Positions 1 through 64,000 of a stretch of DNA of 64,000 nt are shown one piece after another (within the stretch, counting starts at the first letter, position 1; each line of letters begins with the position of its first letter). Under the pieces are notes generated by a model, which did no database searches, had not been told where the DNA came from, and saw only the letters and a list, made by a program, of their open reading frames with translations. Source of the stretch: a bacterium (GTDB lineage: Bacteria > Hydrothermota > Tepidihabitantia > Tepidihabitantales > Tepidihabitantaceae); the NCBI GenBank assembly GCA_035505375.1, contig DATJQV010000042.1, positions 1-64,000 on the forward strand, written 5' to 3'. A program made the translations under genes and the position numbers.

Positions 1-2
1 GT

Positions 3-2012
3 TCTGCCGGAGCCGCCTGCTTCTCAAGAACGGGCGGGAGGCGAATCTCAAAGCTGGAGCGCTTCGTCTACCGGCCAGACGAGCTGGAAGGCATGTGGCG
101 GGAGAAGAACCCGGGAATAACTTACGGCACGTCATCTATCCTGACGGCCGCCATCGCAAGACATAGACTCGACGAAGACACGTATCCGCTATTCATGGCG
201 CTGTCTCGCGGGCTGGGTGCTGCTCACACAAACCACAGGATTGGCGGCGGAGATCAGGCGGAGTTCAAGCCGGACGCCGGGGAAGCCGACATAGCCAAGG
301 ACCTTTGTGGAAAGGGCAAGACTGACCCGATCAACGAGTATTCCTCTTCGTTTGACCCGTCGATTCTGACCTACCCCCCTAGACGCCAGCGCGGCAAGTC
401 CGACCTCCTGCTTGACCTCACCGGGGTCGGGTTTGAGTATGTCGCGGCCAAGGCGGTCGAGGTCGTGATGTGGGGCACGGAGAATGCACTACGCCACGCG
501 CCACAGGTCCGTTATGGGAAGTTCTACACCGTAGACCGCGATGAGATTGAACGCATCAATGGCGTGCGCAACCTGATGTTGTCCTACAAGAGGAATCCCA
601 AAGACACAAACCCGCTGGCCATCGCTGTGTTCGGCCTGCCGGGTTCAGGCAAGTCGTTCGCGATAAAACAGTTGGCCCGAGGCATATTCGCCAATGACAG
701 AAAGGCACTCAGCGGCGAGAGAAAGGTGTTCTTCGAGTACAATCTGTCACAGATGGCTGACGTAGGGGAACTGCACCGGGCCTTCCATCAGGTTCGTGAT
801 GCGTCAGTGCAAGGGCAGATTCCAATCGTCATCTGGGACGAGTTCGACTGCCGTGGTCTCGAATGGCTACAGTACTTCCTCGAACCGGTGCAGGATGCGC
901 AGTTTCGTGCCGCCGGCGACGTCCACCCGTTCGGCAAAGCAGTGTTCGTTTTCGCAGGCGGTACATCTCGCTGCTTCGAGGACTTCGATCTCTCGAAGGG
1001 CGGGGAATCCGCCGCCAAGGTCAGGCACTTCAAAGACCAAAAAGGCCCGGACTTCGTCAGCCGCCTCCGCGGGTTTGTCAACATCAAGGGACCCGACAAG
1101 ATCGTGCCTGACCGCAAACGGAAGCGACTGGGAAACAAGTCGAAAGCGGCCACCGACTCTGCGTATATCCTAAGGCGCGCCATCGTCCTGAGGGACAAGC
1201 TTGCCAAGTATCACCCCCAGCTGATCGATACGAAGGGCCGTGCGCTCGTCAGTCCGGGCATAATAAGCGCATTCCTGCGGGTCAAGAACTTCGAGCACGG
1301 AAACAGGTCGATAGACGCTCTGGTCAGTATGAGCTCTGTAGACCAGGAACGGCACTTCGGTCCGGCCCAATTGCCGTCCGAGGACCTGCTGAACCTACAC
1401 GTCAAAGATGGGTTCCTCAAACAAGTGAGAAGATGTGAGTTCAGCGCTGACTCAATCGAAGCCCTTGCCCAAGCATGGCACGAGGCGTGGTGCAAGTGCA
1501 AGAGAGACATGGGCTACACGCCCGGGCCTGACGACGACGAGAAGAAAACCAACCACCTGCTCAAACCGTATGCGGACCTGACCGAGGATGAGAAGGAGGC
1601 CAACCGAACCACGGCGCGCGTCCTGCCTGCAAAACTGTTGGATGTTGGGCTGGAGCTGACCAGAAAGTCCGCGAAGAAACACCTCCGCCTGTTCACGCCC
1701 AGGGAACTCAAGAAGCTGGCACGGCTCGAGCATGATCGGTGGCTGAGGGAGAAACTGGTGAGCGGTTTCACATGGGCCAAAGACACCGAGAGAGAGCTAC
1801 GGCTTCATCGTGACGTAACGCGGTTCAGCAAGGTGCCCAAGCAAGACCAGAAGCTCGATTACGAGACAACCAAGACCCTACCACAGAAGCTGTGGGACTT
1901 AGGCTACGTGTTGGCAAGGAAAAGGAAACGTACCACGAAGGCCGCCCGCACAACACCCAAGAAACGTATCAGAGCGCCAAGGGGCAAGCCTGCCCGCGCC
2001 GCCAACAGATAG
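3..2012 (+). CDS. PfkB-like / AAA-type ATPase / RyR-domain protein, 5' end outside window
   Basis: The frame is open from the left edge. An ATG lies at 93, but the 30 codons before it (including KLERFVYRPDELEG) match the equivalent region of the next gene, so the true start lies upstream of the window. Counting from ATG 93, residues 1-60 look like the end of a PfkB/ribokinase-type fold. A P-loop GLPGSGKS lies at 181-188 and a Walker B-like IVIWDEFD near 244-251. The C-terminus (about 542-612, ARLEHDRWLREK...LGYVLAR) matches the ryanodine-receptor RyR repeat, followed by a Lys/Arg-rich tail. The stop is 3 bases before the next gene, a clear paralogue. No TIR domain is present here. A sensor/ATPase role in conflict signalling is inference. 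Confidence 0.85.
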   Translation, partial: SAGAACFSRTGGRRISKLERFVYRPDELEGMWREKNPGITYGTSSILTAAIARHRLDEDTYPLFMALSRGLGAAHTNHRIGGGDQAEFKPDAGEADIAKDLCGKGKTDPINEYSSSFDPSILTYPPRRQRGKSDLLLDLTGVGFEYVAAKAVEVVMWGTENALRHAPQVRYGKFYTVDRDEIERINGVRNLMLSYKRNPKDTNPLAIAVFGLPGSGKSFAIKQLARGIFANDRKALSGERKVFFEYNLSQMADVGELHRAFHQVRDASVQGQIPIVIWDEFDCRGLEWLQYFLEPVQDAQFRAAGDVHPFGKAVFVFAGGTSRCFEDFDLSKGGESAAKVRHFKDQKGPDFVSRLRGFVNIKGPDKIVPDRKRKRLGNKSKAATDSAYILRRAIVLRDKLAKYHPQLIDTKGRALVSPGIISAFLRVKNFEHGNRSIDALVSMSSVDQERHFGPAQLPSEDLLNLHVKDGFLKQVRRCEFSADSIEALAQAWHEAWCKCKRDMGYTPGPDDDEKKTNHLLKPYADLTEDEKEANRTTARVLPAKLLDVGLELTRKSAKKHLRLFTPRELKKLARLEHDRWLREKLVSGFTWAKDTERELRLHRDVTRFSKVPKQDQKLDYETTKTLPQKLWDLGYVLARKRKRTTKAARTTPKKRIRAPRGKPARAANR

Positions 2013-2015
2013 CCG

Positions 2016-5000
2016 ATGGCATCATTGCGCAAGGTCGGTGATCCTGCAACTGCAGCCGAGAGCACTCGCGGCACCAAGACCGTCGTCGTAGCGGGCGACC
2101 TAGTCTGGAACCACTACATTGTTCAACACGAATCCGCGCTCAGACCTCATCGGGAGACTCCCGCATCCACGGTTGTCCGACAACACTGTGGTGGTGCTTG
2201 GCATACAGCCGAGTTGGTATCGTTAGCCTGTAGCGATCTCAGAGAGGGAATCAGCATGCGGACTGCGCCGCACGACGGCAACTTTCGGCCCGCAGCAGAC
2301 GCCTTGGTCAATGACGCGTACGAAGTGTGCGCGCAGTTCGCCAACGAGTCAGGCAACGCCAGAACAAGGTCCTGGCGGATCCGAGACTTCCTTGGTTGTT
2401 CGCTACCTGAGACGGCAGTTCGGCCACTGGCTGTAGACCAGGACACTCCGAACCCGGACGTGCTGGTCATTGATGACACAAACCTTGGTTTCAATGCGAA
2501 GGAAGACCTCTGGCCGCTTGCGCTGACAGACAAAGGCAACCCGAAGAGCATCGTGTACAAGACGTCGGCATTCCCGCATAGCCTGCTATGGAAGTTGCTA
2601 CTCGGGCGGTTCGCCGACCGGATGACCGTCGTCCTGGCTGTGGAGACGCTACGGTCACAATCCGCCAGGATAGAGTGTGCCAAGTCCTGGGACCAGACCA
2701 TCGAAGACGTGGTCTGCGAGTTCGATCACGGTGCCTGCACCGCAGAGCTTGGTCGTTGCCAACGGGTAATCGTCCACTTCGGTCCGGCTGGTGCCGCCTG
2801 CCTGAGCCGAGTTCCGCTCCACGGAGTACCCATTCAGCCACCAGACAGCACCAACGACGAGACAGGTCTCCGAACTGGCAACGTGAAGCTGGAGCGACTC
2901 ATCTATCGACCCGACGAACTCGAGGGCGCATGGTATGGCCAACACCCGGGTCTGACATACGGTGTTACGCCTCTTGTAGCGGCCGCCATCGCGCGCCACG
3001 AACTCGCACGAGCGACCTACCCGCTGTTCATTGCGGTCTCGCGCGCGCTTGGCGCGGCCCGCAAGGACCACGAGATTGGCGGCGGCTCAGGACCCAGTTT
3101 CGAAGTAAGTGCCTCGATACCGGCTGTCGAGGAAGCCTATCATCCTCGGGCCTCGGTCGAGCGCCGGTTCATTCACACCGACCCTGCAGACGAATACTTC
3201 TCCTCCATCCCGCATGAACTGCTGTCCTGTCCACCTCTCAGAGACCAGCCAGCAAGCGAGTCAGATTTACTGCGCGACCTGACCGGCGCGACCGACGAGT
3301 ACGTTGCGGCCAAGGCCATCGAGGTGGTGATGTGGGGTCCTGAGAGGGCACTCGACGCCGCGCCCAAAGCTAGGTACGGTGACTACCTGACCGTCGACCG
3401 CGATGAAATAGAGCGCATCAACGCTATCCGCAGCCTGGTCCTAGCATACCGCGACAAGAAAGAGGACAAGAAACCACTGTCCATCGCGGTCTTCGGCCCG
3501 CCCGGCTCGGGCAAGTCATTCGCTGTCAGGGAGCTTGCCCGTGAGCTACTCGGTTACAAGCAGCGGGTGCTGGAGTTCAACCTCTCACAGCTCAATACCA
3601 TCGTCGACCTCCACCATGCGCTGCACGAGGTCAGCGATGCAACCGTAAGAAGCGAGATGCCGCTCGTCTTCTGGGATGAGTTCGATGCCACGCTCAACGA
3701 CGAGAAGTTATTCTGGCTTCGACATTTCCTTGAGCCGATGCAGGACGGCAGCTTCCGCTTGGATGGCGTCTCACACCCGTTAGGCAAAGCCATCTTCGTC
3801 TTCGCCGGTGGCACGTGTCACAACTACTAGGAGTTCACCGTCGGCAGCAGAGCGGCGCAACACGATACCAAAGAAGAGGCGAACTTCGTGGTGCGCAAGG
3901 GGCCCGACTTCGTCAGTCGCCTGCGTGGGTACGTCAATATCAAAGGCCCAAACCGAGACGAGGCCGACCCGGACGGCGACGCGGAGTTCCTCATCCGACG
4001 AGCACTGCTTCTCAGGGCACAGCTACAGCGACACCACAAGCACCTTCTGAAGAAGCAGCCGGCCCAGATAAGCCCCGGCGTCATCAGCGCTTTCCTGCGA
4101 GTCGCGAAATACCGCCACGGCGCGCGGTCGCTCGAAGCCATCGTCAGCATGAGCCCGGTGGGCACTGACCGCTTCTACGGTCCAGCCCACATGCCGCCGA
4201 CGCACATCCTTGATATGCACATCGAAGGCAATTTCATGGGATTGGTAGGCAAGGGTGAATCGAGCAGTGACCTGTTGGACAAACTAGCCCGCGTGCTTCA
4301 CGCGGCATACACCGAGTCCACCGGTGCCAGGCCTGGCGATTACGACACGCTCAGCAGCGAGGAGATGGACAACAACCTTGGCGCCGCCAGGCTCACCCGT
4401 GCCAAGCTCCTTGACGTCGGCATCCGTATAGAGCCACGACTTGCCAGCGGGCCCGCGCAGAAGTTCTCTTTCACGGAATCAGAACTAGACCGGCTTGCTA
4501 GAGTCGAGCACGACCGGTGGCTACGTGAGAAACTGCTCAGAGGATTCGCCTATGCCCCAGAGAGCGACAAGAGGCTGAAGCTGAACCTTTGTGCGGTTCC
4601 ATTTGACAGAGTTCCCGCCGAGATGCGGCGAATCGACTACGATATGACCAGGGCGCTACCAGTTGGGCTGTGGGAGCTAGGCTACACGCTCGTGCGGGTG
4701 AAAAGCCTCCGACCTCGCTCCCCGGCCCTCTCCGAGGCGCCCGTCGAGCAGCCATTGGAAACAAACAGAACCCGAACAGTCAAAGCAGCGGCACGCAGCG
4801 CTTTCATTAGCTACCGTAGAGACACGAGCATTGAAGCGGCCCGCCTCATCCGTGAGAGGCTGCGTGGGCTCGGGTATCGAGTCTTCCTTGACGTCGACGA
4901 CCTAGGATCCCACTACTTCGACGAGAGGCTGCTGGCCGCCATAGAGAGGGCCCCCAACTTCATCGTGGTTCTCGTGCCGGGAAGCCTGAACCGCTGCAGC

Positions 5001-5246
5001 GACGCTGAAGATTGGCTGAGGCGAGAAATCGTGCATGCCATCAAGACTGGACGTAACATCGTTCCGGTGCTGAAAGACGGGTTTCGCTTCCCAAGAGCCG
5101 ACGGACTCCCGGCCGACATGCGAGACCTACTGAGGCATAACGGAGTCGTTTACGACCCCGTGTACTTTGATGCTGTACTGAACAAGCTGATTGACTTCCT
5201 GTGCACCGAGGAAGAACTGAAGCAAAGACAATCCAAGGTTCAATGA
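2016..5246 (+). pseudogene. PfkB-like / AAA-type ATPase / RyR / TIR protein interrupted by one in-frame amber codon
   Basis: Paralogue of the preceding gene with a complete N-terminus. Residues about 20-330 resemble a PfkB/ribokinase fold (VVVAGDLVWNHY, VLVIDDTNLG, HFGPAGAACL). The P-loop GPPGSGKS is at 494-501 and Walker B LVFWDEFD near 550. A TAG at 3828-3830 (codon 605) stops the frame, yet the same frame continues without a shift and realigns with the paralogue (FVSRLRGYVNIKGP). After that come a helical region, a RyR domain (about 825-895) and a C-terminal TIR domain (about 928-1062: SAFISYRRD, FLDVDD, IVVLVPGSL, EDWLRREI). The upstream paralogue also ends in TAG, so amber is an ordinary stop here. 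A recent nonsense mutation or base error is likeliest; readthrough is possible but unsupported. Confidence 0.85.
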
Positions 5247-5602
5247 CCCAGTGCCTGAGTCTCGGCGCCCACGAAACTCCGCTGGTCGCCATCGCTGCCC
5301 TAGGCGTGAGCGCGACCGGGTTGGACCCGGGCAGGTCCTGCAAGGCAGCACTCGCCGTGGTCCGCGCCGCCCTCAACAAATCCCCAGGCAGAGGCAGGTT
5401 CAGATCGGCAATGACGAGCATCCACTGAAACTGGTTCCCCCACTGCGTGGTCAGGAACGCGCGATGATGGACTCGCCCTCCCTGCCCGTCGACGCGGGTC
5501 GAGCCGTCCAGCGTGACAAGACACCGAGCAACTCACAACCCGACCACGCACACGTCGGGCTCTCAGCCAGTCGCTCGATGCGCCCAGCGGGAGCGGGACG
5601 CG
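5247..5602. other. Intergenic stretch with possible decayed coding remnant
   Basis: This is the space between the convergent ends of the TIR gene and the nuclease gene. No RNA gene or clear terminator is visible. On the minus strand around 5300-5460 one frame reads as plausible protein (GNQFQWMLVIADLNLP...), with no start and no recognised family. It may be a remnant of a lost gene; that is a weak inference. Confidence 0.3.
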
Positions 5603-6691
5603 CTATTTTGCCGGAACGTCGAGTGGAATCGCTGCGAGGCAAGGAAAGTGGTCGGAGTCCTCGATTCTATGCTCAACAAGGCCACGCTCAACGGCCTGCT
5701 GTGCGATGACGGGGTTGAACGAAATGAACTTCGGCCCGGCGAAGATATAGTCAAGCGTTGTCGTGGCCACAGACCCGACGCCGCGCGACTTTGTACCGCC
5801 GTGCTTGTCCGGTATGGCATCCAGGAAGTTCATCCTTCCAATCCACTCATACTCCTCTGATGACTCGGTGAAATTGAAGTCGCCCACCAGTATCCACACT
5901 GGATTACACCTGTTGAGAGTCTCGTGACGTTCGGGCCGGCGTTTCTTCCCACGGTCCGTGAATCCCTCGCGCGCCCATGTGTTGTACCTCGAAACGATGC
6001 CGTCGAAGACAACTCTGAGTTGCGCCAGTCGGATCTGGGACGCTCTTACGTCGATTTCGGGTATGCCCTCCCGTTCCATAGTTAGTGTCGTGAGGTGAAG
6101 ATTGACGACAAACACGTCCAGCGGCTTGCCCCCGCAGCCGGTTGAGTCAAGGATGAAGTGCGCGACTAGCGCCGCCCGCGGTTCGGTGTCACGTGTCCCG
6201 AAGTACAGCCCAGACTGCAAATCGACCTGCTCGATGTAATGGCGTGGGCGTTCTGGGCCGTCTGCCCTCCTTGGCCACCGCCCGGGTCTTGATAGATCCC
6301 ACACTGGGCAATGAGGCGTGTCGTTCCTGACTAGGAAGGCGTTGCCCTGTGCGAAATACGTCCCCTTGCGCCAGCCGCCGAGTTTCTGGACCTTGTTCCA
6401 TTTTCCCTTTGATGACAGTCGGTCGCTGTCTATCAGGGGAAAAGGGTAGTAGTTGTATCTAGGAAACAACTTCGTGTCTATGAGATCCACCAGCTCCATG
6501 CCAGGTTCTCTGTACTGCACTATCTCCTGTAGTGCGATCACGTGCGGAAGGCCATGGTGGCCTCGTTCCTCGCTATGTATTAGACTCTGGAGATCCTGAT
6601 TCAGATGGCGACGCACGTCGTCACGATCGTCGGCCTTCTCCAGATACCGTGCTCCACCGATGTTCCAGTCGATAATCGAGAACCTGTTCAT
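5603..6691 (-). CDS. Endonuclease/exonuclease/phosphatase (EEP) superfamily protein
   Basis: A 362-residue metal-dependent phosphoesterase of the DNase I-like/EEP fold. The catalytic set is visible: N-terminal IIDWNIGG with Asn10, IALQEIVQ with Glu56, VVNLHLTT, GDFNFTE with Asp271/Asn273, and a C-terminal DSDHFP with Asp347/His348. Substrate cannot be read from sequence; nucleic acids, inositol phosphates and other phosphodiesters are all possible. The start is ATG 6691-6689. It shares one base with the TGA of the upstream GHMP kinase (TGATG), so the two are translationally coupled. The frame extends further upstream, but only as overlap with the kinase gene. No signal peptide is seen, so it is probably cytoplasmic. 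Confidence 0.85.
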   Translation of the reverse strand: MNRFSIIDWNIGGARYLEKADDRDDVRRHLNQDLQSLIHSEERGHHGLPHVIALQEIVQYREPGMELVDLIDTKLFPRYNYYPFPLIDSDRLSSKGKWNKVQKLGGWRKGTYFAQGNAFLVRNDTPHCPVWDLSRPGRWPRRADGPERPRHYIEQVDLQSGLYFGTRDTEPRAALVAHFILDSTGCGGKPLDVFVVNLHLTTLTMEREGIPEIDVRASQIRLAQLRVVFDGIVSRYNTWAREGFTDRGKKRRPERHETLNRCNPVWILVGDFNFTESSEEYEWIGRMNFLDAIPDKHGGTKSRGVGSVATTTLDYIFAGPKFISFNPVIAQQAVERGLVEHRIEDSDHFPCLAAIPLDVPAK

Positions 6692-7848
6692 CAAGCCTCC
6701 GTCTGAAGCGGCAGATTCACTAGCTCGTGCCCCTTCCGTCTTATCTTGAACCTGATGCTGTGGAAATGGCCATTCGTGACTAGGTCTTTCTGAGCGTCGT
6801 CCAAACATTTTGTCTCCTTTCCGAAGACAAGCACGCCTCCACCTCCACCAGCCCCCAGGGGGAACCCCGTACAGCCGTGATGCTCGGCGCACCCCACGAT
6901 CTGGGTCGAGCCCTCCATGTAGGCGGGACAGATCCGGGTGCGCACGCTCCGATAGCGAGTAATGGCATCGTGCACCTGATCCCAATCCCGCCTTCTGATG
7001 CCTTCCCTGTATTGATAGGCTATCTCAAGTTTCGTTCGGTGATGCGCATACCCGTCTGATGTGGCAAGTGCCTTCCGCCATTCGCTGTTCACCGACGAAC
7101 TGGCTCTCTCTTTCCCGGAGTGGAATACGACCATCCTCTGCTCGAGATCCTCGTAGAACTCCGGAGGCAGCAGTTCAAACCGGAGCGACTCGCCGTAGCC
7201 GCCCTCCCGCCACCCCGGAATCCCCCAAGGGAACCAGACGTAGTCCCGTACGCCACCAAAGACCACGTTGGATTGCTCTTGGGTCCCTGTGATGCTCACG
7301 CCCAGATCCTGCTCGAGCAATGACGCCATCGCCACGAGCTGCGCATCGGAGAATGGTCGCCCTGCGAGCTCGTTCGCCAGGATGCAAACACCGGTAGCGG
7401 CCGTGGCGGAACCGCCAAGCCCGGCGGAGTGGGTGCCAGCGTGCAAATTGTGCAGGTCGAACATCACGCCAGACAATCCGAACAGGTCCACGATCTTGAG
7501 CAACCAGTTGCCCTTGGTAGGAGGAATCGCGCCGGGCTCTCCGTCGGTTTCTTCTGCCAAGTACTCAGCCGAACGGACACCAATTCTGCCTGGCCCCTCA
7601 GGATGCGGCTTTGCGTCGACGCGGGTACCGGTGCTTATTGTGATACCGACGGTCCTCGGCAGGTTCTTGCTCCAAGTGGCCGCTGGATCCTCCCTCAGAT
7701 TACGCGGTATGAAAGGAAGCCTCCAGAAGGCCTCTTGGAACTCACGCAGATCCAAACTCGAGCCGGGGCCGTCGATCCGGTTGTACGCGACCACGCCCGG
7801 AAGCGCATTGCGTCTTGATGCCTCGGACAGCCGTTCAAATAGCGACAT
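6691..7848 (-). CDS. GHMP-family small-molecule kinase
   Basis: A 385-residue GHMP-fold kinase. The glycine/serine-rich ATP loop SAGLGGSATAATG is at 141-153, preceded by a GTH motif. A C-terminal glycine-rich stretch (GAGGGGGVLVFG) matches the third GHMP motif. In the wider family these enzymes phosphorylate sugars, heptose 7-phosphate, mevalonate or homoserine. The closest feel is the heptose-kinase/galactokinase-like group, but the substrate is not identifiable. The ATG at 7848 follows a GGAGG ribosome-binding site; codons upstream of it look non-coding. It ends in a one-base overlap with the EEP gene. Pairing a kinase with a phosphoesterase suggests opposing or sequential steps on one metabolite; that is inference. 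Confidence 0.8.
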   Translation of the reverse strand: MSLFERLSEASRRNALPGVVAYNRIDGPGSSLDLREFQEAFWRLPFIPRNLREDPAATWSKNLPRTVGITISTGTRVDAKPHPEGPGRIGVRSAEYLAEETDGEPGAIPPTKGNWLLKIVDLFGLSGVMFDLHNLHAGTHSAGLGGSATAATGVCILANELAGRPFSDAQLVAMASLLEQDLGVSITGTQEQSNVVFGGVRDYVWFPWGIPGWREGGYGESLRFELLPPEFYEDLEQRMVVFHSGKERASSSVNSEWRKALATSDGYAHHRTKLEIAYQYREGIRRRDWDQVHDAITRYRSVRTRICPAYMEGSTQIVGCAEHHGCTGFPLGAGGGGGVLVFGKETKCLDDAQKDLVTNGHFHSIRFKIRRKGHELVNLPLQTEA

Positions 7849-8077
7849 GATTCCTCCAGTGGGATGCAGAGCGGCCGCCGGAGTTGTCCACCGAGTGGCC
7901 GTACCCGGTCTGGAGTCCGACTGCCACCTGCCCCGGTCCAAATGTATGTCAAATGCAGTCCGGAGTCAAGTCCGCGGCCCTCGGTGGGCAACCCACACCG
8001 AAGTGACGGGAGCAAGTTCCTGGTTGACTAGCCTTGGACATTGGATAGCCTTACAGCATAGCCACTGTGCAGAATCC

Positions 8078-9328
8078 ATGACTACCATCGACGTCTTTGT
8101 CAGTCATGCTAGCGAAGATTCCAGTACTGCCATACAGCTAGCTTCGCACCTTGAGAGCAGCGGCTATCGCACATGGTACTATGAGCGGGACGCGGTCGCC
8201 GGAGTATCCCCACTGCTGCAGATCAGATGGGCAATCATCAACTGTCACGTGGTCGTGGTAGTCGTTTCGCCGAGCACGGTTCGCTCCCACTACGTTGTAA
8301 GAGAAGTCGTCCGGGCTATGGAGTTGGGCAAGGATTTCATCCCGTTCCTTGTTGGTTTGACTCGTAACGATTTGGATCAGCGGCAGGAACTGGTATATGA
8401 GGCCTTGGTACTGGCAACAGCAATCGAAGTTGAGCCCTCGAACGCCGCATCTGCCTTCCCGAAGGTGCTTGGCGGCCTAGCGCTGCTCAACATCCTGCCG
8501 GCTACTGGCGGCAGCACACGTCCAGTTGGCCAACCACACGCAATCACGCCGATCGGTCCTCCCTCGAACCAAGCACCCGTAGAAACTGGTCCGAAACACA
8601 CCAAGGCCCAACCTCCACGGCATACCAGCGTCAAAGGGGACGGGTCTTCGAGGGCGGCCACGAGGAACCGACACGAGAGCATCTCGGACCTCCGTGCACG
8701 CGAAAGGTCATGCCGAGAGAACGGCAACATCCATGAACTGAAGCACGTGCTCATCGATCTGGCGCGAGCGCTCCGAGAGAGAGGCGATGCAGAGCGCGCA
8801 TTGCCTCACCTAGAAGAAGCCGAGCGTCACTCTCGAGACACGGAGGATGGGGCCAGTCTGTCGGCATCTCTGAGTGAGCAGGCCTCAGCCTATGTCGACC
8901 TCGACGTCGTACCCGCAGCGATGTCGAAACTGAAGGAGCACCAAAGGGTATGCTTGGAACTTGGAATCGACAGTGCGCTGCAGTGGAACCTCGGCATGCA
9001 GGGTCTCCTCTTCCATGACCACGGTGATTTGTACCGAGCCTGGGAGTACTACGCTCGGCAGGAACGAATCTGCCGCGTCATGGGCGACCACCGCGGATTG
9101 ACAGTGTCCCTAGTGAGCCGGGCGGTCTTGCTTGCTGAGTCTGCCAATCGACTTGAGGACGCGGTCCGTCTTGCTCAAGAGGCCAGAACCGAGGTCGCTC
9201 AGCACAGACTCAGCGACGTTGCGGATTGGGTTGAGGAGGTTCTAGCATCAGTCGCTACCGTCCAAACAAGCGAACGCATGAGTCCCATGTGCCGACCGCC
9301 TATTGTCGACGATGCTCCCGTAGACTGA
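8078..9328 (+). CDS. TIR domain protein with TPR-like C-terminus
   Basis: A 416-residue protein starting at ATG 8078 (MTTIDVFVSHASED). Residues 1-130 form a TIR domain: DVFVSHAS strand, WYYERD, VVVVVVSPS, then a helix with SHYVVREVVRAME, where the glutamate sits at the expected NADase position. A Pro/Thr-rich linker (about 150-205) leads to an all-helical region (about 210-405) with TPR-like pairs such as ALPHLEEAERHSRDT and DLYRAWEYYARQERIC. TIR-TPR proteins are common in bacterial immunity and signalling, with repeats for sensing and TIR as effector. It is divergent from the kinase/nuclease pair across a 229-base gap. The assigned start removes a long upstream frame that is antisense to the kinase. 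Confidence 0.85.
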   Translation: MTTIDVFVSHASEDSSTAIQLASHLESSGYRTWYYERDAVAGVSPLLQIRWAIINCHVVVVVVSPSTVRSHYVVREVVRAMELGKDFIPFLVGLTRNDLDQRQELVYEALVLATAIEVEPSNAASAFPKVLGGLALLNILPATGGSTRPVGQPHAITPIGPPSNQAPVETGPKHTKAQPPRHTSVKGDGSSRAATRNRHESISDLRARERSCRENGNIHELKHVLIDLARALRERGDAERALPHLEEAERHSRDTEDGASLSASLSEQASAYVDLDVVPAAMSKLKEHQRVCLELGIDSALQWNLGMQGLLFHDHGDLYRAWEYYARQERICRVMGDHRGLTVSLVSRAVLLAESANRLEDAVRLAQEARTEVAQHRLSDVADWVEEVLASVATVQTSERMSPMCRPPIVDDAPVD

Positions 9329-9367
9329 AAGGTGCCGCATTCACGGCAACGACACAGACGGCGTTCC

Positions 9368-9475
9368 CTGCCGCTTGCCGACGAGCCGTACGGGCTCACA
9401 TCGGAACACGGCCACGCGCCGCTTGTCCAGCAATTCAGAGGAATTCTGGACTCCATTCTAGCAAAGCGGATCTGA
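9368..9475 (+). pseudogene. Possible orphan 3' gene fragment
   Basis: A 35-codon frame with no start of its own, reading like a genuine C-terminus (LPLADEPYG... then LVQQFRGILDSILAKRI) and closed by TGA. It sits directly between the TIR-TPR gene and a broken DUF4062 gene, which suggests a deleted or decayed gene. The call rests only on how natural the peptide looks, so confidence is low. Confidence 0.3.
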
Positions 9476-9497
9476 CGCATGACAGCCGGAGCTGACC

Positions 9498-9770
9498 GTG
9501 GCCAGAGAACGAGCCGTCCGCGTGTTCATCTCCTCGACATTCCGCGACTGTTCCGGGAGCGGGATATCCTGGTCAAGCGCATCTTCTCGCAGTCGCGCAA
9601 GATGTGCGAAGAACGCGGAGTGTCGTGGGGCGAGGTGGACCTGCGCTGGGGCGTCACAGAGAAACACTACGGCTGGGCAAGCCCCGGAAACGCTGAAAGC
9701 GATTCACGACGCACGGGGCCTCGGCGAGTGGCGTCTACCTCGTATGGGAAGCGTCTGGCGTGAAGCGTGA
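9498..9770 (+). pseudogene. Frameshifted N-terminal fragment of a DUF4062 protein
   Basis: From GTG 9498 the frame reads VRVFISSTFRD, the first-strand signature of DUF4062, an N-terminal domain often found on STAND-type NTPases. Within a few codons the family sequence moves to another frame, which reads RERDILVKRIF and GVSWGEVDLRWGVTE. The trace then returns to the first frame (ETLKAIHDARG). At least two frameshifts and loss of everything downstream show decay. It adds another conflict-type gene to this island. The domain match is clear by eye; the size of the original protein is unknown. Confidence 0.7.
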
Positions 9771-10010
9771 GGCGTGACACGTCACCAAGATCGTGATGGC
9801 GCGGGAGATTGAAGTAGCCGCAGGGCAAGTAGGCCCGGACGTCAGTGCAAGACGCCCGGACTGGCCGTCTTCCGAGTGCGAGATCTGGTGGCACAAGCCG
9901 TGAAGGACAGTCGCAGAGCCGGGACGATCCCGAACTGACCTAAATGGCCGAAATATAATCTGTTAGGCACGTCAATCCTCGCCAAGAACGACACCCAGCG
10001 AACCACAGGG

Positions 10011-10274
10011 GGAACCGTTCCCGGAACGGTTCCCGGGGCGATTCCCAAAGGGAGTCTCGCCAGGGTTTGCGGATGGGTCTTCCCAGCGATTCCGCGGCCG
10101 ACCTGCACCGTGACGCCCGGGCTCTCTTGGATGGTGACTCGCAGGCGGACTCTTGCGGCGACCTGGAATCCGACTCTCCGGCCGGTTCGCATCGAGACTC
10201 GACGACCGGTTCGCGGAGTAATTTGCAGAGGGACTTTCGGGGGGACCTCCGCCGCGGTTTGGACCACGACTCGT
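10011..10274. repeat. Degenerate dodecamer array 1 (22 units)
   Basis: The sequence divides exactly into 22 consecutive 12-base units. Units differ strongly but keep a core: positions 6-9 are G-R-Y-T (examples GACTC, GGTTC, GATTC), with G at position 6 in 19 of 22 units. No base is inserted or lost over 264 bases. Decaying units may continue to about 10340. A minus-strand frame overlapping the end of the next gene runs through the array as a 4-residue-period peptide, but no family is recognisable. Flanking bases 9771-10010 and 10275-10452 hold nothing else I can name. Confidence 0.8.
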
Positions 10275-10452
10275 AGCCCGAGGCTCAGGCTTCGATAGAC
10301 ACCGAGTACGCGGTTGAAGAGGTGATGGACGTCTGGATGCGCGAGTAACGGGATCACGAGATCTGTGCCAGAAGCCGCCACTCCGAGTTCTACGTCAGGC
10401 GTCAGGACTACTGCCACCGGCTCGACGAAGCGCCGGCGGAAACCTGGTCCGG

Positions 10453-11166
10453 CTAGCGACATGTCTTGTCGGGCTTGGTCGGCGCTGCGACGGTAATCCC
10501 AGCGGTTAGAACCTGGCCGGACGCGTAGTACGACACCGGGACCATGTACGAGAGTTCGGCGCGGAATTCCACCGGGCATGCGTTGTACCCGATGAACGCG
10601 ACCGGCCCGGCGTCATACTCGCTGGCACGTCCGCCGAATGAGAAGTTCAGCCCTCGCGCGTGGTATCCGTTCCCCACAAGCATCGACACTTGCCCCAGCG
10701 GAGTTACGTCCGCGCCGGGCTTGTGTTCGTCGTCGAAGTAGACATCAAGCAGATAGAGGCTCGGGCGAAACATCACGCTTATCTTCCGGTCATCGTATCC
10801 GAGGCCGAACTCGCCTCCGAACAAGGCGGAGAATCCCCCCGCAGTCTTCATGGCGGAAGTCAATCCCAGTTCGGCGTTCAGTCGCTTGCGGTCCATGCCC
10901 ACGCGGACGCCCGGGGTGAGGTAGCCGACGTTGAAGCGTGAACTGGTAGACTGCGTACCAAGGAAGTCGAAGGAATCGGCACCGAAAGTGGAGAGGTGCT
11001 GATATCCCACCCGCCACTCGATTCCTCTCGGGGCCAGAGACCAGGCCGGCAGTCCGTCGTGAAAAGCGGCCGGCGGCACGCAGGCGGCTCCTGCCAGTAA
11101 TGCAGCCCCAACGAGTAACAGAGGAAGACGGGCGCCCCGGCGAGATTCCAGAACTGACGTCGTCAC
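10453..11166 (-). CDS. Predicted outer-membrane-associated lipoprotein, unknown function
   Basis: A 237-residue protein with a basic start, a hydrophobic core (LPLLLVGAALLAGAACV) and Cys29 in a lipobox-like LAGAAC. After processing, the chain has alternating hydrophobic/polar segments rich in Gly, Tyr and Phe (VGYQHLSTFG, GGEFGLGYDDRK, LNFSFGG), typical of a small outer-membrane barrel. No family is recognised. The chosen start is GTG 11166. The ATG at 10462 just inside the 3' end opens another frame leading into dodecamer array 1, but I do not call that a gene. Confidence 0.6.
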   Translation of the reverse strand: MTTSVLESRRGARLPLLLVGAALLAGAACVPPAAFHDGLPAWSLAPRGIEWRVGYQHLSTFGADSFDFLGTQSTSSRFNVGYLTPGVRVGMDRKRLNAELGLTSAMKTAGGFSALFGGEFGLGYDDRKISVMFRPSLYLLDVYFDDEHKPGADVTPLGQVSMLVGNGYHARGLNFSFGGRASEYDAGPVAFIGYNACPVEFRAELSYMVPVSYYASGQVLTAGITVAAPTKPDKTCR

Positions 11167-11188
11167 AGCGAGGTCCGAGGCAACTCCG

Positions 11189-11743
11189 CTAGATTCTTCG
11201 CCGACTCGCCACGTGTATCGCGTGGATGACGACCACCGAGCAAAGGACGAGCAGCGCCATCGGGTTCGGGACCTCCGGGTTTATCCGGACGCCATACGTG
11301 TCGCGTATCGCCCAGAGCGTGCGCGATATGTCCGCAATCTCCTTGCCATCCTGCACGATGCCGTAGGTCAGTCCTATCAGGTCGCCCTGCACCTCAAACA
11401 GCCGCGTGCCGTCAGGCTTTTCGAACCAGTAGCTCGGCCCGACCGAAATTATCCTCTTCACCAGCGCGCCCTCGTAGGCGGCGTTGTCCGGCTGGTCGTT
11501 GTCGTTGCCCGTGTAGAACTTGTACGTGGGCCGGACCGCCAGGAGTTTCTGCTGTACAATCATCTCGTTTAGCAGTCCCCGGTTGTAGAGGCAATAGAGC
11601 GCCGGGATGCTGAGCAGCTTCCTCTGGAAGAACCCCACTGTATCCTGGTTCAAGGGGTTCATGATCTCCACCTTGTCCTGAATCGAGAGGAACTTCTCGC
11701 GCACCAGGAAATCGCGCTGGGTCGCCAGTAGCAGCTCATTCAT
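11189..11743 (-). CDS. LURP-one-related (LOR)/scramblase-like family protein
   Basis: A 184-residue protein. The N-terminus (RDFLVREKFLSIQDKVEIMN) and repeated strand pairs (FFQRKLLSIPALYCLYN, GTRLFEVQGDLIGLTYGIVQDGKEIADISR) resemble the tubby-like LURP-one-related fold. A hydrophobic C-terminal segment (NPMALLVLCSVVVIHAIHV) could be a single membrane anchor. LOR proteins are membrane- or phospholipid-associated in other organisms; the bacterial role is unknown. It lies 22 bases upstream of the lipoprotein gene on the same strand, so they may be co-transcribed. Confidence 0.65.
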   Translation of the reverse strand: MNELLLATQRDFLVREKFLSIQDKVEIMNPLNQDTVGFFQRKLLSIPALYCLYNRGLLNEMIVQQKLLAVRPTYKFYTGNDNDQPDNAAYEGALVKRIISVGPSYWFEKPDGTRLFEVQGDLIGLTYGIVQDGKEIADISRTLWAIRDTYGVRINPEVPNPMALLVLCSVVVIHAIHVASRRRI

Positions 11744-11882
11744 CGGGGAATCTCGGGGACAGTCTACTGAACTCCGTGACGGTCCAGGGCAGAGGTGGGA
11801 TGCCCGCGGCTGGTGCTTGCATCAAAGGCGTGATGAATATCGGTTCCACAGTGGTGGAATTCTAATACCCGTCAGGGCCTTG

Positions 11883-12374
11883 TCAAACTGCAGAGCGTGG
11901 CGTCATTCGCTGCGTCAAAGCAGGGGGCAACGGACTGGGGATTAGGTGGATTGGACGTGTGCAGTTTGAGAGCCGCAGCTTCATGCGCCAGCGTTGGGAA
12001 GGAGTGACGATGTTGACCGTGCAGGGATTGGACCAGTCGCCGTACCTGGTTTCGGTCACGAACCAGTCCATGTGTTCCCGCATGTACTCAAACCGGCACT
12101 TCACCACGTACCTGCCCACGCCCGAGTACACATGTTCGCAAGGGGAGCCTACGGAGTACGCACCGTTTACGCTGTTGTCGCCCCAGTCAAAGTAGGCCAC
12201 TGCCTCAATGTCGGGGTTCTGTAACACCGGCTGTGTTGCCTGAAACGCGGTCGGCTGACCCGTCCAACCCGTGTCCGGGCCAATAAGGGTCGGAGTCGGC
12301 GGCTCGGGCAGGGAATTGCAGCCCGGCAGCGCGGTCAGCAGTAGACCGGCCAATACCAAGAAGCGCGTCCTCAT
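11883..12374 (-). CDS. Small lipoprotein with PKD/Ig-like domain
   Basis: A 163-residue protein with signal peptide and lipobox (LLLTALPGC, Cys19). The mature part begins Pro-rich, then reads TGWTGQPTAFQATQ...IEAVAYFDWGDNS...CEHVYSGVGRYVVKCR. The paired WGD and YVV strands are the signature of a PKD-like beta-sandwich. Such proteins are usually anchored in the outer membrane facing the surface or periplasm. No partner is identifiable; neighbouring genes on the same strand also encode envelope proteins. Confidence 0.6.
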   Translation of the reverse strand: MRTRFLVLAGLLLTALPGCNSLPEPPTPTLIGPDTGWTGQPTAFQATQPVLQNPDIEAVAYFDWGDNSVNGAYSVGSPCEHVYSGVGRYVVKCRFEYMREHMDWFVTETRYGDWSNPCTVNIVTPSQRWRMKLRLSNCTRPIHLIPSPLPPALTQRMTPRSAV

Positions 12375-12485
12375 TTCCGATATGCAGGCCGGCGCGGGCG
12401 CGGCGTCAAACCAGCGGACAGGGTCGGTGCGTGGCTCGACGTCTTTGACTTCGTTGCCGGATGGAGATCCACTCCTTCCATCCAG

Positions 12486-13652
12486 CTACCAAAGCGAAGG
12501 TGCTTCTTCACACCACGGACTCCAAGGGCCGGGGAGTCCCAGGAACGGACTGCGCCACCTGACCCATACCGGAGGCAGAGGCAGGCGTTCATACCAAAGC
12601 CAGCGCCCCTCTTCGTACGAGAGCGCAGCGACGTTCCGTGGGTATCTCAAGACGAAAACTCTCACCAGCGAGTCGGCGGTCTGGCGCATTTGGTTCAACT
12701 CGTACATGCGCGGGAGGTACCCGCCGAGGTCCTCAGCGAGCGTCCCGGGAGGATGACGAGCGATGATGGACTCGCAGATGGCGGGGGCCTCAGTCCAGTG
12801 ACCTCCGTACTCTGCAAGGTCGGCCAACTGATAGCCGACGGTGAGCAGGGCGGAATCCGCATCAACCGGCAGGGACTGCATGGCTGTCAGCAGGGTCTCG
12901 CCGGCCGCCTTCTTTTGTTTCCAATCTGCCCGGGTTCGACTTCTGTAGAACCACCTATCCAGGAGGCCTTGGTAGGCTCCAAGATATCCCGGACCTGAGT
13001 CCGACACGATGGACACGGGAATCGACTCCGATGGCATGAACGGCATTCTTGCCCACGTGCTGTCTTTGAGTACCCAAAACTGCCATGCTCCTCCGATGAG
13101 GCGGTAAGACCCCGCACATAACATGGACATGGTTGTGTCGCTGCGGTGAAAGAAACGCCGCGGCCACAGCGCGCAGTGCTCGTAGACGCTGTCGTGAGGC
13201 CTGACTCCAAAAAACGGGGGCGGTCCGCCTACGCCCCAGCGGCCTTCGACCCAGTCATAGGGTCGGTAATCCCATGTGTCGCCTCTGAGCCCGACCAGCT
13301 GGAATCCTGAAAGGGCCACGTAGCCCCAGATGCAAACGGTGTCCGTCGTATTGTGCATGGCTACAGTGACCAGGAAGGGCTCGCCTGCTCGCACCAGCTG
13401 CTTCTGGATGCTCATTGAGAGTCGGAGCTCAGTAGGCCCCGACGTCGGCGGAAACATGTGTTCGGACTTTTCGTAATGGAGCGTGCAGCCGGACACAGCA
13501 AGGCACAGCACGGCCGTGAGTGCCGCACATCCTGAGCGAAGCAGCCTCTGCCCAAGCTGTACTGCTGCTCTGGAAACTGCCTGACAGTCAAGGTGAAATC
13601 GGGGCGCGGCCCGATGCCATTGCCGCGCCTCGGGTTTGGATGAGAGTGCCAT
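12486..13652 (-). CDS. Predicted lipoprotein with helical C-terminal region, unknown function
   Basis: A 388-residue protein. The start is placed at ATG 13652, which follows a GTGGAG site; the frame stays open 66 bases further. A long n-region precedes CAALTAVLCLAVSGC, whose last Cys is a plausible lipobox. Residues about 70-210 look like a beta-rich Ig-type domain (ELRLSMSIQKQLVRAGEPFLVTVAMHN). The C-terminal third is helical and TPR-like (HWTEAPAICESIIARHP, QTADSLVRVFVLRYP). Envelope location is inferred from the signal. I do not recognise the family. Confidence 0.55.
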   Translation of the reverse strand: MALSSKPEARQWHRAAPRFHLDCQAVSRAAVQLGQRLLRSGCAALTAVLCLAVSGCTLHYEKSEHMFPPTSGPTELRLSMSIQKQLVRAGEPFLVTVAMHNTTDTVCIWGYVALSGFQLVGLRGDTWDYRPYDWVEGRWGVGGPPPFFGVRPHDSVYEHCALWPRRFFHRSDTTMSMLCAGSYRLIGGAWQFWVLKDSTWARMPFMPSESIPVSIVSDSGPGYLGAYQGLLDRWFYRSRTRADWKQKKAAGETLLTAMQSLPVDADSALLTVGYQLADLAEYGGHWTEAPAICESIIARHPPGTLAEDLGGYLPRMYELNQMRQTADSLVRVFVLRYPRNVAALSYEEGRWLWYERLPLPPVWVRWRSPFLGLPGPWSPWCEEAPSLW

Positions 13653-13869
13653 CGAAACTCCACGACACGTCGGTCCCGGGTAACTCGGACACACCTTACT
13701 TTGTTCCGTGGCCGTCAAGGGGAGATGCCGCGTTCTTGCTCGGAGTCTCCGTCAATACGGTGGGGGAGTCAAATCCCACGCTGGAATTCTAGACTGGCCT
13801 TGCTCCTGTGTCAAGTCAGGACTCGTCGCGGCAGGTGCGGACGAGGCGTCCAGGCCCGAGAGTCCCCTG

Positions 13870-13953
13870 AAGAAGATCCCTTCGGAGACGCAGATGGATG
13901 GTCAGCCAGAGGCCCGGCCAGAGACTCGGGGAGAGGTTTGTACGGGGTTTTCG
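13870..13953. repeat. Short degenerate dodecamer array 4 (about 7 units)
   Basis: Seven 12-base steps in the 382-base gap 13653-14034 keep the same N5-G-R-Y-T-type core as array 1 (for example GACTCGG and GGTTTGT at the same phase). It is weaker and shorter than the other three arrays, and two units break the core. I see no gene in this gap; a long plus-strand frame crossing it is antisense to the propeller gene. Confidence 0.45.
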
Positions 13954-14034
13954 CGTCGGTCGTCGTCGCAGCATGTGGTGGTGGCACAGGCCGGAACTCA
14001 ATCCGCGGGTAAGGTCCGAGACGCGAGCTGCGGG

Positions 14035-14937
14035 TTAGAGGATGCGGCTCGGGCTCCAGGTCTGGCCCGCGTCGGCGGTGAAGAGGAGCGTTTGTTCGTC
14101 GCCGGCGATGATGCCGTTCCGGCCGTCGGCGAAGAAGCGGATGCTGAACAGGTCGGCGGTCGTGTCGACGTTCAGGCGCTGCCAGGTTTCGCCGCCGTCA
14201 TTGGTATGCAGCAGCGTTCCCTGCGCGCCGCCTACGAAACCCTCCATTGTATCGGACCGGAAGTCAAGGGAGTAGAGGGCGGGTGGCATGAAGTCGAACT
14301 TGAGAGGCCGCCATTCTTCACCGCCGTCGGGCGTGAACAGGACCCCGGCGTTGGCAGTTGTTGCGAACCCGACCGAGTCCCCGTTCGGAAAGAAGACCGC
14401 GGTGATATTGGTCGAGGGCATCGCCCCCTGGAGGTTGCCGGCCTGGGAGAACCAGACACGGCCCCCGGTGGTGGTTTTGAGAATGGTGCCGTTAGGACCG
14501 ACTGCGTAGCCGGTCGTCTCGTCCGATGGGAAGTCCATGTCCATGATTTTCTGGTCCGTGGCGGTAACGAGCTTGACCCAGGTCTCGCCCGCGTCGACCG
14601 TGCGCAAGACCGTGCCTGCGTCACCCGCGACAAAGCCCGTCTGCGGGCTGAGCCGGAATTTGATGACTCGCAGATCTACGTGGACGCCGGTATCGAGCAG
14701 ACGCCAGGTATTGCCTCCGTTCTCGGATTTGAGCACGGCGCCGAGGTCGCCGCAGGCGTAGCCTATGTCCCCCTGGCCGGGGAAGGAGATGGTGTACAGG
14801 TTGCCGCAGTGCGGGAGCACGAGCTTGCGCCACGTCGCGCCGCCGTCCTCGGACGCCAGGGCGAGGCCGTGGTCGCCGACCGCGTAGGCGAGGAATGTGT
14901 CCTCAACGGTAAAGATGGAGTTGATACGATTTGCCAC
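14035..14937 (-). CDS. BNR/Ycf48-like beta-propeller protein
   Basis: A 300-residue protein of about six repeats, each with a GYxxGxxGxxLxTxDGGxTW pattern (SEDGGATWRKL, SENGGNTWRLL, TVDAGETWVKL, TNDGGETWQRL, TADAGQTWSPS). This is the BNR/Asp-box propeller type of the Ycf48/HCF136 family, which aids photosystem II assembly in phototrophs. In non-phototrophs such proteins have no settled role. The start is GTG 14937, with no signal peptide, which is unusual as many relatives are secreted. It is divergently arranged with the prenyltransferase gene across 124 bases. Confidence 0.75.
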   Translation of the reverse strand: MANRINSIFTVEDTFLAYAVGDHGLALASEDGGATWRKLVLPHCGNLYTISFPGQGDIGYACGDLGAVLKSENGGNTWRLLDTGVHVDLRVIKFRLSPQTGFVAGDAGTVLRTVDAGETWVKLVTATDQKIMDMDFPSDETTGYAVGPNGTILKTTTGGRVWFSQAGNLQGAMPSTNITAVFFPNGDSVGFATTANAGVLFTPDGGEEWRPLKFDFMPPALYSLDFRSDTMEGFVGGAQGTLLHTNDGGETWQRLNVDTTADLFSIRFFADGRNGIIAGDEQTLLFTADAGQTWSPSRIL

Positions 14938-15061
14938 GTCGGTTGTTTGTATCTTGCCTTACGGCCGGCCGAAGTCAAGCGGGGCGACCACGGGCCGGCC
15001 GAAGACGAGGCGGGTTTGTCGAGCGGGCGGCGTTTGACTTCGCTTCGTTTTCGTATAGAAC

Positions 15062-15946
15062 TTGAGACACGTGATTGGCGCGCTGATATCGAGTCTGAGG
15101 CCCAAGCAGTGGCCGAAGAACCTGCTTGTGTTCGCCGGGCTGGTCTTTTCGCTTCACCTCTTCAACCTGACTTACCTGCTGCTTTCGGTCGGCGGGTTTG
15201 TTGTATTCTGCCTGCTGGCCGGTGCCGTCTACCTGGTAAACGACCTGGTGGACGTGGAGCACGACCGGCTGCATCCGAGGAAGCGGCTCCGGCCGATCGC
15301 ATCCGGTCGCCTCAAGCCCGGCGTTGCCAAGGTGGCGGCGGTCGTGGCTGCGCTGGTCGGCCTCGGCGGCAGCTTCGCGCTCAAGTGGCAGTTCGGAATT
15401 GTCGGCCTGGCCTACCTACTGCTCGAACTTGCCTATTCCTTCTACCTCAAGCGTCTGGTGGTGCTGGACGTGATGACGGTCGCGGCCGGGTTCGCGCTGC
15501 GCGCCATCGCGGGTACGGTGCTGGTCCACGTCACGCTCTCGTCGTGGCTATTTGTCTGTACTATCCTCTTCGCCCTGTTCATATCTCTGGCCAAGCGCAG
15601 ACACGAACTGGTCACGCTGGAGGACGGCGGAGCAGGCCACCGAGCCGTGCTCGAGAATTACTCCGAGGCACTGCTCGACCAGATGACGGCGGTCGCGACT
15701 TCGGCGACCGTCATAGCCTACTGCCTGTACACGATTGCGCCGGAGACCATCTCGAAATTCGGCACGCATAACCTGATGCTCACCGTGCCGTTCGTGCTAT
15801 ACGGAGTCTACCGTTACCTGTATCTCGTCTACCGGAAAGACATGGGGGGAGCGCCGGAGCAGGCGCTGCTGACTGATATCCCACTGCTGGTCGACGTGCT
15901 GCTCTGGATGGCCAGCATCGTCGTCGTTATCTACTTCAAAATCTAG
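15062..15946 (+). CDS. UbiA-family prenyltransferase, decaprenyl-phosphate phosphoribosyltransferase type
   Basis: A 294-residue membrane protein with about nine hydrophobic segments. The first Asp-rich motif reads NDLVDVEHDRLHPRKRLRPIASG. The HPxKxxRPxASG ending is characteristic of the branch including 5-phosphoribosyl-1-diphosphate:decaprenyl-phosphate transferase (Rv3806c-like) rather than menaquinone UbiA enzymes. It would transfer phosphoribose to a lipid carrier in the inner membrane, for envelope glycans. The chosen start is TTG 15062; GTG 15071 is an alternative. It is convergent with the FAD protein, and the two stop codons share the palindrome CTAG at 15943-15946. Confidence 0.75.
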   Translation: MRHVIGALISSLRPKQWPKNLLVFAGLVFSLHLFNLTYLLLSVGGFVVFCLLAGAVYLVNDLVDVEHDRLHPRKRLRPIASGRLKPGVAKVAAVVAALVGLGGSFALKWQFGIVGLAYLLLELAYSFYLKRLVVLDVMTVAAGFALRAIAGTVLVHVTLSSWLFVCTILFALFISLAKRRHELVTLEDGGAGHRAVLENYSEALLDQMTAVATSATVIAYCLYTIAPETISKFGTHNLMLTVPFVLYGVYRYLYLVYRKDMGGAPEQALLTDIPLLVDVLLWMASIVVVIYFKI

Positions 15947-17034
15947 GCGGGCAGGGGCGAGCACTCGGCAAGTTTCGACTTGCCGCAGGCAGCTTTGCTG
16001 CCGAAAGGCCCTTTGCGGATGGCGCAGAGTTCGGCCTGCGACTCAGTGATGACCTTCACGGCCTCCGGGCTCAGGCCCACGACTTGAGCCGCGGCGTGTG
16101 CGCCCGCGACTCGGCCCTCCAGCATGGCGGTCGATGCCTCTTCAATACCGGATACGTCACCGGCGAGATAGATGCTGCAGATGCTGGTCTGCATGTTGTC
16201 GTTGTGCCAGGCCACATGTCCGCCCAGCTCCGGGACATAGACCATCCTGCACCCGGACTGCCAGAGTAGCTCTGAGAGTGGTGTGAGGCCAACGGCGAGG
16301 CAGATGGTGTCGACCTTCAACCTGCGAGTTGTTCGAGGAACGGGCTGAAACTTCTTGTCCACGCGGCAGATAACAGCACCATCGACTTCTTCCTCGCCGA
16401 GAGCCGAGAGCACCGTGTGCGATGTGAGAATCGGAACGCCGAGACGCGCCAGCTTCGCAGAATGTACGTGATAGCCGCCGATTCTCGGTAGGGCCTCGAC
16501 CACTGCCGCGACTTCGATGCCGGCTTGGATGAGCTGATACGATACGATCAACCCGATGTTGCCCGAGCCAACCATGAGGACCCGACTGCCGGGCCTGACT
16601 CCGTGCACGTTCATCAAGGTTTGAACCGCGCCGGCGCCGTAGACGCCGGGCAGGTCGTTGTTCTGGAACAGCAGGTTGTTCTCGGCCGCGCCGGTCGCTA
16701 CTATCAGACACTTGAACTCGAGCTTGGTCAACCGCTCGCGGCTCGCCAATCCAAGTACTTTCCCACCGTACAAACCTACGACCGAGGTCCCGGGCAGGAC
16801 TTCCGCCGGCAGGGCACGGAGTTCCTGTTCGAGAATCGTCGCTATGTCCATGCCGCGCGTGCCACAATAGTGGGCCTTGGAACCGAAGAATTTGTGGGTC
16901 TGCTTGACAAGCTGGCCGCCGAGCCGGTCGTTGTCCTCGATGAGCACGACCTTGGCGCCGAGCCTGGCCGCGACCACGGCGGCAGAAAGCCCGGCGGGAC
17001 CTCCGCCGACGATGGCAATATCAGTCTGTTTCAT
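15943..17034 (-). CDS. NAD(P)/FAD-dependent oxidoreductase, HcnB/sarcosine-oxidase-alpha-like
   Basis: A 363-residue flavoprotein. The N-terminal FAD-binding Rossmann motif is DIAIVGGGPAGLSAAVVAAR with the second-strand acid VVLIEDND. A second dinucleotide motif VLMVGSGNIGLIVS binds NAD(P), and the C-terminal IYLAGDVSGIEEAS closes the flavin site. This layout matches the FAD subunit of HcnB/sarcosine-oxidase-alpha/glycerol-dehydrogenase-like complexes, whose partner is the small ferredoxin-like subunit encoded just upstream. The substrate (amino or hydroxy acid) is unknown. The extreme C-terminus (FGSKAACGKSKLAECS) is encoded by two hairpins and may be low-value sequence. Confidence 0.8.
   Translation of the reverse strand: MKQTDIAIVGGGPAGLSAAVVAARLGAKVVLIEDNDRLGGQLVKQTHKFFGSKAHYCGTRGMDIATILEQELRALPAEVLPGTSVVGLYGGKVLGLASRERLTKLEFKCLIVATGAAENNLLFQNNDLPGVYGAGAVQTLMNVHGVRPGSRVLMVGSGNIGLIVSYQLIQAGIEVAAVVEALPRIGGYHVHSAKLARLGVPILTSHTVLSALGEEEVDGAVICRVDKKFQPVPRTTRRLKVDTICLAVGLTPLSELLWQSGCRMVYVPELGGHVAWHNDNMQTSICSIYLAGDVSGIEEASTAMLEGRVAGAHAAAQVVGLSPEAVKVITESQAELCAIRKGPFGSKAACGKSKLAECSPLPA
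15966..16002. terminator. Two adjacent hairpins at a convergent gene end
   Basis: CGGCAAG/CTTGCCG (15966-15972 with 15979-15985) and GGCAGC/GCTGCC (15988-15993 with 15997-16002) form two strong stems with 6- and 3-base loops. They lie inside the last codons of the minus-strand oxidoreductase and just after the prenyltransferase stop. No long T tract follows, so factor-independent termination is uncertain. Confidence 0.4.
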
Positions 17035-17037
17035 GAC

Positions 17038-17118
17038 AGTTCAGAGTCCAGAATCCAGGGTCTAGAGTTATCGGACTCTCTGAATTCTGGTTTCTGAGTT
17101 CTTGATTCTGCATTGTCC
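17038..17118. repeat. Degenerate 7-8 base direct repeats (TCCAGAATC type)
   Basis: The gap between the [2Fe-2S] and FAD subunit genes is built from variants of one short word (TTCAGAGTCCAGAATCCAG..., CTGAATTCTGG, TGAGTTCTTGATTCTG). It separates two genes expected to be tightly coupled. The same word family recurs at 17439-17512, 33640-33750 and 62241-62280. Confidence 0.6.
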
Positions 17119-17123
17119 GATGC

Positions 17124-17531
17124 CTACGTTAGTTTCCCTCTGCCACTCTGACGTTCGACCTTCACGCCTTCGCGCAGCGGTTCCATGCAAACCATGGTGT
17201 TGGGTTGGCCATCGACGACCATCAGGCAAGAAGAGCACTTTCCGACTGCGCAGAAGAAGCCGCGGGGCCGGCCGGTCTTCTCGGCGTGGCGGAACAGCCT
17301 GATGCCGTTCGCCGCAAGCGCGGCCGCAATGGTCTCGCCCTGACGGCCGGTCATTGTTCGGCCATCGAAGATGAAGTTGACCGGGCCGCGGTCCTCGAAC
17401 GTGAGGATCGGATGCCGTTCAATTCGCCGGCCCGGAGAAAGCGACGAGCGACGAGCGCCGAACGACGAATTCCGGAATTCGGAATTCGGACTTCGAACTT
17501 CGGACTTTCGCCTAGAGGTTCTTGCGCGCAT
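17124..17531 (-). CDS. (2Fe-2S)-binding subunit, HcnA-like, with repeat-derived N-terminus
   Basis: The conserved part starts near IERHPILTFEDRGPVNF and contains the [2Fe-2S] loop GFFCAVGKCSSCLMVVDG plus the later Cys in NTMVCMEPL, typical of the small subunit of HcnA/sarcosine-oxidase-alpha-type dehydrogenases. It would pass electrons from the FAD subunit downstream. The start is unclear: no good codon precedes the conserved core. The nearest ATG (17531) lies at the very end of purQ and makes the first about 30 residues a translation of a short-repeat tract (SEVRSPNSEFRNSSFG). The repeat may have been inserted at the 5' end and displaced the original start. Confidence 0.65.
   Translation of the reverse strand: MRARTSRRKSEVRSPNSEFRNSSFGARRSSLSPGRRIERHPILTFEDRGPVNFIFDGRTMTGRQGETIAAALAANGIRLFRHAEKTGRPRGFFCAVGKCSSCLMVVDGQPNTMVCMEPLREGVKVERQSGRGKLT
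17439..17512. repeat. Short direct repeats (TTCGGAA / GCGACGA types) at the purQ-hcnA-like junction
   Basis: Words such as AATTCGGAATTCGGACTTCG and GCGACGAGCGACGAGC repeat head-to-tail immediately after the purQ stop. They are read through by the [2Fe-2S] gene if it starts inside purQ. The unit is 7-8 bases, distinct from the 12-base arrays. Confidence 0.6.
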
Positions 17532-18291
17532 ATTCCACCGCGTTCCGGAATATTGCAATGCCGTCCGGTTCGTCAATTCGTTCCCGATGCCAGCGGGGAT
17601 GCTGTTCGCGCCGCACGAATCGCTCCGGGTGCGGCATCAGACCAAAGACGCGGCCGGTCCGGTCGCAGATGCCGGCGATGTTGTCTTCGGAGCCGTTGGG
17701 ATTGTCCGGGAAAGTCACCGGCTCGTCCGTCAGTGTGGTGTAGCGCAGGCAGACCTGACGGTTGTCGTTGAGGCAGCGCAGGACTCTTGCTGACTTCGCT
17801 AGAAACTTGCCCTCGGCGTGCGCCACCGGCAGGTAGATGGGTGACTCGATGTTGCGGGTGAAGATGCCGGGAGAGTCTTCGACCTTGAGATAGACCCAGC
17901 GGTCTTCGTATCGGCCGGTGTCGTTGGTGTCGAGCGTCACCGTTTGCGGTTCAAAGGGCCGCTCGAAGGCAGGTAGGAGACCGCACTTGACCAGTACCTG
18001 GAATCCGTTGCAGATGCCGAGCACGAGCTTGCCGTCGCTGATGAATTGCTCGATCTGGTCGCGCAGAAAGTGCTTGAGCTCGTTGGCGAAGATACGGCCG
18101 GAGGCAATGTAGTCACCGTAAGAGAAACCTCCCGGTATCAACAGAATCTGAAAGTCCTTCAGCTTCTGCTCACCGGACCGGAACCGGTTTACGTGGACGA
18201 CCTCGGAAACAGCGCCTACCAGTCCCAGGGCATAGGCCGATTCCTGGTCGCAGTTGGTGCCGGCAGCGAAGAGAACGCATGCTTTGACCAC
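17512..18291 (-). CDS. purQ: Phosphoribosylformylglycinamidine synthase, glutaminase subunit
   Basis: A 259-residue class I glutamine amidotransferase of the FGAM synthase step in purine synthesis. The nucleophile Cys94 is in LGICNGFQV and His221/Glu223 in GLMPHPER complete the triad. The N-terminus (ACVLFAAGTNCDQE) and GGFSYGDYIASG are PurQ signatures. It supplies ammonia to PurL with PurS; neither partner gene is in the window. Its last codons run to a short-repeat tract and may overlap the start of the downstream [2Fe-2S] gene. Confidence 0.93.
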   Translation of the reverse strand: MVKACVLFAAGTNCDQESAYALGLVGAVSEVVHVNRFRSGEQKLKDFQILLIPGGFSYGDYIASGRIFANELKHFLRDQIEQFISDGKLVLGICNGFQVLVKCGLLPAFERPFEPQTVTLDTNDTGRYEDRWVYLKVEDSPGIFTRNIESPIYLPVAHAEGKFLAKSARVLRCLNDNRQVCLRYTTLTDEPVTFPDNPNGSEDNIAGICDRTGRVFGLMPHPERFVRREQHPRWHRERIDEPDGIAIFRNAVEYARKNL

Positions 18292-18489
18292 GGGAGGTGA
18301 GGATAGCCGGGGCTATCCGTCTGTCAAGCATCGGGAGTCCAGGACTTCGGACAGGTCACAAGCCTGAATGCAGATACCAGAATGGGCAGAATTGGCGTGA
18401 TCAAACGACCCGATGCTCGTTTCCTGGTCCTTGCGGAGCTGATAGCCTGCGGCGCTTGACACGAGAAGGGACGCCGCTAGAACTTCCGG

Positions 18490-19101
18490 GTGCGCTTCAG
18501 ATTCGGATTGCGCCTCGCTCAGTTTCTCGCAGTCGGTTTCCTGGTCGCGGCCGGATGCGGGCCGACAGTTCGGCCGGTCAACGGAGACGGCGGCGCCGGG
18601 GCCGTCGTGCAAGACTTCTACGGTCGGTTCGGCCGGCAGAAGGGGCTTGCATTCCTCAGTCTGTTTACGGACAGCGCCTGCTTCGATATCAAAGGCCTTG
18701 GCGTGAGCTTCGTCGACCGCGCTGACCTTGTGCGACTGGCTGACTATGGAGCGGCCGTGCATTCGCGGCTGGCAGGACGTGAGCTCGAAGTGAGTAAGGA
18801 CACGGTTCGGTGCCGGTTCGATGAGACGAACGACTGGCTGGAATTGCTCGGTGTCAAGTGCGCTTCGTATGACGGCTGGTTCCTGGTTTCCGGAGCAAGG
18901 ATTGCGGAGGCGCGGGTAAGTCTGACACCGCAGAGCAGCGACGAGTTGGGCGGCAAGATGGCGGGTTTCGTGACATGGCTTCGGAATCAAGACCCCAAAG
19001 CCCTGCAACGGCTGTTTCCCGGCGGCAGGCCGGCGTATGACCGCAACGTCGTGCCCGAGTTGATTTCCATGCTCCGGCAGTGGCAGTCGCGGGCGCGATA
19101 G
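18490..19101 (+). CDS. Predicted lipoprotein, NTF2/SnoaL-like by composition
   Basis: A 203-residue protein from GTG 18490. The signal segment (FLAVGFLVAAGCGPT) ends in a lipobox with Cys23. The mature region (VVQDFYGRFGRQKGLAFLSLFTDSACFDIKG...) has the helix-then-curved-sheet pattern of NTF2-like pockets, but I cannot assign a family with confidence. It is divergent from purQ across 198 bases and 206 bases upstream of the activase genes. The antisense strand is also open here; the signal peptide and lipobox decide in favour of the plus strand. Confidence 0.55.
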   Translation: MRFRFGLRLAQFLAVGFLVAAGCGPTVRPVNGDGGAGAVVQDFYGRFGRQKGLAFLSLFTDSACFDIKGLGVSFVDRADLVRLADYGAAVHSRLAGRELEVSKDTVRCRFDETNDWLELLGVKCASYDGWFLVSGARIAEARVSLTPQSSDELGGKMAGFVTWLRNQDPKALQRLFPGGRPAYDRNVVPELISMLRQWQSRAR

Positions 19102-19307
19102 GGCGCAGCCTTCAGGCGAAGTCAGAATCCAGAAGCGTGAGTGCGGAACGCAGGATTTCGGAGCGCTCCGCTTCTTGCAGACTCCCTTTCGGCTTGTGCT
19201 TTCGCTCGACCTCAAGGTCAACGTGCCTTTGTGGCGAACTCCTGTCTGTTCCTGGGCGGACCGTCGCCTTGTTGACTTTGGCTCTTGCTAACCTACAATT
19301 GCCTCTG

Positions 19308-20297
19308 ATGAAAGTCGGCATTCCCAGGGCCCTGCTGTATCACCGCTATGGACGGTTTTGGGAGAAGTTCCTGACCGGCCTTGGCGTCGAGGTAGTGGTC
19401 AGCCGCAGGACCGACAAGGTCCTGCTTCAGAATGGGTTGGGATACGTGTCGAGCGAGGTCTGCCTGCCGATAAAGATAATGGCCGGTCATATTGAGGAGC
19501 TTGCCGGGCAGATTGACGTGCTGTTTCTCCCCCGGCTGATGTGGCTTGAGGACAAGCTTTACGCGTGCCCGAAGATGATCGGCATCGTAGACATTGCCCG
19601 GATGATGTTGGCCGCAACGGCCCCTGTCGGACAGCAGGCCGCAACGGCCCCTGTCGGACAGCGGGCGGACCGCGTACGGATTGTGGCCCCGAAGATACAA
19701 GGCAGTCTGTGGCTGCCACACTTCAGCGCCGGAATGGAGTTGTGCCATGACCCGGTACGCGTGGTGCGGGCTTTAGCCGCGGCAGGCCGGTACTTGCCGA
19801 CCCACGGCGAGGTCCCGGAATTCCCGGCAGGCGAGAAACGGATTGCGCTTGTCGGCCACTTCTACAACCTCGGCGATGACTTCATCTCACGGCCGATGGT
19901 CGACACGTTCACCAGCCACGGCTATCGAATCTGTACCAAGGATGAACTGCCGGAGACGGTGCTGCGCAGCCGCTTGGGCTTTGCCCGTAAGATACGCTGG
20001 GTCTACGAGCGAGAGTTATACAACGCGTTCCAGTTCCTGGTCGACAAGGTCAGCGGGGTGTGCATGATTGTTTCAATGGGGTGCGGTCCGGACTCGCTCG
20101 TGGCCGAGTTCATGCGCGAGGAGGCACAAGAGCGGGACATCCCGTTTCTGCAACTGGTCATCGACGAGCACACCGGCACGGCCGGAATCGTGACGAGGAT
20201 TGAGGCATTCCTGGAACTGGCGGAGCGGAGGCAGGCCAGCGTACGCAAGACCCCGGATTCTAGACTGAAGACTGGTAGACAAGTAAGAGCAGCCTGA
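19308..20297 (+). CDS. Acyl-CoA dehydratase activase-associated protein (2-hydroxyacyl-CoA dehydratase D-like), component 1
   Basis: A 329-residue protein starting at ATG 19308 (MKVGIPRALLYHRYG). It matches the DUF2229-type protein that accompanies BadF/HgdC activases: conserved YVSSEVCLPIKIMAGH and CPKM cysteines near the N-terminus, GHFYNLGDDFISRP in the middle, and SMGCGPDSL and DEHTG near the C-terminus. These cysteines probably bind an iron-sulfur cluster. A perfect 24-25 base tandem duplication at about 19612-19663 encodes AATAPVGQ twice in a linker. It is followed 15 bases later by its partner gene. The function is inferred from the three-gene set. Confidence 0.75.
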   Translation: MKVGIPRALLYHRYGRFWEKFLTGLGVEVVVSRRTDKVLLQNGLGYVSSEVCLPIKIMAGHIEELAGQIDVLFLPRLMWLEDKLYACPKMIGIVDIARMMLAATAPVGQQAATAPVGQRADRVRIVAPKIQGSLWLPHFSAGMELCHDPVRVVRALAAAGRYLPTHGEVPEFPAGEKRIALVGHFYNLGDDFISRPMVDTFTSHGYRICTKDELPETVLRSRLGFARKIRWVYERELYNAFQFLVDKVSGVCMIVSMGCGPDSLVAEFMREEAQERDIPFLQLVIDEHTGTAGIVTRIEAFLELAERRQASVRKTPDSRLKTGRQVRAA

Positions 20298-20312
20298 CCC
20301 GTCTGCCCGCAG

Positions 20313-21377
20313 ATGAAAGCATCGTTCCCCAACCTCGGCTATGACACTTTCGCGCTGAAGACGTTGCTCGAGGACCTCGGGGCAGAGGTAATCCTGGCCC
20401 CGCCCAACTCCCGTCGGACAATCGAACTGGGTTCGCTCAATTCGCCCGAGCTGATATGCATGCCGTACAAGATCACGCTCGGGAACATGATCGAGGCCTT
20501 GGATCTCGGGGCGGACACGTTATTCATGGCTGCGGGCGCGCGCAAGTGCCGGTTCGGCTACTACCACTACCTGCACGAACGTGCTCTCAAGAACCTCGGT
20601 AAGGAGTGCCGGTTCATTGCGGTGACCCAATACTCGCCGTTCGACTTCGTCTTCAAAGTGATGCCCGACATATTCGGGGTGTCATCGTTCCGGGTTATGC
20701 GTGCGGTCGCGAAGATGCTGGCCAAGAGTCGTCTGACCCAGGAATTCCGGCAGTACCTGAACCGGAAGCGGGCGCTTGACTTCGACGCCGCAGAGCAGGC
20801 GAAGCCGAAGGCGCTGTCGGTCATCGAGCGGGCACACACGTTGAAGGAGATTCAGGCGGCCCGCGGCGAGGTCTTGCGAATGTTCAACTTGAACGGGACC
20901 GAGCCGCAGATTCGGCTGGGGCTGGTGGGGGAGATCTACTTCATGATCGAGCAGTTCGCCAGCCAGGAGATAGAAAAGGAGCTGGGCAAGATGGGTGCCG
21001 AGGTTGTGTTCGAGCGGAGCCTGTACCGGCACATCCGTCACCTGTTGTTCTCGGACCCGGCGTTTGCGCGTTCGGGCCATCTGGCGCGCCGCTATTTGCG
21101 GGAGTCGCCCGGCGGCGAGGCGATTCGCACCGTGGGCGAGGCGGTTCACTTCCAGCAGCAGGGGTTGGACGGTATCGTGCACATCTTTCCGTTCACCTGC
21201 ATGCCGGAGAATATTGCGCTTGAGGCTCTGCAGAAGCTATCCGAAGAGACCGGCCTGCCGGTCCTGTCGCTGTCATTTGATGAGCATACGTCGAGGACTG
21301 GTTTGCTCACACGGCTCGAGGCATTTGTTGACCTGGTGAAGAGGAGAAAGCTTGGCCGAAGGCTACATCGGAATTGA
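20313..21377 (+). CDS. 2-hydroxyacyl-CoA dehydratase D-like / CoA-activase-associated protein, component 2
   Basis: A 354-residue protein related to the preceding gene: LNSPELICMPYKITLGNMIEAL carries the conserved Cys/Pro motif, GARKCRFGYYHYL a second cysteine, IFPFTCMPENIA a third, and FDEHTSRTGLLTRLEAF closes the protein as in component 1. These are the features of 2-hydroxyglutaryl-CoA dehydratase-type iron-sulfur subunits. Its last 26 bases overlap the start of the ATPase gene, so the set is one operon. The wider family includes the large activase proteins of anaerobes in which all three parts are fused. Confidence 0.75.
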   Translation: MKASFPNLGYDTFALKTLLEDLGAEVILAPPNSRRTIELGSLNSPELICMPYKITLGNMIEALDLGADTLFMAAGARKCRFGYYHYLHERALKNLGKECRFIAVTQYSPFDFVFKVMPDIFGVSSFRVMRAVAKMLAKSRLTQEFRQYLNRKRALDFDAAEQAKPKALSVIERAHTLKEIQAARGEVLRMFNLNGTEPQIRLGLVGEIYFMIEQFASQEIEKELGKMGAEVVFERSLYRHIRHLLFSDPAFARSGHLARRYLRESPGGEAIRTVGEAVHFQQQGLDGIVHIFPFTCMPENIALEALQKLSEETGLPVLSLSFDEHTSRTGLLTRLEAFVDLVKRRKLGRRLHRN

Positions 21378-22305
21378 CGTCGGTTCGATTTCAACCAAGG
21401 GCGTGGTCGTTGACCGTGAGTTCAACGTGCTCGCCAGCCAGTATCTGCGTACGCAGGGCAACCCGATTGACTCCATCCGCCGGTTGCTGGCGGATTTGGG
21501 CGCGCAGGTCGGCTCGAGCGTGAAGGTACTGGGAGCGGGAACAACCGGATCGGCTCGCCGGCTGGCCGGAGTGATGGTGCAGGCCGACATCGTGAAGAAC
21601 GAGATAATCACCCACGCGGTTGCGGCCAGCCACTTTCACCCCGAGGTCAGGACCGTCATCGAGATCGGGGGACAGGACTCGAAGATAATCATCCTGCGCG
21701 ATGCTATCCCGGTCGACTTCGCGATGAACACGGTCTGCGCCGCCGGTACCGGCAGCTTCCTCGACCACCAGGCGACCCGGCTCGGCCGCCCGATTGAGGA
21801 GTTCGGCGGCCTTGCGCTGCGAGCCAAGAACCGTGTCAACATCGCGGGTCGCTGTACGGTGTTCGCCGAGAGCGACATGATTCACAAGGCCCAGCTCGGA
21901 ATGTCGACCGAGGACATCGTAGCCGGGCTCTGCGACGCCATCGTCCGCAATTACATGAATACCGTGGCCAAGGGCAAAGAGATACACCCTTTGATACTGT
22001 TCCAAGGCGGGGTTGCGGCCAACGTCGGCGTCAAGAAGGCGTTCGAGCTTATGCTCGGGCACGAGGTGTTGGTGCCCGAGCACTTCCTCGTAATGGGCGC
22101 GGTCGGCGCCGCGATCGTTGCCTCGGAGGAGACCGACGGCAAGGGGACCCGCTTCGCCGGCTTCGATGTTGCCGACACCGCGTTCGAGACGCGGGCGTTC
22201 GAATGCGAGGGCTGCCCCAACCGATGCGAGGTGATTGAGACCCTGCGGGAGTCGGCGGTGATTGACCGCTACGGCGACCGGTGCGGGAAGTGGTCCAAGC
22301 TTTAG
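21352..22305 (+). CDS. BadF/BadG/BcrA/BcrD-type ATPase (acyl-CoA dehydratase activase)
   Basis: A 317-residue ASKHA-fold ATPase. The phosphate-1 motif is YIGIDVGSISTKGVVVD, the phosphate-2 region IEIGGQDSK, and the [4Fe-4S]-bridging region CAAGTGSFLDHQATRLG with a second cluster-type cysteine in AGRCTVFAESDM. A C-terminal Cys cluster (FECEGCPNRCEVI) is an addition. Activases drive an ATP-dependent low-potential electron into a dehydratase or benzoyl-CoA reductase-like partner. The start is TTG 21352 after a GAGGAG site, inside the previous gene. No dehydratase alpha/beta pair is nearby, so the electron acceptor is probably one of the two upstream proteins. Confidence 0.85.
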   Translation: MAEGYIGIDVGSISTKGVVVDREFNVLASQYLRTQGNPIDSIRRLLADLGAQVGSSVKVLGAGTTGSARRLAGVMVQADIVKNEIITHAVAASHFHPEVRTVIEIGGQDSKIIILRDAIPVDFAMNTVCAAGTGSFLDHQATRLGRPIEEFGGLALRAKNRVNIAGRCTVFAESDMIHKAQLGMSTEDIVAGLCDAIVRNYMNTVAKGKEIHPLILFQGGVAANVGVKKAFELMLGHEVLVPEHFLVMGAVGAAIVASEETDGKGTRFAGFDVADTAFETRAFECEGCPNRCEVIETLRESAVIDRYGDRCGKWSKL

Positions 22306-22405
22306 AGAATGACGAGTGACGAATTGCGGACGGGAGCTTAGGTTGATTACGATAGGTGCGATGGTGTTTGCATGTTTGGTGTGCGCACAGCCAAAGGAGA
22401 GTGCG

Positions 22406-23851
22406 ATGGTAAGACAACCGGCGGTCGCAGGCCAGTTCTACCCGGACGACGCCAAGACTCTGGCCATGATGGTCGACTCGTTTGTGGCGCAGGCCCAGGA
22501 GCCGGCGATTCCGGGCCGGCTGATCGGACTTCAGGTTCCCCATGCGGGCTATCCCTTCTCCGGTCCAACTGCGGCGCACGCGTTCAAATTACTCAAGGGC
22601 ATGGATTCGGTAACGGTGGTGATGCTGGGAACCAGCCACCACGTCATGCTGGATCATGCCGCGGTGTATCCGCGCGGGTCGTGGCATACCCCGCTGGGCA
22701 ACGTGGCGATCGACGAGGCGCTGGCCAAGGCGATTATGGCACAGGACGATTTCTTTGCCGACATGCCCGAGGCGCACGCGCAGGAACACTCGATTGAAGT
22801 CGAGGTGCCGTTCCTGCAGCGGGTCCTTGGCAGGTTCAAGATTGTCCCAATCATGCTGCTCGAACCGACCTACGAGCAGTGCGAGCGGGTCGGCAAAGCC
22901 ATCGCCAAGGTGGCGCGAGGCAAGAGGGTGCTGCTGCTCGCGTCCTCTGACCTGTTCCACGGTTACTCGTACACCGAGGCCAATCACGTCGACAGCACAA
23001 CGTTCGGTTTGATGGCGAAGTTCGCCCCGAAAGCGTTCCATGATGCGCTGGACCGAGGCGATGCCCAGGCGTGCGGGGGCAATGCGATTACGGCCATGAT
23101 GATCGCTGCACGCGAGTTGGGCGCTGACACGGCGGTAGTGCTGGCCACGACCAACTCGAACGATGTGGTCGGTGAAAAGGGCGGGTACGTTGTCGGCTAC
23201 AGCGCGGTCGCGTTTACCGGAAAGAACCCGCAGACGGCGCCCATCACGGTTAACGACGGCCGGAAATCAGGCGATCCGTCGGATTCGTCCGAGCTGACCG
23301 AACTGGAACAGAAGAGCCTGCTACAGATCGCCCGGAGCACGCTGGAAAGCCACATCCGTTCCGGCAAGACTCCGGAGGCAAAGCCGCTTACGCCGCGGCT
23401 CGCCGAAAGCCGCGGACTGTTCGTGACCCTGAGCGAGCAAGGAGAACTGCGCGGGTGCATCGGCTACGTGGAACCGGTGAAACCGCTCTACCAGGCGGTG
23501 AGCGACATGGCGGTTGCGGCTTCGACCGAGGACCCCAGGTTCCCGCCGGTCGAGGTCGGCGAGTTGGGCAAGATCGACATTGAGATAACCGTGCTGAGCC
23601 CGCTGCGACCTTTGCCGAGCCTGGATTCCGTCATTGTCGGCAAGCACGGTCTGGTCATACGCAAGGGCTTCCGTTCCGGTCTGCTCCTGCCCCAGGTCCC
23701 GGTCGAACAGGGTTGGAACCGAGAGCAGTTCCTCTGCAATACCTGCCTGAAAGCCGGTCTGCCCCCGAGCGCCTACAAAGACAAAGACGCGCAGCTCTTC
23801 TGCTTCACCGGTCAGGTATTCAACGAGAAGGAACTGGGCCGGCAGCAGTAG
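22406..23851 (+). CDS. MEMO1-AMMECR1 fusion (AmmeMemoRadiSam system proteins B and A)
   Basis: A 481-residue fusion. The N-terminal half (MVRQPAVAGQFYP..., VPHAGYPFSGPTAAHAF, GTSHHVMLDHAAVYP, QEHSIEVEVPFLQ, SSDLFHGY) is the MEMO family, related to extradiol dioxygenases. The C-terminal half from about 300 (LAESRGLFVTLSEQGELRGCIGYVEP, ITVLSPLRPL, LLPQVPVEQGWNREQFL) is AMMECR1. The third member, a radical SAM enzyme, is not adjacent. The system's role is still unsettled. The start is ATG 22406, because AAAGGAG lies 7 bases upstream and MEMO proteins begin at this point; the frame extends to GTG 22316 with a weak hydrophobic stretch. Confidence 0.88.
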   Translation: MVRQPAVAGQFYPDDAKTLAMMVDSFVAQAQEPAIPGRLIGLQVPHAGYPFSGPTAAHAFKLLKGMDSVTVVMLGTSHHVMLDHAAVYPRGSWHTPLGNVAIDEALAKAIMAQDDFFADMPEAHAQEHSIEVEVPFLQRVLGRFKIVPIMLLEPTYEQCERVGKAIAKVARGKRVLLLASSDLFHGYSYTEANHVDSTTFGLMAKFAPKAFHDALDRGDAQACGGNAITAMMIAARELGADTAVVLATTNSNDVVGEKGGYVVGYSAVAFTGKNPQTAPITVNDGRKSGDPSDSSELTELEQKSLLQIARSTLESHIRSGKTPEAKPLTPRLAESRGLFVTLSEQGELRGCIGYVEPVKPLYQAVSDMAVAASTEDPRFPPVEVGELGKIDIEITVLSPLRPLPSLDSVIVGKHGLVIRKGFRSGLLLPQVPVEQGWNREQFLCNTCLKAGLPPSAYKDKDAQLFCFTGQVFNEKELGRQQ

Positions 23852-23905
23852 CCGGCGGCCGGCAACGTCCGCCAGCCCTTGAACCGAGCCGCGGCGCGTG
23901 TCGCG

Positions 23906-24193
23906 GCTCTCCTCGTAGCTCTCCAAGGAACTCCGCTCGTTGGTTAGAAGGTTACCCGCAGAGTAATCCGGGAAGGAACTCTGACGGGAAAGCCGACTGT
24001 AACTCGGCAAGGAACCCCGGATTGAACCCGACCTGTTACCCGGCAAGGAACCGGACGAGGAACTCTACTCGTTGCTCGCGAAGTAGCGGAAGAAGTAACG
24101 CTGGAAGTAGCCGAACAAGTAGCCTTCATCGTTACTCGGCAAGTTGCTCGGATTGCGACTTCGGAAGCTATGAGGATAGCTACGGGGCAGGCA
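23906..24193. repeat. Degenerate dodecamer array 2 (24 units)
   Basis: Exactly 24 consecutive 12-base units without a phase change. The core is R-C-T/C-C at the unit start and a G-T/G-A/T ending (examples ACTCGGCAAGTT, ACCCGGCAAGGA, GCTCGCGAAGTA). It begins 54 bases after the MEMO-AMMECR1 stop in the 732-base gap 23852-24583. A minus-strand frame through it reads as 4-residue repeats (SRVPRPVPCRVTGRV), which is an automatic result of a 12-base period. Bases 24194-24583 contain the promoter-like site listed next and a GCGGGAGC/GCTCCCGC hairpin near 24494-24512. Confidence 0.85.
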
Positions 24194-24278
24194 TAGGAGG
24201 GGTCGGAAAGGGAATAGGGGCTAGTGGTTTGGAATTAGGGAGGTTAGCACGCGGACTGGCGGTCGGCGGAGTGTGCGC

Positions 24279-24334
24279 TATAATACACAAAAGGAGGTCT
24301 GGCCATGAGCGACGAGAGAGACGCTTCCGCGTGA
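24279..24334 (+). promoter_or_regulatory. -10 box plus perfect Shine-Dalgarno leading to a 9-codon frame
   Basis: TATAAT at 24279-24284 is followed by an AAAGGAGG ribosome-binding site and ATG 24305, but that frame ends after MSDERDASA at 24334. A GTG overlapping the stop opens a basic peptide (VTKELSLRLRSLRK...). Either this is a leader peptide or the 5' end of a decayed small gene. The next gene starts 250 bases later. Confidence 0.35.
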
Positions 24335-24583
24335 CCAAGGAGCTTAGCTTGAGGCTCAGAAGTCTGCGCAAAACTGCAATCCACAATCTGAAATACCGAA
24401 TGGCCGTTAGCCATACGCTGTCAGTCGCAGGCCATCCTCGCCTCGACCGACAACTCAGCCGCAAGCAGCTCATTTGTGGATTGCGGCAGCATAGCGGGAG
24501 CTTCGCTCCCGCACTCCAAGGCCCGTCGCCTGAACCTTGACAAGACGAGAGAGAAGCCGATAATCAGTCGTCTCGGAGGTACA

Positions 24584-25930
24584 ATGAAGTACGTTGCCAG
24601 TCTGGTCCCACTGCTGGCCGCGTTCGCTCTTGGCCAGTCGTGGGTGGTCGAGCAGGTAGATTCTACTGCCGCAGCCGGGTCGCCGGTCGAGTTGGTGAAG
24701 GCGGCTGACGGCAGGCTGTGGGCAGGCTACGGGACAAGGAGCGGGGCCGCCCGGGTCGCCTGCCTCGGTGACTCCGGCTGGAGCTTCACCGACGTGTGTT
24801 CTTCGGCTGCGCTTCCCGGGACCAGCTATCGTCCGTTCCTGGCTGCCAGTCACCACGGTGAGCTCTGCCTGGCGTGCTACGATTCGACAGCCGGCAACAA
24901 CCGTCTGTACCGGATGGTTGGCGATACGTGGCGCTCCGAGCCCAGCCCTTTCAACTTTGATTCTCTCCTCACCAACACGGTCGCGTATGACACTTCCGGA
25001 CGGCTGTACGTTGTCTTCGAGCCTAGGCTGGCGGAATTCTGGGTCGGGCATGAAACCGACTCCGGGTGGACAAAGAGCTTCGTGGTGCAGTTGCCTGTGC
25101 GCCTTTATAACGAGGGTCCTGTTGGCTACCTTGCAGCCGCCGCCGATGGCAGTCCCTGGTTCTTCGGCTTCTGCGGTTATGACGATGGACCCTTGCCGGC
25201 CCATGGAACCGACCTGCTCCACTTCACAGGAGATTCGTGGGTGAGCGCGTGGCATGTCTACTCCAGCGAATTCGCTCCGATACCTCTCGCGCTCGCCCCA
25301 CATGGCAACGGCGTGGGGAATCTGACTTGGTATGGCGGTTTCATCCAGTACGATAGTGAGCGAGTCGCGCCGTTCTACTACTCAACACAGGTTGCCGGTC
25401 TGACATACACAACTGACGATGTGCCGCTCGTGGCGTGCGCACCCAGCTATGGGGCGGCACGCCCGTTCTTCGCGTTCAAGACCAACCGTTGGCACACTGA
25501 GAGCATTCCTGGACCTGCGGGCATTGGTGGCATCGACATAGAGGTCGACACGTTAGGGCAGGTGATTATCGTGTACAGCACGCAGGACAGCGGGCTGTGG
25601 TGTGCCAGAGCAATGGTTTCGGATGTGGTTGGGGTGAAGGAGAGCTCCAAGCCGAAAGCCGCAAGCGTCAAGCCGGTGCCGACTATCGTCCGCGGAGTGC
25701 TGATGCTCGGCGCAGTAGACAGTAGACAGCAGACAGTAGGCAGGGGAGCACCGTCTGACGGGGGCCGCCGCGGCCAACTTCTGGATGCAGCAGGGCGGAG
25801 TGTTGTGGAACTGTATTCCGGCGCTAATGACGTGAGTAGGCTGGCACCGGGCGTGTACTTTGTGAGAGAAGCACAAGCGCAAGCTGGCCGCAACGCGGCG
25901 GCCGTCACCAAGGTTGTTATTACGAAGTAA
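24584..25930 (+). CDS. Secreted protein with C-terminal Por-like sorting domain
   Basis: A 448-residue protein from ATG 24584, after CGGAGGT. Signal peptide: KYVASLVPLLAAFALGQSW. The body is beta-rich with propeller-like segments (ADGRLWAGYGTRSGAARVA, TSGRLYVVFEPR, LGQVIIVYSTQDSGLW). After a linker encoded partly by CAGTAGACAG-type repeats (25716-25745), the C-terminal module reads [32 protein letters not shown]...KVVITK. In Bacteroidetes this kind of module routes proteins through the type IX secretion system; equivalence here is inference. Four similar genes follow on the same strand with 9-63 base gaps. Confidence 0.75.
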   Translation: MKYVASLVPLLAAFALGQSWVVEQVDSTAAAGSPVELVKAADGRLWAGYGTRSGAARVACLGDSGWSFTDVCSSAALPGTSYRPFLAASHHGELCLACYDSTAGNNRLYRMVGDTWRSEPSPFNFDSLLTNTVAYDTSGRLYVVFEPRLAEFWVGHETDSGWTKSFVVQLPVRLYNEGPVGYLAAAADGSPWFFGFCGYDDGPLPAHGTDLLHFTGDSWVSAWHVYSSEFAPIPLALAPHGNGVGNLTWYGGFIQYDSERVAPFYYSTQVAGLTYTTDDVPLVACAPSYGAARPFFAFKTNRWHTESIPGPAGIGGIDIEVDTLGQVIIVYSTQDSGLWCARAMVSDVVGVKESSKPKAASVKPVPTIVRGVLMLGAVDSRQQTVGRGAPSDGGRRGQLLDAAGRSVVELYSGANDVSRLAPGVYFVREAQAQAGRNAAAVTKVVITK

Positions 25931-25942
25931 GGAGGAACACTC

Positions 25943-27639
25943 ATGCGCAGGCTGTTGGTTCTGTGCCTTGCGGTGGGACTCGCACATGCCGGCCGCGAGC
26001 AGTGGGTTGGGCACGGCCCCTGCGGGTGCCGTCCGAATCCCAATCCTCGGCTGGGGGGTCTCTCGTCCCCGTCAGTGCTGTTCCCCGCCGCGACCGACAT
26101 GACCGACGTCATGTGCTATGACACCGGTGAAGCGGTCAATTTCTGGTTCTGGTTCCGGGCAGGAAACGGCTGGGGCATGAAGTTCATCAGCCCAAAAGAC
26201 AGCATCACGCTCGCCGGCGCGTTGTTATACGTGGACTCGATGGGGGCGAACAAAGAGGTGATCGTGAAGGTGTACGCGGATGACGGGGCGCATGGTTCAC
26301 CCGGGACTTTGATAGCGACGGATACCGCCTCGGATACCTCCACCCTCAAGACCGGCCACTGGAGTCTGGTGCCGATTTGGAAACCGATAGTCGGGCGCAA
26401 CTTCTACATATTCTATGTCCAGGCAGTTGACTCGATATTCGGTCTGTCGCTCGGTGAGGACGGCGACGAATACGCGCCCGGGCACCGGCAGTGGAAACTG
26501 TACAACGGCAAGCTCTCCGAGGACCATAATGCTCCTTTCAGTAACTGGATGATACGCGCCGTGCTCGATTGGACACCGCAGGACACGAACGCAGCAAGCG
26601 TCCGGTTCGCGACCGACATGCCTGACGATACTATTTCAAATGTCAACTTCCCAATACGGACGACGATCAGGAACATGGGCAGCGACACGCTGCCGGTCGG
26701 CACGCCGGTGCGGCTGCACATCACCGGGCCGCGCGACTACGTGTTCGACGAGTCTACCGCGACGGCGGCAAGATTGCCCCACGGCGCGACGGAGCAGATG
26801 AACTTCTTGCCGGTCTGGCACATCCCGAAGCGGCCGGGCTACTACTCCATCAGAGTAGCAACCGAGGCCGCGGGTGAAAAGTGGCCGGCCGACGACACAA
26901 TCGCGTGGGACATGTTTGCCGGCGGCTGGTGTGAGTACATTCGCGAATCGCCGACGGATTCGTTGACTTGGGCGGGTCCGGAGCGGGCTGTGAAGTTCGA
27001 CCCGACAACCTTCCTTCTGCAGTACCCGGTTGGGATAGCGGGCTTGAGGGCCGACTTCTGTTCCGACAGTCTGCATCCATGGGATGATTCGTCGTTCACA
27101 TTCAAGGTCTACGGCGGCGATGGCCAGACCTTGCTGTACCAAAGCGAGACCTTGGAGGCGACACCGGGCAGTCCGACTGTCGCCAGCCTGGACTCGATGG
27201 TCGTCATCGATTCAGGCGACTTCTACGTTGCGGTCGTACCGGTCAGTTCGACTGGCTTCCCATCGACGGCGGGTGACAGCATGGTCGGTGGCCATAGCTA
27301 CCATGGCAGCCCGGGCGATTGGATTCTGTGGCCCTCGCCGGCGCGCGCGGGCGAGTGGGACATCGCGACCGCGGTCGAAGATCGCTTGGGGATCGCGGAG
27401 AGCCACTGGTCTGAAGTCTCAATTTCCAAACCGGCGCCAACCATCGTCCGCGGCATGCTGAGATTGGCGTCTGGCGAAGGGCGAATGGCGAGCTGCTGGA
27501 TATCTCCGGCCGCAAGGTCCTGACCCTCCATCCCGGTGCGAATGACGTGCGGGCGCTGGCACCGGGCGTGTACTTTGTGAGAGACACCCAAGCGCAAGCC
27601 CAAGCACAAGCTGTCCGTAAGGTTGTGATTCAGAAATAG
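25943..27639 (+). pseudogene. Secreted protein whose C-terminal sorting domain is out of frame
   Basis: Starts at ATG 25943, 12 bases after the previous stop, with GGAGGA and a signal peptide (LLVLCLAVGLAHAG). The main frame encodes 526 residues: a beta-sandwich-rich body with repeated DSM/DSI-containing strands and an RNMGSDTLPVGTPV CARDB-like segment. It stops at 27523 within an unrelated-looking tail. The expected sorting domain (ELLDISGRKV...GANDVRALAPGVYFVRD...VRKVVIQK) follows in another frame to TAG 27637-27639. The shift lies at about 27470-27500 inside a GGCGAATGGCGA-type repeat. It is a recent frameshift, a sequencing error, or repeat-length variation. Confidence 0.75.
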
Positions 27640-27648
27640 AGGAGCGCG

Positions 27649-28281
27649 ATGAAGCTCTGCGTACTGGCCTCTGCGTTCTGCCTTCTGACTTCGATCGCCC
27701 TTGGCGCTGACGTTGGCATTGACACTATTGTCAGTCCTACCGGCACGGTAGACAGTGGAGTGCCGCTTGTCCCCAAGTGCGCGGTACATGCCTATACCGG
27801 CACCGGTCAGGTAGACGTCCACTTCGTGATACCTGAAGCCGGGTATCACGATAGCCTGACCCTGCCCCCGCTCCCGCCCGGTCTGGTGGATTCCGCGACG
27901 TTCAAGCCATGGGCTCCGAACGCACGGGACAGCATGACAGCGGTGGCGTGGGTGCATTGTAGCGGCGACACGTACCCGCAGAATGACACCTTCCGACTCA
28001 GGTTCTTCGTCGATGTGTTGTCCGGCATCGAGGAATCGCCAAGGGTCGGAGTCCGCACGATGAGGCCGGTTCTCACTATGGCGCGCGGCATGCTGTTTCT
28101 CCCGAGCAGCACAAGCTCAAGCCTAAGCTGCCTGCTGGACGTAAGCGGGCGGAAGGTGATGGGGCTGCATCCCGGCGCGAATGGCGTGAGCCGTCTGGCT
28201 CCCGGTGTCTACTTCGAGCGGTCGGCGGCTAGCGGCGAGCCGTCGGCCGTCTCTGTCCGCAAGGTCATTATCACAAGGTAG
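27649..28281 (+). CDS. Small secreted protein with CARDB-like domain and sorting domain
   Basis: A 210-residue protein. Signal peptide: LCVLASAFCLLTSIALGADV. Residues about 20-125 form one Ig/CARDB-like sandwich (DTIVSPTGTVDSGVPLVPKCAVHAYTG...DTFRLRFFVDVLSGIEE). A linker leads to the sorting module CLLDVSGRKVMGLHPGANGVSRLAPGVYFERS...VRKVIITR. It resembles a shortened version of the preceding protein. It starts 9 bases after the (frameshifted) end of that gene with AGAGGAGCG as ribosome-binding site. Confidence 0.72.
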   Translation: MKLCVLASAFCLLTSIALGADVGIDTIVSPTGTVDSGVPLVPKCAVHAYTGTGQVDVHFVIPEAGYHDSLTLPPLPPGLVDSATFKPWAPNARDSMTAVAWVHCSGDTYPQNDTFRLRFFVDVLSGIEESPRVGVRTMRPVLTMARGMLFLPSSTSSSLSCLLDVSGRKVMGLHPGANGVSRLAPGVYFERSAASGEPSAVSVRKVIITR

Positions 28282-28290
28282 GAGGAGTCC

Positions 28291-29289
28291 ATGAAAGCAG
28301 GACTATTCGCAGTCTGTTTGAGTCTGTTGCTGGTCTGCATCGCGTATGCTGACTCACTCAACGTCCGGCGCATCGGTAGTTGTCCCACACCGGGTTGGGC
28401 ACTCGGCGTAAAGGTGAAGGGGGACTACGCGTACGTCGCGGATCACCTTCATGGCCTGCGGGTCATTTCAATCAAAGACCCCGCACACCCGAGCGAGGTC
28501 GGACACTGTGGCACGCCGGACGACGTCAGCAACGCGGGACGCCCCCACGTCTTGGGCCGTGCCTACAACCTGGCCGTCGTAGGTGACCTCGCCTACGTTG
28601 CCGCCCACAGTCGAGGCTTGCGCATCGTCTCTATTTCCAACCCGGCGAGTCCGGTTGAGGTGGGCTGTTGCAGCCTGCCATCCTTTACGTACAAAGCGGC
28701 GGTGGCCGGAGACCTCGCCTACGTCGCGGACGGCGATTCCGGCCTGCGCATTGTCTCAGTCGCTGACCCGGCACATCCGGCTGTGGTCGGATGCTGCAAG
28801 ACGCCGAGCAGAGCCTGGGGCATCGCGCTCAGTGGCAGCTATGCCTACGTCGCGGACGGGGATTCGGGATTGCGGGTCATCGCAGTGTCTGATTTCGCGC
28901 ATCCGACCGAGGTCGGCCACTGCGGAATCTCGGGTGATGCCCTGGATGTGACGATGGTTGGGAGTTACGCATATGTGGCGGATGGCATCGGAGGGCTGCG
29001 TATTATCTCGATAGCTGACCCGACGAAGCCAGTTGAAGTCGGGCACTGCGCTGGACCGGGCAGCGCCTACGGCGTAGCAGTTGATGGGAACTATGCCTAC
29101 GTCGCAGATTGGGGCGGCGGGTTACGGGTCGTATCGGTTTCAGACCCGGTTCATCCGACCGAGGTCGGATACTACAACCTGCCGGACTCGGCCTGGGACG
29201 TCGCCGTGGCTGGAGGCCAGGCATACGTCGCTGATTATGCCGCAGGGCTGCAGATACTTCAGTTCCACGCCGGAGGCACGAAGAGATAA
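28291..29289 (+). CDS. LVIVP-repeat secreted beta-propeller, sorting domain lost
   Basis: A 332-residue protein with signal peptide (AGLFAVCLSLLLVCIAYADS) and about seven repeats of the type GDYAYVADxxxGLRVISxxDPAHPxEVGxCxxP, the LVIVP propeller family. The frame ends at TAA 29287-29289 without the usual sorting module. In the same frame, immediately after the stop, codons read GQAVPKVLILR and end in TAA at 29343. That is the last strand of a sorting domain. The middle of the module has been deleted or degraded and the remaining strand cut off by the new stop. The protein may be retained in the periplasm. Confidence 0.78.
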   Translation: MKAGLFAVCLSLLLVCIAYADSLNVRRIGSCPTPGWALGVKVKGDYAYVADHLHGLRVISIKDPAHPSEVGHCGTPDDVSNAGRPHVLGRAYNLAVVGDLAYVAAHSRGLRIVSISNPASPVEVGCCSLPSFTYKAAVAGDLAYVADGDSGLRIVSVADPAHPAVVGCCKTPSRAWGIALSGSYAYVADGDSGLRVIAVSDFAHPTEVGHCGISGDALDVTMVGSYAYVADGIGGLRIISIADPTKPVEVGHCAGPGSAYGVAVDGNYAYVADWGGGLRVVSVSDPVHPTEVGYYNLPDSAWDVAVAGGQAYVADYAAGLQILQFHAGGTKR

Positions 29290-29352
29290 GGCGGGCGGTA
29301 CGCTCAAGGACAGGCCGTCCCGAAGGTCCTGATTCTGAGGTAAGGAGACATT

Positions 29353-30660
29353 GTGAAGCACGTGGCTGTGTCGGTACTTCTGCTGGCTGCGTTGGCGATA
29401 GCGCAGTCGTGGCAGGTTGAGCTGGTGGACACGTCATGCCGGCCAACGGATGTCTTCGTCAAACGGGACAGCGGCCGGACCTACGTCGCCTATGTGACCG
29501 GCGAAGGCAGTATTCGCATCGCCTCCAAAGATGCGATCTGGCGCTACCAGACGCTCGATACCAGTCTCGTACGGCCGGACGCCGGAATCCACTTTGCGGC
29601 GGGCCCCGGCGGACGTATGGCTGTCTCGGGTGTGGATGATTCGACGCGGCCGGTTGTGCTGGAGAGGGTGGATTCCGGATGGGTTCGTGTCTGGACTCAC
29701 ACGGTGCTGGACCCCGCCGCTCCGTTGGCTCGCGCTGTCTACGGTGCTGATTCGATTCCCATTGTCATCTACGCTGTCAACAACTACACGTCGGCTTCGT
29801 ATGTGATCGCCGAGACCTGGGTGGACTCGGTCTGGCAGGTTGATACTGCCGCTAGTTTTGTCCCGCCGCATGACTATGGATGCGAGCTGACTCTGTACGA
29901 CGCGGACTGCAGTCCCGATGCCGGACCGTGCTTCATGACCCGATTTGCCTACTGGTTTCCGCCCAGCATGTTGCCCCCAACGTATGAAGTCGGGAAAGAC
30001 TTTCGTGCTGGCAGTGGCTGGAGGTACGTCGGGCTTGGGGGTGGGTTCCAGGCTGCCGTCGACGGATACGATATCGTGGCAGGCGGGCCCGACACCGCAT
30101 CAGCGGCCGTGTATTCCGGCGGCCGCTTGAAGTTCGATCAGGATTCGGTGTGGCCTGCCGAGGTGAGGGACGCCGCCGTTCAGGTGGACAGCGCGGGCCG
30201 GGAACAGATCGCTTTTGTTTCGCCGGACAGCGTCTTGAGGTTTGCATACAAAGATACGCGCTGGCATTTCCGGCAAGTCCCCGGCGTGACCACGGCGACG
30301 TGTTGCGACCTGGCGCTCGATGAGACAGGTCAGCCAGTGATTGCCTTTGAGGATACCGGTGGGCTTTGGCTTGCACACGGCGCGGACATGCTTGGGGCCG
30401 GTGAGAGCCCCAAGTCGCAGGCCTCGCGCCACAAACTGGCGGCAACGGTCGTGCGCGGAGTGCTGATGCTCGGCGCAGCAGACAGTAGACAGCAGACAGA
30501 AGGCAGGGGAGCACTTCTGGATGCAGCAGGGCGGCGCGTGATGGAACTGCACGCGGGCGCGAATGATGTGAGCCGTCTGGCACGGGGAGTGTACTTCGTG
30601 CGAGAGGTGCAAGCACAAGCTCAAGCCCAGGCCGTCCGAAAGGTCGTCGTCACGCAGTAG
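29353..30660 (+). CDS. Secreted propeller-like protein with sorting domain
   Basis: A 435-residue protein from GTG 29353 after TAAGGAG. Signal peptide: KHVAVSVLLLAALAIAQSW, very similar to the gene at 24584, as is the body (DSGRTYVAYVTGEGSIRIASKD, AGPGGRMAVSGVD, ETGQPVIAFEDTGGLWLAHG). The linker near 30478-30507 again contains CAGACAGTAGACAG-type repeats. The C-terminus is LLDAAGRRVMELHAGANDVSRLARGVYFVREV...VRKVVVTQ. The two are likely paralogues within this cluster. Confidence 0.75.
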   Translation: MKHVAVSVLLLAALAIAQSWQVELVDTSCRPTDVFVKRDSGRTYVAYVTGEGSIRIASKDAIWRYQTLDTSLVRPDAGIHFAAGPGGRMAVSGVDDSTRPVVLERVDSGWVRVWTHTVLDPAAPLARAVYGADSIPIVIYAVNNYTSASYVIAETWVDSVWQVDTAASFVPPHDYGCELTLYDADCSPDAGPCFMTRFAYWFPPSMLPPTYEVGKDFRAGSGWRYVGLGGGFQAAVDGYDIVAGGPDTASAAVYSGGRLKFDQDSVWPAEVRDAAVQVDSAGREQIAFVSPDSVLRFAYKDTRWHFRQVPGVTTATCCDLALDETGQPVIAFEDTGGLWLAHGADMLGAGESPKSQASRHKLAATVVRGVLMLGAADSRQQTEGRGALLDAAGRRVMELHAGANDVSRLARGVYFVREVQAQAQAQAVRKVVVTQ

Positions 30661-30669
30661 GAGGCGTCA

Positions 30670-31815
30670 ATGAGAGCGTTAGCTTTGGCAATCAGCTTGG
30701 GCCTGCCGCTGGTCGGCGTGGCGCCGGCCGCGGATTCGCTCAATGTCCGCCTTGTCGGGACGGCCGGTCCCTACGGGTACCTGTACGCCGTGGCCGTCGA
30801 CTCCGCGCGGAACCTGGCATTCGTCGGCTCGGACGCAGGAATCGGCGTGTTGGATGTCAGTAATCAGGCCCTGCCGGTGAGGCTGTCGGAAACGAACGAC
30901 TGGAAGATTGCTTACGACCTCTGCTATGGTGGGAACGGCCTGCTCTACGTTGCGGGCGGGCCGATGGGCTTTCGCGTGATCTACGTTGACGACCCGGCGC
31001 AGCCGGTTGAGATCGGTTCCTGCCAGACGCCGGGCAATGCCGTGGGCGTTACCTTGAACTCGTGCTTTGCCTATGTCGCGGACGAGGAGGGCGGATTGCG
31101 CATTATCTCCGTCGCCGACCCGATGCGTCCGGTTGAAGTCGGCCACTATGACGCGCCGAGCCCTGTCCAAGGCTTGGCGGTGAGCGGGGCGTATGCCTAT
31201 GTCGCAGATACGTCTGGGTTGCGGGTGGTCGAAGTCGCCAACCCGGCGCATCCGATCGAGGTTGGCAGCTACGACACGCCGCTCCATCCCCGGGGCGTGG
31301 CGGTGAGCGGCGACTATGCCTATGTCGCGACTGAGGTTGCCGGCTTGAGGGTAGTATCAGTGGCCGACCCGACCAATCCCATGAGGGTCGGATACTGCGC
31401 GACGCCGGGCTACTCCGTTGGCGTCACACTTAGAGGGCAGCGGGCCTATGTCGCCGGTGTCAATTGGTTCCATGTCATCTCGCTTCTCGACCCGACGAAG
31501 CCGGTTGAGGTCGGCGACTACAGCTTCTCCGGCGATGCACGAGCCGTCACCGCCGCCGGTGGCTATGCCTACGTCGCGGCCCAATTCGCCGGCCTTCAGA
31601 TACTTGAGTTCTTCGGCGACAATCAGCCGCCGGTCGCCAGGGGCGTTCTGTGGGTTCCGCCTGCCGGGCAGCCTCAGACTGCGAGTCTGCTGAACGTAGT
31701 GGGGCGCAAGGTGGCGGACTTGCGAGCCGGCCAGAATGACGTGTCGCGGCTGGCAACGGGAGTGTACTTCGTGAGGGAAGCGCAAGCTGTCCGTAAGGTC
31801 GTCATCCGGCACTGA
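30670..31815 (+). CDS. LVIVP-repeat secreted propeller with sorting domain
   Basis: A 381-residue protein, paralogue of the gene at 28291. The signal peptide ends at VGVAPAADS. Seven or so LVIVP repeats follow ([28 protein letters not shown] and variants). Here the C-terminal sorting module is intact ([42 protein letters not shown]). It starts 9 bases after the previous stop with AGGAGG, so the five genes probably share a transcript. Confidence 0.8.
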
Positions 31816-31854
31816 GCAGCTCAAGCTCAAGCTCTGGCCCGAATCCGAAACATC

Positions 31855-31975
31855 TGCGCCATCTGCGTAATCTGCGGTTACTCGTCCCTTCGTCCATCGT
31901 CTATCGTTGTCTGCGCACTTGCTGCCTTGGCCGCCTATCTGTGTCCATCTGTGTTCATCCGTGGTTGTTGGCGAG
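31855..31975. repeat. Short intergenic repeats (ATCTGCG and ATCTGTG types)
   Basis: The gap between the LVIVP gene and the ABC-F gene contains CATCTGCGTAATCTGCGGTT and, further on, GTGTCCATCTGTGTTCATC: two tandem families of 7-10 base words. TCGTCCATCGTCTATCGTTG lies between them. No gene is visible in the gap. Confidence 0.5.
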
Positions 31976-32022
31976 AGGCACTCCGTTCTTGAACGGCGGG
32001 CGATTTCCAATAGTCTTGGCAC

Positions 32023-33954
32023 GTGATTTCCCTTTCCAATGTCACGATGGAGTTTGGTACGCAGGAACTCTATCGCGACGTGAATCTGTTCGTCGGTCCT
32101 GAGGACCGCATCGGACTGGCCGGCGCCAACGGGTCGGGCAAGTCCACAATCCTGAAACTGATGTCGGGCGAGCTTGAGCCGACGCGCGGGTCGGTTGACA
32201 AGCGGCGTGGCACGTGTATCGGGTATCTGCCTCAGACCGGCGCGGTCGTGGGCGAGCGGACCGTGCTGGAAGAGGCAATGACCGCCTTCAAGCATCTGGA
32301 CGACGTTCAGACGGAGATGATTGAGCTCGAGCATCGGATGAAGGACGCGAACATGCCTGCGGATGAGCTGCAGGAAGTGTTGGACCGTTATTCGGTGCTG
32401 CAGCACCACTTCGGGCATGATGCATATGACCGCCAGCCCCGAGCCGAGAAGATTCTCATGAGCCTCGGGTTCGCCGAAGAGGATTTCCACAAGCAGTGCC
32501 GGACCCAGAGCGGCGGGTTCCAGGTGCGACTGGCTCTGGCGCGGATGCTCTTAGAGGAGCCGGACGTTCTGCTGCTGGACGAGCCGACCAACTACCTCGA
32601 CATCCGTTCCATCGAGTGGCTGCAGGAGTATCTGACTGCGTTCAAGGGCGCGGTGGTGATGATTGCGCACGACCGCTATCTTCTCGACGCGCTGGTGCAG
32701 AAGATATGGGCAATCGAGTCGCACAAGGTGTTCATTTTCCCCGGGAACTACTCGAAGTACCTGAGCGACAAGGTGCAGCGGGATGAACGGCAGCTCAAGA
32801 AGTATGAGGAGCAGGTGCAGTTCATCAAGCGCACCGAGCAGTTCATCGCCCAGTACAAGGGGCGCAAGGATACCGCGCCGCGGGCGATGAGCAGGCAGAA
32901 GATGCTCGACCGGCTGGAGCGCATCACTCCGCCCGAGACCGCGCCCGTAATCCGCATCCGGTTCCCGGAGTCGGAAGAGGTCTACGGCAAGGCGATTGAC
33001 CTGCGTTCGGTGTCCAAGAGCTTCGGCCCGAAGCGCGTGCTGCAGGATGTGAGCTTGGTGGTGGGCGGCGGCGAGAAGATCGGCCTGTTCGGCGCGAACG
33101 GACAGGGCAAGACAACGTTGCTACGCATGATTGCCGGCAAGCTGACGCCGGATTCGGGCGAGGCGTGGACCAGCCAGAAGACGCAGATTGCATACTATGA
33201 GCAGGGCGCGGAGGAGACTATCAACCCCGAGATGACCGTGCTTGAGGCAGCAGCCGATGCGGGCGCCGGATTCACCGAGAATGAACTCAAGGGGATTCTC
33301 GGCACGTTTCTGTTTTCGGGAGACGCGATAGACAAGAAGGTTGGCGTGCTGTCCGGAGGAGAGCGGAGCCGGCTGGCGATTATCCGGGCGCTGCTGACGC
33401 CGTCGAATCTCCTGATTCTCGACGAGCCGACCAACCATCTTGATATCCAGTCGCGGGAAATCCTGTTTGAGGCCATCCGCCGGTACAAACGGACCGTGGT
33501 ATTCGCCGCGCACGACCGGTTCATGCTCGACGAACTGGCGGACAAGACAGTGAGGATTGACGGCGGCAGGGCAGTGCTCTTCCCGGGGAATTACAGCTAC
33601 GCTGCGGGCCGCGTGGTGAAGCACGGGGCCGCAAGTCCGAAGTCTGAAGCACAAAGGACAAAGCAAGGCGGGCAACGGGCAAAGCCCGAATTCCAAAGTC
33701 CAAAGCCCGTGGTCCATGGTCCGAAGTCCAAAGTCCATGGTCCAAAGTCGCCTCATCACCAATCCGGCGACCCGGTCCGGGACATCGAACTGCGGCTCAG
33801 GCAGGTCGAGTCCGAGTACGAGGCGGCGCGGCAGGCGATGAACTACAATCGCGTGCGGGAGCTTGCTGACGAGCGGAAGTACCTCGAAGCCGAGCTTCAG
33901 GCTCGCAAGGCCGACCAGGTCGAGGGCGGCGCGGGACATGACCGAAATGTCTGA
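32023..33954 (+). CDS. ABC-F family ATPase
   Basis: A 643-residue soluble protein with two ABC ATPase domains. Walker A motifs are GANGSGKST (about 40) and GANGQGKTT (about 355). The signature is degenerate in the first half (QSGGFQVRLALAR) and canonical in the second (LSGGERSRLAI). Both halves have LLLDEPTNYLD or LILDEPTNHLD, as in Uup/EttA/YheS-type ribosome-associated factors. The inter-domain linker region (about 235-300) is charged. Near the C-terminus about 35 residues (RTKQGGQRAKPEFQSPKP...) are encoded by short repeats at 33640-33750, before a final coiled coil (DIELRLRQVESEYEAARQ). The start is GTG 32023. An RF-1-like gene follows 39 bases later. Confidence 0.9.
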   Translation: MISLSNVTMEFGTQELYRDVNLFVGPEDRIGLAGANGSGKSTILKLMSGELEPTRGSVDKRRGTCIGYLPQTGAVVGERTVLEEAMTAFKHLDDVQTEMIELEHRMKDANMPADELQEVLDRYSVLQHHFGHDAYDRQPRAEKILMSLGFAEEDFHKQCRTQSGGFQVRLALARMLLEEPDVLLLDEPTNYLDIRSIEWLQEYLTAFKGAVVMIAHDRYLLDALVQKIWAIESHKVFIFPGNYSKYLSDKVQRDERQLKKYEEQVQFIKRTEQFIAQYKGRKDTAPRAMSRQKMLDRLERITPPETAPVIRIRFPESEEVYGKAIDLRSVSKSFGPKRVLQDVSLVVGGGEKIGLFGANGQGKTTLLRMIAGKLTPDSGEAWTSQKTQIAYYEQGAEETINPEMTVLEAAADAGAGFTENELKGILGTFLFSGDAIDKKVGVLSGGERSRLAIIRALLTPSNLLILDEPTNHLDIQSREILFEAIRRYKRTVVFAAHDRFMLDELADKTVRIDGGRAVLFPGNYSYAAGRVVKHGAASPKSEAQRTKQGGQRAKPEFQSPKPVVHGPKSKVHGPKSPHHQSGDPVRDIELRLRQVESEYEAARQAMNYNRVRELADERKYLEAELQARKADQVEGGAGHDRNV

Positions 33955-33993
33955 CATTTCGGATCGTGTCCCAAGCGCGGCAAGGACCTCTGG

Positions 33994-34410
33994 ATGATGG
34001 GATCGGGTCCGAGTTCGGACAAGGAAGCGGCGCTTGTCGCGCGACTGGCAGGTCTCGGCGTGAAACCGGAGGACCTGGTTGAGAAGTTCATCCGGGCCGC
34101 TGGCCCCGGCGGGCAGAACGTCAATAAGACCTCGACGGCGGTCTACCTCAAGCACTTGCCATCGGGCATCGAGGTCAAGATGCAACAGGAGCGTTCACAG
34201 GCCCTGAACCGGTTCCTAGCAAGAAGGTTGCTGGCGGACAAGCTCGAGGCCCGGCTGCGGGGCGAGCAAAGCGCAGAGGCCGCCCGCGTTGCGAAACTGA
34301 GACGGCAGAAGCGCAAACGGTCCCGGCGGGCGAAGGAGAAGGTGCTCGCGGCCAAGGCGCTTCAAGCGATCAAGAAGGCTGCACGCGGCGTCCCGCCTGA
34401 CGAGTCGTGA
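33994..34410 (+). CDS. Peptidyl-tRNA hydrolase / release-factor-like protein (RF-1 domain, GGQ)
   Basis: A 138-residue protein with the catalytic GGQ in AAGPGGQNVNKTSTAVYLKHLPSG, then a basic helical tail (RRQKRKRSRRAKEK). It lacks the codon-recognition domain of full-length release factors and resembles ArfB-type or RF-1-domain rescue proteins. It would release nascent chains from stalled ribosomes. The start is ATG 33994 or 33997. Its position right after an ABC-F gene suggests a ribosome quality-control unit, complementing the tmRNA encoded elsewhere in the window. Confidence 0.85.
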   Translation: MMGSGPSSDKEAALVARLAGLGVKPEDLVEKFIRAAGPGGQNVNKTSTAVYLKHLPSGIEVKMQQERSQALNRFLARRLLADKLEARLRGEQSAEAARVAKLRRQKRKRSRRAKEKVLAAKALQAIKKAARGVPPDES

Positions 34411-34434
34411 CCGGCGACTGCGACGCCAATTGTC

Positions 34435-34462
34435 TTGACTTCACGTACCTTCGGCATAGAAT
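34435..34462 (+). promoter_or_regulatory. Sigma-70-type promoter
   Basis: TTGACT (34435-34440), 16-base spacer, TAGAAT (34457-34462). It lies about 90 bases upstream of the PP-loop gene ATG. Confidence 0.55.
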
Positions 34463-34551
34463 TGTTCATCGTGAGTGAGGGCATTTTCCGTTCCGCATTC
34501 GAGAGTGTGAAATCAGAAAATCTGGTCGTTGACAGATAGCGACGCTGGACA

Positions 34552-35631
34552 ATGATACCTAGTCGTAAGTCTAAGGCAGTCGGCCTGTTCTCAGGCGGGC
34601 TCGACAGCATTCTGGCGACGAAGCTTATTACCGAGCAGGGCGTCACTGTCGTGGCGCTCCACTATCGGTTGCCGTTTGGCGTGCCCGGACGCGAGCCGAA
34701 TGATGAGAAACTGTCGAAGCTGGCGAGCCTGGTTGGCGCAAGCCTGATGACGCTGGAAGCCGACGATTCCTACCTGCAACTAGTCAAGTCCCCGCAGTTC
34801 GGACATGTGAAACAGCTGGCGCCGTGCATCGACTGCCTCGTCATGATGCTCGCCAAGGCAAAGGAACTGGCCAGGGAGATCAAGGCCGACTTCGTGTTTA
34901 CCGGTGAGGTAGTCGGACAACGGGCAGTTTGCCAGAACAAGCGTTCACTGAAGCAGATTGAGAAGACGGTAGGGCTCGAGGGCAGGCTGCTGCGTCCGCT
35001 GTCGGCCAAGCTGTTGGAGCCCACGATACCGGAGCTGACCGGCCTCGTGCGTCGGGAACGTCTGCTGGACCTGAAGGGCCGCAGCCGACGACGGCAGATA
35101 CGGCTGGCACACGAATTCGGCATATTTGACTATCCGATCCCTGGAACCGGGTGCATGCTCCTCGACAAGAACTTCGCGGCCCGAGCGCGTGATGCCGTAC
35201 AGCAGGATCAGTTGGCGCTGGCCGAGATTGAGCTGCTGAAGTACGGTCGTCACTTCCGGCTCGACAGCGGTGCGAAGGTGGTTGTGGGTCGGAATGAAGC
35301 CGAAAACAAGCGACTGGAGGAGCTGGCGCGGGATGACGACGTTCTGTGCAAGCCGGTCGAGGTCATGGGCCCGGTGGCGATTCTGCGGTCCCAGAAGAAA
35401 ACCAAGAAAGACACCGAGATCGCGGCCCGGATCACTGCGCGCTATTCGGACGCGCCGGCCGGCAAATCCATAAAGCTCGACTGCGCAGGGAAGACTTTGT
35501 CGGTGAAGCCTTACAAGGACGAGGACTTCGCGGCCTGGCGCGTGCAGCCACAGGAGAGCAAGACGGCGGAACCAGCGTCCGGGGCCGGGGCAGAAACGCC
35601 CAAGCAGCAGCGCCGCAAGGCGGCTGAATGA
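34552..35631 (+). CDS. PP-loop ATPase, tRNA thiolase-like, with DUF814/NFACT-R-like C-terminus
   Basis: A 359-residue protein. The PP-loop SGGLDSILATKL near residue 14 binds ATP for adenylation, as in MnmA/ThiI/TtcA enzymes. GHVKQLAPCIDCLVMML carries a CxxC and PIPGTGCMLLDKNF a third cysteine, plausible for sulfur relay or a metal site. The C-terminal part (RHFRLDSGAKVVVGRNEAENKRLEELARDDDVLCKP) resembles the DUF814/NFACT-R RNA-binding domain. It ends in a Lys/Gln-rich tail. The best reading is an RNA sulfur-transfer enzyme related to the DUF814-bearing MnmA/TRMU-like group; the modified base is not known. A promoter precedes it and NFU follows. Confidence 0.75.
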   Translation: MIPSRKSKAVGLFSGGLDSILATKLITEQGVTVVALHYRLPFGVPGREPNDEKLSKLASLVGASLMTLEADDSYLQLVKSPQFGHVKQLAPCIDCLVMMLAKAKELAREIKADFVFTGEVVGQRAVCQNKRSLKQIEKTVGLEGRLLRPLSAKLLEPTIPELTGLVRRERLLDLKGRSRRRQIRLAHEFGIFDYPIPGTGCMLLDKNFAARARDAVQQDQLALAEIELLKYGRHFRLDSGAKVVVGRNEAENKRLEELARDDDVLCKPVEVMGPVAILRSQKKTKKDTEIAARITARYSDAPAGKSIKLDCAGKTLSVKPYKDEDFAAWRVQPQESKTAEPASGAGAETPKQQRRKAAE

Positions 35632-35693
35632 TCGGGATTACCGCGGCGCGTATGTCTAGTCAGACGCTTCGAGTATCACATGGGAAGTGACAG

Positions 35694-35939
35694 ATGAGCA
35701 TGACAGATGAGACCAAAGCCAAGATCCGTGAGGTATTGGACAAGGAGATACGACCGAACCTGCAGGCCGACGGCGGTGACGTCGAGCTGGTTGCCGTCGG
35801 TGACGATGGCGTGGTCCAGCTCAGGCTGACGGGTGCATGTTCCGGTTGCCCGTTCTCGGCGATGACGCTGGCGATTGGCGTCGAGCAGCGGCTGAAGGCC
35901 GCAGTGCCCGAGGTCGTCAAAGTCCAGCCCGTGCCCTGA
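35694..35939 (+). CDS. NifU-like C-terminal (NFU) iron-sulfur scaffold/carrier protein
   Basis: An 81-residue protein consisting only of the NFU domain: IREVLDKEIRPNLQADGGDVELVAV, then the cluster-binding CSGCPFSAMTL. It would carry a [4Fe-4S] cluster between subunits and hand it to apo-proteins. It starts at ATG 35694 (ATG 35700 is possible). It is 62 bases after the PP-loop gene, on the same strand, so may supply it or the nearby activase and radical-SAM-like proteins. Confidence 0.92.
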   Translation: MSMTDETKAKIREVLDKEIRPNLQADGGDVELVAVGDDGVVQLRLTGACSGCPFSAMTLAIGVEQRLKAAVPEVVKVQPVP

Positions 35940-36041
35940 GCACCGCGCTCCGAGCGCGTAAGTGCGAAGTCCGGAGTGCAATTGACCAGTTCCGGACGGT
36001 CTGTACGAGTCCGCAATCAATAATCTAGAATCTGAAATCGG

Positions 36042-37373
36042 TCAGGGCCAGGGCAGTCCTTCAAGAAAGCTCTGGCGGTAGGCCGCGCTGTAGGGCAGTA
36101 GGTAGACGGCCGTCGTAAAGACCCCGACCCGGCGGGGCCGCCTTATCATCCGGTCGGCGATTGTCTCAATCGAGTAGAACCGATTCTTCAGCCAGGCCGG
36201 TTCGCGGCTGGTGATCATCGGTCGGTAAACAACTCGCGCCAGGCTGCCGTCCGGGCCCAGGAACCGCGGCTCAATGAAATCGACATCTATCTGTCTGAGC
36301 ACCGATGAGATTTTCTCGTAGTCAGTCGGTGTTGCCGGTGCTGTTGGAATTGCCAGTCGCGCGCCGACAAGCATCTTGCTTGCCTGGAGCGACTTGACCC
36401 GACGGTAGAGCCGGTGCACCGCCTGGTGGCTGCTCGCGGCACGGTTGAGACTGTCGAGCAGAAAAGACTCGTTGAGATAGACCAGCTTGGTGCCGGCCTT
36501 TGACAGGATGCGAACAAGTCGGGGATGTTCGAACAGCCGGTCTGATGCGTTGACGACCCATTGCCGGTGATAGTTCCGGAGCCGGCTGAAGAGTTCGAGG
36601 TAGTAGTCAGGCAGGGCAGCGACGTCATCGTCCAGAAGATGGATGCGTTTGCCCGGCAGCGTGATGACCTCGCCAATGACCTCGTCGGGCGTCCGCACCA
36701 GTGTGTTGGTTCCGTAATAAAGGTGCTCGGAGCAGAACTGTTTCACCGGTTCCGGACAGGAGCATCCGCGCACGAACTGTATCGTCTGGCGGTCAGAGTT
36801 CAACTCGGGATTCAACTGGAGCGGAGATAGCCCCTGGGGGTCCCGCAGTGCCCCGCGAAAGACCAGTCCCCGTTTCGTGACTTGCCGCGGCGCGATGTAG
36901 CCGGGGTGGTCCGATGCGCGGTATAGCGGCTGCAGGCGTCCGGATTCTGCGTCGGCTCGCAGCTCCGGCCAGACGTTTGTTATGTCGCCGACCACTCGGG
37001 GTTGGCACCAATCGGGTTGCGAGTCGCGCCACGATGTCACCTGCGGTCCGAAGAACACCGGCGCGCACCCGCTGTCGGCCCAGGCATGCGCCAGTTCCCG
37101 CGCCCGGTGGTCCTGGCCCAGCCCGATGTGGATGAGGCAGATGGTCGGTTCATACCCCGCGCCGGGCGCCGCACCTTCGGTGTTCGGCGTCCGGTAGTCT
37201 TCGAGAGATTCAACTCGCTCGTCGACGTATCGCAGGTCGTCACCGGGGCGCAACAGCGCTGCGACGCGCAGAATCTCGACGTTGGGCTGCAGGAATAGCC
37301 GAGATCCCCTTGGCGGGTAGCCCTTTGTGAAGCGCTGGGATTCGTCGGCCAGCGCGACGGCCAGGACGTTCAC
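36042..37373 (-). CDS. Radical-SAM-like protein with altered cysteine motif
   Basis: A 443-residue protein. The architecture fits B12-binding-type radical SAM enzymes: an N-terminal Rossmann-like region (PTICLIHIGLGQDHRARELAH...), then FVRGCSCPEPVKQFCSEHLYYG followed by the usual barrel pattern (RTPDEVIGEVITLPGKRIHLLDDDV...). The canonical CxxxCxxC is replaced by Cys residues at spacings C-x-C-x7-C, so standard cluster binding is doubtful. The start is GTG 37373, which overlaps the rseP stop as GTGA. Coupling to rseP and dxr suggests an envelope or isoprenoid link, but no function can be named. Confidence 0.6.
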   Translation of the reverse strand: MNVLAVALADESQRFTKGYPPRGSRLFLQPNVEILRVAALLRPGDDLRYVDERVESLEDYRTPNTEGAAPGAGYEPTICLIHIGLGQDHRARELAHAWADSGCAPVFFGPQVTSWRDSQPDWCQPRVVGDITNVWPELRADAESGRLQPLYRASDHPGYIAPRQVTKRGLVFRGALRDPQGLSPLQLNPELNSDRQTIQFVRGCSCPEPVKQFCSEHLYYGTNTLVRTPDEVIGEVITLPGKRIHLLDDDVAALPDYYLELFSRLRNYHRQWVVNASDRLFEHPRLVRILSKAGTKLVYLNESFLLDSLNRAASSHQAVHRLYRRVKSLQASKMLVGARLAIPTAPATPTDYEKISSVLRQIDVDFIEPRFLGPDGSLARVVYRPMITSREPAWLKNRFYSIETIADRMIRRPRRVGVFTTAVYLLPYSAAYRQSFLEGLPWP

Positions 37374-38950
37374 TTCTGGATCAGTTTCATCACGTCGTTG
37401 AAGATGGTGAAGAGTACCAGCGCACCGATCATCGCCCAGCCGACGCCGGCAGCCCAATCCATTTCCTTCTCGGTCAGGTTGCGTCGACGGATGCCGGCGA
37501 TGCAGTCGAGAACAATCCGGCCGCCGTCGAGCACCGGCACAGGCAGGAGGTTAACGACAAACAGGTTAATTGAGAGGATTCCGAACAGCAGCAGAAAGTA
37601 ATCCCAGCCCCAGTTCGCCCCTTCGTAGGCAATCCGCGCAACCATGATCGGACCGCCGAGCGCCTGCTTGGCGAAGTGCTTGACCGTAAACGCCTTGTAG
37701 AGCACGACGTAGGTCTGCGCGGTCACGGCGACTGCCCTCCCGGTTGCCTCGCCGATGGCCCTGGGCAGACTCAGCGTGCGATGCGGCACCTGGGCGGAGA
37801 TCCCGATGCCACTGCCTAGTTGCTCGATGACTTCGTCCCGGCTCTTCACGACGTCGACTACGCCCTGCATCTTCCGACCTGCGTGTTGCCAGACGATGGG
37901 CACGCTCTGGCCGCCCTTGGAGTAGATCTGATCTTCGAAGTCGGACCACTCCTTGATCGGAAGCCCCGCCAGCTCCAGGAGTGTGTCGCCGGGGCGGAGA
38001 CCAAGTTTGCTTGCCGGACCGCCTTTGCGGACGTTGCCCACTACTGCCGCAATCCGCGGCGCGAGGTACCAGTCGGTGTCGGCCATGATGCCGATCTTGT
38101 TTACTTTGTGGCCGGTCGCCGGGTCGATTGCCAGAGAGTCCCTCACGGTATCAGTCTCGACTACCCCTGCGTGCCGCCAGGATAGGCCGTAGCTGCCAGC
38201 TGTCTGTTGGCGCACAAGCTCGGTGAATTGCCTCCAGGTTGATACTGGTACGCCGGCTACCGCGACAATAGTGTCCCCGTTTTGGATGGCGGTGGCAGAG
38301 GCGGGCGTGCCCGACACGACGCGGCCGACCACCGGCGGGGCCAGGGAATCGACGTACGCCAGCGGTACGGTCATCGAGACTTCGATTCGCCGGCCATCCC
38401 GCGCGGCCTCGACGTTGACGCGCTTCCCGGCGAGTTTCTCAAGCTTCGGTTCGAGGTCGGTGAAGGAAGGTATAGTCTCACCGTTGACCGCGACAATCGT
38501 GTCGCCTGACCGGAGGCCGGCGACGTACGCAGCCGATTTCTCACTTACCGAGATAACCGGCGTCGTGTATTGTTGGCCGAACATGGCGAACTCCACAAAC
38601 AAGATGACGATTCCCAGGATGAAGTTCGAGACCGGACCTGCGGCGCTGACCGCGACCCTGACGCCAAGCGGCTTGTCCATGTAGCCTCCGGTTGGAGCAG
38701 GGACGGGCTGCTCAGGCTTGGGGCCGGCCTTTTCCTCTTCACCCACCATCTTGATGAACCCGCCGAGCGGTATGGCCGAAAGTCGATACTCAGTGTCGCC
38801 GATCTTCCTTTTCAGGATTATCGGCCCGAAGCCGACTGAGAAGACCTCCACCGGTATTCCCGAGAGCCGGGCAGCTATCAGGTGGCCGAACTCGTGGAAT
38901 ATGACAAGGATGCCGATGAACAGGAGAACCAGGATGACTGACGAGAACAT
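37370..38950 (-). CDS. rseP: RIP metalloprotease RseP, site-2 protease family
   Basis: A 526-residue inner-membrane zinc protease. The active site FHEFGHLIAAR (His19, Glu20, His23) lies in the first transmembrane helix and NLLPVPVLDGGRIV supplies the third ligand near the C-terminus. Two PDZ domains are visible (AAYVAGLRSGDTIVAVNGE and KLGLRPGDTLLELAGLP), and a third PDZ-like stretch (VVSGTPASATAIQNGDTIV) makes it slightly longer than usual. It cleaves anti-sigma factors in regulated intramembrane proteolysis. dxr ends one base upstream; the radical-SAM-like gene overlaps downstream by four bases. Confidence 0.93.
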   Translation of the reverse strand: MFSSVILVLLFIGILVIFHEFGHLIAARLSGIPVEVFSVGFGPIILKRKIGDTEYRLSAIPLGGFIKMVGEEEKAGPKPEQPVPAPTGGYMDKPLGVRVAVSAAGPVSNFILGIVILFVEFAMFGQQYTTPVISVSEKSAAYVAGLRSGDTIVAVNGETIPSFTDLEPKLEKLAGKRVNVEAARDGRRIEVSMTVPLAYVDSLAPPVVGRVVSGTPASATAIQNGDTIVAVAGVPVSTWRQFTELVRQQTAGSYGLSWRHAGVVETDTVRDSLAIDPATGHKVNKIGIMADTDWYLAPRIAAVVGNVRKGGPASKLGLRPGDTLLELAGLPIKEWSDFEDQIYSKGGQSVPIVWQHAGRKMQGVVDVVKSRDEVIEQLGSGIGISAQVPHRTLSLPRAIGEATGRAVAVTAQTYVVLYKAFTVKHFAKQALGGPIMVARIAYEGANWGWDYFLLLFGILSINLFVVNLLPVPVLDGGRIVLDCIAGIRRRNLTEKEMDWAAGVGWAMIGALVLFTIFNDVMKLIQK

Positions 38951-38951
38951 G

Positions 38952-40184
38952 CTATTCCTTTCGACGCAGCGTTCGGCCCGCGAGTGCGGTGACGACCTCT
39001 TTGGCCAGTGCGGTGGCCCACAATTCCGTGCGTATCAGCTTCGCAATAGGTTGGGGATGAGTTACCGGAGACGAGTTGCGAGGAACGGCGGCAAGCGTCC
39101 GAGCGATGACCTCGGGGATGCCGCCGAATGCGATTCTGCCGGCGATAAACGCGTCGACGGCGACCTGGTTGGCCGCGTTCAGGGCGCAGGTAGCAGCCGG
39201 GCCCGCCTTCAGCGCCCGATACGCTAGCTGGAGGCACGGGAAGCGGTTGCGGTCAACCGCGAAGAACTCGAGTCGGCCGACCCTGGCCAGGTCGAGAGCA
39301 CGGGCCAGTGAAGGGGAGCGGCCGGGCCAGGTCAGACAGTACTGGAGCGGCAGACGCATGTCAGGCGATGACAGTTGTGCAAGGACAGAACCGTCGTTGA
39401 ACTCCACCATTGAGTGGACGATCGACTGCGGGTGGATGACCGGCACGACCTGCTCCGGCTTGAGGCCGAAGAGCCGGCAAGTCTCGATGACCTCGAGTCC
39501 TTTGTTCATGAGCGTGGCCGAGTCGACCGTTATCTTGCGGCCCATCGACCACGTCGGATGCTTCAGGACGTCGGTGAGCCGCGCCCGCTGAGGGAGACCG
39601 GTCCTCCAGAACGGTCCGCCTGATGCCGTCAGGATAACGCGCCGCACGTCGGACGTGTCCGGGTCCGCACCCTGTCCTTTGTCCTTTGTCCTTGGTCCTT
39701 TCCCGGAGAGGCACTGATGCACGGCGGACAACTCCGAATCAATCGGCAGCACAGCGCCGCCGTACCTGTGCGCCAGCCGCATGACCGGCTCGCCGTAGCC
39801 GACCAGAATCTCCTTGGTGGCAAGCGCCACCTTCTTGCCGCGTTCGAGCGCCCCGACAACCGCCAGGAGGCCGGCCGTGCCCGACATGGCCATGATCACG
39901 ACGTCGGTCGAACGGTCGGTCGCCGCGTCAATCAGGGCGGCCGGACCCCACTTTACATCAACCTGAGAGCCGAGCGTCCGGCGAGCGGCCTCACAGGCAT
40001 GGTGGTCGCTCAAGACTACTTGCTTCACACCAAACTCCCTGGCTTGGTCGCAGATGCGCCGGGCCGACCGGTCAGCCGCGAGCACGCTCACCTCGAACCG
40101 GTCCGGAAGGTGGCGGATGACGTCCAGAGCCGAGCGGCCGATCGAGCCGGTCGACCCGAACAGCGCGATGCGCTGTCGCCTCAT
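38952..40184 (-). CDS. dxr: 1-deoxy-D-xylulose 5-phosphate reductoisomerase, with repeat-encoded insertion
   Basis: A 410-residue enzyme making MEP from DXP with NADPH. NADPH loop: LFGSTGSIGRSALDVI. Metal ligands are in PIDSELSAV (Asp149, Glu151), with LMNKGLEVIE and the substrate motif LTASGGPF. The usually invariant LANKE reads LATKE, and the His after Glu151 is Leu. Between HQCL and the following strand, residues about 161-178 (GKGPRTKDKGQGADPDT) are extra and come from TCCTTTG-type repeats at 39671-39702. It overlaps ispD by ATGA. Confidence 0.93.
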   Translation of the reverse strand: MRRQRIALFGSTGSIGRSALDVIRHLPDRFEVSVLAADRSARRICDQAREFGVKQVVLSDHHACEAARRTLGSQVDVKWGPAALIDAATDRSTDVVIMAMSGTAGLLAVVGALERGKKVALATKEILVGYGEPVMRLAHRYGGAVLPIDSELSAVHQCLSGKGPRTKDKGQGADPDTSDVRRVILTASGGPFWRTGLPQRARLTDVLKHPTWSMGRKITVDSATLMNKGLEVIETCRLFGLKPEQVVPVIHPQSIVHSMVEFNDGSVLAQLSSPDMRLPLQYCLTWPGRSPSLARALDLARVGRLEFFAVDRNRFPCLQLAYRALKAGPAATCALNAANQVAVDAFIAGRIAFGGIPEVIARTLAAVPRNSSPVTHPQPIAKLIRTELWATALAKEVVTALAGRTLRRKE

Positions 40185-40918
40185 ATGAGGGCCTCAAGCA
40201 GGGCGAGGTCTTCCGGCGCGGTGAGCTTGATGTTCGTCCGGGGACCGTGAATCCAGATGGGGTGGACACCGATACGCTCGATCATTTCGCAGTCGTCGGT
40301 CACGGTCAATCGTGCCTTGCGGGCGGCGTCGTGGGCCCGGCGCAGCAGTTCGAGGCTGAAGAACTGCGGGGTCTGAACCGCAAGCAGCCGGCTGCGGTCA
40401 ACGGTGGAAATGACCTCGCGGCCGGTGACTTGCTTCAACGTGTCGGTCACGGGATGGCCGAACGTCGCCGCCCCGACCTTCCTGCAGGCACGCAGGCCCT
40501 TTGACAGCATGCCCGGATGGATGAGCGGGCGAACCGCGTCGTGGACCGCAACAAAGCCATGTGCCGGCAGTGCCGCGAGACCGGCCCGCACTGACTCGGC
40601 CCGCGTCTCACCGCCGCGCACGACGGCAATCAGCTTGTGAACGCCATGGCTGCGGAGCGTCTTCCGGACGAGCGCCATGCGCCGCGGCGGGCCGACAACC
40701 ACGAAACCGGATATCATCGGGCAGCGTTCGAAAGCCTTGACGCTATGGATCATGACCGGTGTGCCGGCCAGCGGCACGAACTGCTTGTAGCCACCGTACC
40801 GGTTCCCCTGACCGGCAGCTACAATCAGGCCGTAGTTGGTCGGTACCCAGGACGACTTCGGGCGGCTCGACGTACCGGCGGTTCGTGACGCCCCGGATCG
40901 GACTTTGGTCGGATTGAT
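40181..40918 (-). CDS. ispD: 2-C-methyl-D-erythritol 4-phosphate cytidylyltransferase, start codon unclear
   Basis: The core is unmistakable: NYGLIVAAGQGNRYGGYKQFVPLAGTPVMIHSVKAF, then RGGETRAESVRAGL, VAVHDAVRPLI and TVTDDCEMIER. It joins MEP to CTP, the step after Dxr. The first GTG in frame (40777) would delete the nucleotide-binding loop, so translation must start further up. Between there and an in-frame stop inside trpS, no ATG, GTG or TTG occurs. The only well-placed candidate is ATC 40916-40918, after CTGAGGAAG; the 3' end position given reflects that. The result would carry a roughly 30-residue extension. A sequence error is the alternative. Confidence 0.8.
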   Translation of the reverse strand: MNPTKVRSGASRTAGTSSRPKSSWVPTNYGLIVAAGQGNRYGGYKQFVPLAGTPVMIHSVKAFERCPMISGFVVVGPPRRMALVRKTLRSHGVHKLIAVVRGGETRAESVRAGLAALPAHGFVAVHDAVRPLIHPGMLSKGLRACRKVGAATFGHPVTDTLKQVTGREVISTVDRSRLLAVQTPQFFSLELLRRAHDAARKARLTVTDDCEMIERIGVHPIWIHGPRTNIKLTAPEDLALLEALI

Positions 40919-40934
40919 GTCTGTCTTCCTCAGG

Positions 40935-41927
40935 CTAGCGCTTGAAGTAGTCGATCTTCATCGCCTCGCGCACCAGCGCCATGGTCGCGGCGGCTACTTC
41001 GTATGCGTGGGACGTGCCCTTGCTCAGGATGTCCCAGACCATGTCCGGGTCTTTCTCATAGACGGACCGGCGCTCGCGGATCGGGGCGAGGAAGCGGTTG
41101 AGCACCTCGACCAGCATCTTCTTGCAGGGGACGCAGCCGATGGTGCCGGCCTTGCAGCGCTCCTCGATGTCTGGCCGGGCCTCGGGATTGAACACCTTGT
41201 GGTACGCATAGACGACGCAGACGTCGGGGTGGCCATGGTCGGTCGGGTGGATGCGCGCCGGGTCGGTCAGCGCGGTCGAGACCCGGCGCTTCACTTCCTC
41301 AGGTGGGTCCGATAGATAGATGGCATTACCCAGGCTCTTCGACATCTTCGCGTTTCCGTCCAGGCCGACAAGTTTGGGCTGGAGCAGGCCCTCGGGTTCC
41401 ACCAGCACCTCGGCGTAGGTGGCGTTGAACTTGCGGACAATCTTCCGTGTCTGTTCGATATGGGGCGCCTGGTCCTCGCCGACCGGGACGAGGTGGGCGC
41501 GACAGAAAGTGATGTCCGCGGCCTGGCTGACCGGATAGCCGAGGAACCCGTAAGGCATCGACTCGCCGAAATTGTACTGGGCCGCCTCGGACTTGATAGT
41601 CGGATTGTGCGACAACTGCTGGACCGTCACCAGGTTCGAATAGATGACGGTAAGCTCGGCTATCTGCGGGATCATAGACTGGATGAACAGGGTCGCCTTG
41701 GACGGATCAACGCCGCAGGCGAGGTTGTCCATCGCCACGTTGAGCACGTTCTGGCGCAGCATTTCAGGATGGTCGAAGTGGGTCGTTAGCGTCTGCACGT
41801 CGGCGATGATGACGAAAGTGTCATACTCGTCTTGCAGCCGGGCGCGGTTGGCCACCGACCCGATATAGTGACCAAGATGCAGTGCGCCGGTCGGGCGGTC
41901 GCCGGTCAGAATCCGTTTCTTCAACAT
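40935..41927 (-). CDS. trpS: Tryptophanyl-tRNA synthetase
   Basis: A 330-residue class I synthetase. GALHLGHYIGS contains the HIGH motif (HLGH at 17-20) and KMSKSLGNA the KMSKS motif. QLSHNPTIKSEAAQYN and GEDQAPHIEQTRKI are TrpS signatures. The start is ATG 41927 (MLKKRILTGDRP). It charges tRNA-Trp in the cytoplasm. It is the first gene of the minus-strand run trpS-ispD-dxr-rseP-radical-SAM-like. CKAGTIGCVPCKKML supplies cysteines that in some bacterial TrpS hold an iron-sulfur cluster. Confidence 0.95.
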   Translation of the reverse strand: MLKKRILTGDRPTGALHLGHYIGSVANRARLQDEYDTFVIIADVQTLTTHFDHPEMLRQNVLNVAMDNLACGVDPSKATLFIQSMIPQIAELTVIYSNLVTVQQLSHNPTIKSEAAQYNFGESMPYGFLGYPVSQAADITFCRAHLVPVGEDQAPHIEQTRKIVRKFNATYAEVLVEPEGLLQPKLVGLDGNAKMSKSLGNAIYLSDPPEEVKRRVSTALTDPARIHPTDHGHPDVCVVYAYHKVFNPEARPDIEERCKAGTIGCVPCKKMLVEVLNRFLAPIRERRSVYEKDPDMVWDILSKGTSHAYEVAAATMALVREAMKIDYFKR

Positions 41928-42421
41928 CGGCGGATTATACCGACCGCTGAAGGCCAATCAAGCGGGGCTGGCTCGCCCAGAACCGATATTGAGGCCACGA
42001 AAGCCTCAGAGAAACTCGAAGTTCGAAGTCCGTGCTGTCCGACGGTGCGGGTTTTGTCATTCGGGTTTGTCCTCCGAGGTTCCTGTCTTACAGTGCGCGT
42101 CTTCGTGGCTACCGTATCTATCTCAGACGTCGTCGTCGGGAGGAGGGGAGAAGTCGGGGTCGGGTTCGTAGCAAGTCTTGGACGCAACCTGAGCCTCAAC
42201 CCCGCCGAGTCCGACCCATTTCAGATTCAGGATTGGTGATTTCAGGTTGCCGGGTTGGAGTCCGATTCACGTGCGCCGTTTCCGATTGGGAGCGGAGCGG
42301 GCGCGCCTGTGTCGTTTCCGATGACTTCTGCTCGGCCGGTATCGCAGGCCGAGCCGTTCGGCTTGACAGCGAGTCGGTTTCATATAATGTGGCTTCAAGT
42401 TCGAACCGAAAAGGAGCCAAC
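41928..42421. repeat. 494-base intergenic region rich in short degenerate repeats
   Basis: This is the divergent gap between trpS and the dehydrogenase. Around 42010-42080 words like TCGAAGTTCGAAGTCCG and TCATTCGGGTTTGTCCTC recur, and GTCGTCGTCGGGAGGAGGGG lies at about 42130. No gene is supported; longer frames here end inside or oppose the neighbouring genes. A promoter for the plus-strand gene is at 42363-42388. Confidence 0.45.
42363..42388 (+). promoter_or_regulatory. Sigma-70-type promoter, short spacer
   Basis: TTGACA (42363-42368) and TATAAT (42383-42388) are both perfect, separated by only 14 bases. AAAAGGAG and ATG 42422 follow. Perfect boxes may compensate for the short spacer. Confidence 0.55.
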
Positions 42422-43273
42422 ATGAACCGTAAGATTGGAGTTGTCGGCGCCGGCACAATGGGCAACGGCATTGCCCAGGTATTCGCCATGGCCGGGTACG
42501 ATGTCACCCTGAATGACATTGACCAGAAGTTCGTCGACAATGGCCTGAGCGCGGTCAAGAAGTCGCTGGCCCGGATGGTCGAGAAGGCCAAGTTGACCCA
42601 GGAGGCTGCGGACGCAGTGATGTCCCGCATCAAGCCCAGTCTCGACCTCGCCTTACTCAAGGATTGCGGCCTCGTGGTTGAGGCAGCGACCGAGAATCAG
42701 AAGCTGAAGCTGGAGCTCTTCGCCAGGCTCGACAGTTTGTGCGGGCCGGACACGATCCTCGCCACGAATACTTCGACAATCTCAGTGACAGCCATCGCCG
42801 GCGCGACCAGGCGGCCGGGCAAGGTCATCGGCATGCACTTCATGAACCCGGTGCCGGTGATGCAACTGGTCGAGGTCGTGCGCGGCCTCGGAACTCTGGC
42901 TGAAGTTACCGATGCAGTTGTGTCACTGTCGAGGGAGTTGGGCAAGACGCCGGTAGTCGTGAACGATTCGCCGGGATTCGTGTCCAACCGGGTCCTTTTG
43001 CCGATGATAAACGAGGCGGTGTTCTGTCTCGAATCCGGCGTGGCCGACAAGGAGGCCATCGACACGGTGATGAAGCTCGGAATGAACCATCCCATCGGGC
43101 CACTGGCTCTGGCGGACCTGATTGGTCTTGATGTATGCCTTGCCATCATGAACGTGCTGTACAACGACCTCGGTGATTCCAAGTACCGGCCCTGCCCGCT
43201 GCTGAAGCGGATGGTGGCGGCCGGGTACCTCGGGCGGAAGACGGGCAGAGGGTTCTACGAGTACACGAAGTAG
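42422..43273 (+). CDS. 3-hydroxyacyl-CoA (3-hydroxybutyryl-CoA) dehydrogenase
   Basis: A 283-residue single-function enzyme. NAD-binding [38 protein letters not shown] and [17 protein letters not shown] with the catalytic His; then [20 protein letters not shown]-terminal helices [17 protein letters not shown]. This is the length of Hbd/FadB2-type enzymes that oxidise 3-hydroxyacyl-CoA or reduce acetoacetyl-CoA. With the CoA-activase set at 19-22 kb it hints at fermentative CoA chemistry. ATG 42422 follows AAAAGGAGCC and a strong promoter. Confidence 0.93.
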
Positions 43274-43360
43274 GGAGGAGGGAGAAAGAGAGCAAGGGAG
43301 GGACGGAGGCAGGAATTCCGAAACTGCTCTCTTCCTGACTCCTCTCTGACTCCCTCGTCT

Positions 43361-44722
43361 ATGGAAGCCGCGGCTGCGCGTAAGGTACTCTCCGTATCTC
43401 AGGTCAACCAACTGGTTGCCGGGATGCTGGGCGAGTACTTTTCCGACGTGTGGATAGAAGGAGAAGTGTCCAACTTCAAGGCATACCCATCAGGTCACTT
43501 CTACTTCGCCCTGAAGGATGAGGGTTCTCAGTTGTCGGCCGTCTGTTTTCGCCACTCGGCCCAGCGCCTGAAGTTTGAGCTGGAGGATGGGATGCAGGTG
43601 GTGGCACACGGCCGGCTTGAGGTCTATCAGCCTACCGGCAGATACCAGGTAATCCTCGACACGATTGAACCCAAGGGCCTGGGTGCTCTGCAGAAGGCGT
43701 TCGAGCAACTCAAGCGCAGGCTGGAAAGGGAAGGGTCGTTCGCGCCCGAACGGAAGCGGCCGCTCCCCGCGCTGGCGCGGACGGTCGGTATCGTCACGTC
43801 GCCTTCCGGCGCGGCAATCCATGACATGCTGAGGACGCTGCGCGTGCACAAGGCGCAGGTCTTTGTTCTGCTGTACCCGGCCCAGGTGCAGGGTGAAGGG
43901 GCGGCTGAGCAGATAGCCGAAGGCGTGGCCGCGCTATGCGCCCGGCCCGAGGTCGACGTCATCATCGTCGGCAGGGGAGGAGGTTCGATTGAGGACCTCT
44001 GGCCGTTCAATGAGGAGGTCGTGGCAAGGGCAATTGCGTCCTCGCGCGTGCCGGTGATATCCGGGGTCGGGCATGAGACGGATTTCACTATCGCCGACTT
44101 CGTGGCCGATGTCCGCGCGGCAACTCCAACCGCCGCCGCCCAACTCGTGGCGAGGCCATGGGAGGAGCTTGAGACCCGGCTCAAAGATCTCGCGGGGCAA
44201 CTGCTTGAAGCAACCGAGCAGGTCCTGTTCGAGAAGCAGCAGGCGATCGATGAGTTGGTCAGGCATCGGGCGTTCGATCTGATGGCCGCGCATCTGGCTG
44301 AGCTCAACCATCGGGTCGAGCGGATGGCGGGTGCTGCCGAAGGAGCCGCTCGCGCAAGACTGAGAGATGCTGTGGCGGCCCTGACCGCGCTGGACCGGAG
44401 CCTTAACGGCCTGAATCCGGTGGCAAGGATCCTGCGCCAGAGGGTCACGTTGCAGGCTCTTATTGCCAGGCTGGAGAAGCCGACGCTGGCGTTCATGTCC
44501 CGACAGAACGTTCGGCTCGGTCAGGCGGGGGCCAGACTCGACGCGCTGAGTCCGCTGGCGAGCCTTGGACGGGGCTACTCAATCTGTCTTAAGCCCGACG
44601 GTTCGATTGTGAGCCGAATCGGACAGGTCGAAGCGGGCGATGGCGTTCGTCTCAGGGTATCTGATGGTTCCATTGACTGCCGGGTAGAGAGAACCGGCGA
44701 AACCGGTGCCGGAGGTAACTAG
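43361..44722 (+). CDS. xseA: Exodeoxyribonuclease VII large subunit
   Basis: A 453-residue protein. N-terminal OB fold (VSQVNQLVAGMLGEYFSDVWIEGEVSNFKAYPSGHFYFALKD), then the catalytic domain with VGIVTSPSGAAIHDMLRTL, IIVGRGGGSIEDLWPFNEE and SGVGHETDFTIADFVADVRAATPTAAAQL, a long coiled coil, and the C-terminal LGRGYSIC. It degrades single-stranded DNA with the small subunit encoded 3 bases downstream. Confidence 0.96.
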   Translation: MEAAAARKVLSVSQVNQLVAGMLGEYFSDVWIEGEVSNFKAYPSGHFYFALKDEGSQLSAVCFRHSAQRLKFELEDGMQVVAHGRLEVYQPTGRYQVILDTIEPKGLGALQKAFEQLKRRLEREGSFAPERKRPLPALARTVGIVTSPSGAAIHDMLRTLRVHKAQVFVLLYPAQVQGEGAAEQIAEGVAALCARPEVDVIIVGRGGGSIEDLWPFNEEVVARAIASSRVPVISGVGHETDFTIADFVADVRAATPTAAAQLVARPWEELETRLKDLAGQLLEATEQVLFEKQQAIDELVRHRAFDLMAAHLAELNHRVERMAGAAEGAARARLRDAVAALTALDRSLNGLNPVARILRQRVTLQALIARLEKPTLAFMSRQNVRLGQAGARLDALSPLASLGRGYSICLKPDGSIVSRIGQVEAGDGVRLRVSDGSIDCRVERTGETGAGGN

Positions 44723-44725
44723 ACT

Positions 44726-44974
44726 ATGGCAAAGAACGAGAAGCCGAACGAGGCCGTCGATTTTGAGAAGGCGCTGGACGAGTTGGAGAGCATCGTCAAG
44801 CAGTTGGAGGCAGGGAACCTGGCGCTCGACAAGTCGCTGGCGCTGTTCGAGCGCGGCGTGCAGCTTGCCCGGGCATGCAAGGAGAGGCTGGCCGAGGCCG
44901 AACTGAAGGTCAGCCAACTGGTTAAGGACAAGCAGGGGCTGTTCGCGGAAGAGCCGTTCAAGGAAGAACACTAG
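44726..44974 (+). CDS. xseB: Exodeoxyribonuclease VII small subunit
   Basis: An 82-residue helical protein: FEKALDELESIVKQLEAGNLALDKSLALFERGVQLARACKERLAEAELKV is the XseB signature. It wraps the coiled coil of XseA. The gene starts 3 bases after the xseA stop. Confidence 0.96.
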   Translation: MAKNEKPNEAVDFEKALDELESIVKQLEAGNLALDKSLALFERGVQLARACKERLAEAELKVSQLVKDKQGLFAEEPFKEEH

Positions 44975-45084
44975 GACGAGAATTCCCAATTGCCAATTAC
45001 TAATGACCAACGGACCGAGACAAGCATGCGGCTCTGTTCACTGGTCACTTGTACCTGGAATCTGGTAACTCTCACCGATTCAGC

Positions 45085-45112
45085 TTGACACCGGGGTGGA
45101 ATCGGGTAGAAG
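45085..45112 (+). promoter_or_regulatory. Candidate promoter of dnaN
   Basis: TTGACA (45085-45090), 16-base spacer, TAGAAG (45107-45112). It lies 40 bases before ATG 45152. The upstream gap 44975-45084 includes short repeats of the CAATTGCCAATTACTAATGA type. Confidence 0.5.
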
Positions 45113-45151
45113 TATACCGAGCAACACGCCGTGCCGGCAAAGGAGACATGA

Positions 45152-46246
45152 ATGCGCTGTGAGATTGACCGTGGCATCTTCGCGGAGTTGCTCGCCGGCG
45201 TAACCAACGCGCTGCCGAGCAAGTCCGCCTATCCGGTTCTGAACAACATCACGCTGGAGGTAAGCAGCGGCAAGCTGGCGCTCGCCGGGACCGACCTCGA
45301 TACATACGTGCGCCGGACATTCAAGCTTGAAGGCGCGTCGGAAGACGGCACCGTCGTCGTCCTGGGCCGGAAGCTGGCTGAAATTGTCCGCGAGATAAGC
45401 GCACCGACCGTCACGCTGTCCAGCAAGGAGCGGAGCCTCAGCCTCGAAGCCGGCAAGGTGAGGGCGTCGCTCGTCAGTCTTGACCCATCCGAATTCCCAG
45501 AGGTCCCGAAGCTGCCAGAAGGCGTGACGATGGAGTTCCCGCTTTCGACCTGGTTCGAGCTTTTCGAGACTGTGTCGTTCGCGGCGTCCAAAGATGAGTC
45601 GCGGCCGGCCATGACCGGCATCAACTGGGAGGTCTCCAAGACCGAGAGCCGGATGGTCGGCACCGACGGGCACCGTCTGGCATATGTCTGCCGGAAGGGC
45701 AAGTTCGCGGGCAAGCTGAAGGTCATCGTCTCGCCCAAGTTGTTTCCCCTGTTCCCGCGCGGCGAGGAGAACTTCACCGTGCATATGGACCCAGCCAAGA
45801 TCGGGTTCGTATTCCAGAACGCGACTATCATCACGCGACAGATTGAGGGGCCTTTCCCGGATTACGAGCGAGTGATACCCAAGGGCTATCCGGCCCGGGC
45901 ACTCATGGATCACGACGTCTTTTCGGCCGCCCTGCGCCGGGCCGCGGTTTTCGCGCATCCCGTCGGCCGGCTGGTCGCGCTCGACTTCTCAAAGGGCAAG
46001 CTCGGTCTGAAAGCCGAGACCCCGGACGTGGGCCGCAGCGAGGAGGAAGCGGAGTGCAGCTACACGGGCGAGCCGGTGCGCATCGGCTTCAATGCCAGCT
46101 ACATGCTGGAGATTCTCCGCCGGCTGCAGTCGGACAAGGTCGCGGTCGAGCTCTCCAACCCGCTGTCGGCCGGGCTGTTCAAGCCGGTTGATGAGAAGCC
46201 GGAGACCGAACAGACGTTCCTGTTGATGCCCATCCGACTTGACTAG
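45152..46246 (+). CDS. dnaN: DNA polymerase III beta subunit (sliding clamp)
   Basis: A 364-residue protein with three clamp domains. Motifs: LPSKSAYPVLNNITLEVSSGKLALAGTDLDTYVRR in domain I, VGTDGHRLAYV in domain II, and EQTFLLMPIRLD at the C-terminus in place of the usual YVVMPMRL. It tethers the polymerase to DNA. AAAGGAG precedes ATG 45152. dnaA, recF and gyrB are not adjacent, so this is not a classical origin region. Confidence 0.95.
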   Translation: MRCEIDRGIFAELLAGVTNALPSKSAYPVLNNITLEVSSGKLALAGTDLDTYVRRTFKLEGASEDGTVVVLGRKLAEIVREISAPTVTLSSKERSLSLEAGKVRASLVSLDPSEFPEVPKLPEGVTMEFPLSTWFELFETVSFAASKDESRPAMTGINWEVSKTESRMVGTDGHRLAYVCRKGKFAGKLKVIVSPKLFPLFPRGEENFTVHMDPAKIGFVFQNATIITRQIEGPFPDYERVIPKGYPARALMDHDVFSAALRRAAVFAHPVGRLVALDFSKGKLGLKAETPDVGRSEEEAECSYTGEPVRIGFNASYMLEILRRLQSDKVAVELSNPLSAGLFKPVDEKPETEQTFLLMPIRLD

Positions 46247-46285
46247 GGCCTCGCACACTGACGCCGGGTGGGTTCCGGCCCGGAC

Positions 46286-47101
46286 ATGATGAGGCTGGGG
46301 TTTCTCATTCTGTCGTGCGCCGTTGTGCTGCTCGCCTGCCACGACAACGAGAGCGGCGTCAATCCCAACTACAAGGAGCCGACCATCTGGGGCTTCCTGG
46401 TACGGGCTCAGGACTACGACAGCACCGACGTCGAGGTAATCGACTGCGACGGATTGCGGATGGTACCGACCGTACTTCTCAATGGCAGGCGGGTTGAGGC
46501 CTACTCTTACACACCCAATGAGTACCAATATGGCGACGACAGCGTGCTTGGCTCATGCCAGAAGTACGAACTCAATGTCAAACACTACTGGGGCACGGGC
46601 TTCTGCCACGTGGTAATGCCCGGCGACTTCCGTGTCACCCGTCCGACCGGTAACTACTTACTTCGCAAGGACTCGACGTTGGTGGCGACCTGGAGCGCAT
46701 CACAGGGAGCTGAGTGGTATTGGCTGAGTATCTACGTTGACTACGCCTACTATGATACGACCGGCGATACCATGGACGAGTACGAATTCCAATTCGAACT
46801 CGACACGCTCGTCTGCAGTACCAGCATCGCGATGCTCCCCGACCGTCTGTTTCCACCGGTCGTGGGCGAAGTGCTCAATGGTGACGGCAGCGTGAGGGTG
46901 TGGTCCGGGTTTGGCCCTCCTCTCGAACCCGGTGATCTCGGTAACGTCCGCGGCAACGCGGTCGGATTTGTTAATGCCTGGAACGAGCCCCCCGAGCGAG
47001 ACTTCTATATCGGCTCGCCCACCTTGACCCGGCGACTACCCGACAACCGGGAGATGCTTGAACGACTGAAGGCCAGGCTCCGCGCAGCCAGGAGTCGTTA
47101 G
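46286..47101 (+). CDS. Lipoprotein of unknown function
   Basis: A 271-residue protein from ATG 46286 or 46289. Signal: MRLGFLILSCAVVLLAC, with the lipobox Cys near residue 19. The mature chain is acidic and rich in Tyr/Trp and beta-strand pattern (WYWLSIYVDYAYYDTTGDTMDEYEFQFELDTLVC). Four further cysteines could form disulfides. No family is recognised. It lies between dnaN and the DUF2207 gene on one strand with 13-39 base gaps. Confidence 0.6.
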   Translation: MMRLGFLILSCAVVLLACHDNESGVNPNYKEPTIWGFLVRAQDYDSTDVEVIDCDGLRMVPTVLLNGRRVEAYSYTPNEYQYGDDSVLGSCQKYELNVKHYWGTGFCHVVMPGDFRVTRPTGNYLLRKDSTLVATWSASQGAEWYWLSIYVDYAYYDTTGDTMDEYEFQFELDTLVCSTSIAMLPDRLFPPVVGEVLNGDGSVRVWSGFGPPLEPGDLGNVRGNAVGFVNAWNEPPERDFYIGSPTLTRRLPDNREMLERLKARLRAARSR

Positions 47102-47114
47102 GCCGACCAACCCA

Positions 47115-48941
47115 ATGGTAAAGACAACCGCCCGACGGACGATTCTGGGTCTGCTGCTTTTGCTGCCGCTGCTCGTGCTTGCGAAGTCCTACTACTACCC
47201 GGGAGTGACAACCGATATCAGACTGCAGTCCGACGGCAGCGCGCGAGTCCTGCAGGGACGGACCTACGCGTTCGAAGGCAGTTTTTCCTGGGCCGACCTC
47301 GACCTCAAGAAGCAGGGCGCGTCCGACATCCGCCTCAACCGGCTGGCCATGCAGACCGCAGCCGGCTGGCAGGAACTGGCACCCGAGGTGTCGAACACCA
47401 GCCGGTCGCTCTACCTGCGCTGGGGATACTCGGCTCAGGACGAAGAACGGACGTTCCTGATTGACTACACGGTCGGGGGCGCAGTGAGACGCTACGATGA
47501 CGTAGCCGAGTTCTATTGGAAGGTGATAGAGGATGCCCACGAGCCGATTGGCCGCATACACGTCAGGGTTGTTCTCCCCGGTCCTTCGCCGAGCCTGTTC
47601 AAGGTCTATGTCCACTCCGCGGCGCGCCCGGGCAAGCTGAGTTTCTCTCCGGCGTTCGATACGGCATACATCGACCAGGAGGGGATACCCGGAAACACGT
47701 TTGTCGAGGTGCGGGTGCTTTCGAACCCGAACTTGTATCCGCAGACTACGCAGATTCCGCAGAAGAAGTATGAACAGCAACTGGCGGAAGAGAAGAAGAA
47801 CTTCCTGGCCGCGACCTTTCGCAGTCACTTCTTCATCCCGCTTGGCCTGTTGCTGATTCTCTTGCCGGTGGCGCTGCTCATTGTCTTCTACTCCCGGTTC
47901 GGGCGGGAACCCAAGCTCGACTACCAGGCCATCTACGAGCACGAGCCGCCGCGCAAGGCCCCGCCGCTCACCGTGCCGTTCATCCTGCACCAGAGCCCGG
48001 CCAAGTCGCAAATGACTCAGGAGCTGTTCGGCGGCCTCATGGCCACGCTGCTGGGCCTGGCCCGACAAGGAATCGTCTCGGTCAACGAGGTGAGACAGGG
48101 CCACAAGACCAGATACGAGTTCCACCTGGACAAACCCGACAAAGTCGAAGGGCTGTCCGAGTTCGACAAGATGGCGGCCGAGTACCTCTTCGGCGTGTTC
48201 GGGGGCGGCGGGAACGTGCTGACCGAAGACATGATAAGGGACTATGGCCGGTCCCATCCCACGACCATCAGTGGGATGCTATCGCGCCTGTTCGACTCCG
48301 GTCTCGACTGGTGGCATAAGCAGCTTGGCGTCGAATTCACCGAGGCCGCGAGCCGACGGGCCTACGCCCTGTTTGGCGTCCTTGCCGCGGTATTCCTCAT
48401 CCCCGGTTCCTGGCTGCTGGTCGGCGGCCTGGCAACGGTCGCGCCGGGGTTGACTGGCGCGCGGTTCCCATTCACCATCGCGGCAGTTGTTGTCTGCGGC
48501 ATGGTCTACCTTCTCGCCGGCCGCGTCATACTCCGCTGGGACCCGACCGCATACCTCGAACACAAGCGCTGGCAGAACTTCAAGAAGTTCCTCAAGGACT
48601 TCTCGGCCATCGAACAGGCGCCGGTCAACCTGCTCGCCATCTGGGAATACTACTACGTCTATGCCGTTGCTCTGGGCGTGGCCGAGGAATTCCTCAAACA
48701 CGTGACCAGGCTGGCCGAGCAACGGGGAACCGGTCTCGCCCTGCCGCTCTGGTACATCGGAGCCAGCGGCATGCCCGGCGGCTCCCTGGCATCCTTGAGT
48801 GACGGCTTTGCCGGTTTTGGAGCCTTTGCCTCCAACATGAGCAGCATGATGACGTCGTTCTCAACCGCGTCGACGACCGGCGGTGGTTTCTCAGGCGGTG
48901 GCGGCGGGGGCGGTGGCGGCGGCAGTTCCGGGGCCGGTTGA
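47115..48941 (+). CDS. DUF2207-type membrane protein with Gly/Ser tail
   Basis: A 608-residue protein. Signal peptide: ILGLLLLLPLLVLAKSYYYPG. The extracytoplasmic part has DUF2207 features (VTTDIRLQSDGSARVLQGRTYAFEGSFSW, FLIDYTVGGAVRRYDDVAEFYWKV). Transmembrane helices follow (FIPLGLLLILLPVALLIVFY and two near 415-465), around a cytoplasmic segment with a winged-helix look (GLMATLLGLARQGIVSVNEV). The tail FSGGGGGGGGGGSSGAG is typical of this family. Function is unknown. Confidence 0.85.
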   Translation: MVKTTARRTILGLLLLLPLLVLAKSYYYPGVTTDIRLQSDGSARVLQGRTYAFEGSFSWADLDLKKQGASDIRLNRLAMQTAAGWQELAPEVSNTSRSLYLRWGYSAQDEERTFLIDYTVGGAVRRYDDVAEFYWKVIEDAHEPIGRIHVRVVLPGPSPSLFKVYVHSAARPGKLSFSPAFDTAYIDQEGIPGNTFVEVRVLSNPNLYPQTTQIPQKKYEQQLAEEKKNFLAATFRSHFFIPLGLLLILLPVALLIVFYSRFGREPKLDYQAIYEHEPPRKAPPLTVPFILHQSPAKSQMTQELFGGLMATLLGLARQGIVSVNEVRQGHKTRYEFHLDKPDKVEGLSEFDKMAAEYLFGVFGGGGNVLTEDMIRDYGRSHPTTISGMLSRLFDSGLDWWHKQLGVEFTEAASRRAYALFGVLAAVFLIPGSWLLVGGLATVAPGLTGARFPFTIAAVVVCGMVYLLAGRVILRWDPTAYLEHKRWQNFKKFLKDFSAIEQAPVNLLAIWEYYYVYAVALGVAEEFLKHVTRLAEQRGTGLALPLWYIGASGMPGGSLASLSDGFAGFGAFASNMSSMMTSFSTASTTGGGFSGGGGGGGGGGSSGAG

Positions 48942-49086
48942 GCCGGATTCCGGCACATCGCCACTGAGACACCAAAGCACAAAGAGGTTCCGGGATCCGA
49001 GCCACCGGGGAATCTGCGTGACCTGCGAATAGATCCGTTCCGGACCTTGGCGGTCCCATTCCGGGTTCCGGGACTGCGGTTTGGAT

Positions 49087-49115
49087 TGACTATCGTCCGA
49101 TTCCGGTATACAATG
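49087..49115 (+). promoter_or_regulatory. Promoter of the tmRNA gene
   Basis: TTGACT (49087-49092), 17-base spacer, TACAAT (49110-49115), about 43 bases before the mature tmRNA 5' end. The intervening leader would be removed by RNase P. Confidence 0.6.
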
Positions 49116-49157
49116 ACGTGACAATCTGGAGTCGGAAAGGCTTTTCAGACGTAAGTC

Positions 49158-49506
49158 GGGGGCGATTGGCTTCGACGGAGTGCCTGAGGAGCCAGAGTGC
49201 ATGGCGAGGTTCCTCGGTTACCTCGTAAATCCCGACCGGGGAAACACAGCTGCCAATAACAGCTACGCACTGGCTGCCTAACTAATGGAGCCCCTTGACC
49301 CGCGAGCTCACCCGGCGCGAAGTCAGGGTATATAAGGGTGATCTGGGTTCCGGTTGTGTCTCAGGGCCGGAATCCGAGAATCGCTGGGGCTGGGTTCACC
49401 GCGCCTGTCGGTCGGCTAACGGTGCGCCGAGAAATATCGACTGACTAACCATGTAGTTCGCTGGCGCCGAACTCTTCGGACGCGGGTTCAATTCCCGCCG
49501 CCTCCA
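49158..49506 (+). ncRNA. ssrA: Transfer-messenger RNA
   Basis: The 5' end GGGGGCGATTGGCTTCGACGG and the 3' end (T-arm GGTTCAATTCC, acceptor CGCCTCC plus discriminator A) are the conserved tmRNA termini and pair over seven bases. The tag frame reads ANNSYALAA then TAA (near 49253-49282), possibly with one more Ala first, and the LAA degradation end is standard. CCA is not encoded (the DNA continues TGT), so it must be added. A single-piece tmRNA of about 349 bases. It rescues stalled ribosomes with SmpB; smpB is not in the window. Confidence 0.95.
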
Positions 49507-49515
49507 TGTCAGCAA

Positions 49516-49550
49516 CGGGCGGTTGCCGCGAAGGCACCGCCTTTTGTTTA
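49516..49550 (+). terminator. Intrinsic terminator after ssrA
   Basis: GGCGG-TTGCC / GGCA-CCGCC stem with loop GCGAA, followed by TTTTGTTT. It is nine or so bases after the tmRNA 3' end. Confidence 0.8.
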
Positions 49551-49591
49551 GGGGTAAGGGGCCGGGGGCAGGGACGAGGGACGACGGACGG

Positions 49592-50533
49592 CTATTCGAG
49601 CGAGATCACGCCGTAGGCTTCGTCGATAGCCCGCTTGATGCCTTCGAAGGTGAAGGACATGGCGGCCGTGGGGCCGACTTCGGCCAGTGCGTCCGGCACG
49701 ATGCTTTCACGGTTTGTTCGGACCACCATCATCCGCTTGTCCATCGCGATGGCCGTCTTTATCTCCCACGCCACCCATTCGTTGGTGGCAGTGTTGTCGC
49801 CCACGACACAGAGGAATCCGGTCGCCGACTTTATCTTGCCGATAATCTGGTTCTTGAGCGACGTTGCCGCTTCGCTCTCCAGCGGCATGGCCGGGCGCTG
49901 GTCGTTGACAACGACGTGCGCGAAGTCGGGCATCTTCGCCCAGGTTTGCAGTATGTCCCGGTAGTAGCCGTCTTTGTCGTAGTCGTAGCTGACAAAGAGC
50001 ACCTTGCCGCGGGGTTTCTCTTCTGCGGGCTTCGGGCGCATTGCCGGGCGCGGCCTGGCGAAGCTCGTGGCCGACGGCGCTTCCGGTCTCGGGCTGGGGC
50101 GCTGTTGAATGACTGCCTTCAGGTCTTCGTAGGCCTGATCCCAGCCGCGGCCGTGAAAATCGATGTACGGCTGGGATACCATGTCCGGCGGCAACGCGGA
50201 GCCGTCAACCCTCGCCGGGAGCACCCTGACGCGGCGGCCCCTGATGTCTCTGATCGAAACTGCGCCCAGTTCCTGTTTGACCCATCGCCAGGAGAGCGAA
50301 GAAGCGGAAATGAGCGGTATGACGAAGTCCACGGGTCGGACCGATTGGGCCAGCCGGTTGACGAGCAGTGCTCCCGCCGACATGTCGATCTCGTCGACCC
50401 ATGGACTAATCCCATCCCGGCGCAAGGCGCCCGACAGCTTGCGGGCGAACCGGTGGTCTGCGTAGTTGAACGGAATAACGACATGGGGCTCGGCAGCGGC
50501 CGGCCGTACGATGCCCGCAGGATCAGCGTTCAT
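49592..50533 (-). CDS. Double TIR protein: TIR plus ThsB-like (MTH538/DUF1863) domain
   Basis: A 313-residue protein from ATG 50533 (MNADPAGIV). Residues about 15-130 form a TIR domain (HVVIPFNYADHRFARKLSGAL, PWVDEIDMSAG, DFVIPLISASSL, WRWVKQEL). After a Pro-rich linker, about 180-300 is a second Rossmann-like unit (KVLFVSYDYDKDGYYRDILQTW, GFLCVVGDNTATNEWVAWEI, RMMVVRTN) of the TIR-like MTH538/ThsB family. In Thoeris defence, ThsB makes a cyclic-ADP-ribose-type signal for a separate effector; no ThsA-like gene is adjacent. It faces the tmRNA gene, a common integration point. Confidence 0.78.
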   Translation of the reverse strand: MNADPAGIVRPAAAEPHVVIPFNYADHRFARKLSGALRRDGISPWVDEIDMSAGALLVNRLAQSVRPVDFVIPLISASSLSWRWVKQELGAVSIRDIRGRRVRVLPARVDGSALPPDMVSQPYIDFHGRGWDQAYEDLKAVIQQRPSPRPEAPSATSFARPRPAMRPKPAEEKPRGKVLFVSYDYDKDGYYRDILQTWAKMPDFAHVVVNDQRPAMPLESEAATSLKNQIIGKIKSATGFLCVVGDNTATNEWVAWEIKTAIAMDKRMMVVRTNRESIVPDALAEVGPTAAMSFTFEGIKRAIDEAYGVISLE

Positions 50534-50638
50534 CGGGACCCCGGTGCGGCCACTGCCTCTGGTCGCCCGGCTCGTGCCGGGTACCTTTGCCAATAGTCCG
50601 GCGCATTTGTCCACATGGTAGCAGACGGGATTCCCATG

Positions 50639-52216
50639 TCAAGCGGTCGGGCGGGATTGAGTGTCGGGTTCCGGGGCCGGCTCGTGCTCGGTAACGGTCC
50701 GGGCCGCGGCAAGCACGCCTGCAACGCTGCCTTTGGCGTCCCAGTATACGCTTGCGTTGAACAAAACGGCGGTGAGCCTGCCATCCCGGTGCTTGATGGT
50801 AAGCGGGTAGCCAGTTACCGAGCCTTCGGCGATGACCCGTTGATAGCCGGAACGGGCTTTGTCCGGTTCGGTGAAGTGGCCCGCAAAGTCGGTGCCGACG
50901 AGTTGTTCGCGCGGCACTCCGGTCGCCTTGACCGTAGCTTCGTTCACGTCGGTGATCTCGCCGTCCGCGTTGATTGCCATCAGGGGGTCGGGGGACAATT
51001 CAAGCAGGCTCCGCGCATATTGGGCGACTGCGGCCAGGCGCTCCTCGGCCTGCCTGCGTTCGGTGACGTCGATTACCGAAGTCATCATGTACAGCGGTCT
51101 TCCATCCGCGTCTCTTCGCAGCGAGGTAGCCATGTCACCCCAGACGACCGTGCCATCCTTGCGGATGAACCGCTTGACGATTCTTGCCGAGTCCTTTTCT
51201 CCGGAAAGCAATGGGTCGATAGCTCTCTGAGTCAGATCGATGTCTTCAGGGTGGGTGACGTCCTGCCACCTGAGTTGCTCCAGTTCCTCTTTCGTATACC
51301 CAAGCATCTCGACGAACGCCCAGTTCGGACGGAGCTCCCCGGATGGAAGAGTCAGGGACTTACCGATGGGTGAGTGGTCGAATGCAAGCCTGAACCTTTC
51401 CTCGCTCTCGGACAGCGCCTGCTCGGCCTGTTTGCGCTCGGTCACGTCGCGGAAGACCGCGAACGAACCGGCGAACCGTCCGTGGGCGTCGAGCCAGGGC
51501 GAGGCAGTGACGACCGTGATTCGCCTGGTCCCGTCCGGGCGGGTGATTTCGAGGTCGTAGGAATCGGTATGACCGGCGCCTCGCCGGGCGGTCTGCTGCC
51601 GCACTATCTCGGTCTGCTCGGCGTCGAGGAAGTCAAGCAGGTTACGGCCAATGAGACCGCCGCGCGGCACTCCGAACAGCTCATCCGCGGCGCGGTTCGC
51701 GAAGAAGAAACGCTCAGCCGCGTCGCTGATGCCGATGCCCTCGCCGATCTCGGACACCAACCGGCGATAGCGTTCTTCGCTTTCGGCCAGCGCGGTTTCG
51801 ACCCGCTTGCGTCGGGTAATGTCTCGGACGAGTGCGGCGAGGCCGACCACCTTTCCGGCGGCGGATCGTATCGGGCTCCAGTCGAACTCGTACCATGTGT
51901 CGGTTCCGGGCTGGGGCTCGACCGTGGTGAAGCTCTCACCGGCCAGGGCCCGGTCGAAGCCGCGCCGCACCGCTTCCTTCACCGTCGGGATGTTGATGAC
52001 GTCGAGCGGACACATGCCCCGTTTGATGTCGACGCCATAGAGTTTCTTCATCTCCAGTCGGTGGCTGGCGTTGAAGGACGTGTAGCGGTACTTGCGGTCA
52101 AGTGTGAGAATGTGGGTGTCGGTCGGGCTTTCAATCAACGCCTTCAGGATAGCGTCCTGCCGGCGCGCTCCGGCGTCGGTCCGCCTCGGCGTGGAACGTC
52201 GCTTCTTAACTGGCAT
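50639..52216 (-). CDS. Multi-PAS domain protein without output domain
   Basis: A 525-residue protein of four consecutive PAS/PAC units: about 22-125 (ILKALIESPTDTHILTLDRKY), 140-255 (LVSEIGEGIGISDAAERF), 265-385 (LAFDHSPIGKSL...MLGYTKEELEQL) and 395-510 (LLELSPDPLMAINADGEI). Linkers end in DITRRKR, DVTERKQ and DVTERRQ. No histidine kinase, GGDEF, HTH or receiver domain follows, so it would need a partner or act as a sensor scaffold. AGGAGG precedes ATG 52216. The basic N-terminus (MPVKKRRSTPRR) and absence of membrane helices suggest a cytoplasmic protein. Confidence 0.85.
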   Translation of the reverse strand: MPVKKRRSTPRRTDAGARRQDAILKALIESPTDTHILTLDRKYRYTSFNASHRLEMKKLYGVDIKRGMCPLDVINIPTVKEAVRRGFDRALAGESFTTVEPQPGTDTWYEFDWSPIRSAAGKVVGLAALVRDITRRKRVETALAESEERYRRLVSEIGEGIGISDAAERFFFANRAADELFGVPRGGLIGRNLLDFLDAEQTEIVRQQTARRGAGHTDSYDLEITRPDGTRRITVVTASPWLDAHGRFAGSFAVFRDVTERKQAEQALSESEERFRLAFDHSPIGKSLTLPSGELRPNWAFVEMLGYTKEELEQLRWQDVTHPEDIDLTQRAIDPLLSGEKDSARIVKRFIRKDGTVVWGDMATSLRRDADGRPLYMMTSVIDVTERRQAEERLAAVAQYARSLLELSPDPLMAINADGEITDVNEATVKATGVPREQLVGTDFAGHFTEPDKARSGYQRVIAEGSVTGYPLTIKHRDGRLTAVLFNASVYWDAKGSVAGVLAAARTVTEHEPAPEPDTQSRPTA

Positions 52217-52300
52217 GATTACTAACCTCCTGTCTGCCCGCCGGTGGAACGGCGGCAGCCGGCTCGGGCAGGCTCACGCTGGCCGTGCGCACTTCTTCGT

Positions 52301-53404
52301 TCACGGGTTGAACCCGAGTCGTTCTCGCTTGATGTCTTCGACCGCCTCTTTCCAGTCCTGCTGTTCGCCGTAGCGATAGCCGATGTACGCCCCGCGCAGA
52401 GTCCCGCCGAGGGAGAAGGCAATCAGCGGCAGGTCGAGGGTGAAGCCGTCGTGCCGGATGATGATGGTGTCCCATGCGTTCGGATGGAACACTATGCTCC
52501 GGACAATCGCGGTGGCGAGCAGGCCGACGCTGGTCCCGACCACCCAGCCTGAGGACACGCCGAGGAACGTGCACAGCGTCCGGTTGGAAGCCGGCATCCG
52601 CTGGCGGACCATGAGATCGGCAATCGGGTCGCCGAAGAAGTCGTATCCGGCGACGCCCTTCCGTTTTGCCGTCTCGGTCAGGCTGCGGTGTGCCTGGGAG
52701 TTGCCAAGCAGGATTCCGGTGCCGGCACCGACTGCGAGTCCGGCTCCGGCGTCGGCAGCATAGGTTCCCTGATTCACGTCGTAGATGTCAACCGAGTAGT
52801 GATACCAGTGCTTGGTGTCGGTCAGACAGTCCGATATCAGCAGCGACTCCGGCTTGCTTTCCACGAAGCTGATAGCGCTCATTGCCCCGATTGTGCCGCC
52901 GCATCCGAGGCCGCAGGCTACGCCGGTCAGTCCGTCCACGACGCGACTTGTCCATGCGGCCGGCGGCGGCGGGCTTACGGGATAGGCTTCGGTGGCCACG
53001 GGTCTTTGGCCGATTCCCTGCCAGAGGTCGAAGTACTTCGCCTGCCCGCCCGGCAATGCGGCGAGTTCGGGAACGATGTCCTCGAAATGGTCCACATAGT
53101 AACCGATGCGCCGGAATTGCTCTTGCGTGATAGGGTACTGCTGCGCGGCCTGAGCTGAGTCCGCGGTAATCTTCAGCAAGTACGTGCTGTCCGGCATCCT
53201 GAGAAAGACCGCGGATGTGAAGTCCTCGACCCCGGGGAACAGGTGGAACGAGCGGCTCGCCCGCGCGTGAATCTCGGTGCCGAGGCGCGGGCTTACGGCT
53301 ACCACAACCGCGGTGTCATGAACCGGAGGTAAGGGTACTACCCCCGTATGATGACTGTCCCCAGGTTTGGTCGCGGTCAGGGCTGCCAGCAGAAGGATGA
53401 ACAT
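52301..53404 (-). CDS. Membrane-associated protein of unknown function
   Basis: A 367-residue protein with a short hydrophobic start (MFILLLAALTATKPG). The N-terminal 150 residues are soluble-looking. Then come Gly/Ala-rich segments that may insert in a membrane (GLTGVACGLGCGGTIGAMSAI, AGAGLAVGAGTGILLG, GWVVGTSVGLLATAIV, LIAFSLGGTLRGAYIGYRYG). It ends in a charged helix (DWKEAVEDIKRERLG). The following gene on this strand (53408) has similar Gly-rich segments and its stop is 3 bases from this start, so they are an operon and possibly a complex. I do not recognise either family. Confidence 0.55.
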   Translation of the reverse strand: MFILLLAALTATKPGDSHHTGVVPLPPVHDTAVVVAVSPRLGTEIHARASRSFHLFPGVEDFTSAVFLRMPDSTYLLKITADSAQAAQQYPITQEQFRRIGYYVDHFEDIVPELAALPGGQAKYFDLWQGIGQRPVATEAYPVSPPPPAAWTSRVVDGLTGVACGLGCGGTIGAMSAISFVESKPESLLISDCLTDTKHWYHYSVDIYDVNQGTYAADAGAGLAVGAGTGILLGNSQAHRSLTETAKRKGVAGYDFFGDPIADLMVRQRMPASNRTLCTFLGVSSGWVVGTSVGLLATAIVRSIVFHPNAWDTIIIRHDGFTLDLPLIAFSLGGTLRGAYIGYRYGEQQDWKEAVEDIKRERLGFNP

Positions 53405-53407
53405 GGG

Positions 53408-54370
53408 TCAGAACCGGAGATCAACGAGGTTGGCGCGTACAACCGGCGACACCTGGCCTGAGGCCGTTCTGCCCGGCGCAAGGGCGACCGATGGCAGTCC
53501 AACCTGGACCGAAGCATAGTGGCGCGCGTTGGCCGGTTTGCTGTGCTCGTAGCCGAGTACCGCGCCGGTAGTCGTACCTGCAACCGAACCCACGGTCGTG
53601 AATAGACCGGCCGGCAAGCCGGAGTTGGACAGCAGCTCGTCCAGGCCGAACCCCACGGTGTACCCGGCGAGGTTGCCGACCAATGCCGCGCCCCATGCCT
53701 GCGACAGGCTGCCGCCCGGGCGCTCCTGTTCGCCGGCTGAATACGCGCCGTAGGCTGCCGCCGCCGGGGTGGCTACGACCAGCGATACGATGGCGGAGGT
53801 GAAAGCGATTGTGGTAGTGGTTCCCGAAACGGCGTCCGAGCCATGCACGGGTGTGAAAAGGTCAAGGCCAATCTGACCGAAGGTGTAGGCCATGAACGCA
53901 TACAGCGGTACGATCCCAATAACGCCGCCGACCAGCGCGCCGCCGAGCGCGGCCCTAACCTCGCCACCCGAGCCCGCAACGTGCGGCCGGCCGCCGGCGG
54001 TTGTCGAACTCAGCACGGCGTGGTTGGCTGCAATCCATCCGGTCCGGCTGCCGGGCAGCGCGACCTCGTACCAGCCCTCGGACTGCTCGATAACATGGTA
54101 GGAATCGCCGGCCCCGGTGGCAAACAGGACAGTGGCAAACGGGTCGGGATGCTCGTAGACCCGACAAGCCTCGTCAATCACCCAGGCGGTGCGGGCAACG
54201 TGGGTTGTGTCAACGGTGTTTTGGGCGGAAAGGATGCCGGCGGCCAGGGTCAGGACAGCCGCCACCCGCACGGCAGTCGAACAGCACGCCCCGCCGCCGC
54301 GGATTCTGTCGCTCGCCCCGAACGTCCCAATGGGAAATGAGGCAGGTTTACCTGCATCATGTGCTTGCAT
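53408..54370 (-). CDS. SH3-domain membrane-associated protein
   Basis: A 320-residue protein, start placed at ATG 54370 (MQAHDAGK). An internal hydrophobic segment (STAVRVAAVLTLAAGILSAQN) is the likely signal peptide or anchor. Residues about 55-115 look like a bacterial SH3 domain (CRVYEHPDPFATVLFATGAGDSYHVIEQSEGWYEVALPGSRTGWIAAN). Several Gly/Ala-rich hydrophobic segments follow (LGGALVGGVIGIVPLYAFMAYTFG, SAIVSLVVATPAAAAYGAY, GAALVGNLAGYTVGFGL). Function is unknown; linked to the 52301 gene. Confidence 0.6.
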   Translation of the reverse strand: MQAHDAGKPASFPIGTFGASDRIRGGGACCSTAVRVAAVLTLAAGILSAQNTVDTTHVARTAWVIDEACRVYEHPDPFATVLFATGAGDSYHVIEQSEGWYEVALPGSRTGWIAANHAVLSSTTAGGRPHVAGSGGEVRAALGGALVGGVIGIVPLYAFMAYTFGQIGLDLFTPVHGSDAVSGTTTTIAFTSAIVSLVVATPAAAAYGAYSAGEQERPGGSLSQAWGAALVGNLAGYTVGFGLDELLSNSGLPAGLFTTVGSVAGTTTGAVLGYEHSKPANARHYASVQVGLPSVALAPGRTASGQVSPVVRANLVDLRF

Positions 54371-54475
54371 AGACGTACTAACCAGCCCGGTCACTGTTCG
54401 ATTGTAAACCCCGCGGGCCGGGATGTCAAGCGGTCGAGTTGAATCCGGTTCGCCGCGCCTCGACTACGGACATCC

Positions 54476-55105
54476 CTACTTTATGACGTACCGCGTGAGC
54501 ACATAGGGGTCGGCCGTGTCCGCGGCTTCGCTTATCTCGACCCAACCGACTCCGGGCGCGTAGGAATACGTGGCCATGTCAGTGACCTCGACCTGAACAC
54601 AGTGCTCGAAGGTGCCCGCCGGCACGGTCAGCGTGACGTCGTTGGCGGTGATTCTGAGCGTCTCCGACGAGTCGTCTGGTTGCACCGTCCACGACTTACC
54701 CACGTCGAACGGTTCCTTCAGCCACCGAGTATAGCTAGTGCTCGCCGTGTCAGGTGCGCTGTCGGACTGAGTGAAGTATATTCTCAGCTCGCCGTTCCGG
54801 TGCGTGAGCCAGTTCGCATAGTCGGGCTCCCCGGGTGTCGTTAACTTGTAGAACGTCATACCGCCAATGGCGCGTTTGTCACTCACTTCCAGGGTCATGG
54901 AATCGGAGGGTTGGCTTGCCCGACTCATGGACCATTGGTTCCCTACCGCCAGAGGGAAGTAGTTCTCGACCGTGCGGTCAGGACCGAACAGGTGACAGCC
55001 TGCCAGCAAAGCCACCGCCGATGACGCGGCTGCTGCCAGCTTCAGAAGCGGCCAACGAGAGCGTGTGTGCACGTTACTATTGATTTCCGTCTTACTGCTG
55101 GTCAT
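54476..55105 (-). CDS. Lipoprotein of unknown function
   Basis: A 209-residue protein from ATG 55105, set by CAAGGAG seven or so bases upstream. The signal (LLKLAAAASSAVALLAGC) ends in a lipobox. The mature part begins FPLAVGNQWSM and is beta-rich (SMTLEVSDKRAIGGMTFYKLT, ETLRITANDVTLTVPAGTFEHCVQVEV, PGVGWVEISE). The pattern resembles lipoproteins with a DKxxxGGxTYxxxT/PAGTFExCxxV theme seen in many environmental genomes; no activity is known. Confidence 0.65.
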   Translation of the reverse strand: MTSSKTEINSNVHTRSRWPLLKLAAAASSAVALLAGCHLFGPDRTVENYFPLAVGNQWSMSRASQPSDSMTLEVSDKRAIGGMTFYKLTTPGEPDYANWLTHRNGELRIYFTQSDSAPDTASTSYTRWLKEPFDVGKSWTVQPDDSSETLRITANDVTLTVPAGTFEHCVQVEVTDMATYSYAPGVGWVEISEAADTADPYVLTRYVIK

Positions 55106-55331
55106 CTCATCTCCTTGTTGCGCAACGCCGCTGCAGGCATTCACGGTTTCTCGAACCTCGTCGCACTGGGCACCGCGGGATTCTAGAACTTGCAGGCGGG
55201 GGTGTCAACGGAGAAGGTGCTGGGGGGCTGGTGGCTAGGGTTTAGGGATGAAGGCAGTCGCTGCCGGCGGTCGGCTGTTAGCCGTGGTCTCGCTTGATGT
55301 CCCGAAGCTTCCCGAAATACGGGGCCTGTCC

Positions 55332-55970
55332 CTAATTGTCCCCAGACACTCTGTCTGGCAGTAGCGCAGCTGCCGCCGCTGCCTGTAGGTGTAGCTCACT
55401 GAATATCAGGTCCGCGCCCCATGCCTGCGCCGCCGTGAAAGCCAGCCTCCTGTGCTGCTCGGCATTCAGTTCGCATTCGGGCTTGTATCCTAAGTCGTGA
55501 TTCGCCTCGCTCCAAGCGTGCTGAAAAAGCGTCTTCACCTGGAGTTCGAAGAACGTCGGCAGCTCCGACCTCGGTTCAATGAGCACATCGTTGGGTAGGA
55601 ACATGACGTAGTGCCTTCCGAAGTAGCCGAAACTGTACTCTGACTCCGGCGTGACGTCCCTGGCTTCCACATGCCTGAAGTACTTCTCTGCAGCGGCAGA
55701 CACGCGAGGCACATCATCCGTGTAGAACGTTATTATCCTCGCGCCGATCTGGTCCTGGATCTGCTTCAGCGGGTCAGTGTACTTCAAGGCGCCCTTCTCC
55801 AATCTCGAGGCCTTCTCTAAGAAACGGCTAACTGACTTCGCTCGTGCCGAAATCCGGTCGATTCGGGGTTCGCCAGCGAGACAGCCCTTGATGAATTCCT
55901 CTAGTTGCCTGGCGACGGGAACGAGCAGCCGTTCGTATCGGTCACGATAGGCTTGCGCTAGTTCACTCAT
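55332..55970 (-). CDS. RelA/SpoT-domain (small alarmone synthetase-like) protein
   Basis: A 212-residue protein with the synthetase fold: IDRISARAKSVSRFLEKASR, DPLKQIQDQIGARIITFYTDDV, FGYFGRHYVMFLP and FELQVKTLFQHAWSEANHDLGYK, which contains the catalytic Glu region (the usual EIQ/ExQ). No hydrolase, TGS or ACT domains. Such proteins make (p)ppGpp or act as ToxSAS/CapRel-type toxins that modify tRNA or purine nucleotides. The ATG overlaps the stop of the upstream gene as ATGA, so the two form one module. Confidence 0.85.
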   Translation of the reverse strand: MSELAQAYRDRYERLLVPVARQLEEFIKGCLAGEPRIDRISARAKSVSRFLEKASRLEKGALKYTDPLKQIQDQIGARIITFYTDDVPRVSAAAEKYFRHVEARDVTPESEYSFGYFGRHYVMFLPNDVLIEPRSELPTFFELQVKTLFQHAWSEANHDLGYKPECELNAEQHRRLAFTAAQAWGADLIFSELHLQAAAAAALLPDRVSGDN

Positions 55971-56986
55971 CTGGAGGCTACCCTTAGACGCTGGTCCACA
56001 ACCCGGCCGCGAGTCGAGAACTCGTACTCGTCATCGGTTTCACTGATACGCCGCTTCGTGACGCAATCGTCGAACCTATCCATCGGTGCAATGATCGTGG
56101 CCCCACTGCTGATTGATAGCGAACGATACCGGACATGCTTGCCGTATTCCTCGTTAGAGAACTCGAACATGTCATTCTGGCATGTCGGACTTCTGAGGTG
56201 CTGGAGCAGCTCGCGGCGCGCGGCCTCCGAAAGGTTGTACTGTTCCATGAACCCAGCAATAGACGTCATTTGTCCGTGGAGAGTGCGAGCCAGTAGTGCG
56301 GCCCCCACCAGTTCCTCCTTCACATCGAGGTCGGTGGTCTTTTCAATCGCGTCCTTTATCGCCACGGCGAGCCGCCGCGTTCCAGTCGCCGACGTCGTTC
56401 TGAAATCTGACAACAGGAACTCCTTAATCCAGTAACCCGAGAGCGCAACCGGGCTGTTCTTGATCTGCCGGTCGATGGCTCTCCCGGCCCAGAAGTCAGC
56501 GTCGAGACTGGTGCCCTCATATACCACAGCCTTGTAGGTGGCGGCATTCTTCATGAAGACCTTCTCGATGAACTCCACGCGTAGAGCGTTCCGTTCCTCT
56601 TCCGCAATGATACCGAAGTCGGCAGGGAACCGCGCGATGCAGACGCGCTTGACCTGTCCCTCGCTGCCTACCATCACAAAGAGCAGGCCCAGATTTGACC
56701 TGTTCGTCGTGACTGCTTGCAGGCGCGCTGCGAGTGCGCGAGCCAGGTCAAGATGGTTCTGCCGGATGAGGGCGAGTATCTCATTCCGGCAAGCGTTGTT
56801 CTGCTTGTTACCGGAGGGAACGAATGCGATCTCTATGTCGCAGTCAGTGGGTGCTGACTGGAAGTGCTTGTCCAGCATGCCAAACAGGCTGCCGTTGAGG
56901 GGTATCAGAGTACCTCCAATCGGAGGTTGCACCTCAAGATGCTTGCCTGGATGCACCAGGAAACTGAACACTGCTTCTACGTTCAT
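55967..56986 (-). CDS. Partner of the RelA/SpoT protein, possibly NdpA/YejK-like
   Basis: A 339-residue soluble protein. The layout (LGLLFVMVGSEGQVKRVCIARFPADFGIIAEE, FWAGRAIDRQI, then a helical region and a C-terminal SLSISSGATIIAPMDRFDDCV...DEYEFSTRGRVVDQRL) resembles the 37-kDa nucleoid-associated protein family by eye, including the late beta hairpin. This is a weak match and I would not assert it. It is translationally coupled to the alarmone-synthetase-like gene. It may be an antitoxin, a sensor or a co-effector. Confidence 0.6.
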   Translation of the reverse strand: MNVEAVFSFLVHPGKHLEVQPPIGGTLIPLNGSLFGMLDKHFQSAPTDCDIEIAFVPSGNKQNNACRNEILALIRQNHLDLARALAARLQAVTTNRSNLGLLFVMVGSEGQVKRVCIARFPADFGIIAEEERNALRVEFIEKVFMKNAATYKAVVYEGTSLDADFWAGRAIDRQIKNSPVALSGYWIKEFLLSDFRTTSATGTRRLAVAIKDAIEKTTDLDVKEELVGAALLARTLHGQMTSIAGFMEQYNLSEAARRELLQHLRSPTCQNDMFEFSNEEYGKHVRYRSLSISSGATIIAPMDRFDDCVTKRRISETDDEYEFSTRGRVVDQRLRVASR

Positions 56987-57239
56987 GTGCCTCCTATCTC
57001 ACAACACCAAGCCGCGCCCATCTCGCTTTTAGACGGAGAGGTAGTTCCCCTCAGACACTCTTAGCGAGTGAAGTGGCATCTCTCAGTGACCTGATTCCGG
57101 GGACGTAATTAACAATTGCACTTCCGTCAAGGCCGGGCGGGGTTTGGGTTCCACAACAGGGCGAATGTTACTTCTGCGGGCCGGGAAGTCAAGGCTGCGG
57201 GATTTGACGGTGGATGCGGAGTGCATAAACTGACAGACG

Positions 57240-57743
57240 TTGGAATCTGAACGGACTGAAAGTCCAGGTAATCCGTTAGTCGTGCGTGGCGGTGTAGCTC
57301 ATGCCTCCATGCCGGATTTCATAGCTCTCATGCGGGATGTGCTGGACAAGGGCCGGTCAGTGCGGTTTCAGGTGTGGGGTACGAGCATGACCCCGTTCAT
57401 CAGGGACGGGGATGTAATTACCGTCGCACCGGTGTCGGCCGAGAGGGACATCGGACTGGGCGAGGTCGTCGCATACCTGCAGCCGTTGCCAACCGGTCAG
57501 TGGCTAGTGGTACATCGGGTAGTCGGTCGTCGCGGATCTAGCTTCCACATCCGAGCAGACTACGCGTTGGGTGTATACTGTCTACCGCCAGTTCGTCCCG
57601 AGCACATCCTTGGCCGAGTCGTGAGAATCGAGCGAGGCGGCAAGGACATCAGGTTCGGGCTCGGCCCGGAGCGCTGCGTGATTGCGGTACTATCTAGGGG
57701 CGGGCTGCTTCTACCGTTGCTGCGTCACGCCAGCCCGTTCTAG
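57240..57743 (+). CDS. S24/S26-family peptidase (signal peptidase I-like)
   Basis: A 167-residue protein. VWGTSMTPFIRDGDVITVAP carries the catalytic Ser, and QWLVVHRVVGRRGSSFHIRADYA has His in the position where bacterial enzymes usually have Lys, as in archaeal/ER-type peptidases. The following strand (HILGRVVRIERGG) fits. A C-terminal hydrophobic stretch (CVIAVLSRGGLLLPLL) could be an anchor. The start is TTG 57240, with weak evidence; later GTG codons are possible. Its TAG shares CTAG with the convergent gene. It may process a secreted product of this region. Confidence 0.65.
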   Translation: MESERTESPGNPLVVRGGVAHASMPDFIALMRDVLDKGRSVRFQVWGTSMTPFIRDGDVITVAPVSAERDIGLGEVVAYLQPLPTGQWLVVHRVVGRRGSSFHIRADYALGVYCLPPVRPEHILGRVVRIERGGKDIRFGLGPERCVIAVLSRGGLLLPLLRHASPF

Positions 57744-57931
57744 CCGACGAAAACGTCGGTGAACGCGGCGATGAGGGCGTTGATGATGAAGAACGCGAAC
57801 CATGCCCACGCAGCGTCACCGGCCTCAGTTCCGTTAGCGAAGATCGGCATGATCACGGCGACTATAACGAACACTACAGCTAGGCCCCAGCGCTTGTGGG
57901 CGGGGGTCGTCGAGCGAGGGGTGCTATTCAA
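57740..57931 (-). CDS. Small membrane protein
   Basis: 63 residues from TTG 57931, with two hydrophobic helices (WGLAVVFVIVAVIMPIFANG and AAWAWFAFFIINALIAAF). It overlaps the next minus-strand gene by eight bases and ends in CTAG shared with the peptidase gene. Function unknown; small size limits confidence. Confidence 0.45.
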   Translation of the reverse strand: MNSTPRSTTPAHKRWGLAVVFVIVAVIMPIFANGTEAGDAAWAWFAFFIINALIAAFTDVFVG

Positions 57932-58214
57932 CGATGCCCTTCTGTGTCCTGTACCTACGCAAGAACTCGACCAAGGCGATGATCTGCCGATTCTCAGCGC
58001 TAGTTCCGTCGATGTCGCCTAGTTCAAGTCTACAGACTTCCTCGGCAGTGGGCTCCCGGCTTGCGTCAGGAATCACGGACTGCAACACCTCTGCGGCGCG
58101 TTCAGGCGCGGTGCCTAGCACAACGGCCATGAGTTCCAGGTCGGTGAGCTCAGCCTTGCGGCCCTCTTCAATCATCATCATCAGCGCGGCCAGGTCGGGT
58201 CGGGGCTCATTCAC
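57924..58214 (-). CDS. Small acidic protein of unknown function
   Basis: 96 residues from GTG 58214. Mostly helical and acidic (LAALMMMIEEGRKAELTDLELMAVVLGTAPERAAEVLQ...). The LTDLELMAVVLGT stretch is faintly like the helix-hairpin-helix region of RadC proteins, but the JAB/MPN domain is absent. It is coupled to the small membrane protein downstream. No function can be assigned. Confidence 0.45.
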   Translation of the reverse strand: MNEPRPDLAALMMMIEEGRKAELTDLELMAVVLGTAPERAAEVLQSVIPDASREPTAEEVCRLELGDIDGTSAENRQIIALVEFLRRYRTQKGIVE

Positions 58215-58280
58215 GTTCGGATTCTAGGTGCAGCGGGAGGGCGAGTCAAATGGACGGCTGGCGTGGAGCGGCTGGCTTGG

Positions 58281-58286
58281 TATAAT
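58281..58286 (+). promoter_or_regulatory. -10 box giving a probably leaderless transcript
   Basis: TATAAT ends six bases before ATG 58293 of the XRE regulator. Transcription from it would begin at or next to the start codon. No clear -35 or ribosome-binding site is seen. Confidence 0.5.
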
Positions 58287-58292
58287 CCATCC

Positions 58293-58514
58293 ATGGACCG
58301 CGTGAAAGAATTAAAGGCCCTCGGCGCTAAGATACGGAAGCTCCGGGAGGCCAAGGGCATTTCGCAGGAAGACGCTGCGCGGCTCGCCGGCATCGACCGT
58401 TCGTACTACGGACGTATCGAGCGCGGACTCATCAACGTGTCGGCGGTTTTCCTGCTGAAGATCGCCCGCATGCTCCACTGCACCGTCGGTTCCTTCTTCC
58501 CGCCCGCAGGATAG
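58293..58514 (+). CDS. XRE-family HTH regulator
   Basis: 73 residues: LGAKIRKLREAKGISQEDAARLAGIDRSYYGRIERGLINVSAVFLLKIARMLH is a complete Cro/C1-type helix-turn-helix domain. It resembles restriction-modification controller proteins in length. It lies upstream of the HNH nuclease gene on the same strand, so it may control that gene. A GTG at 58263 would add ten residues but overlies the -10 box. Confidence 0.8.
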   Translation: MDRVKELKALGAKIRKLREAKGISQEDAARLAGIDRSYYGRIERGLINVSAVFLLKIARMLHCTVGSFFPPAG

Positions 58515-58668
58515 CGCCAGGTCACTCGATTGCCGACTCAGGGACTTGTCCACATCAAGCTGCCAGCACGCAGGGCATACTTGTGCGTCTCAGAGGCCGC
58601 GACCACCGGTGCCGGTGCATGATGCCTAATAGGTTGACTGGCGCTGGCCGGGCATATACACTACAAGC

Positions 58669-59820
58669 ATGAAGGTAGCCCTTCGCCCCAGCGGGGGCCG
58701 AGGTGAGTACGAGCTCGCCGGTACCCAAGGCGGGGTTCACGCGTCGGATTTGATCGAGAAGGACATCACTTACGAATTCGCACCGGACCTAGTCGTACCC
58801 AGCGGAACCCAGGTCAGACATCTGGACGGCAAGACTCGGCTTCGCACCGTTCAGGGGGGAGTTCACGGCTACCGGGCTATTACTGCATTGCTGCTTCTGC
58901 CAAAGCCAATTCGGGAGATAAGACGTACTTCATCTGGCGCAGTCAACTTGAGCGACAAGCGCTACTCTGTCCTTTCAATCGATGTCGACGTTTCAGAGGT
59001 TCGACCCGGTTCCGTCATACTGCGACCTACAGCGCTCATGGCGGGCAACAGCACCGGGAACACGCGCAACCTTGGGTTCGTGAGTCGCCTCGACCGGATC
59101 GAGCGCGTGTGGGCGGCGGCCAGGACCGAAAAAGGGGAGCTAGCTCTTCTCGTACGGAACCATGAGCAGGCCATCCGTACGTGCACTGGTGATTTCAGCC
59201 CGGTGGAGCACGCCGCACAGGCTATCTCGGCCGCACTGCATACGCAGGGCGACCCACTGGAATCGCTCGAACGGAGGTTTGTGGGCGAATCGGAGCCCCA
59301 GACCGAGGAACCGCGCTTGGTCATACCGGAGGATGATCCCACCACGTCGCCCGAGGCAAAACGGAGACTGATTTCAGAATGGCGTCTACAGGCATCGAGG
59401 GGGGCTAAGGGAAGAGCGTTCAGCCTAAGGGTGCGCGAGGCATACAATCACCGCTGCCTCTTCAGCGGTACAAGGCTCCCGACCACCACCCTATTCAAGC
59501 CACCGGGCGTCGTTGCCGCACACATACTGCCGTGGCGTCACTACGAACTGGATGGCGTAAACAACGGTTTGTGCCTGAACCACCTGTGCCACTGGGGGTT
59601 TGACGTCGGACTGCTGCGGCTGGACTACGATTCAAACAACGGCGACTACAGCTTGAGCATACCTACCGAAATGGTAGAGCACGCGCGCGTCTCTCAAGCA
59701 GACATCGAGTATTTCAGATCCCTCGCCGGCCCAGTGCCACGAGCTAGGCTTCCCCACTCGACTAGAGACTGGCCCAGCCCGAGGTACCTGAAGTCGTTCA
59801 ATGAGGCGATCGCCGTCTAG
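58669..59820 (+). CDS. HNH restriction endonuclease with YDG/SRA-like N-terminus
   Basis: A 383-residue protein. The HNH domain at about 262-310 reads FSLRVREAYNHRCLFSG...VAAHILPWRHYELDGVNNGLCLNHLCHWGFD, with the catalytic HIL His and the N and H of the C-terminal half. The N-terminal third (SGGRGEYELAGTQGGVHASDL...TVQGGVHGYRAITALLL) looks like a compact beta-rich DNA-reading domain, possibly SRA/YDG-like or PUA-like. It faces the methyltransferase gene tail to tail across 26 bases, so it is the likely restriction partner. The start is ATG 58669 with TATACA just upstream. Confidence 0.78.
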   Translation: MKVALRPSGGRGEYELAGTQGGVHASDLIEKDITYEFAPDLVVPSGTQVRHLDGKTRLRTVQGGVHGYRAITALLLLPKPIREIRRTSSGAVNLSDKRYSVLSIDVDVSEVRPGSVILRPTALMAGNSTGNTRNLGFVSRLDRIERVWAAARTEKGELALLVRNHEQAIRTCTGDFSPVEHAAQAISAALHTQGDPLESLERRFVGESEPQTEEPRLVIPEDDPTTSPEAKRRLISEWRLQASRGAKGRAFSLRVREAYNHRCLFSGTRLPTTTLFKPPGVVAAHILPWRHYELDGVNNGLCLNHLCHWGFDVGLLRLDYDSNNGDYSLSIPTEMVEHARVSQADIEYFRSLAGPVPRARLPHSTRDWPSPRYLKSFNEAIAV

Positions 59821-59846
59821 AACATCTGAGAACGTGGCCTAGCCTG

Positions 59847-60782
59847 CTATGGATTGCGTGGCAGAGCCAAGGTGCGTAGGTACTGCCTGACCTGACGTGC
59901 AAGCCACTCGGCCACTGGTGGCGTGACAGCGTTGCCGAGGGCGTAGTAGCGCTTAGCCTCCAAATCCCGTTCGGGCAGGCGAAGTCTGCCGGGCAACGTC
60001 CACCCATCCGGGAAACCCATTACGCCCTCGCATTCACGTGCCGTCAGGCGTCTGACCCGACCAGATTTAGGATAACACACGTACGTACGACTCCAGTCCG
60101 TGCCAGTGTGCCTTGCAGAACAGGCGTACAGGCAATAGGCTAATGCTTGGTGGACTGGGCCTTCTCCGCAAGGGTCTCCAACGATTTCCTTAAAGGGGGA
60201 AACAGTGGCCGTTTCATTCGGTTCGCCCTCCTTAGCATCCCCACCGCGGCGTTCGGGCTCAAATAGTAGTGAGGCTGGACCTCTCCAGTCTCGATCACAC
60301 CCAACAATGAACACTCGACGGCGCGATTGGGGGACTCCGAAGTAACGGCTGTTAAGAGTACGCCATCCAACAGCATACCCGAGCTTGGCCAATGCCGAAA
60401 TAAGGACTTGGAAGTCGCGCCCTTCGTGCGAATTGAGTAGACCATGCACGTTTTCGATGACAAGAACCTTGGGGCGCGTTTTGCCAGCCAATCTAGCAAA
60501 CTCGTAAAAGAGGCCTGACCTACTTCCCCCGAGTCCCTTTCTCTTGCCCATGCGCGCGAGAGAGAGGTCTTGGCACGGGAAACCGCCGACCCAAACGTCG
60601 GCAGGAACGATAGCTGTCTCATTTGTGATGCTCCTTATGTCTCGGACCCGAGGCACGTCCGGCCAGTGTTTCTCCAGTATGTCCAGGCAGAACTCGTCTA
60701 TCTCACACTGGAAGCCTATCTCAAATCCAGCACGCTCGAACGCAAGGTCGAACCCCCCTATGCCGGCGAAGAAGGAGTTCAC
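59847..60782 (-). CDS. DNA (cytosine-5-)-methyltransferase
   Basis: A 311-residue enzyme from GTG 60782, chosen because TGGAGG lies nine or so bases upstream and the family begins at SFFAGIGGFDLAFERAGF (motif I). Catalytic motif IV is GGFPCQDLS with Cys70, motif VI IENVHG (Glu110), motif VIII QSRRRVF, and motif X ALGNAVTPPVAEWLARQV. The target-recognition region between VIII and IX is short. It protects host DNA from the HNH enzyme. GTG/ATG codons at 60827 and 60809 would add 6-15 residues and overlap vsr. Confidence 0.92.
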   Translation of the reverse strand: MNSFFAGIGGFDLAFERAGFEIGFQCEIDEFCLDILEKHWPDVPRVRDIRSITNETAIVPADVWVGGFPCQDLSLARMGKRKGLGGSRSGLFYEFARLAGKTRPKVLVIENVHGLLNSHEGRDFQVLISALAKLGYAVGWRTLNSRYFGVPQSRRRVFIVGCDRDWRGPASLLFEPERRGGDAKEGEPNETATVSPFKEIVGDPCGEGPVHQALAYCLYACSARHTGTDWSRTYVCYPKSGRVRRLTARECEGVMGFPDGWTLPGRLRLPERDLEAKRYYALGNAVTPPVAEWLARQVRQYLRTLALPRNP

Positions 60783-60816
60783 CCGGTATTTTCCTCCAGT
60801 CGTACCCATGCTGACT

Positions 60817-61305
60817 CTAGTCGCCACTCAACGGGCGGTGACTCGGTCGCGCTTCCTTGCGGGCTCCAATGCCAGCGCGCTGTGGCAGCTGCAGGAATGA
60901 ACGAAGCTTCGATGTCAAAGACTCCTTGTCCTGCGATTGGCACTCCCAGACTACGGACACGACATAGCCGAGTTCTCGCAGCGATCCAAGCGCGGCGCGT
61001 TGGCGTACCCGGTTGCGTCTGATTTTCTCGCGCCAGTAACTCACGTTGCTTTTGGGTACGTGGCGACCTCGCTTGCAGCGATGCCCATGCCAGAAGCATC
61101 CGTGCACAAACACAACCTTGCGGCGCTGACGCATGACCAGATCTGGGGTGCCAGGCAGGCTGCGATCATGAGTCGTATAATGCACTCCCATCCGGTCGAG
61201 CACCTCTGCGACAGCCCGCTCCGGCAGCGTGAACTCGCTCTTGATCCTCGCCATGTTCCAGCTGCGCCTAGCTGGCGAGAGGTTGTCAACCACGGGCTTC
61301 TGCAC
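60817..61305 (-). CDS. vsr: Very short patch repair endonuclease (Vsr)
   Basis: A 162-residue protein. MARIKSEFTLPERAVAEVLDRMGVHYTTHDRSLPGTPDLV has the catalytic Asp55, and VFVHGCFWHGHRCKRG the conserved His and Cys zinc region (68-77). WREKIRRNRVRQRAALGSLRELGYVVSVVWECQ is also typical. It nicks T:G mismatches left by deamination of 5-methylcytosine. Lying just upstream of the C5 methyltransferase gene, it belongs to the RM set and confirms that the product is 5mC. The Ser/Arg-rich C-terminus may be extended. Confidence 0.93.
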   Translation of the reverse strand: MQKPVVDNLSPARRSWNMARIKSEFTLPERAVAEVLDRMGVHYTTHDRSLPGTPDLVMRQRRKVVFVHGCFWHGHRCKRGRHVPKSNVSYWREKIRRNRVRQRAALGSLRELGYVVSVVWECQSQDKESLTSKLRSFLQLPQRAGIGARKEARPSHRPLSGD

Positions 61306-61320
61306 GGCAGAGCGTGCCTG

Positions 61321-61551
61321 TCACAAGCTCAGCCCGCGCAGCATGTAGGCCGGCTCTACGTCGAAGGCCTTTGCGATTCTGAACAGGTTCTCGACCCCAA
61401 TGTTCTTCTCGCCGCGCTCGACCTGACCTATGTAGGTGCGGTGGAGGCCGGCTTCTTCGGCTAGTTTTTCCTGGGACCAGCCCTTCTTCTGACGCAGTTC
61501 CCTTATTCTACGGCCGACTTTACGTACCACATCGTCAGGCATACCGAGCAT
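61321..61551 (-). CDS. XRE-family controller protein of the restriction-modification system
   Basis: 76 residues: VGRRIRELRQKKGWSQEKLAEEAGLHRTYIGQVERGEKNIGVENLFRIAKAFDVEP, a full HTH domain with the short acidic tail typical of RM controller (C) proteins. It is 15 bases upstream of vsr in the minus-strand run C-vsr-methyltransferase, so it probably times their expression. A second XRE gene lies at 58293 on the other side. Confidence 0.85.
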   Translation of the reverse strand: MLGMPDDVVRKVGRRIRELRQKKGWSQEKLAEEAGLHRTYIGQVERGEKNIGVENLFRIAKAFDVEPAYMLRGLSL

Positions 61552-61662
61552 TGTGCCAGAAAGATGCCTATCGGTCTACAGCCTATTGATAGCACCGACG
61601 AATTGGCCAGAGGGGGCGAGTCCACGCCGCAGTCAAGCCGAGGGCCGGGCGGGAAGTCGGGG

Positions 61663-61986
61663 CTGGAGTCATTGCTGGAGCCATGATAGGAGCTACTGCA
61701 GGGGTCATGACCGGCGTTATTACGGGAGCCATGATAGGAGCTATGGCTTGAGCTATGACCGGAGCCATGACGGGAGCTATGGCGGGTATCATGGCTGGAG
61801 CTATGGCCTGAGCTATGGCGGGAGTCATGGTTTGGGTCATGGCCGGAGCCATGACGGGTGCTATGGCAGGAGCCATGATCTGTGCCATGGCGGGTGACAT
61901 GACCTGAGTCATTGCCGGTGTCATGACTTGAGCCATGACACGAGCTATCGCTGGAGTCATGGCATGGGTCATGGCGGGCCTCATTG
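61663..61986. repeat. Degenerate dodecamer array 3 (27 units)
   Basis: Twenty-seven 12-base units in perfect phase with consensus NNGGAGYYATGR (examples CGGGAGCCATGA, CTGGAGCTATGG, CCTGAGCTATGG). It is the longest and best kept array. Because 12 is a multiple of 3, several frames stay open as 4-residue repeats (AMTPAIAPVMAP on minus; SHDRSYGLSYDR on plus). No signal or partner sequence argues that any is translated. It fills most of the 526-base gap 61552-62077 between the RM controller and the ECF-linked genes. Confidence 0.88.
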
Positions 61987-62030
61987 CCCCCCATACCGCT
62001 CCCTGGGGCGACGGGGTTATCCCGGAAACC

Positions 62031-62062
62031 TGCACTTTTTTCCGAGAACTCGCGTATCAATA
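62031..62062 (+). promoter_or_regulatory. Candidate ECF-type promoter, copy 1
   Basis: TGCACTTTTTTCC, eight variable or partly variable bases, then CGCGTATCAATA, ending 15 bases before ATG 62078. The same two blocks occur at 63955-63986 with differences only in the middle (28 of 32 positions identical), which is how -35 and -10 elements behave. The ECF sigma gene in between is the natural reader; that is inference. Confidence 0.6.
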
Positions 62063-62077
62063 GCTGTACGGTGATGT

Positions 62078-62443
62078 ATGAACAAACATGATTGCCATTC
62101 GCCAGATCATGAGAGCCCGAAGGAGCTAAGGATAAGGGCGATTGTGGACGGAGTCGTGAGCGATGAGTCTCAGAAGCAGGCGTATGTAGCATTCGCAGAA
62201 GAACTTATGCTGGCGGAGCGCCGCCCGACGCGGCTGGATAGTCCAGAATTCAGAAATCAGATACCAGAATTCAGAATGCGAACCGGACAGAATCCGCTTG
62301 CCACGGGCCGTCCATTTCCCGACTACACGCGGCGCACGAAGAACGTCGTCGCTAAGTGGTTTCGGAGAGGGTTGAGCGGACGGTTGATGTGGCTTATCGG
62401 TCAGGAGGTCCTTTTCGGACAGGAGGTCCATCATGGAGGATAG
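62078..62443 (+). CDS. Unknown protein with repeat-encoded middle
   Basis: 121 residues: an acidic helical N-terminus (ELRIRAIVDGVVSDESQKQAYVAFAEELMLAERR), then DSPEFRNQIPEFRMRTGQ encoded by CCAGAATTCAGA-type repeats (62241-62280), then a basic C-terminal part. I do not recognise it. It lies directly behind the ECF-type promoter copy and overlaps the next gene by 11 bases. The repeat may have extended or disrupted an older gene. Confidence 0.5.
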   Translation: MNKHDCHSPDHESPKELRIRAIVDGVVSDESQKQAYVAFAEELMLAERRPTRLDSPEFRNQIPEFRMRTGQNPLATGRPFPDYTRRTKNVVAKWFRRGLSGRLMWLIGQEVLFGQEVHHGG

Positions 62444-62849
62444 AGCGAGCGAGCGGGCCGAGCGGATGGTGGCCAATTACGCGGCGAGGCTGCGGGCCGG
62501 GCAGATGGGTGCGCGCCGTGACGGGCTCACCGAGGTGCAGAAGAAGCGTTACGCAGCGAGTATGGAGATCGTGAACATCGAGCGGCGCATGGCCGGCCAG
62601 GTACTGGATACAGCGGGCGTGGCGACCATCGTGCGTCCGTTCTACTACAGCTTCACTTTGAGACTGGGCAAGCTCTGCCGGGAGGGATGGTCCGATCATT
62701 CCCGCCGGCAGGAGGCGATGCTGCTCGTCGCGACGTGGGAGTCGCGGGGGCTGACGCGGGCCGTGCTCTACGACATTGCGCTGAATGTGTTCAATCTAGA
62801 CCTGGCCCATGAGGGCAAACCCGAAACTCGAAGCGCGAACGACGAATGA
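62433..62849 (+). CDS. Unknown helical protein in the ECF operon
   Basis: 138 residues, mostly helical and basic (ASERAERMVANYAARLRAGQMGARRDGLTEVQKKRYAASMEIVNIERRMAGQVLD...). It has no signal or membrane segment. ATG 62433 follows AGGAGGTCC, which is itself duplicated (62403-62429). It lies between a promoter-like element and the sigma factor gene and probably belongs to the same transcription unit. Bases 62850-63083 hold a further frame I do not trust. Confidence 0.55.
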   Translation: MEDRASERAERMVANYAARLRAGQMGARRDGLTEVQKKRYAASMEIVNIERRMAGQVLDTAGVATIVRPFYYSFTLRLGKLCREGWSDHSRRQEAMLLVATWESRGLTRAVLYDIALNVFNLDLAHEGKPETRSANDE

Positions 62850-63083
62850 AGCGGAGTCGGGGTTCACTTCATGACATTGACAGCAGGCAGGGGAGATGTA
62901 GCATTTTTGTTGTATCAGGGCGGAATCTATCAGGGCGTCCGGTACGTCGGCGCGCGCTGTCCGGCAACGGGCCGGCCGGGAGAATGGCGCCGGAAGCCCT
63001 GTTAGTCGATTTTGACCGGTCCGCGGTCAGGCGCGCCGGCGGATTGTCCGTGGCCGAGATGGGCGTAACTCAGGAGGCGTTTG

Positions 63084-63638
63084 ATGAGCGACGCCGAACT
63101 TGTTAAAGGGATTCTCAGCGGGACCGTGGATTTCGAGGTCCTCTGGGAGCGTTTCTGGGAACGGGTAGGAAGCTGGCTGCGCATCTGGGTGAGCGATGGT
63201 GAAGACCGGCGGGACGTGCAGATTTGCGTGCTGACCCTGGCCTGGCAGCGGTTGGACCAGTACGACCCGAGCAAGGGCAGCCTGTGCACGTGGCTCTACC
63301 GGATGGCGCGGTCGGTCGCATTCTCGTTCCTGCGGAAGAAGCGTTTGAAGATGCGGAGTCTGGAGGAGCTTGTCGGCGTGCGGGAACCCGCCTGCGAGGG
63401 GCCGGCGGAAGAGCACGATCTGGGCGAGCTGAAGCGGGCGCTCTGGCGGGCGGTGGGCGAGTTGCCCGAACCGGAGCAGGCGGCGCTGGAGCTTTACTAT
63501 CACGAGGGATACGCATGGGCCGAGGTCGCCGGGCTTCGGGGGACGTCGATCCGGACGGCGAAGTTCCACGGGGCGCGCGGCCTCGTTTTGCTCAGGAACA
63601 AGCTCGCGTGCGACCGTTGCCGGCTGGGGGTGCTGTGA
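63084..63638 (+). CDS. ECF-type RNA polymerase sigma factor
   Basis: 184 residues. Region 2 lies about 15-85 (FEVLWERFWERVGSWLRIWVSDGEDRRDVQICVLTLAWQRLDQYDPSKGSLCTWLYRMARSVAFSFLRKKR) and region 4 about 110-170 (ALWRAVGELPEPEQAALELYYHEGYAWAEVAGLRGTSIRTAKFHGARGLVLLRNKL). ATG 63084 follows CAGGAGG. It directs polymerase to special promoters. Its stop overlaps the next start as GTGA. Confidence 0.9.
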   Translation: MSDAELVKGILSGTVDFEVLWERFWERVGSWLRIWVSDGEDRRDVQICVLTLAWQRLDQYDPSKGSLCTWLYRMARSVAFSFLRKKRLKMRSLEELVGVREPACEGPAEEHDLGELKRALWRAVGELPEPEQAALELYYHEGYAWAEVAGLRGTSIRTAKFHGARGLVLLRNKLACDRCRLGVL

Positions 63639-63904
63639 AGAACGAATCCAAGGACCCGGATGACATTGATTTCACCGACGCCGAGCTCGATCTGTTCGGC
63701 GACTTCACCGATGCGGTGCAGCGCCGGGAGAACCCGGATATCGAGGAGTACCTGGCGCGCTGCCCTGAATCCCGTGACAAGATGCGGACGATACTGGAGA
63801 TGGCGCTCCTGCTCGACCGCGAGATGAACCGGTTCCGCGGTAAGTACCCGCACGTGGACCTCAAGCGGCTGAACGAGCTCAGGCGGGAGTCCCGGCAGAA
63901 GTAA
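63635..63904 (+). CDS. Small acidic protein coupled to the sigma factor
   Basis: 89 residues from GTG 63635. DPDDIDFTDAELDLFGDFTDAVQRRENPDIEEYLARCPESRDKMRTILEMALLLDREMNRFRGKYP: acidic N-terminus, helical body. The YLARCPESRDKMRTIL stretch resembles short modules that accompany ECF factors and kinases in some environmental bacteria. It could be the anti-sigma or a regulator of the sigma factor. It has no membrane segment. Confidence 0.65.
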   Translation: MKNESKDPDDIDFTDAELDLFGDFTDAVQRRENPDIEEYLARCPESRDKMRTILEMALLLDREMNRFRGKYPHVDLKRLNELRRESRQK

Positions 63905-63924
63905 CGCACGCCACGACCTTTCTC

Positions 63925-63955
63925 GACCCGGCCGACAGGGCCGGGTCACTTTTCT
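63925..63955 (+). terminator. Intrinsic terminator of the sigma operon
   Basis: GACCCGGCC / GGCCGGGTC stem (63925-63933 with 63939-63947) with a short loop, then ACTTTTCT. It lies 20 bases after the last stop and runs into the second promoter-like element. Confidence 0.75.
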
Positions 63956-63986
63956 GCACTTTTTTCCGGGAGGCCGCGTATCAATA
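63955..63986 (+). promoter_or_regulatory. Candidate ECF-type promoter, copy 2
   Basis: Same TGCACTTTTTTCC and CGCGTATCAATA blocks as at 62031-62062, with a central section GGGAGGC instead of GAGAACT. It lies right after the operon terminator, so it should drive a gene beyond the right edge of the window. Confidence 0.6.
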
Positions 63987-64000
63987 ACCAAGGACAAGAG

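Follow-up and report, generated by a model that had tools for sequence, protein, structure and literature searches.

Two paralogous PfkB-AAA-RyR genes at a contig edge

The window, meaning the whole stretch of 64,000 nucleotides that we analysed, starts at base 1 of contig C42 in a draft genome of 3.62 Mb (90 contigs, 98% complete). Gene 1 is therefore truncated at its 5′ end, and most of its PfkB domain lies outside the window. The features of this gene and its neighbours are listed below, those on a second contig, C46, with the coordinates of locus L029.

L029:16423-17772 (C46): channel-like protein, 449 amino acids, membrane part followed by TrkA_N
L029:17688-18083 (C46): stand-alone RyR protein, 131 amino acids (PF02026, 127 bits)
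L029:18080-18812 (C46): N-terminal 244 amino acids of gene 1
3-2012, + strand: gene 1, PfkB (C-terminal third)-AAA-RyRx2, 669 amino acids in the window, 5′ end open
627-851, + strand: AAA P-loop ATPase core of gene 1, Walker A GLPGSGKS, Walker B IWDEFD
1419-1922, + strand: tandem RyR repeats R1 and R2 of gene 1
2016-5246, + strand: gene 2, PfkB-AAA-RyRx2-TIR, 1076 amino acids, one in-frame TAG
2055-3215, + strand: ribokinase/PfkB-fold N-terminal domain of gene 2 (modelled segment), lacking the catalytic Asp of the kinase family
3489-3704, + strand: AAA core of gene 2, Walker A GPPGSGKS, Walker B FWDEFD
3828-3830, + strand: in-frame amber codon (codon 605) within the AAA domain of gene 2
4455-4697, + strand: second RyR repeat of gene 2, signature HWND
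4773-5243, + strand: SARM1-type TIR domain of gene 2, catalytic Glu in DWLRREIVHA

The initial annotation had described two neighbouring paralogues, and this was borne out: both open reading frames are present, and gene 1 including its C46 part aligns with gene 2 at 42% identity over 949 columns (E 0). In the tree the two are sisters (95/92 support) within a five-row clade that also holds L004, L005 and L046, and they hence derive from a duplication within the lineage of the present genome. Pfam detected RyR in both proteins (E 2.9e-17 in gene 1, 3.4e-6 in gene 2), AAA in gene 2 (E 3.4e-7) and weakly in gene 1 (0.0078), and TIR_2 in gene 2 only (E 2e-10), as had been claimed for the TIR domain. 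The predicted C-terminal RyR domain thus exists in both genes, as a tandem pair and not as a single domain. The P-loop ATPase with a DEFD Walker B was likewise confirmed, P-loop and WDEFD being invariant in 15 aligned homologues. Neither the PfkB part nor the middle region nor the architecture as a whole could be assigned to a family by Pfam, PADLOC or NCBIfam.

The proposed PfkB/ribokinase-like N-terminus was found by structure, though Pfam failed to detect PfkB in every member scanned and a profile of the N-terminus gave nothing better than E 0.5 against PDB sequences. An AlphaFold2 model of the gene 2 segment (pLDDT 83, pTM 0.87) was submitted to Foldseek, and all 50 PDB matches listed belonged to the ribokinase/PfkB family (best E 4.7e-9). 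The position aligned to the kinase catalytic Asp of the GAGD anion-hole motif, a column placed by sequence context and not by structural superposition, is occupied by another residue in 15 of 15 members. Since this residue is missing throughout, we read the domain as a ligand-binding pseudokinase.

Apart from the TAG at 3828-3830, gene 2 shows no further disruption. Reassignment of TAG was ruled out, as gene 1 itself terminates with this codon. TAG is thus an ordinary stop here, and gene 2 is interrupted as assembled.

A four-gene operon that probably spans two contigs

We use gene A for the PfkB-AAA protein, which usually carries two RyR repeats. A profile built from 15 homologues recovered gene A sequence at three places of the genome: gene 2, the remainder of gene 1 (profile columns 251-879, in the window) and the missing front of gene 1 (columns 8-241, at the end of C46). 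The ends of C42 and C46 share no sequence overlap. Because the two halves are complementary and no further copy was found in the genome, we take the contigs to be adjacent, with an inferred gap of about ten codons.

Read from C46 into C42, the order is channel, stand-alone RyR, PfkB-AAA-RyR2 (gene 1) and PfkB-AAA-RyR2-TIR (gene 2), all on one strand. On C46 the channel, RyR and gene 1 have overlapping ends, gene 1 starting at L029:18080 with a 4-bp overlap with the stand-alone RyR, and gene 2 begins three bases past the end of gene 1. Our best explanation is that genes 1 and 2, in the window, are the last two of four genes in an immune-type operon. A scheme of sensor, ATPase and TIR effector, put forward from the window's own genes, has no place for the RCK channel with RyR that lies upstream on C46 and is probably the membrane effector.

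A SARM1-type TIR domain in gene 2

When the gene 2 TIR domain was searched against PDB sequences, 19 of 19 matches at E <= 0.01 were SARM1/TIR-1 (best E 9e-30). It aligns with human SARM1 at 107 bits with the catalytic Glu in register, and we class it as SARM1-type since its sequence is closest to the SARM1 TIR and the Glu lies within the DW..(K/R)EIV.A motif. The likeness to the SARM1/TIR-1 NAD+ hydrolases covers the TIR sequence and this Glu. In contrast to those enzymes, gene 2 has no ARM or SAM domains, and oligomerization and regulation would come from its AAA and PfkB-like domains. Among the gene A homologues examined, no fused TIR was found outside the present genome.

The window holds further TIR genes. 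Downstream of gene 2, at a distance of 2.8 kb, a second TIR protein is encoded at 7268-9328 (+ strand), in which the TIR (8093-8374) precedes weak TPR repeats; a nuclease/phosphatase-like gene (5603-6985, - strand) and a GHMP-kinase gene (6691-7941, - strand) separate the two. A third TIR (50120-50482, 66.7 bits) belongs to an open reading frame at 49592-50614 (- strand) directly beside a tmRNA gene (49158-49506, + strand). The ends of tmRNA genes are frequent integration sites.

RyR domains retain ligand residues of a phage cADPR-binding protein

RyR domains of phages bind 2′ and 3′cADPR or cleave them; in phage RyDEP the RyR fold cleaves cADPR by means of H75 and D117, whereas none of eight assayed phage homologues cleaved and six bound (PMC13232231). 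We defined an RyR signature as the residues aligned to RyDEP H75, W78, H100 and D117. The stand-alone RyR, R2 of gene 1 and the TIR-linked channels all carry HWHD. R2 of gene 2 is one residue short (HWND), the phosphate-contacting His being replaced by Asn. First repeats are mostly degenerate at these positions: R1 of gene 1 reads HWNN, and R1 of gene 2 is degenerate and could be detected only through its alignment to gene 1. Equivalents of H75 and D117 are kept in both second repeats and in the stand-alone RyR, and the RyR domains could destroy a signal instead of sensing it.

The likeness to the RyR Repeat12 domains, phage RyDEP included, thus consists of the PF02026 fold and the H, W, H and D ligand residues, and the top scores of the stand-alone RyR among solved chains were to animal RyR repeats. 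RyDEP is a counter-defence protein, whereas the RyR domains described here are cellular, lie in an immune-type operon and are fused to a channel or an ATPase. In a Bacteroidota gene A clade (L070-L087), Arg, Tyr or Gln takes the place of the catalytic Asp of R2 in the members L078-L085; repeats of this kind perhaps only bind their ligand or have a different role.

An RCK channel-like protein without a K+ filter motif

In members of the channel family, a short pore-like helix sits between two transmembrane helices, and RCK/TrkA_N-type domains follow. A family profile matched MthK over pore and RCK in the PDB (E 7e-8), and also TrkA/GsuK and animal RyR. Foldseek matched a model of the L005 homologue, of moderate quality (pLDDT 73), to GsuK, Slo1 and MthK, as well as to the structure of RyR3 Repeat12 with dantrolene and ADP. 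The two-transmembrane pore-like part and the RCK/TrkA_N-type domains are shared with the RCK-gated channels GsuK, MthK and Slo1. Unlike these, the protein has no TVGYG-like filter, and an RyR domain is found at its C-terminus or in the neighbouring gene. The K+ selectivity-filter motif was absent from an alignment of 19 family members, and ion conduction is therefore not assured.

Gene A is sparse and patchy

Homologues of gene A were found in Planctomycetota, Effluviviacota, Calditrichota, Bacteroidota, Actinomycetota, Acidobacteriota, Thermomicrobiota, Bacillota and Fibrobacterota, and on plasmids of Methylobacterium and Streptomyces. The distribution is sparse, patchy and low in every phylum sampled. 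Counting the genome at the centre of each sample, gene A occurs in 1 of 147 genomes of its own phylum (the present genome alone), 6 of 343 in the phylum of L012, 2 of 396 in the phylum of L008 and 22 of 395 in Bacteroidota (the phylum of L007). Carriage by phages was ruled out for gene A, as 2.9 million viral contigs yielded one clear relative and one RyR-only match; the channel had no match in 50,697 phage records.

Most of the 22 Bacteroidota positives form a clade in which gene A stands mostly alone, in conserved and ordinary-looking synteny. In the 395 genomes of that phylum the channel occurs five times and together with gene A once, against 0.3 expected by chance, which is no association beyond chance, and these counts rule out an obligate co-occurrence of the two genes. 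One plasmid copy (L032:11839-14682, Methylobacterium) lies near a 2082-amino-acid SIR2-family protein and transposases.

Conflict-type neighbours and TIR-channel pairs

Linkage of gene A to defence-type genes was seen in about 14 loci from many phyla; in most of the Bacteroidota clade it is unlinked. Gene A adjoins an RyR-RCK channel in L005, L006, L007, L009, L034 and the present genome, and a SLOG-SLATT membrane protein in L047, L048 and L077. In L046 its neighbour is a RelA/SpoT-LSDAT-RyR protein. In L012 it is flanked by a DRHyd-like gene on one side and two TIR genes on the other, and TIR is also close by in L047, L051 and L086; in L013 a SLOG-like domain replaces its RyR. Relatives of the window in two genomes (G004, G008) combine the channel with RyR, Nudix-type, RelA/SpoT-LSDAT-RyR and TIR genes and have no gene A. 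The earlier suggestion of an immune or signalling function gains support from the SARM1-type TIR and its Glu and from conflict-type neighbours in several phyla. Homologues mainly in housekeeping contexts would have counted against it, and this was seen in part only, in the Bacteroidota clade with gene A mostly alone in ordinary-looking surroundings.

Four Bacteroidota genomes possess the RyR-RCK channel but lack gene A, and in all four a TIR protein is encoded right next to the channel. The two genes overlap by 11 bp in L093 and are separated by 4 bp in L094, 22 bp in L095 and 23 bp in L096; L093 and L095 were counted as one lineage because they have flanking genes in common. TIR genes are few in the three of these genomes that were checked (two in G514, one in G717, three in G503). 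Assuming about one gene per kb, we estimate the chance of a TIR gene as direct neighbour in all three lineages at ~1e-9, a figure calculated post hoc on data already seen, for a partner that the window had suggested.

Other arrangements recur around these genes. On conjugative plasmids from Sinorhizobium meliloti and S. medicae (L097:2632-7214, L098:2638-7223), the gene for an RCK channel whose RyR is weak comes after a DUF4062-NB-ARC-TPR gene, which it overlaps by 4 bp. In several loci an RCK channel, a stand-alone RyR or gene A has as its neighbour a protein of 860-1010 amino acids, composed of RelA/SpoT, a repeat region, LSDAT (TRPM-type SLOG) and RyR, which might supply this channel with messenger from a second source. 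Its copies are:

L030:8620-11652: RelA/SpoT-LSDAT-RyR protein
L031:1947-4931: RelA/SpoT-LSDAT-RyR protein
L046:5193-7787: RelA/SpoT-LSDAT-RyR protein
L038:2158-4938: RelA/SpoT-LSDAT-RyR protein
L112:514-3111: RelA/SpoT-LSDAT-RyR protein

In L010 and L016, gene A has an RtcR/sigma-54-type AAA protein and a gene for an HSP90-like ATPase in its vicinity; a similar case is L035, where an HSP90-like ATPase open reading frame is near the channel and a SLOG gene.

Relation to known systems

Thoeris, in which the TIR protein ThsB acts with ThsA or another effector, is similar in placing a TIR protein beside an effector with a nucleotide-sensing domain and, presumably, in using an ADPR-derived messenger. 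A TIR with catalytic Glu beside a dedicated effector was found both here (gene 2 with channel and RyR) and in the Bacteroidota TIR-channel pairs. The sensor differs, being SLOG or Macro in Thoeris and RyR here, the effector here is an RCK channel, and the PfkB-AAA hub is additional. We found no ThsA-type (SIR2-SLOG) or other named Thoeris effector; in PADLOC and NCBIfam the TIR part gave weak matches far below the cut-off, and PADLOC matched no system as a whole.

Burroughs et al. 2015 reportedly describe nucleotide-centric conflict systems built from SLOG, SLATT and TIR, and may mention prokaryotic RyR. The likeness to those systems lies in the modules that surround the genes described here: SLOG/LSDAT, SLATT, TIR and RelA/SpoT. 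To our knowledge neither a PfkB-AAA-RyR hub nor a pair of TIR and RyR-RCK channel is a named system there. Our literature search, which extended to sources other than that work, found neither of the two and no bacterial RyR channel system. No named system was found with the composition channel, RyR, PfkB-AAA-RyR2 and PfkB-AAA-RyR2-TIR. RyR is unmentioned in PMC7159879 and PMC9503650.

Discussion

The operon joins a SARM1-like TIR, RyR domains and a channel-like protein, and therefore probably serves as an alarm against viruses, with a membrane channel that is opened by a nucleotide derived from NAD. Given the published RyR biochemistry and the gene order, the simplest scheme is that the TIR makes an ADPR messenger, RyR reads it and the RCK channel acts. 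We accordingly favour a Thoeris-like immune system with a NAD-derived messenger and an RyR-gated RCK channel as effector, a reading that we hold tentatively, at slightly under an even chance; its signal, binding and gating are predictions from homology and linkage. It is supported by the four-gene operon order, the SARM1-type TIR, the homology of the channel, the TIR-channel pairs, the plasmid linkage in Sinorhizobium, the HWHD signatures and the patchy distribution of gene A. Against it stand the amber codon, the missing phosphate-contacting His in R2 of gene 2, the lack of a filter motif in the channel, the want of a PADLOC match to a whole system, the chance-level co-occurrence of gene A and channel in the Bacteroidota sample, and the Bacteroidota copies of gene A, most of which have no channel or TIR neighbour.

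In this Thoeris-like scheme the PfkB-fold domain, devoid of the kinase catalytic Asp, would bind a small ligand or an invader cue. The AAA domain, with its nucleotide-binding motifs in place, would then assemble or switch on ATP. The assembly would gather SARM1-type TIR domains, whose homology and catalytic Glu suggest conversion of NAD+ to ADPR or cyclic ADPR. RyR domains, which conserve the RyDEP residues for 2′/3′cADPR, may bind this messenger and, as their linkage to the two-transmembrane RCK channel suggests, could thereby gate it. The predicted outcome is a loss of ion balance, with growth stop or death before the invader replicates. The RyR copies on genes 1 and 2 might serve in feedback on the signal or its removal.

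In the main rival to the messenger scheme, RyR clears away the signal, and the TIR kills through loss of NAD+. Activated gene 2 would be the executioner, depleting NAD+ as do SARM1 and TIR-NLRs, RyR would be an off-switch or self-protection that binds or hydrolyses ADPR products, and the channel a parallel effector with a separate trigger. SARM1, the closest TIR, does work via NAD+ loss (PMC10715442), and the cleaving residues of RyDEP persist in three RyR domains of the operon. However, this explanation leaves unaccounted for both the RyR domains fused to or beside RCK channels in many phyla and the minimal TIR-channel gene pair, and binding without cleavage prevailed among the assayed RyDEP homologues. 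We judge it unlikely.

Somewhat less probable again is an ion-homeostasis module with no immune role, in which the cell's state of NAD(H), ADPR or adenine nucleotides is read by RCK and RyR, with the PfkB-AAA protein acting as metabolic sensor or chaperone. RCK/TrkA proteins of known channels do bind NAD, ADP and ATP (GsuK-NAD and TrkA-ATPgammaS structures), and the ordinary synteny of the solitary Bacteroidota copies fits such a role. It is at odds with the low and patchy occurrence of gene A in every phylum sampled, with channel copies on conjugative plasmids and with the free exchange of conflict-type partners (TIR, SLOG-SLATT, RelA/SpoT-LSDAT, DRHyd-like and DUF4062-NB-ARC).

That gene 2 is a decaying pseudogene, its TIR fusion a recent failed experiment and the living system channel, RyR and gene 1, would fit the usual stop codon in its AAA domain and a fusion seen in no other homologue examined, but we consider it improbable: more than 470 codons follow the TAG without stop or frameshift, the TIR and RyR domains still match their families, TIR is linked elsewhere as a separate gene, and a consensus error is possible in a 90-contig draft.

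Returning to the messenger scheme, its fullest form is that bacteria possess a complete antiviral pathway from NAD+ through cyclic ADPR and an RyR domain to an ion channel, in which TIR makes the messenger, the RyR-bearing RCK channel is both receptor and effector, and a pseudokinase-AAA hub exerts control in the present genome. We regard this as possible, if on the doubtful side. We know of no function for RyR domains in bacteria outside phages, and whether cADPR acts directly on ryanodine receptors is a long-standing, unsettled question. Both matters become directly testable with the minimal TIR and RyR-RCK pair of three Bacteroidota lineages and the DUF4062-NB-ARC variant on plasmids of the cultivable S. 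meliloti. If the pathway is real, a messenger-gated channel would join the known effectors of TIR immunity, the phage RyDEP proteins would gain a plausible cellular ancestor, and the animal cADPR-ryanodine receptor axis would have a prokaryotic counterpart and perhaps its source.
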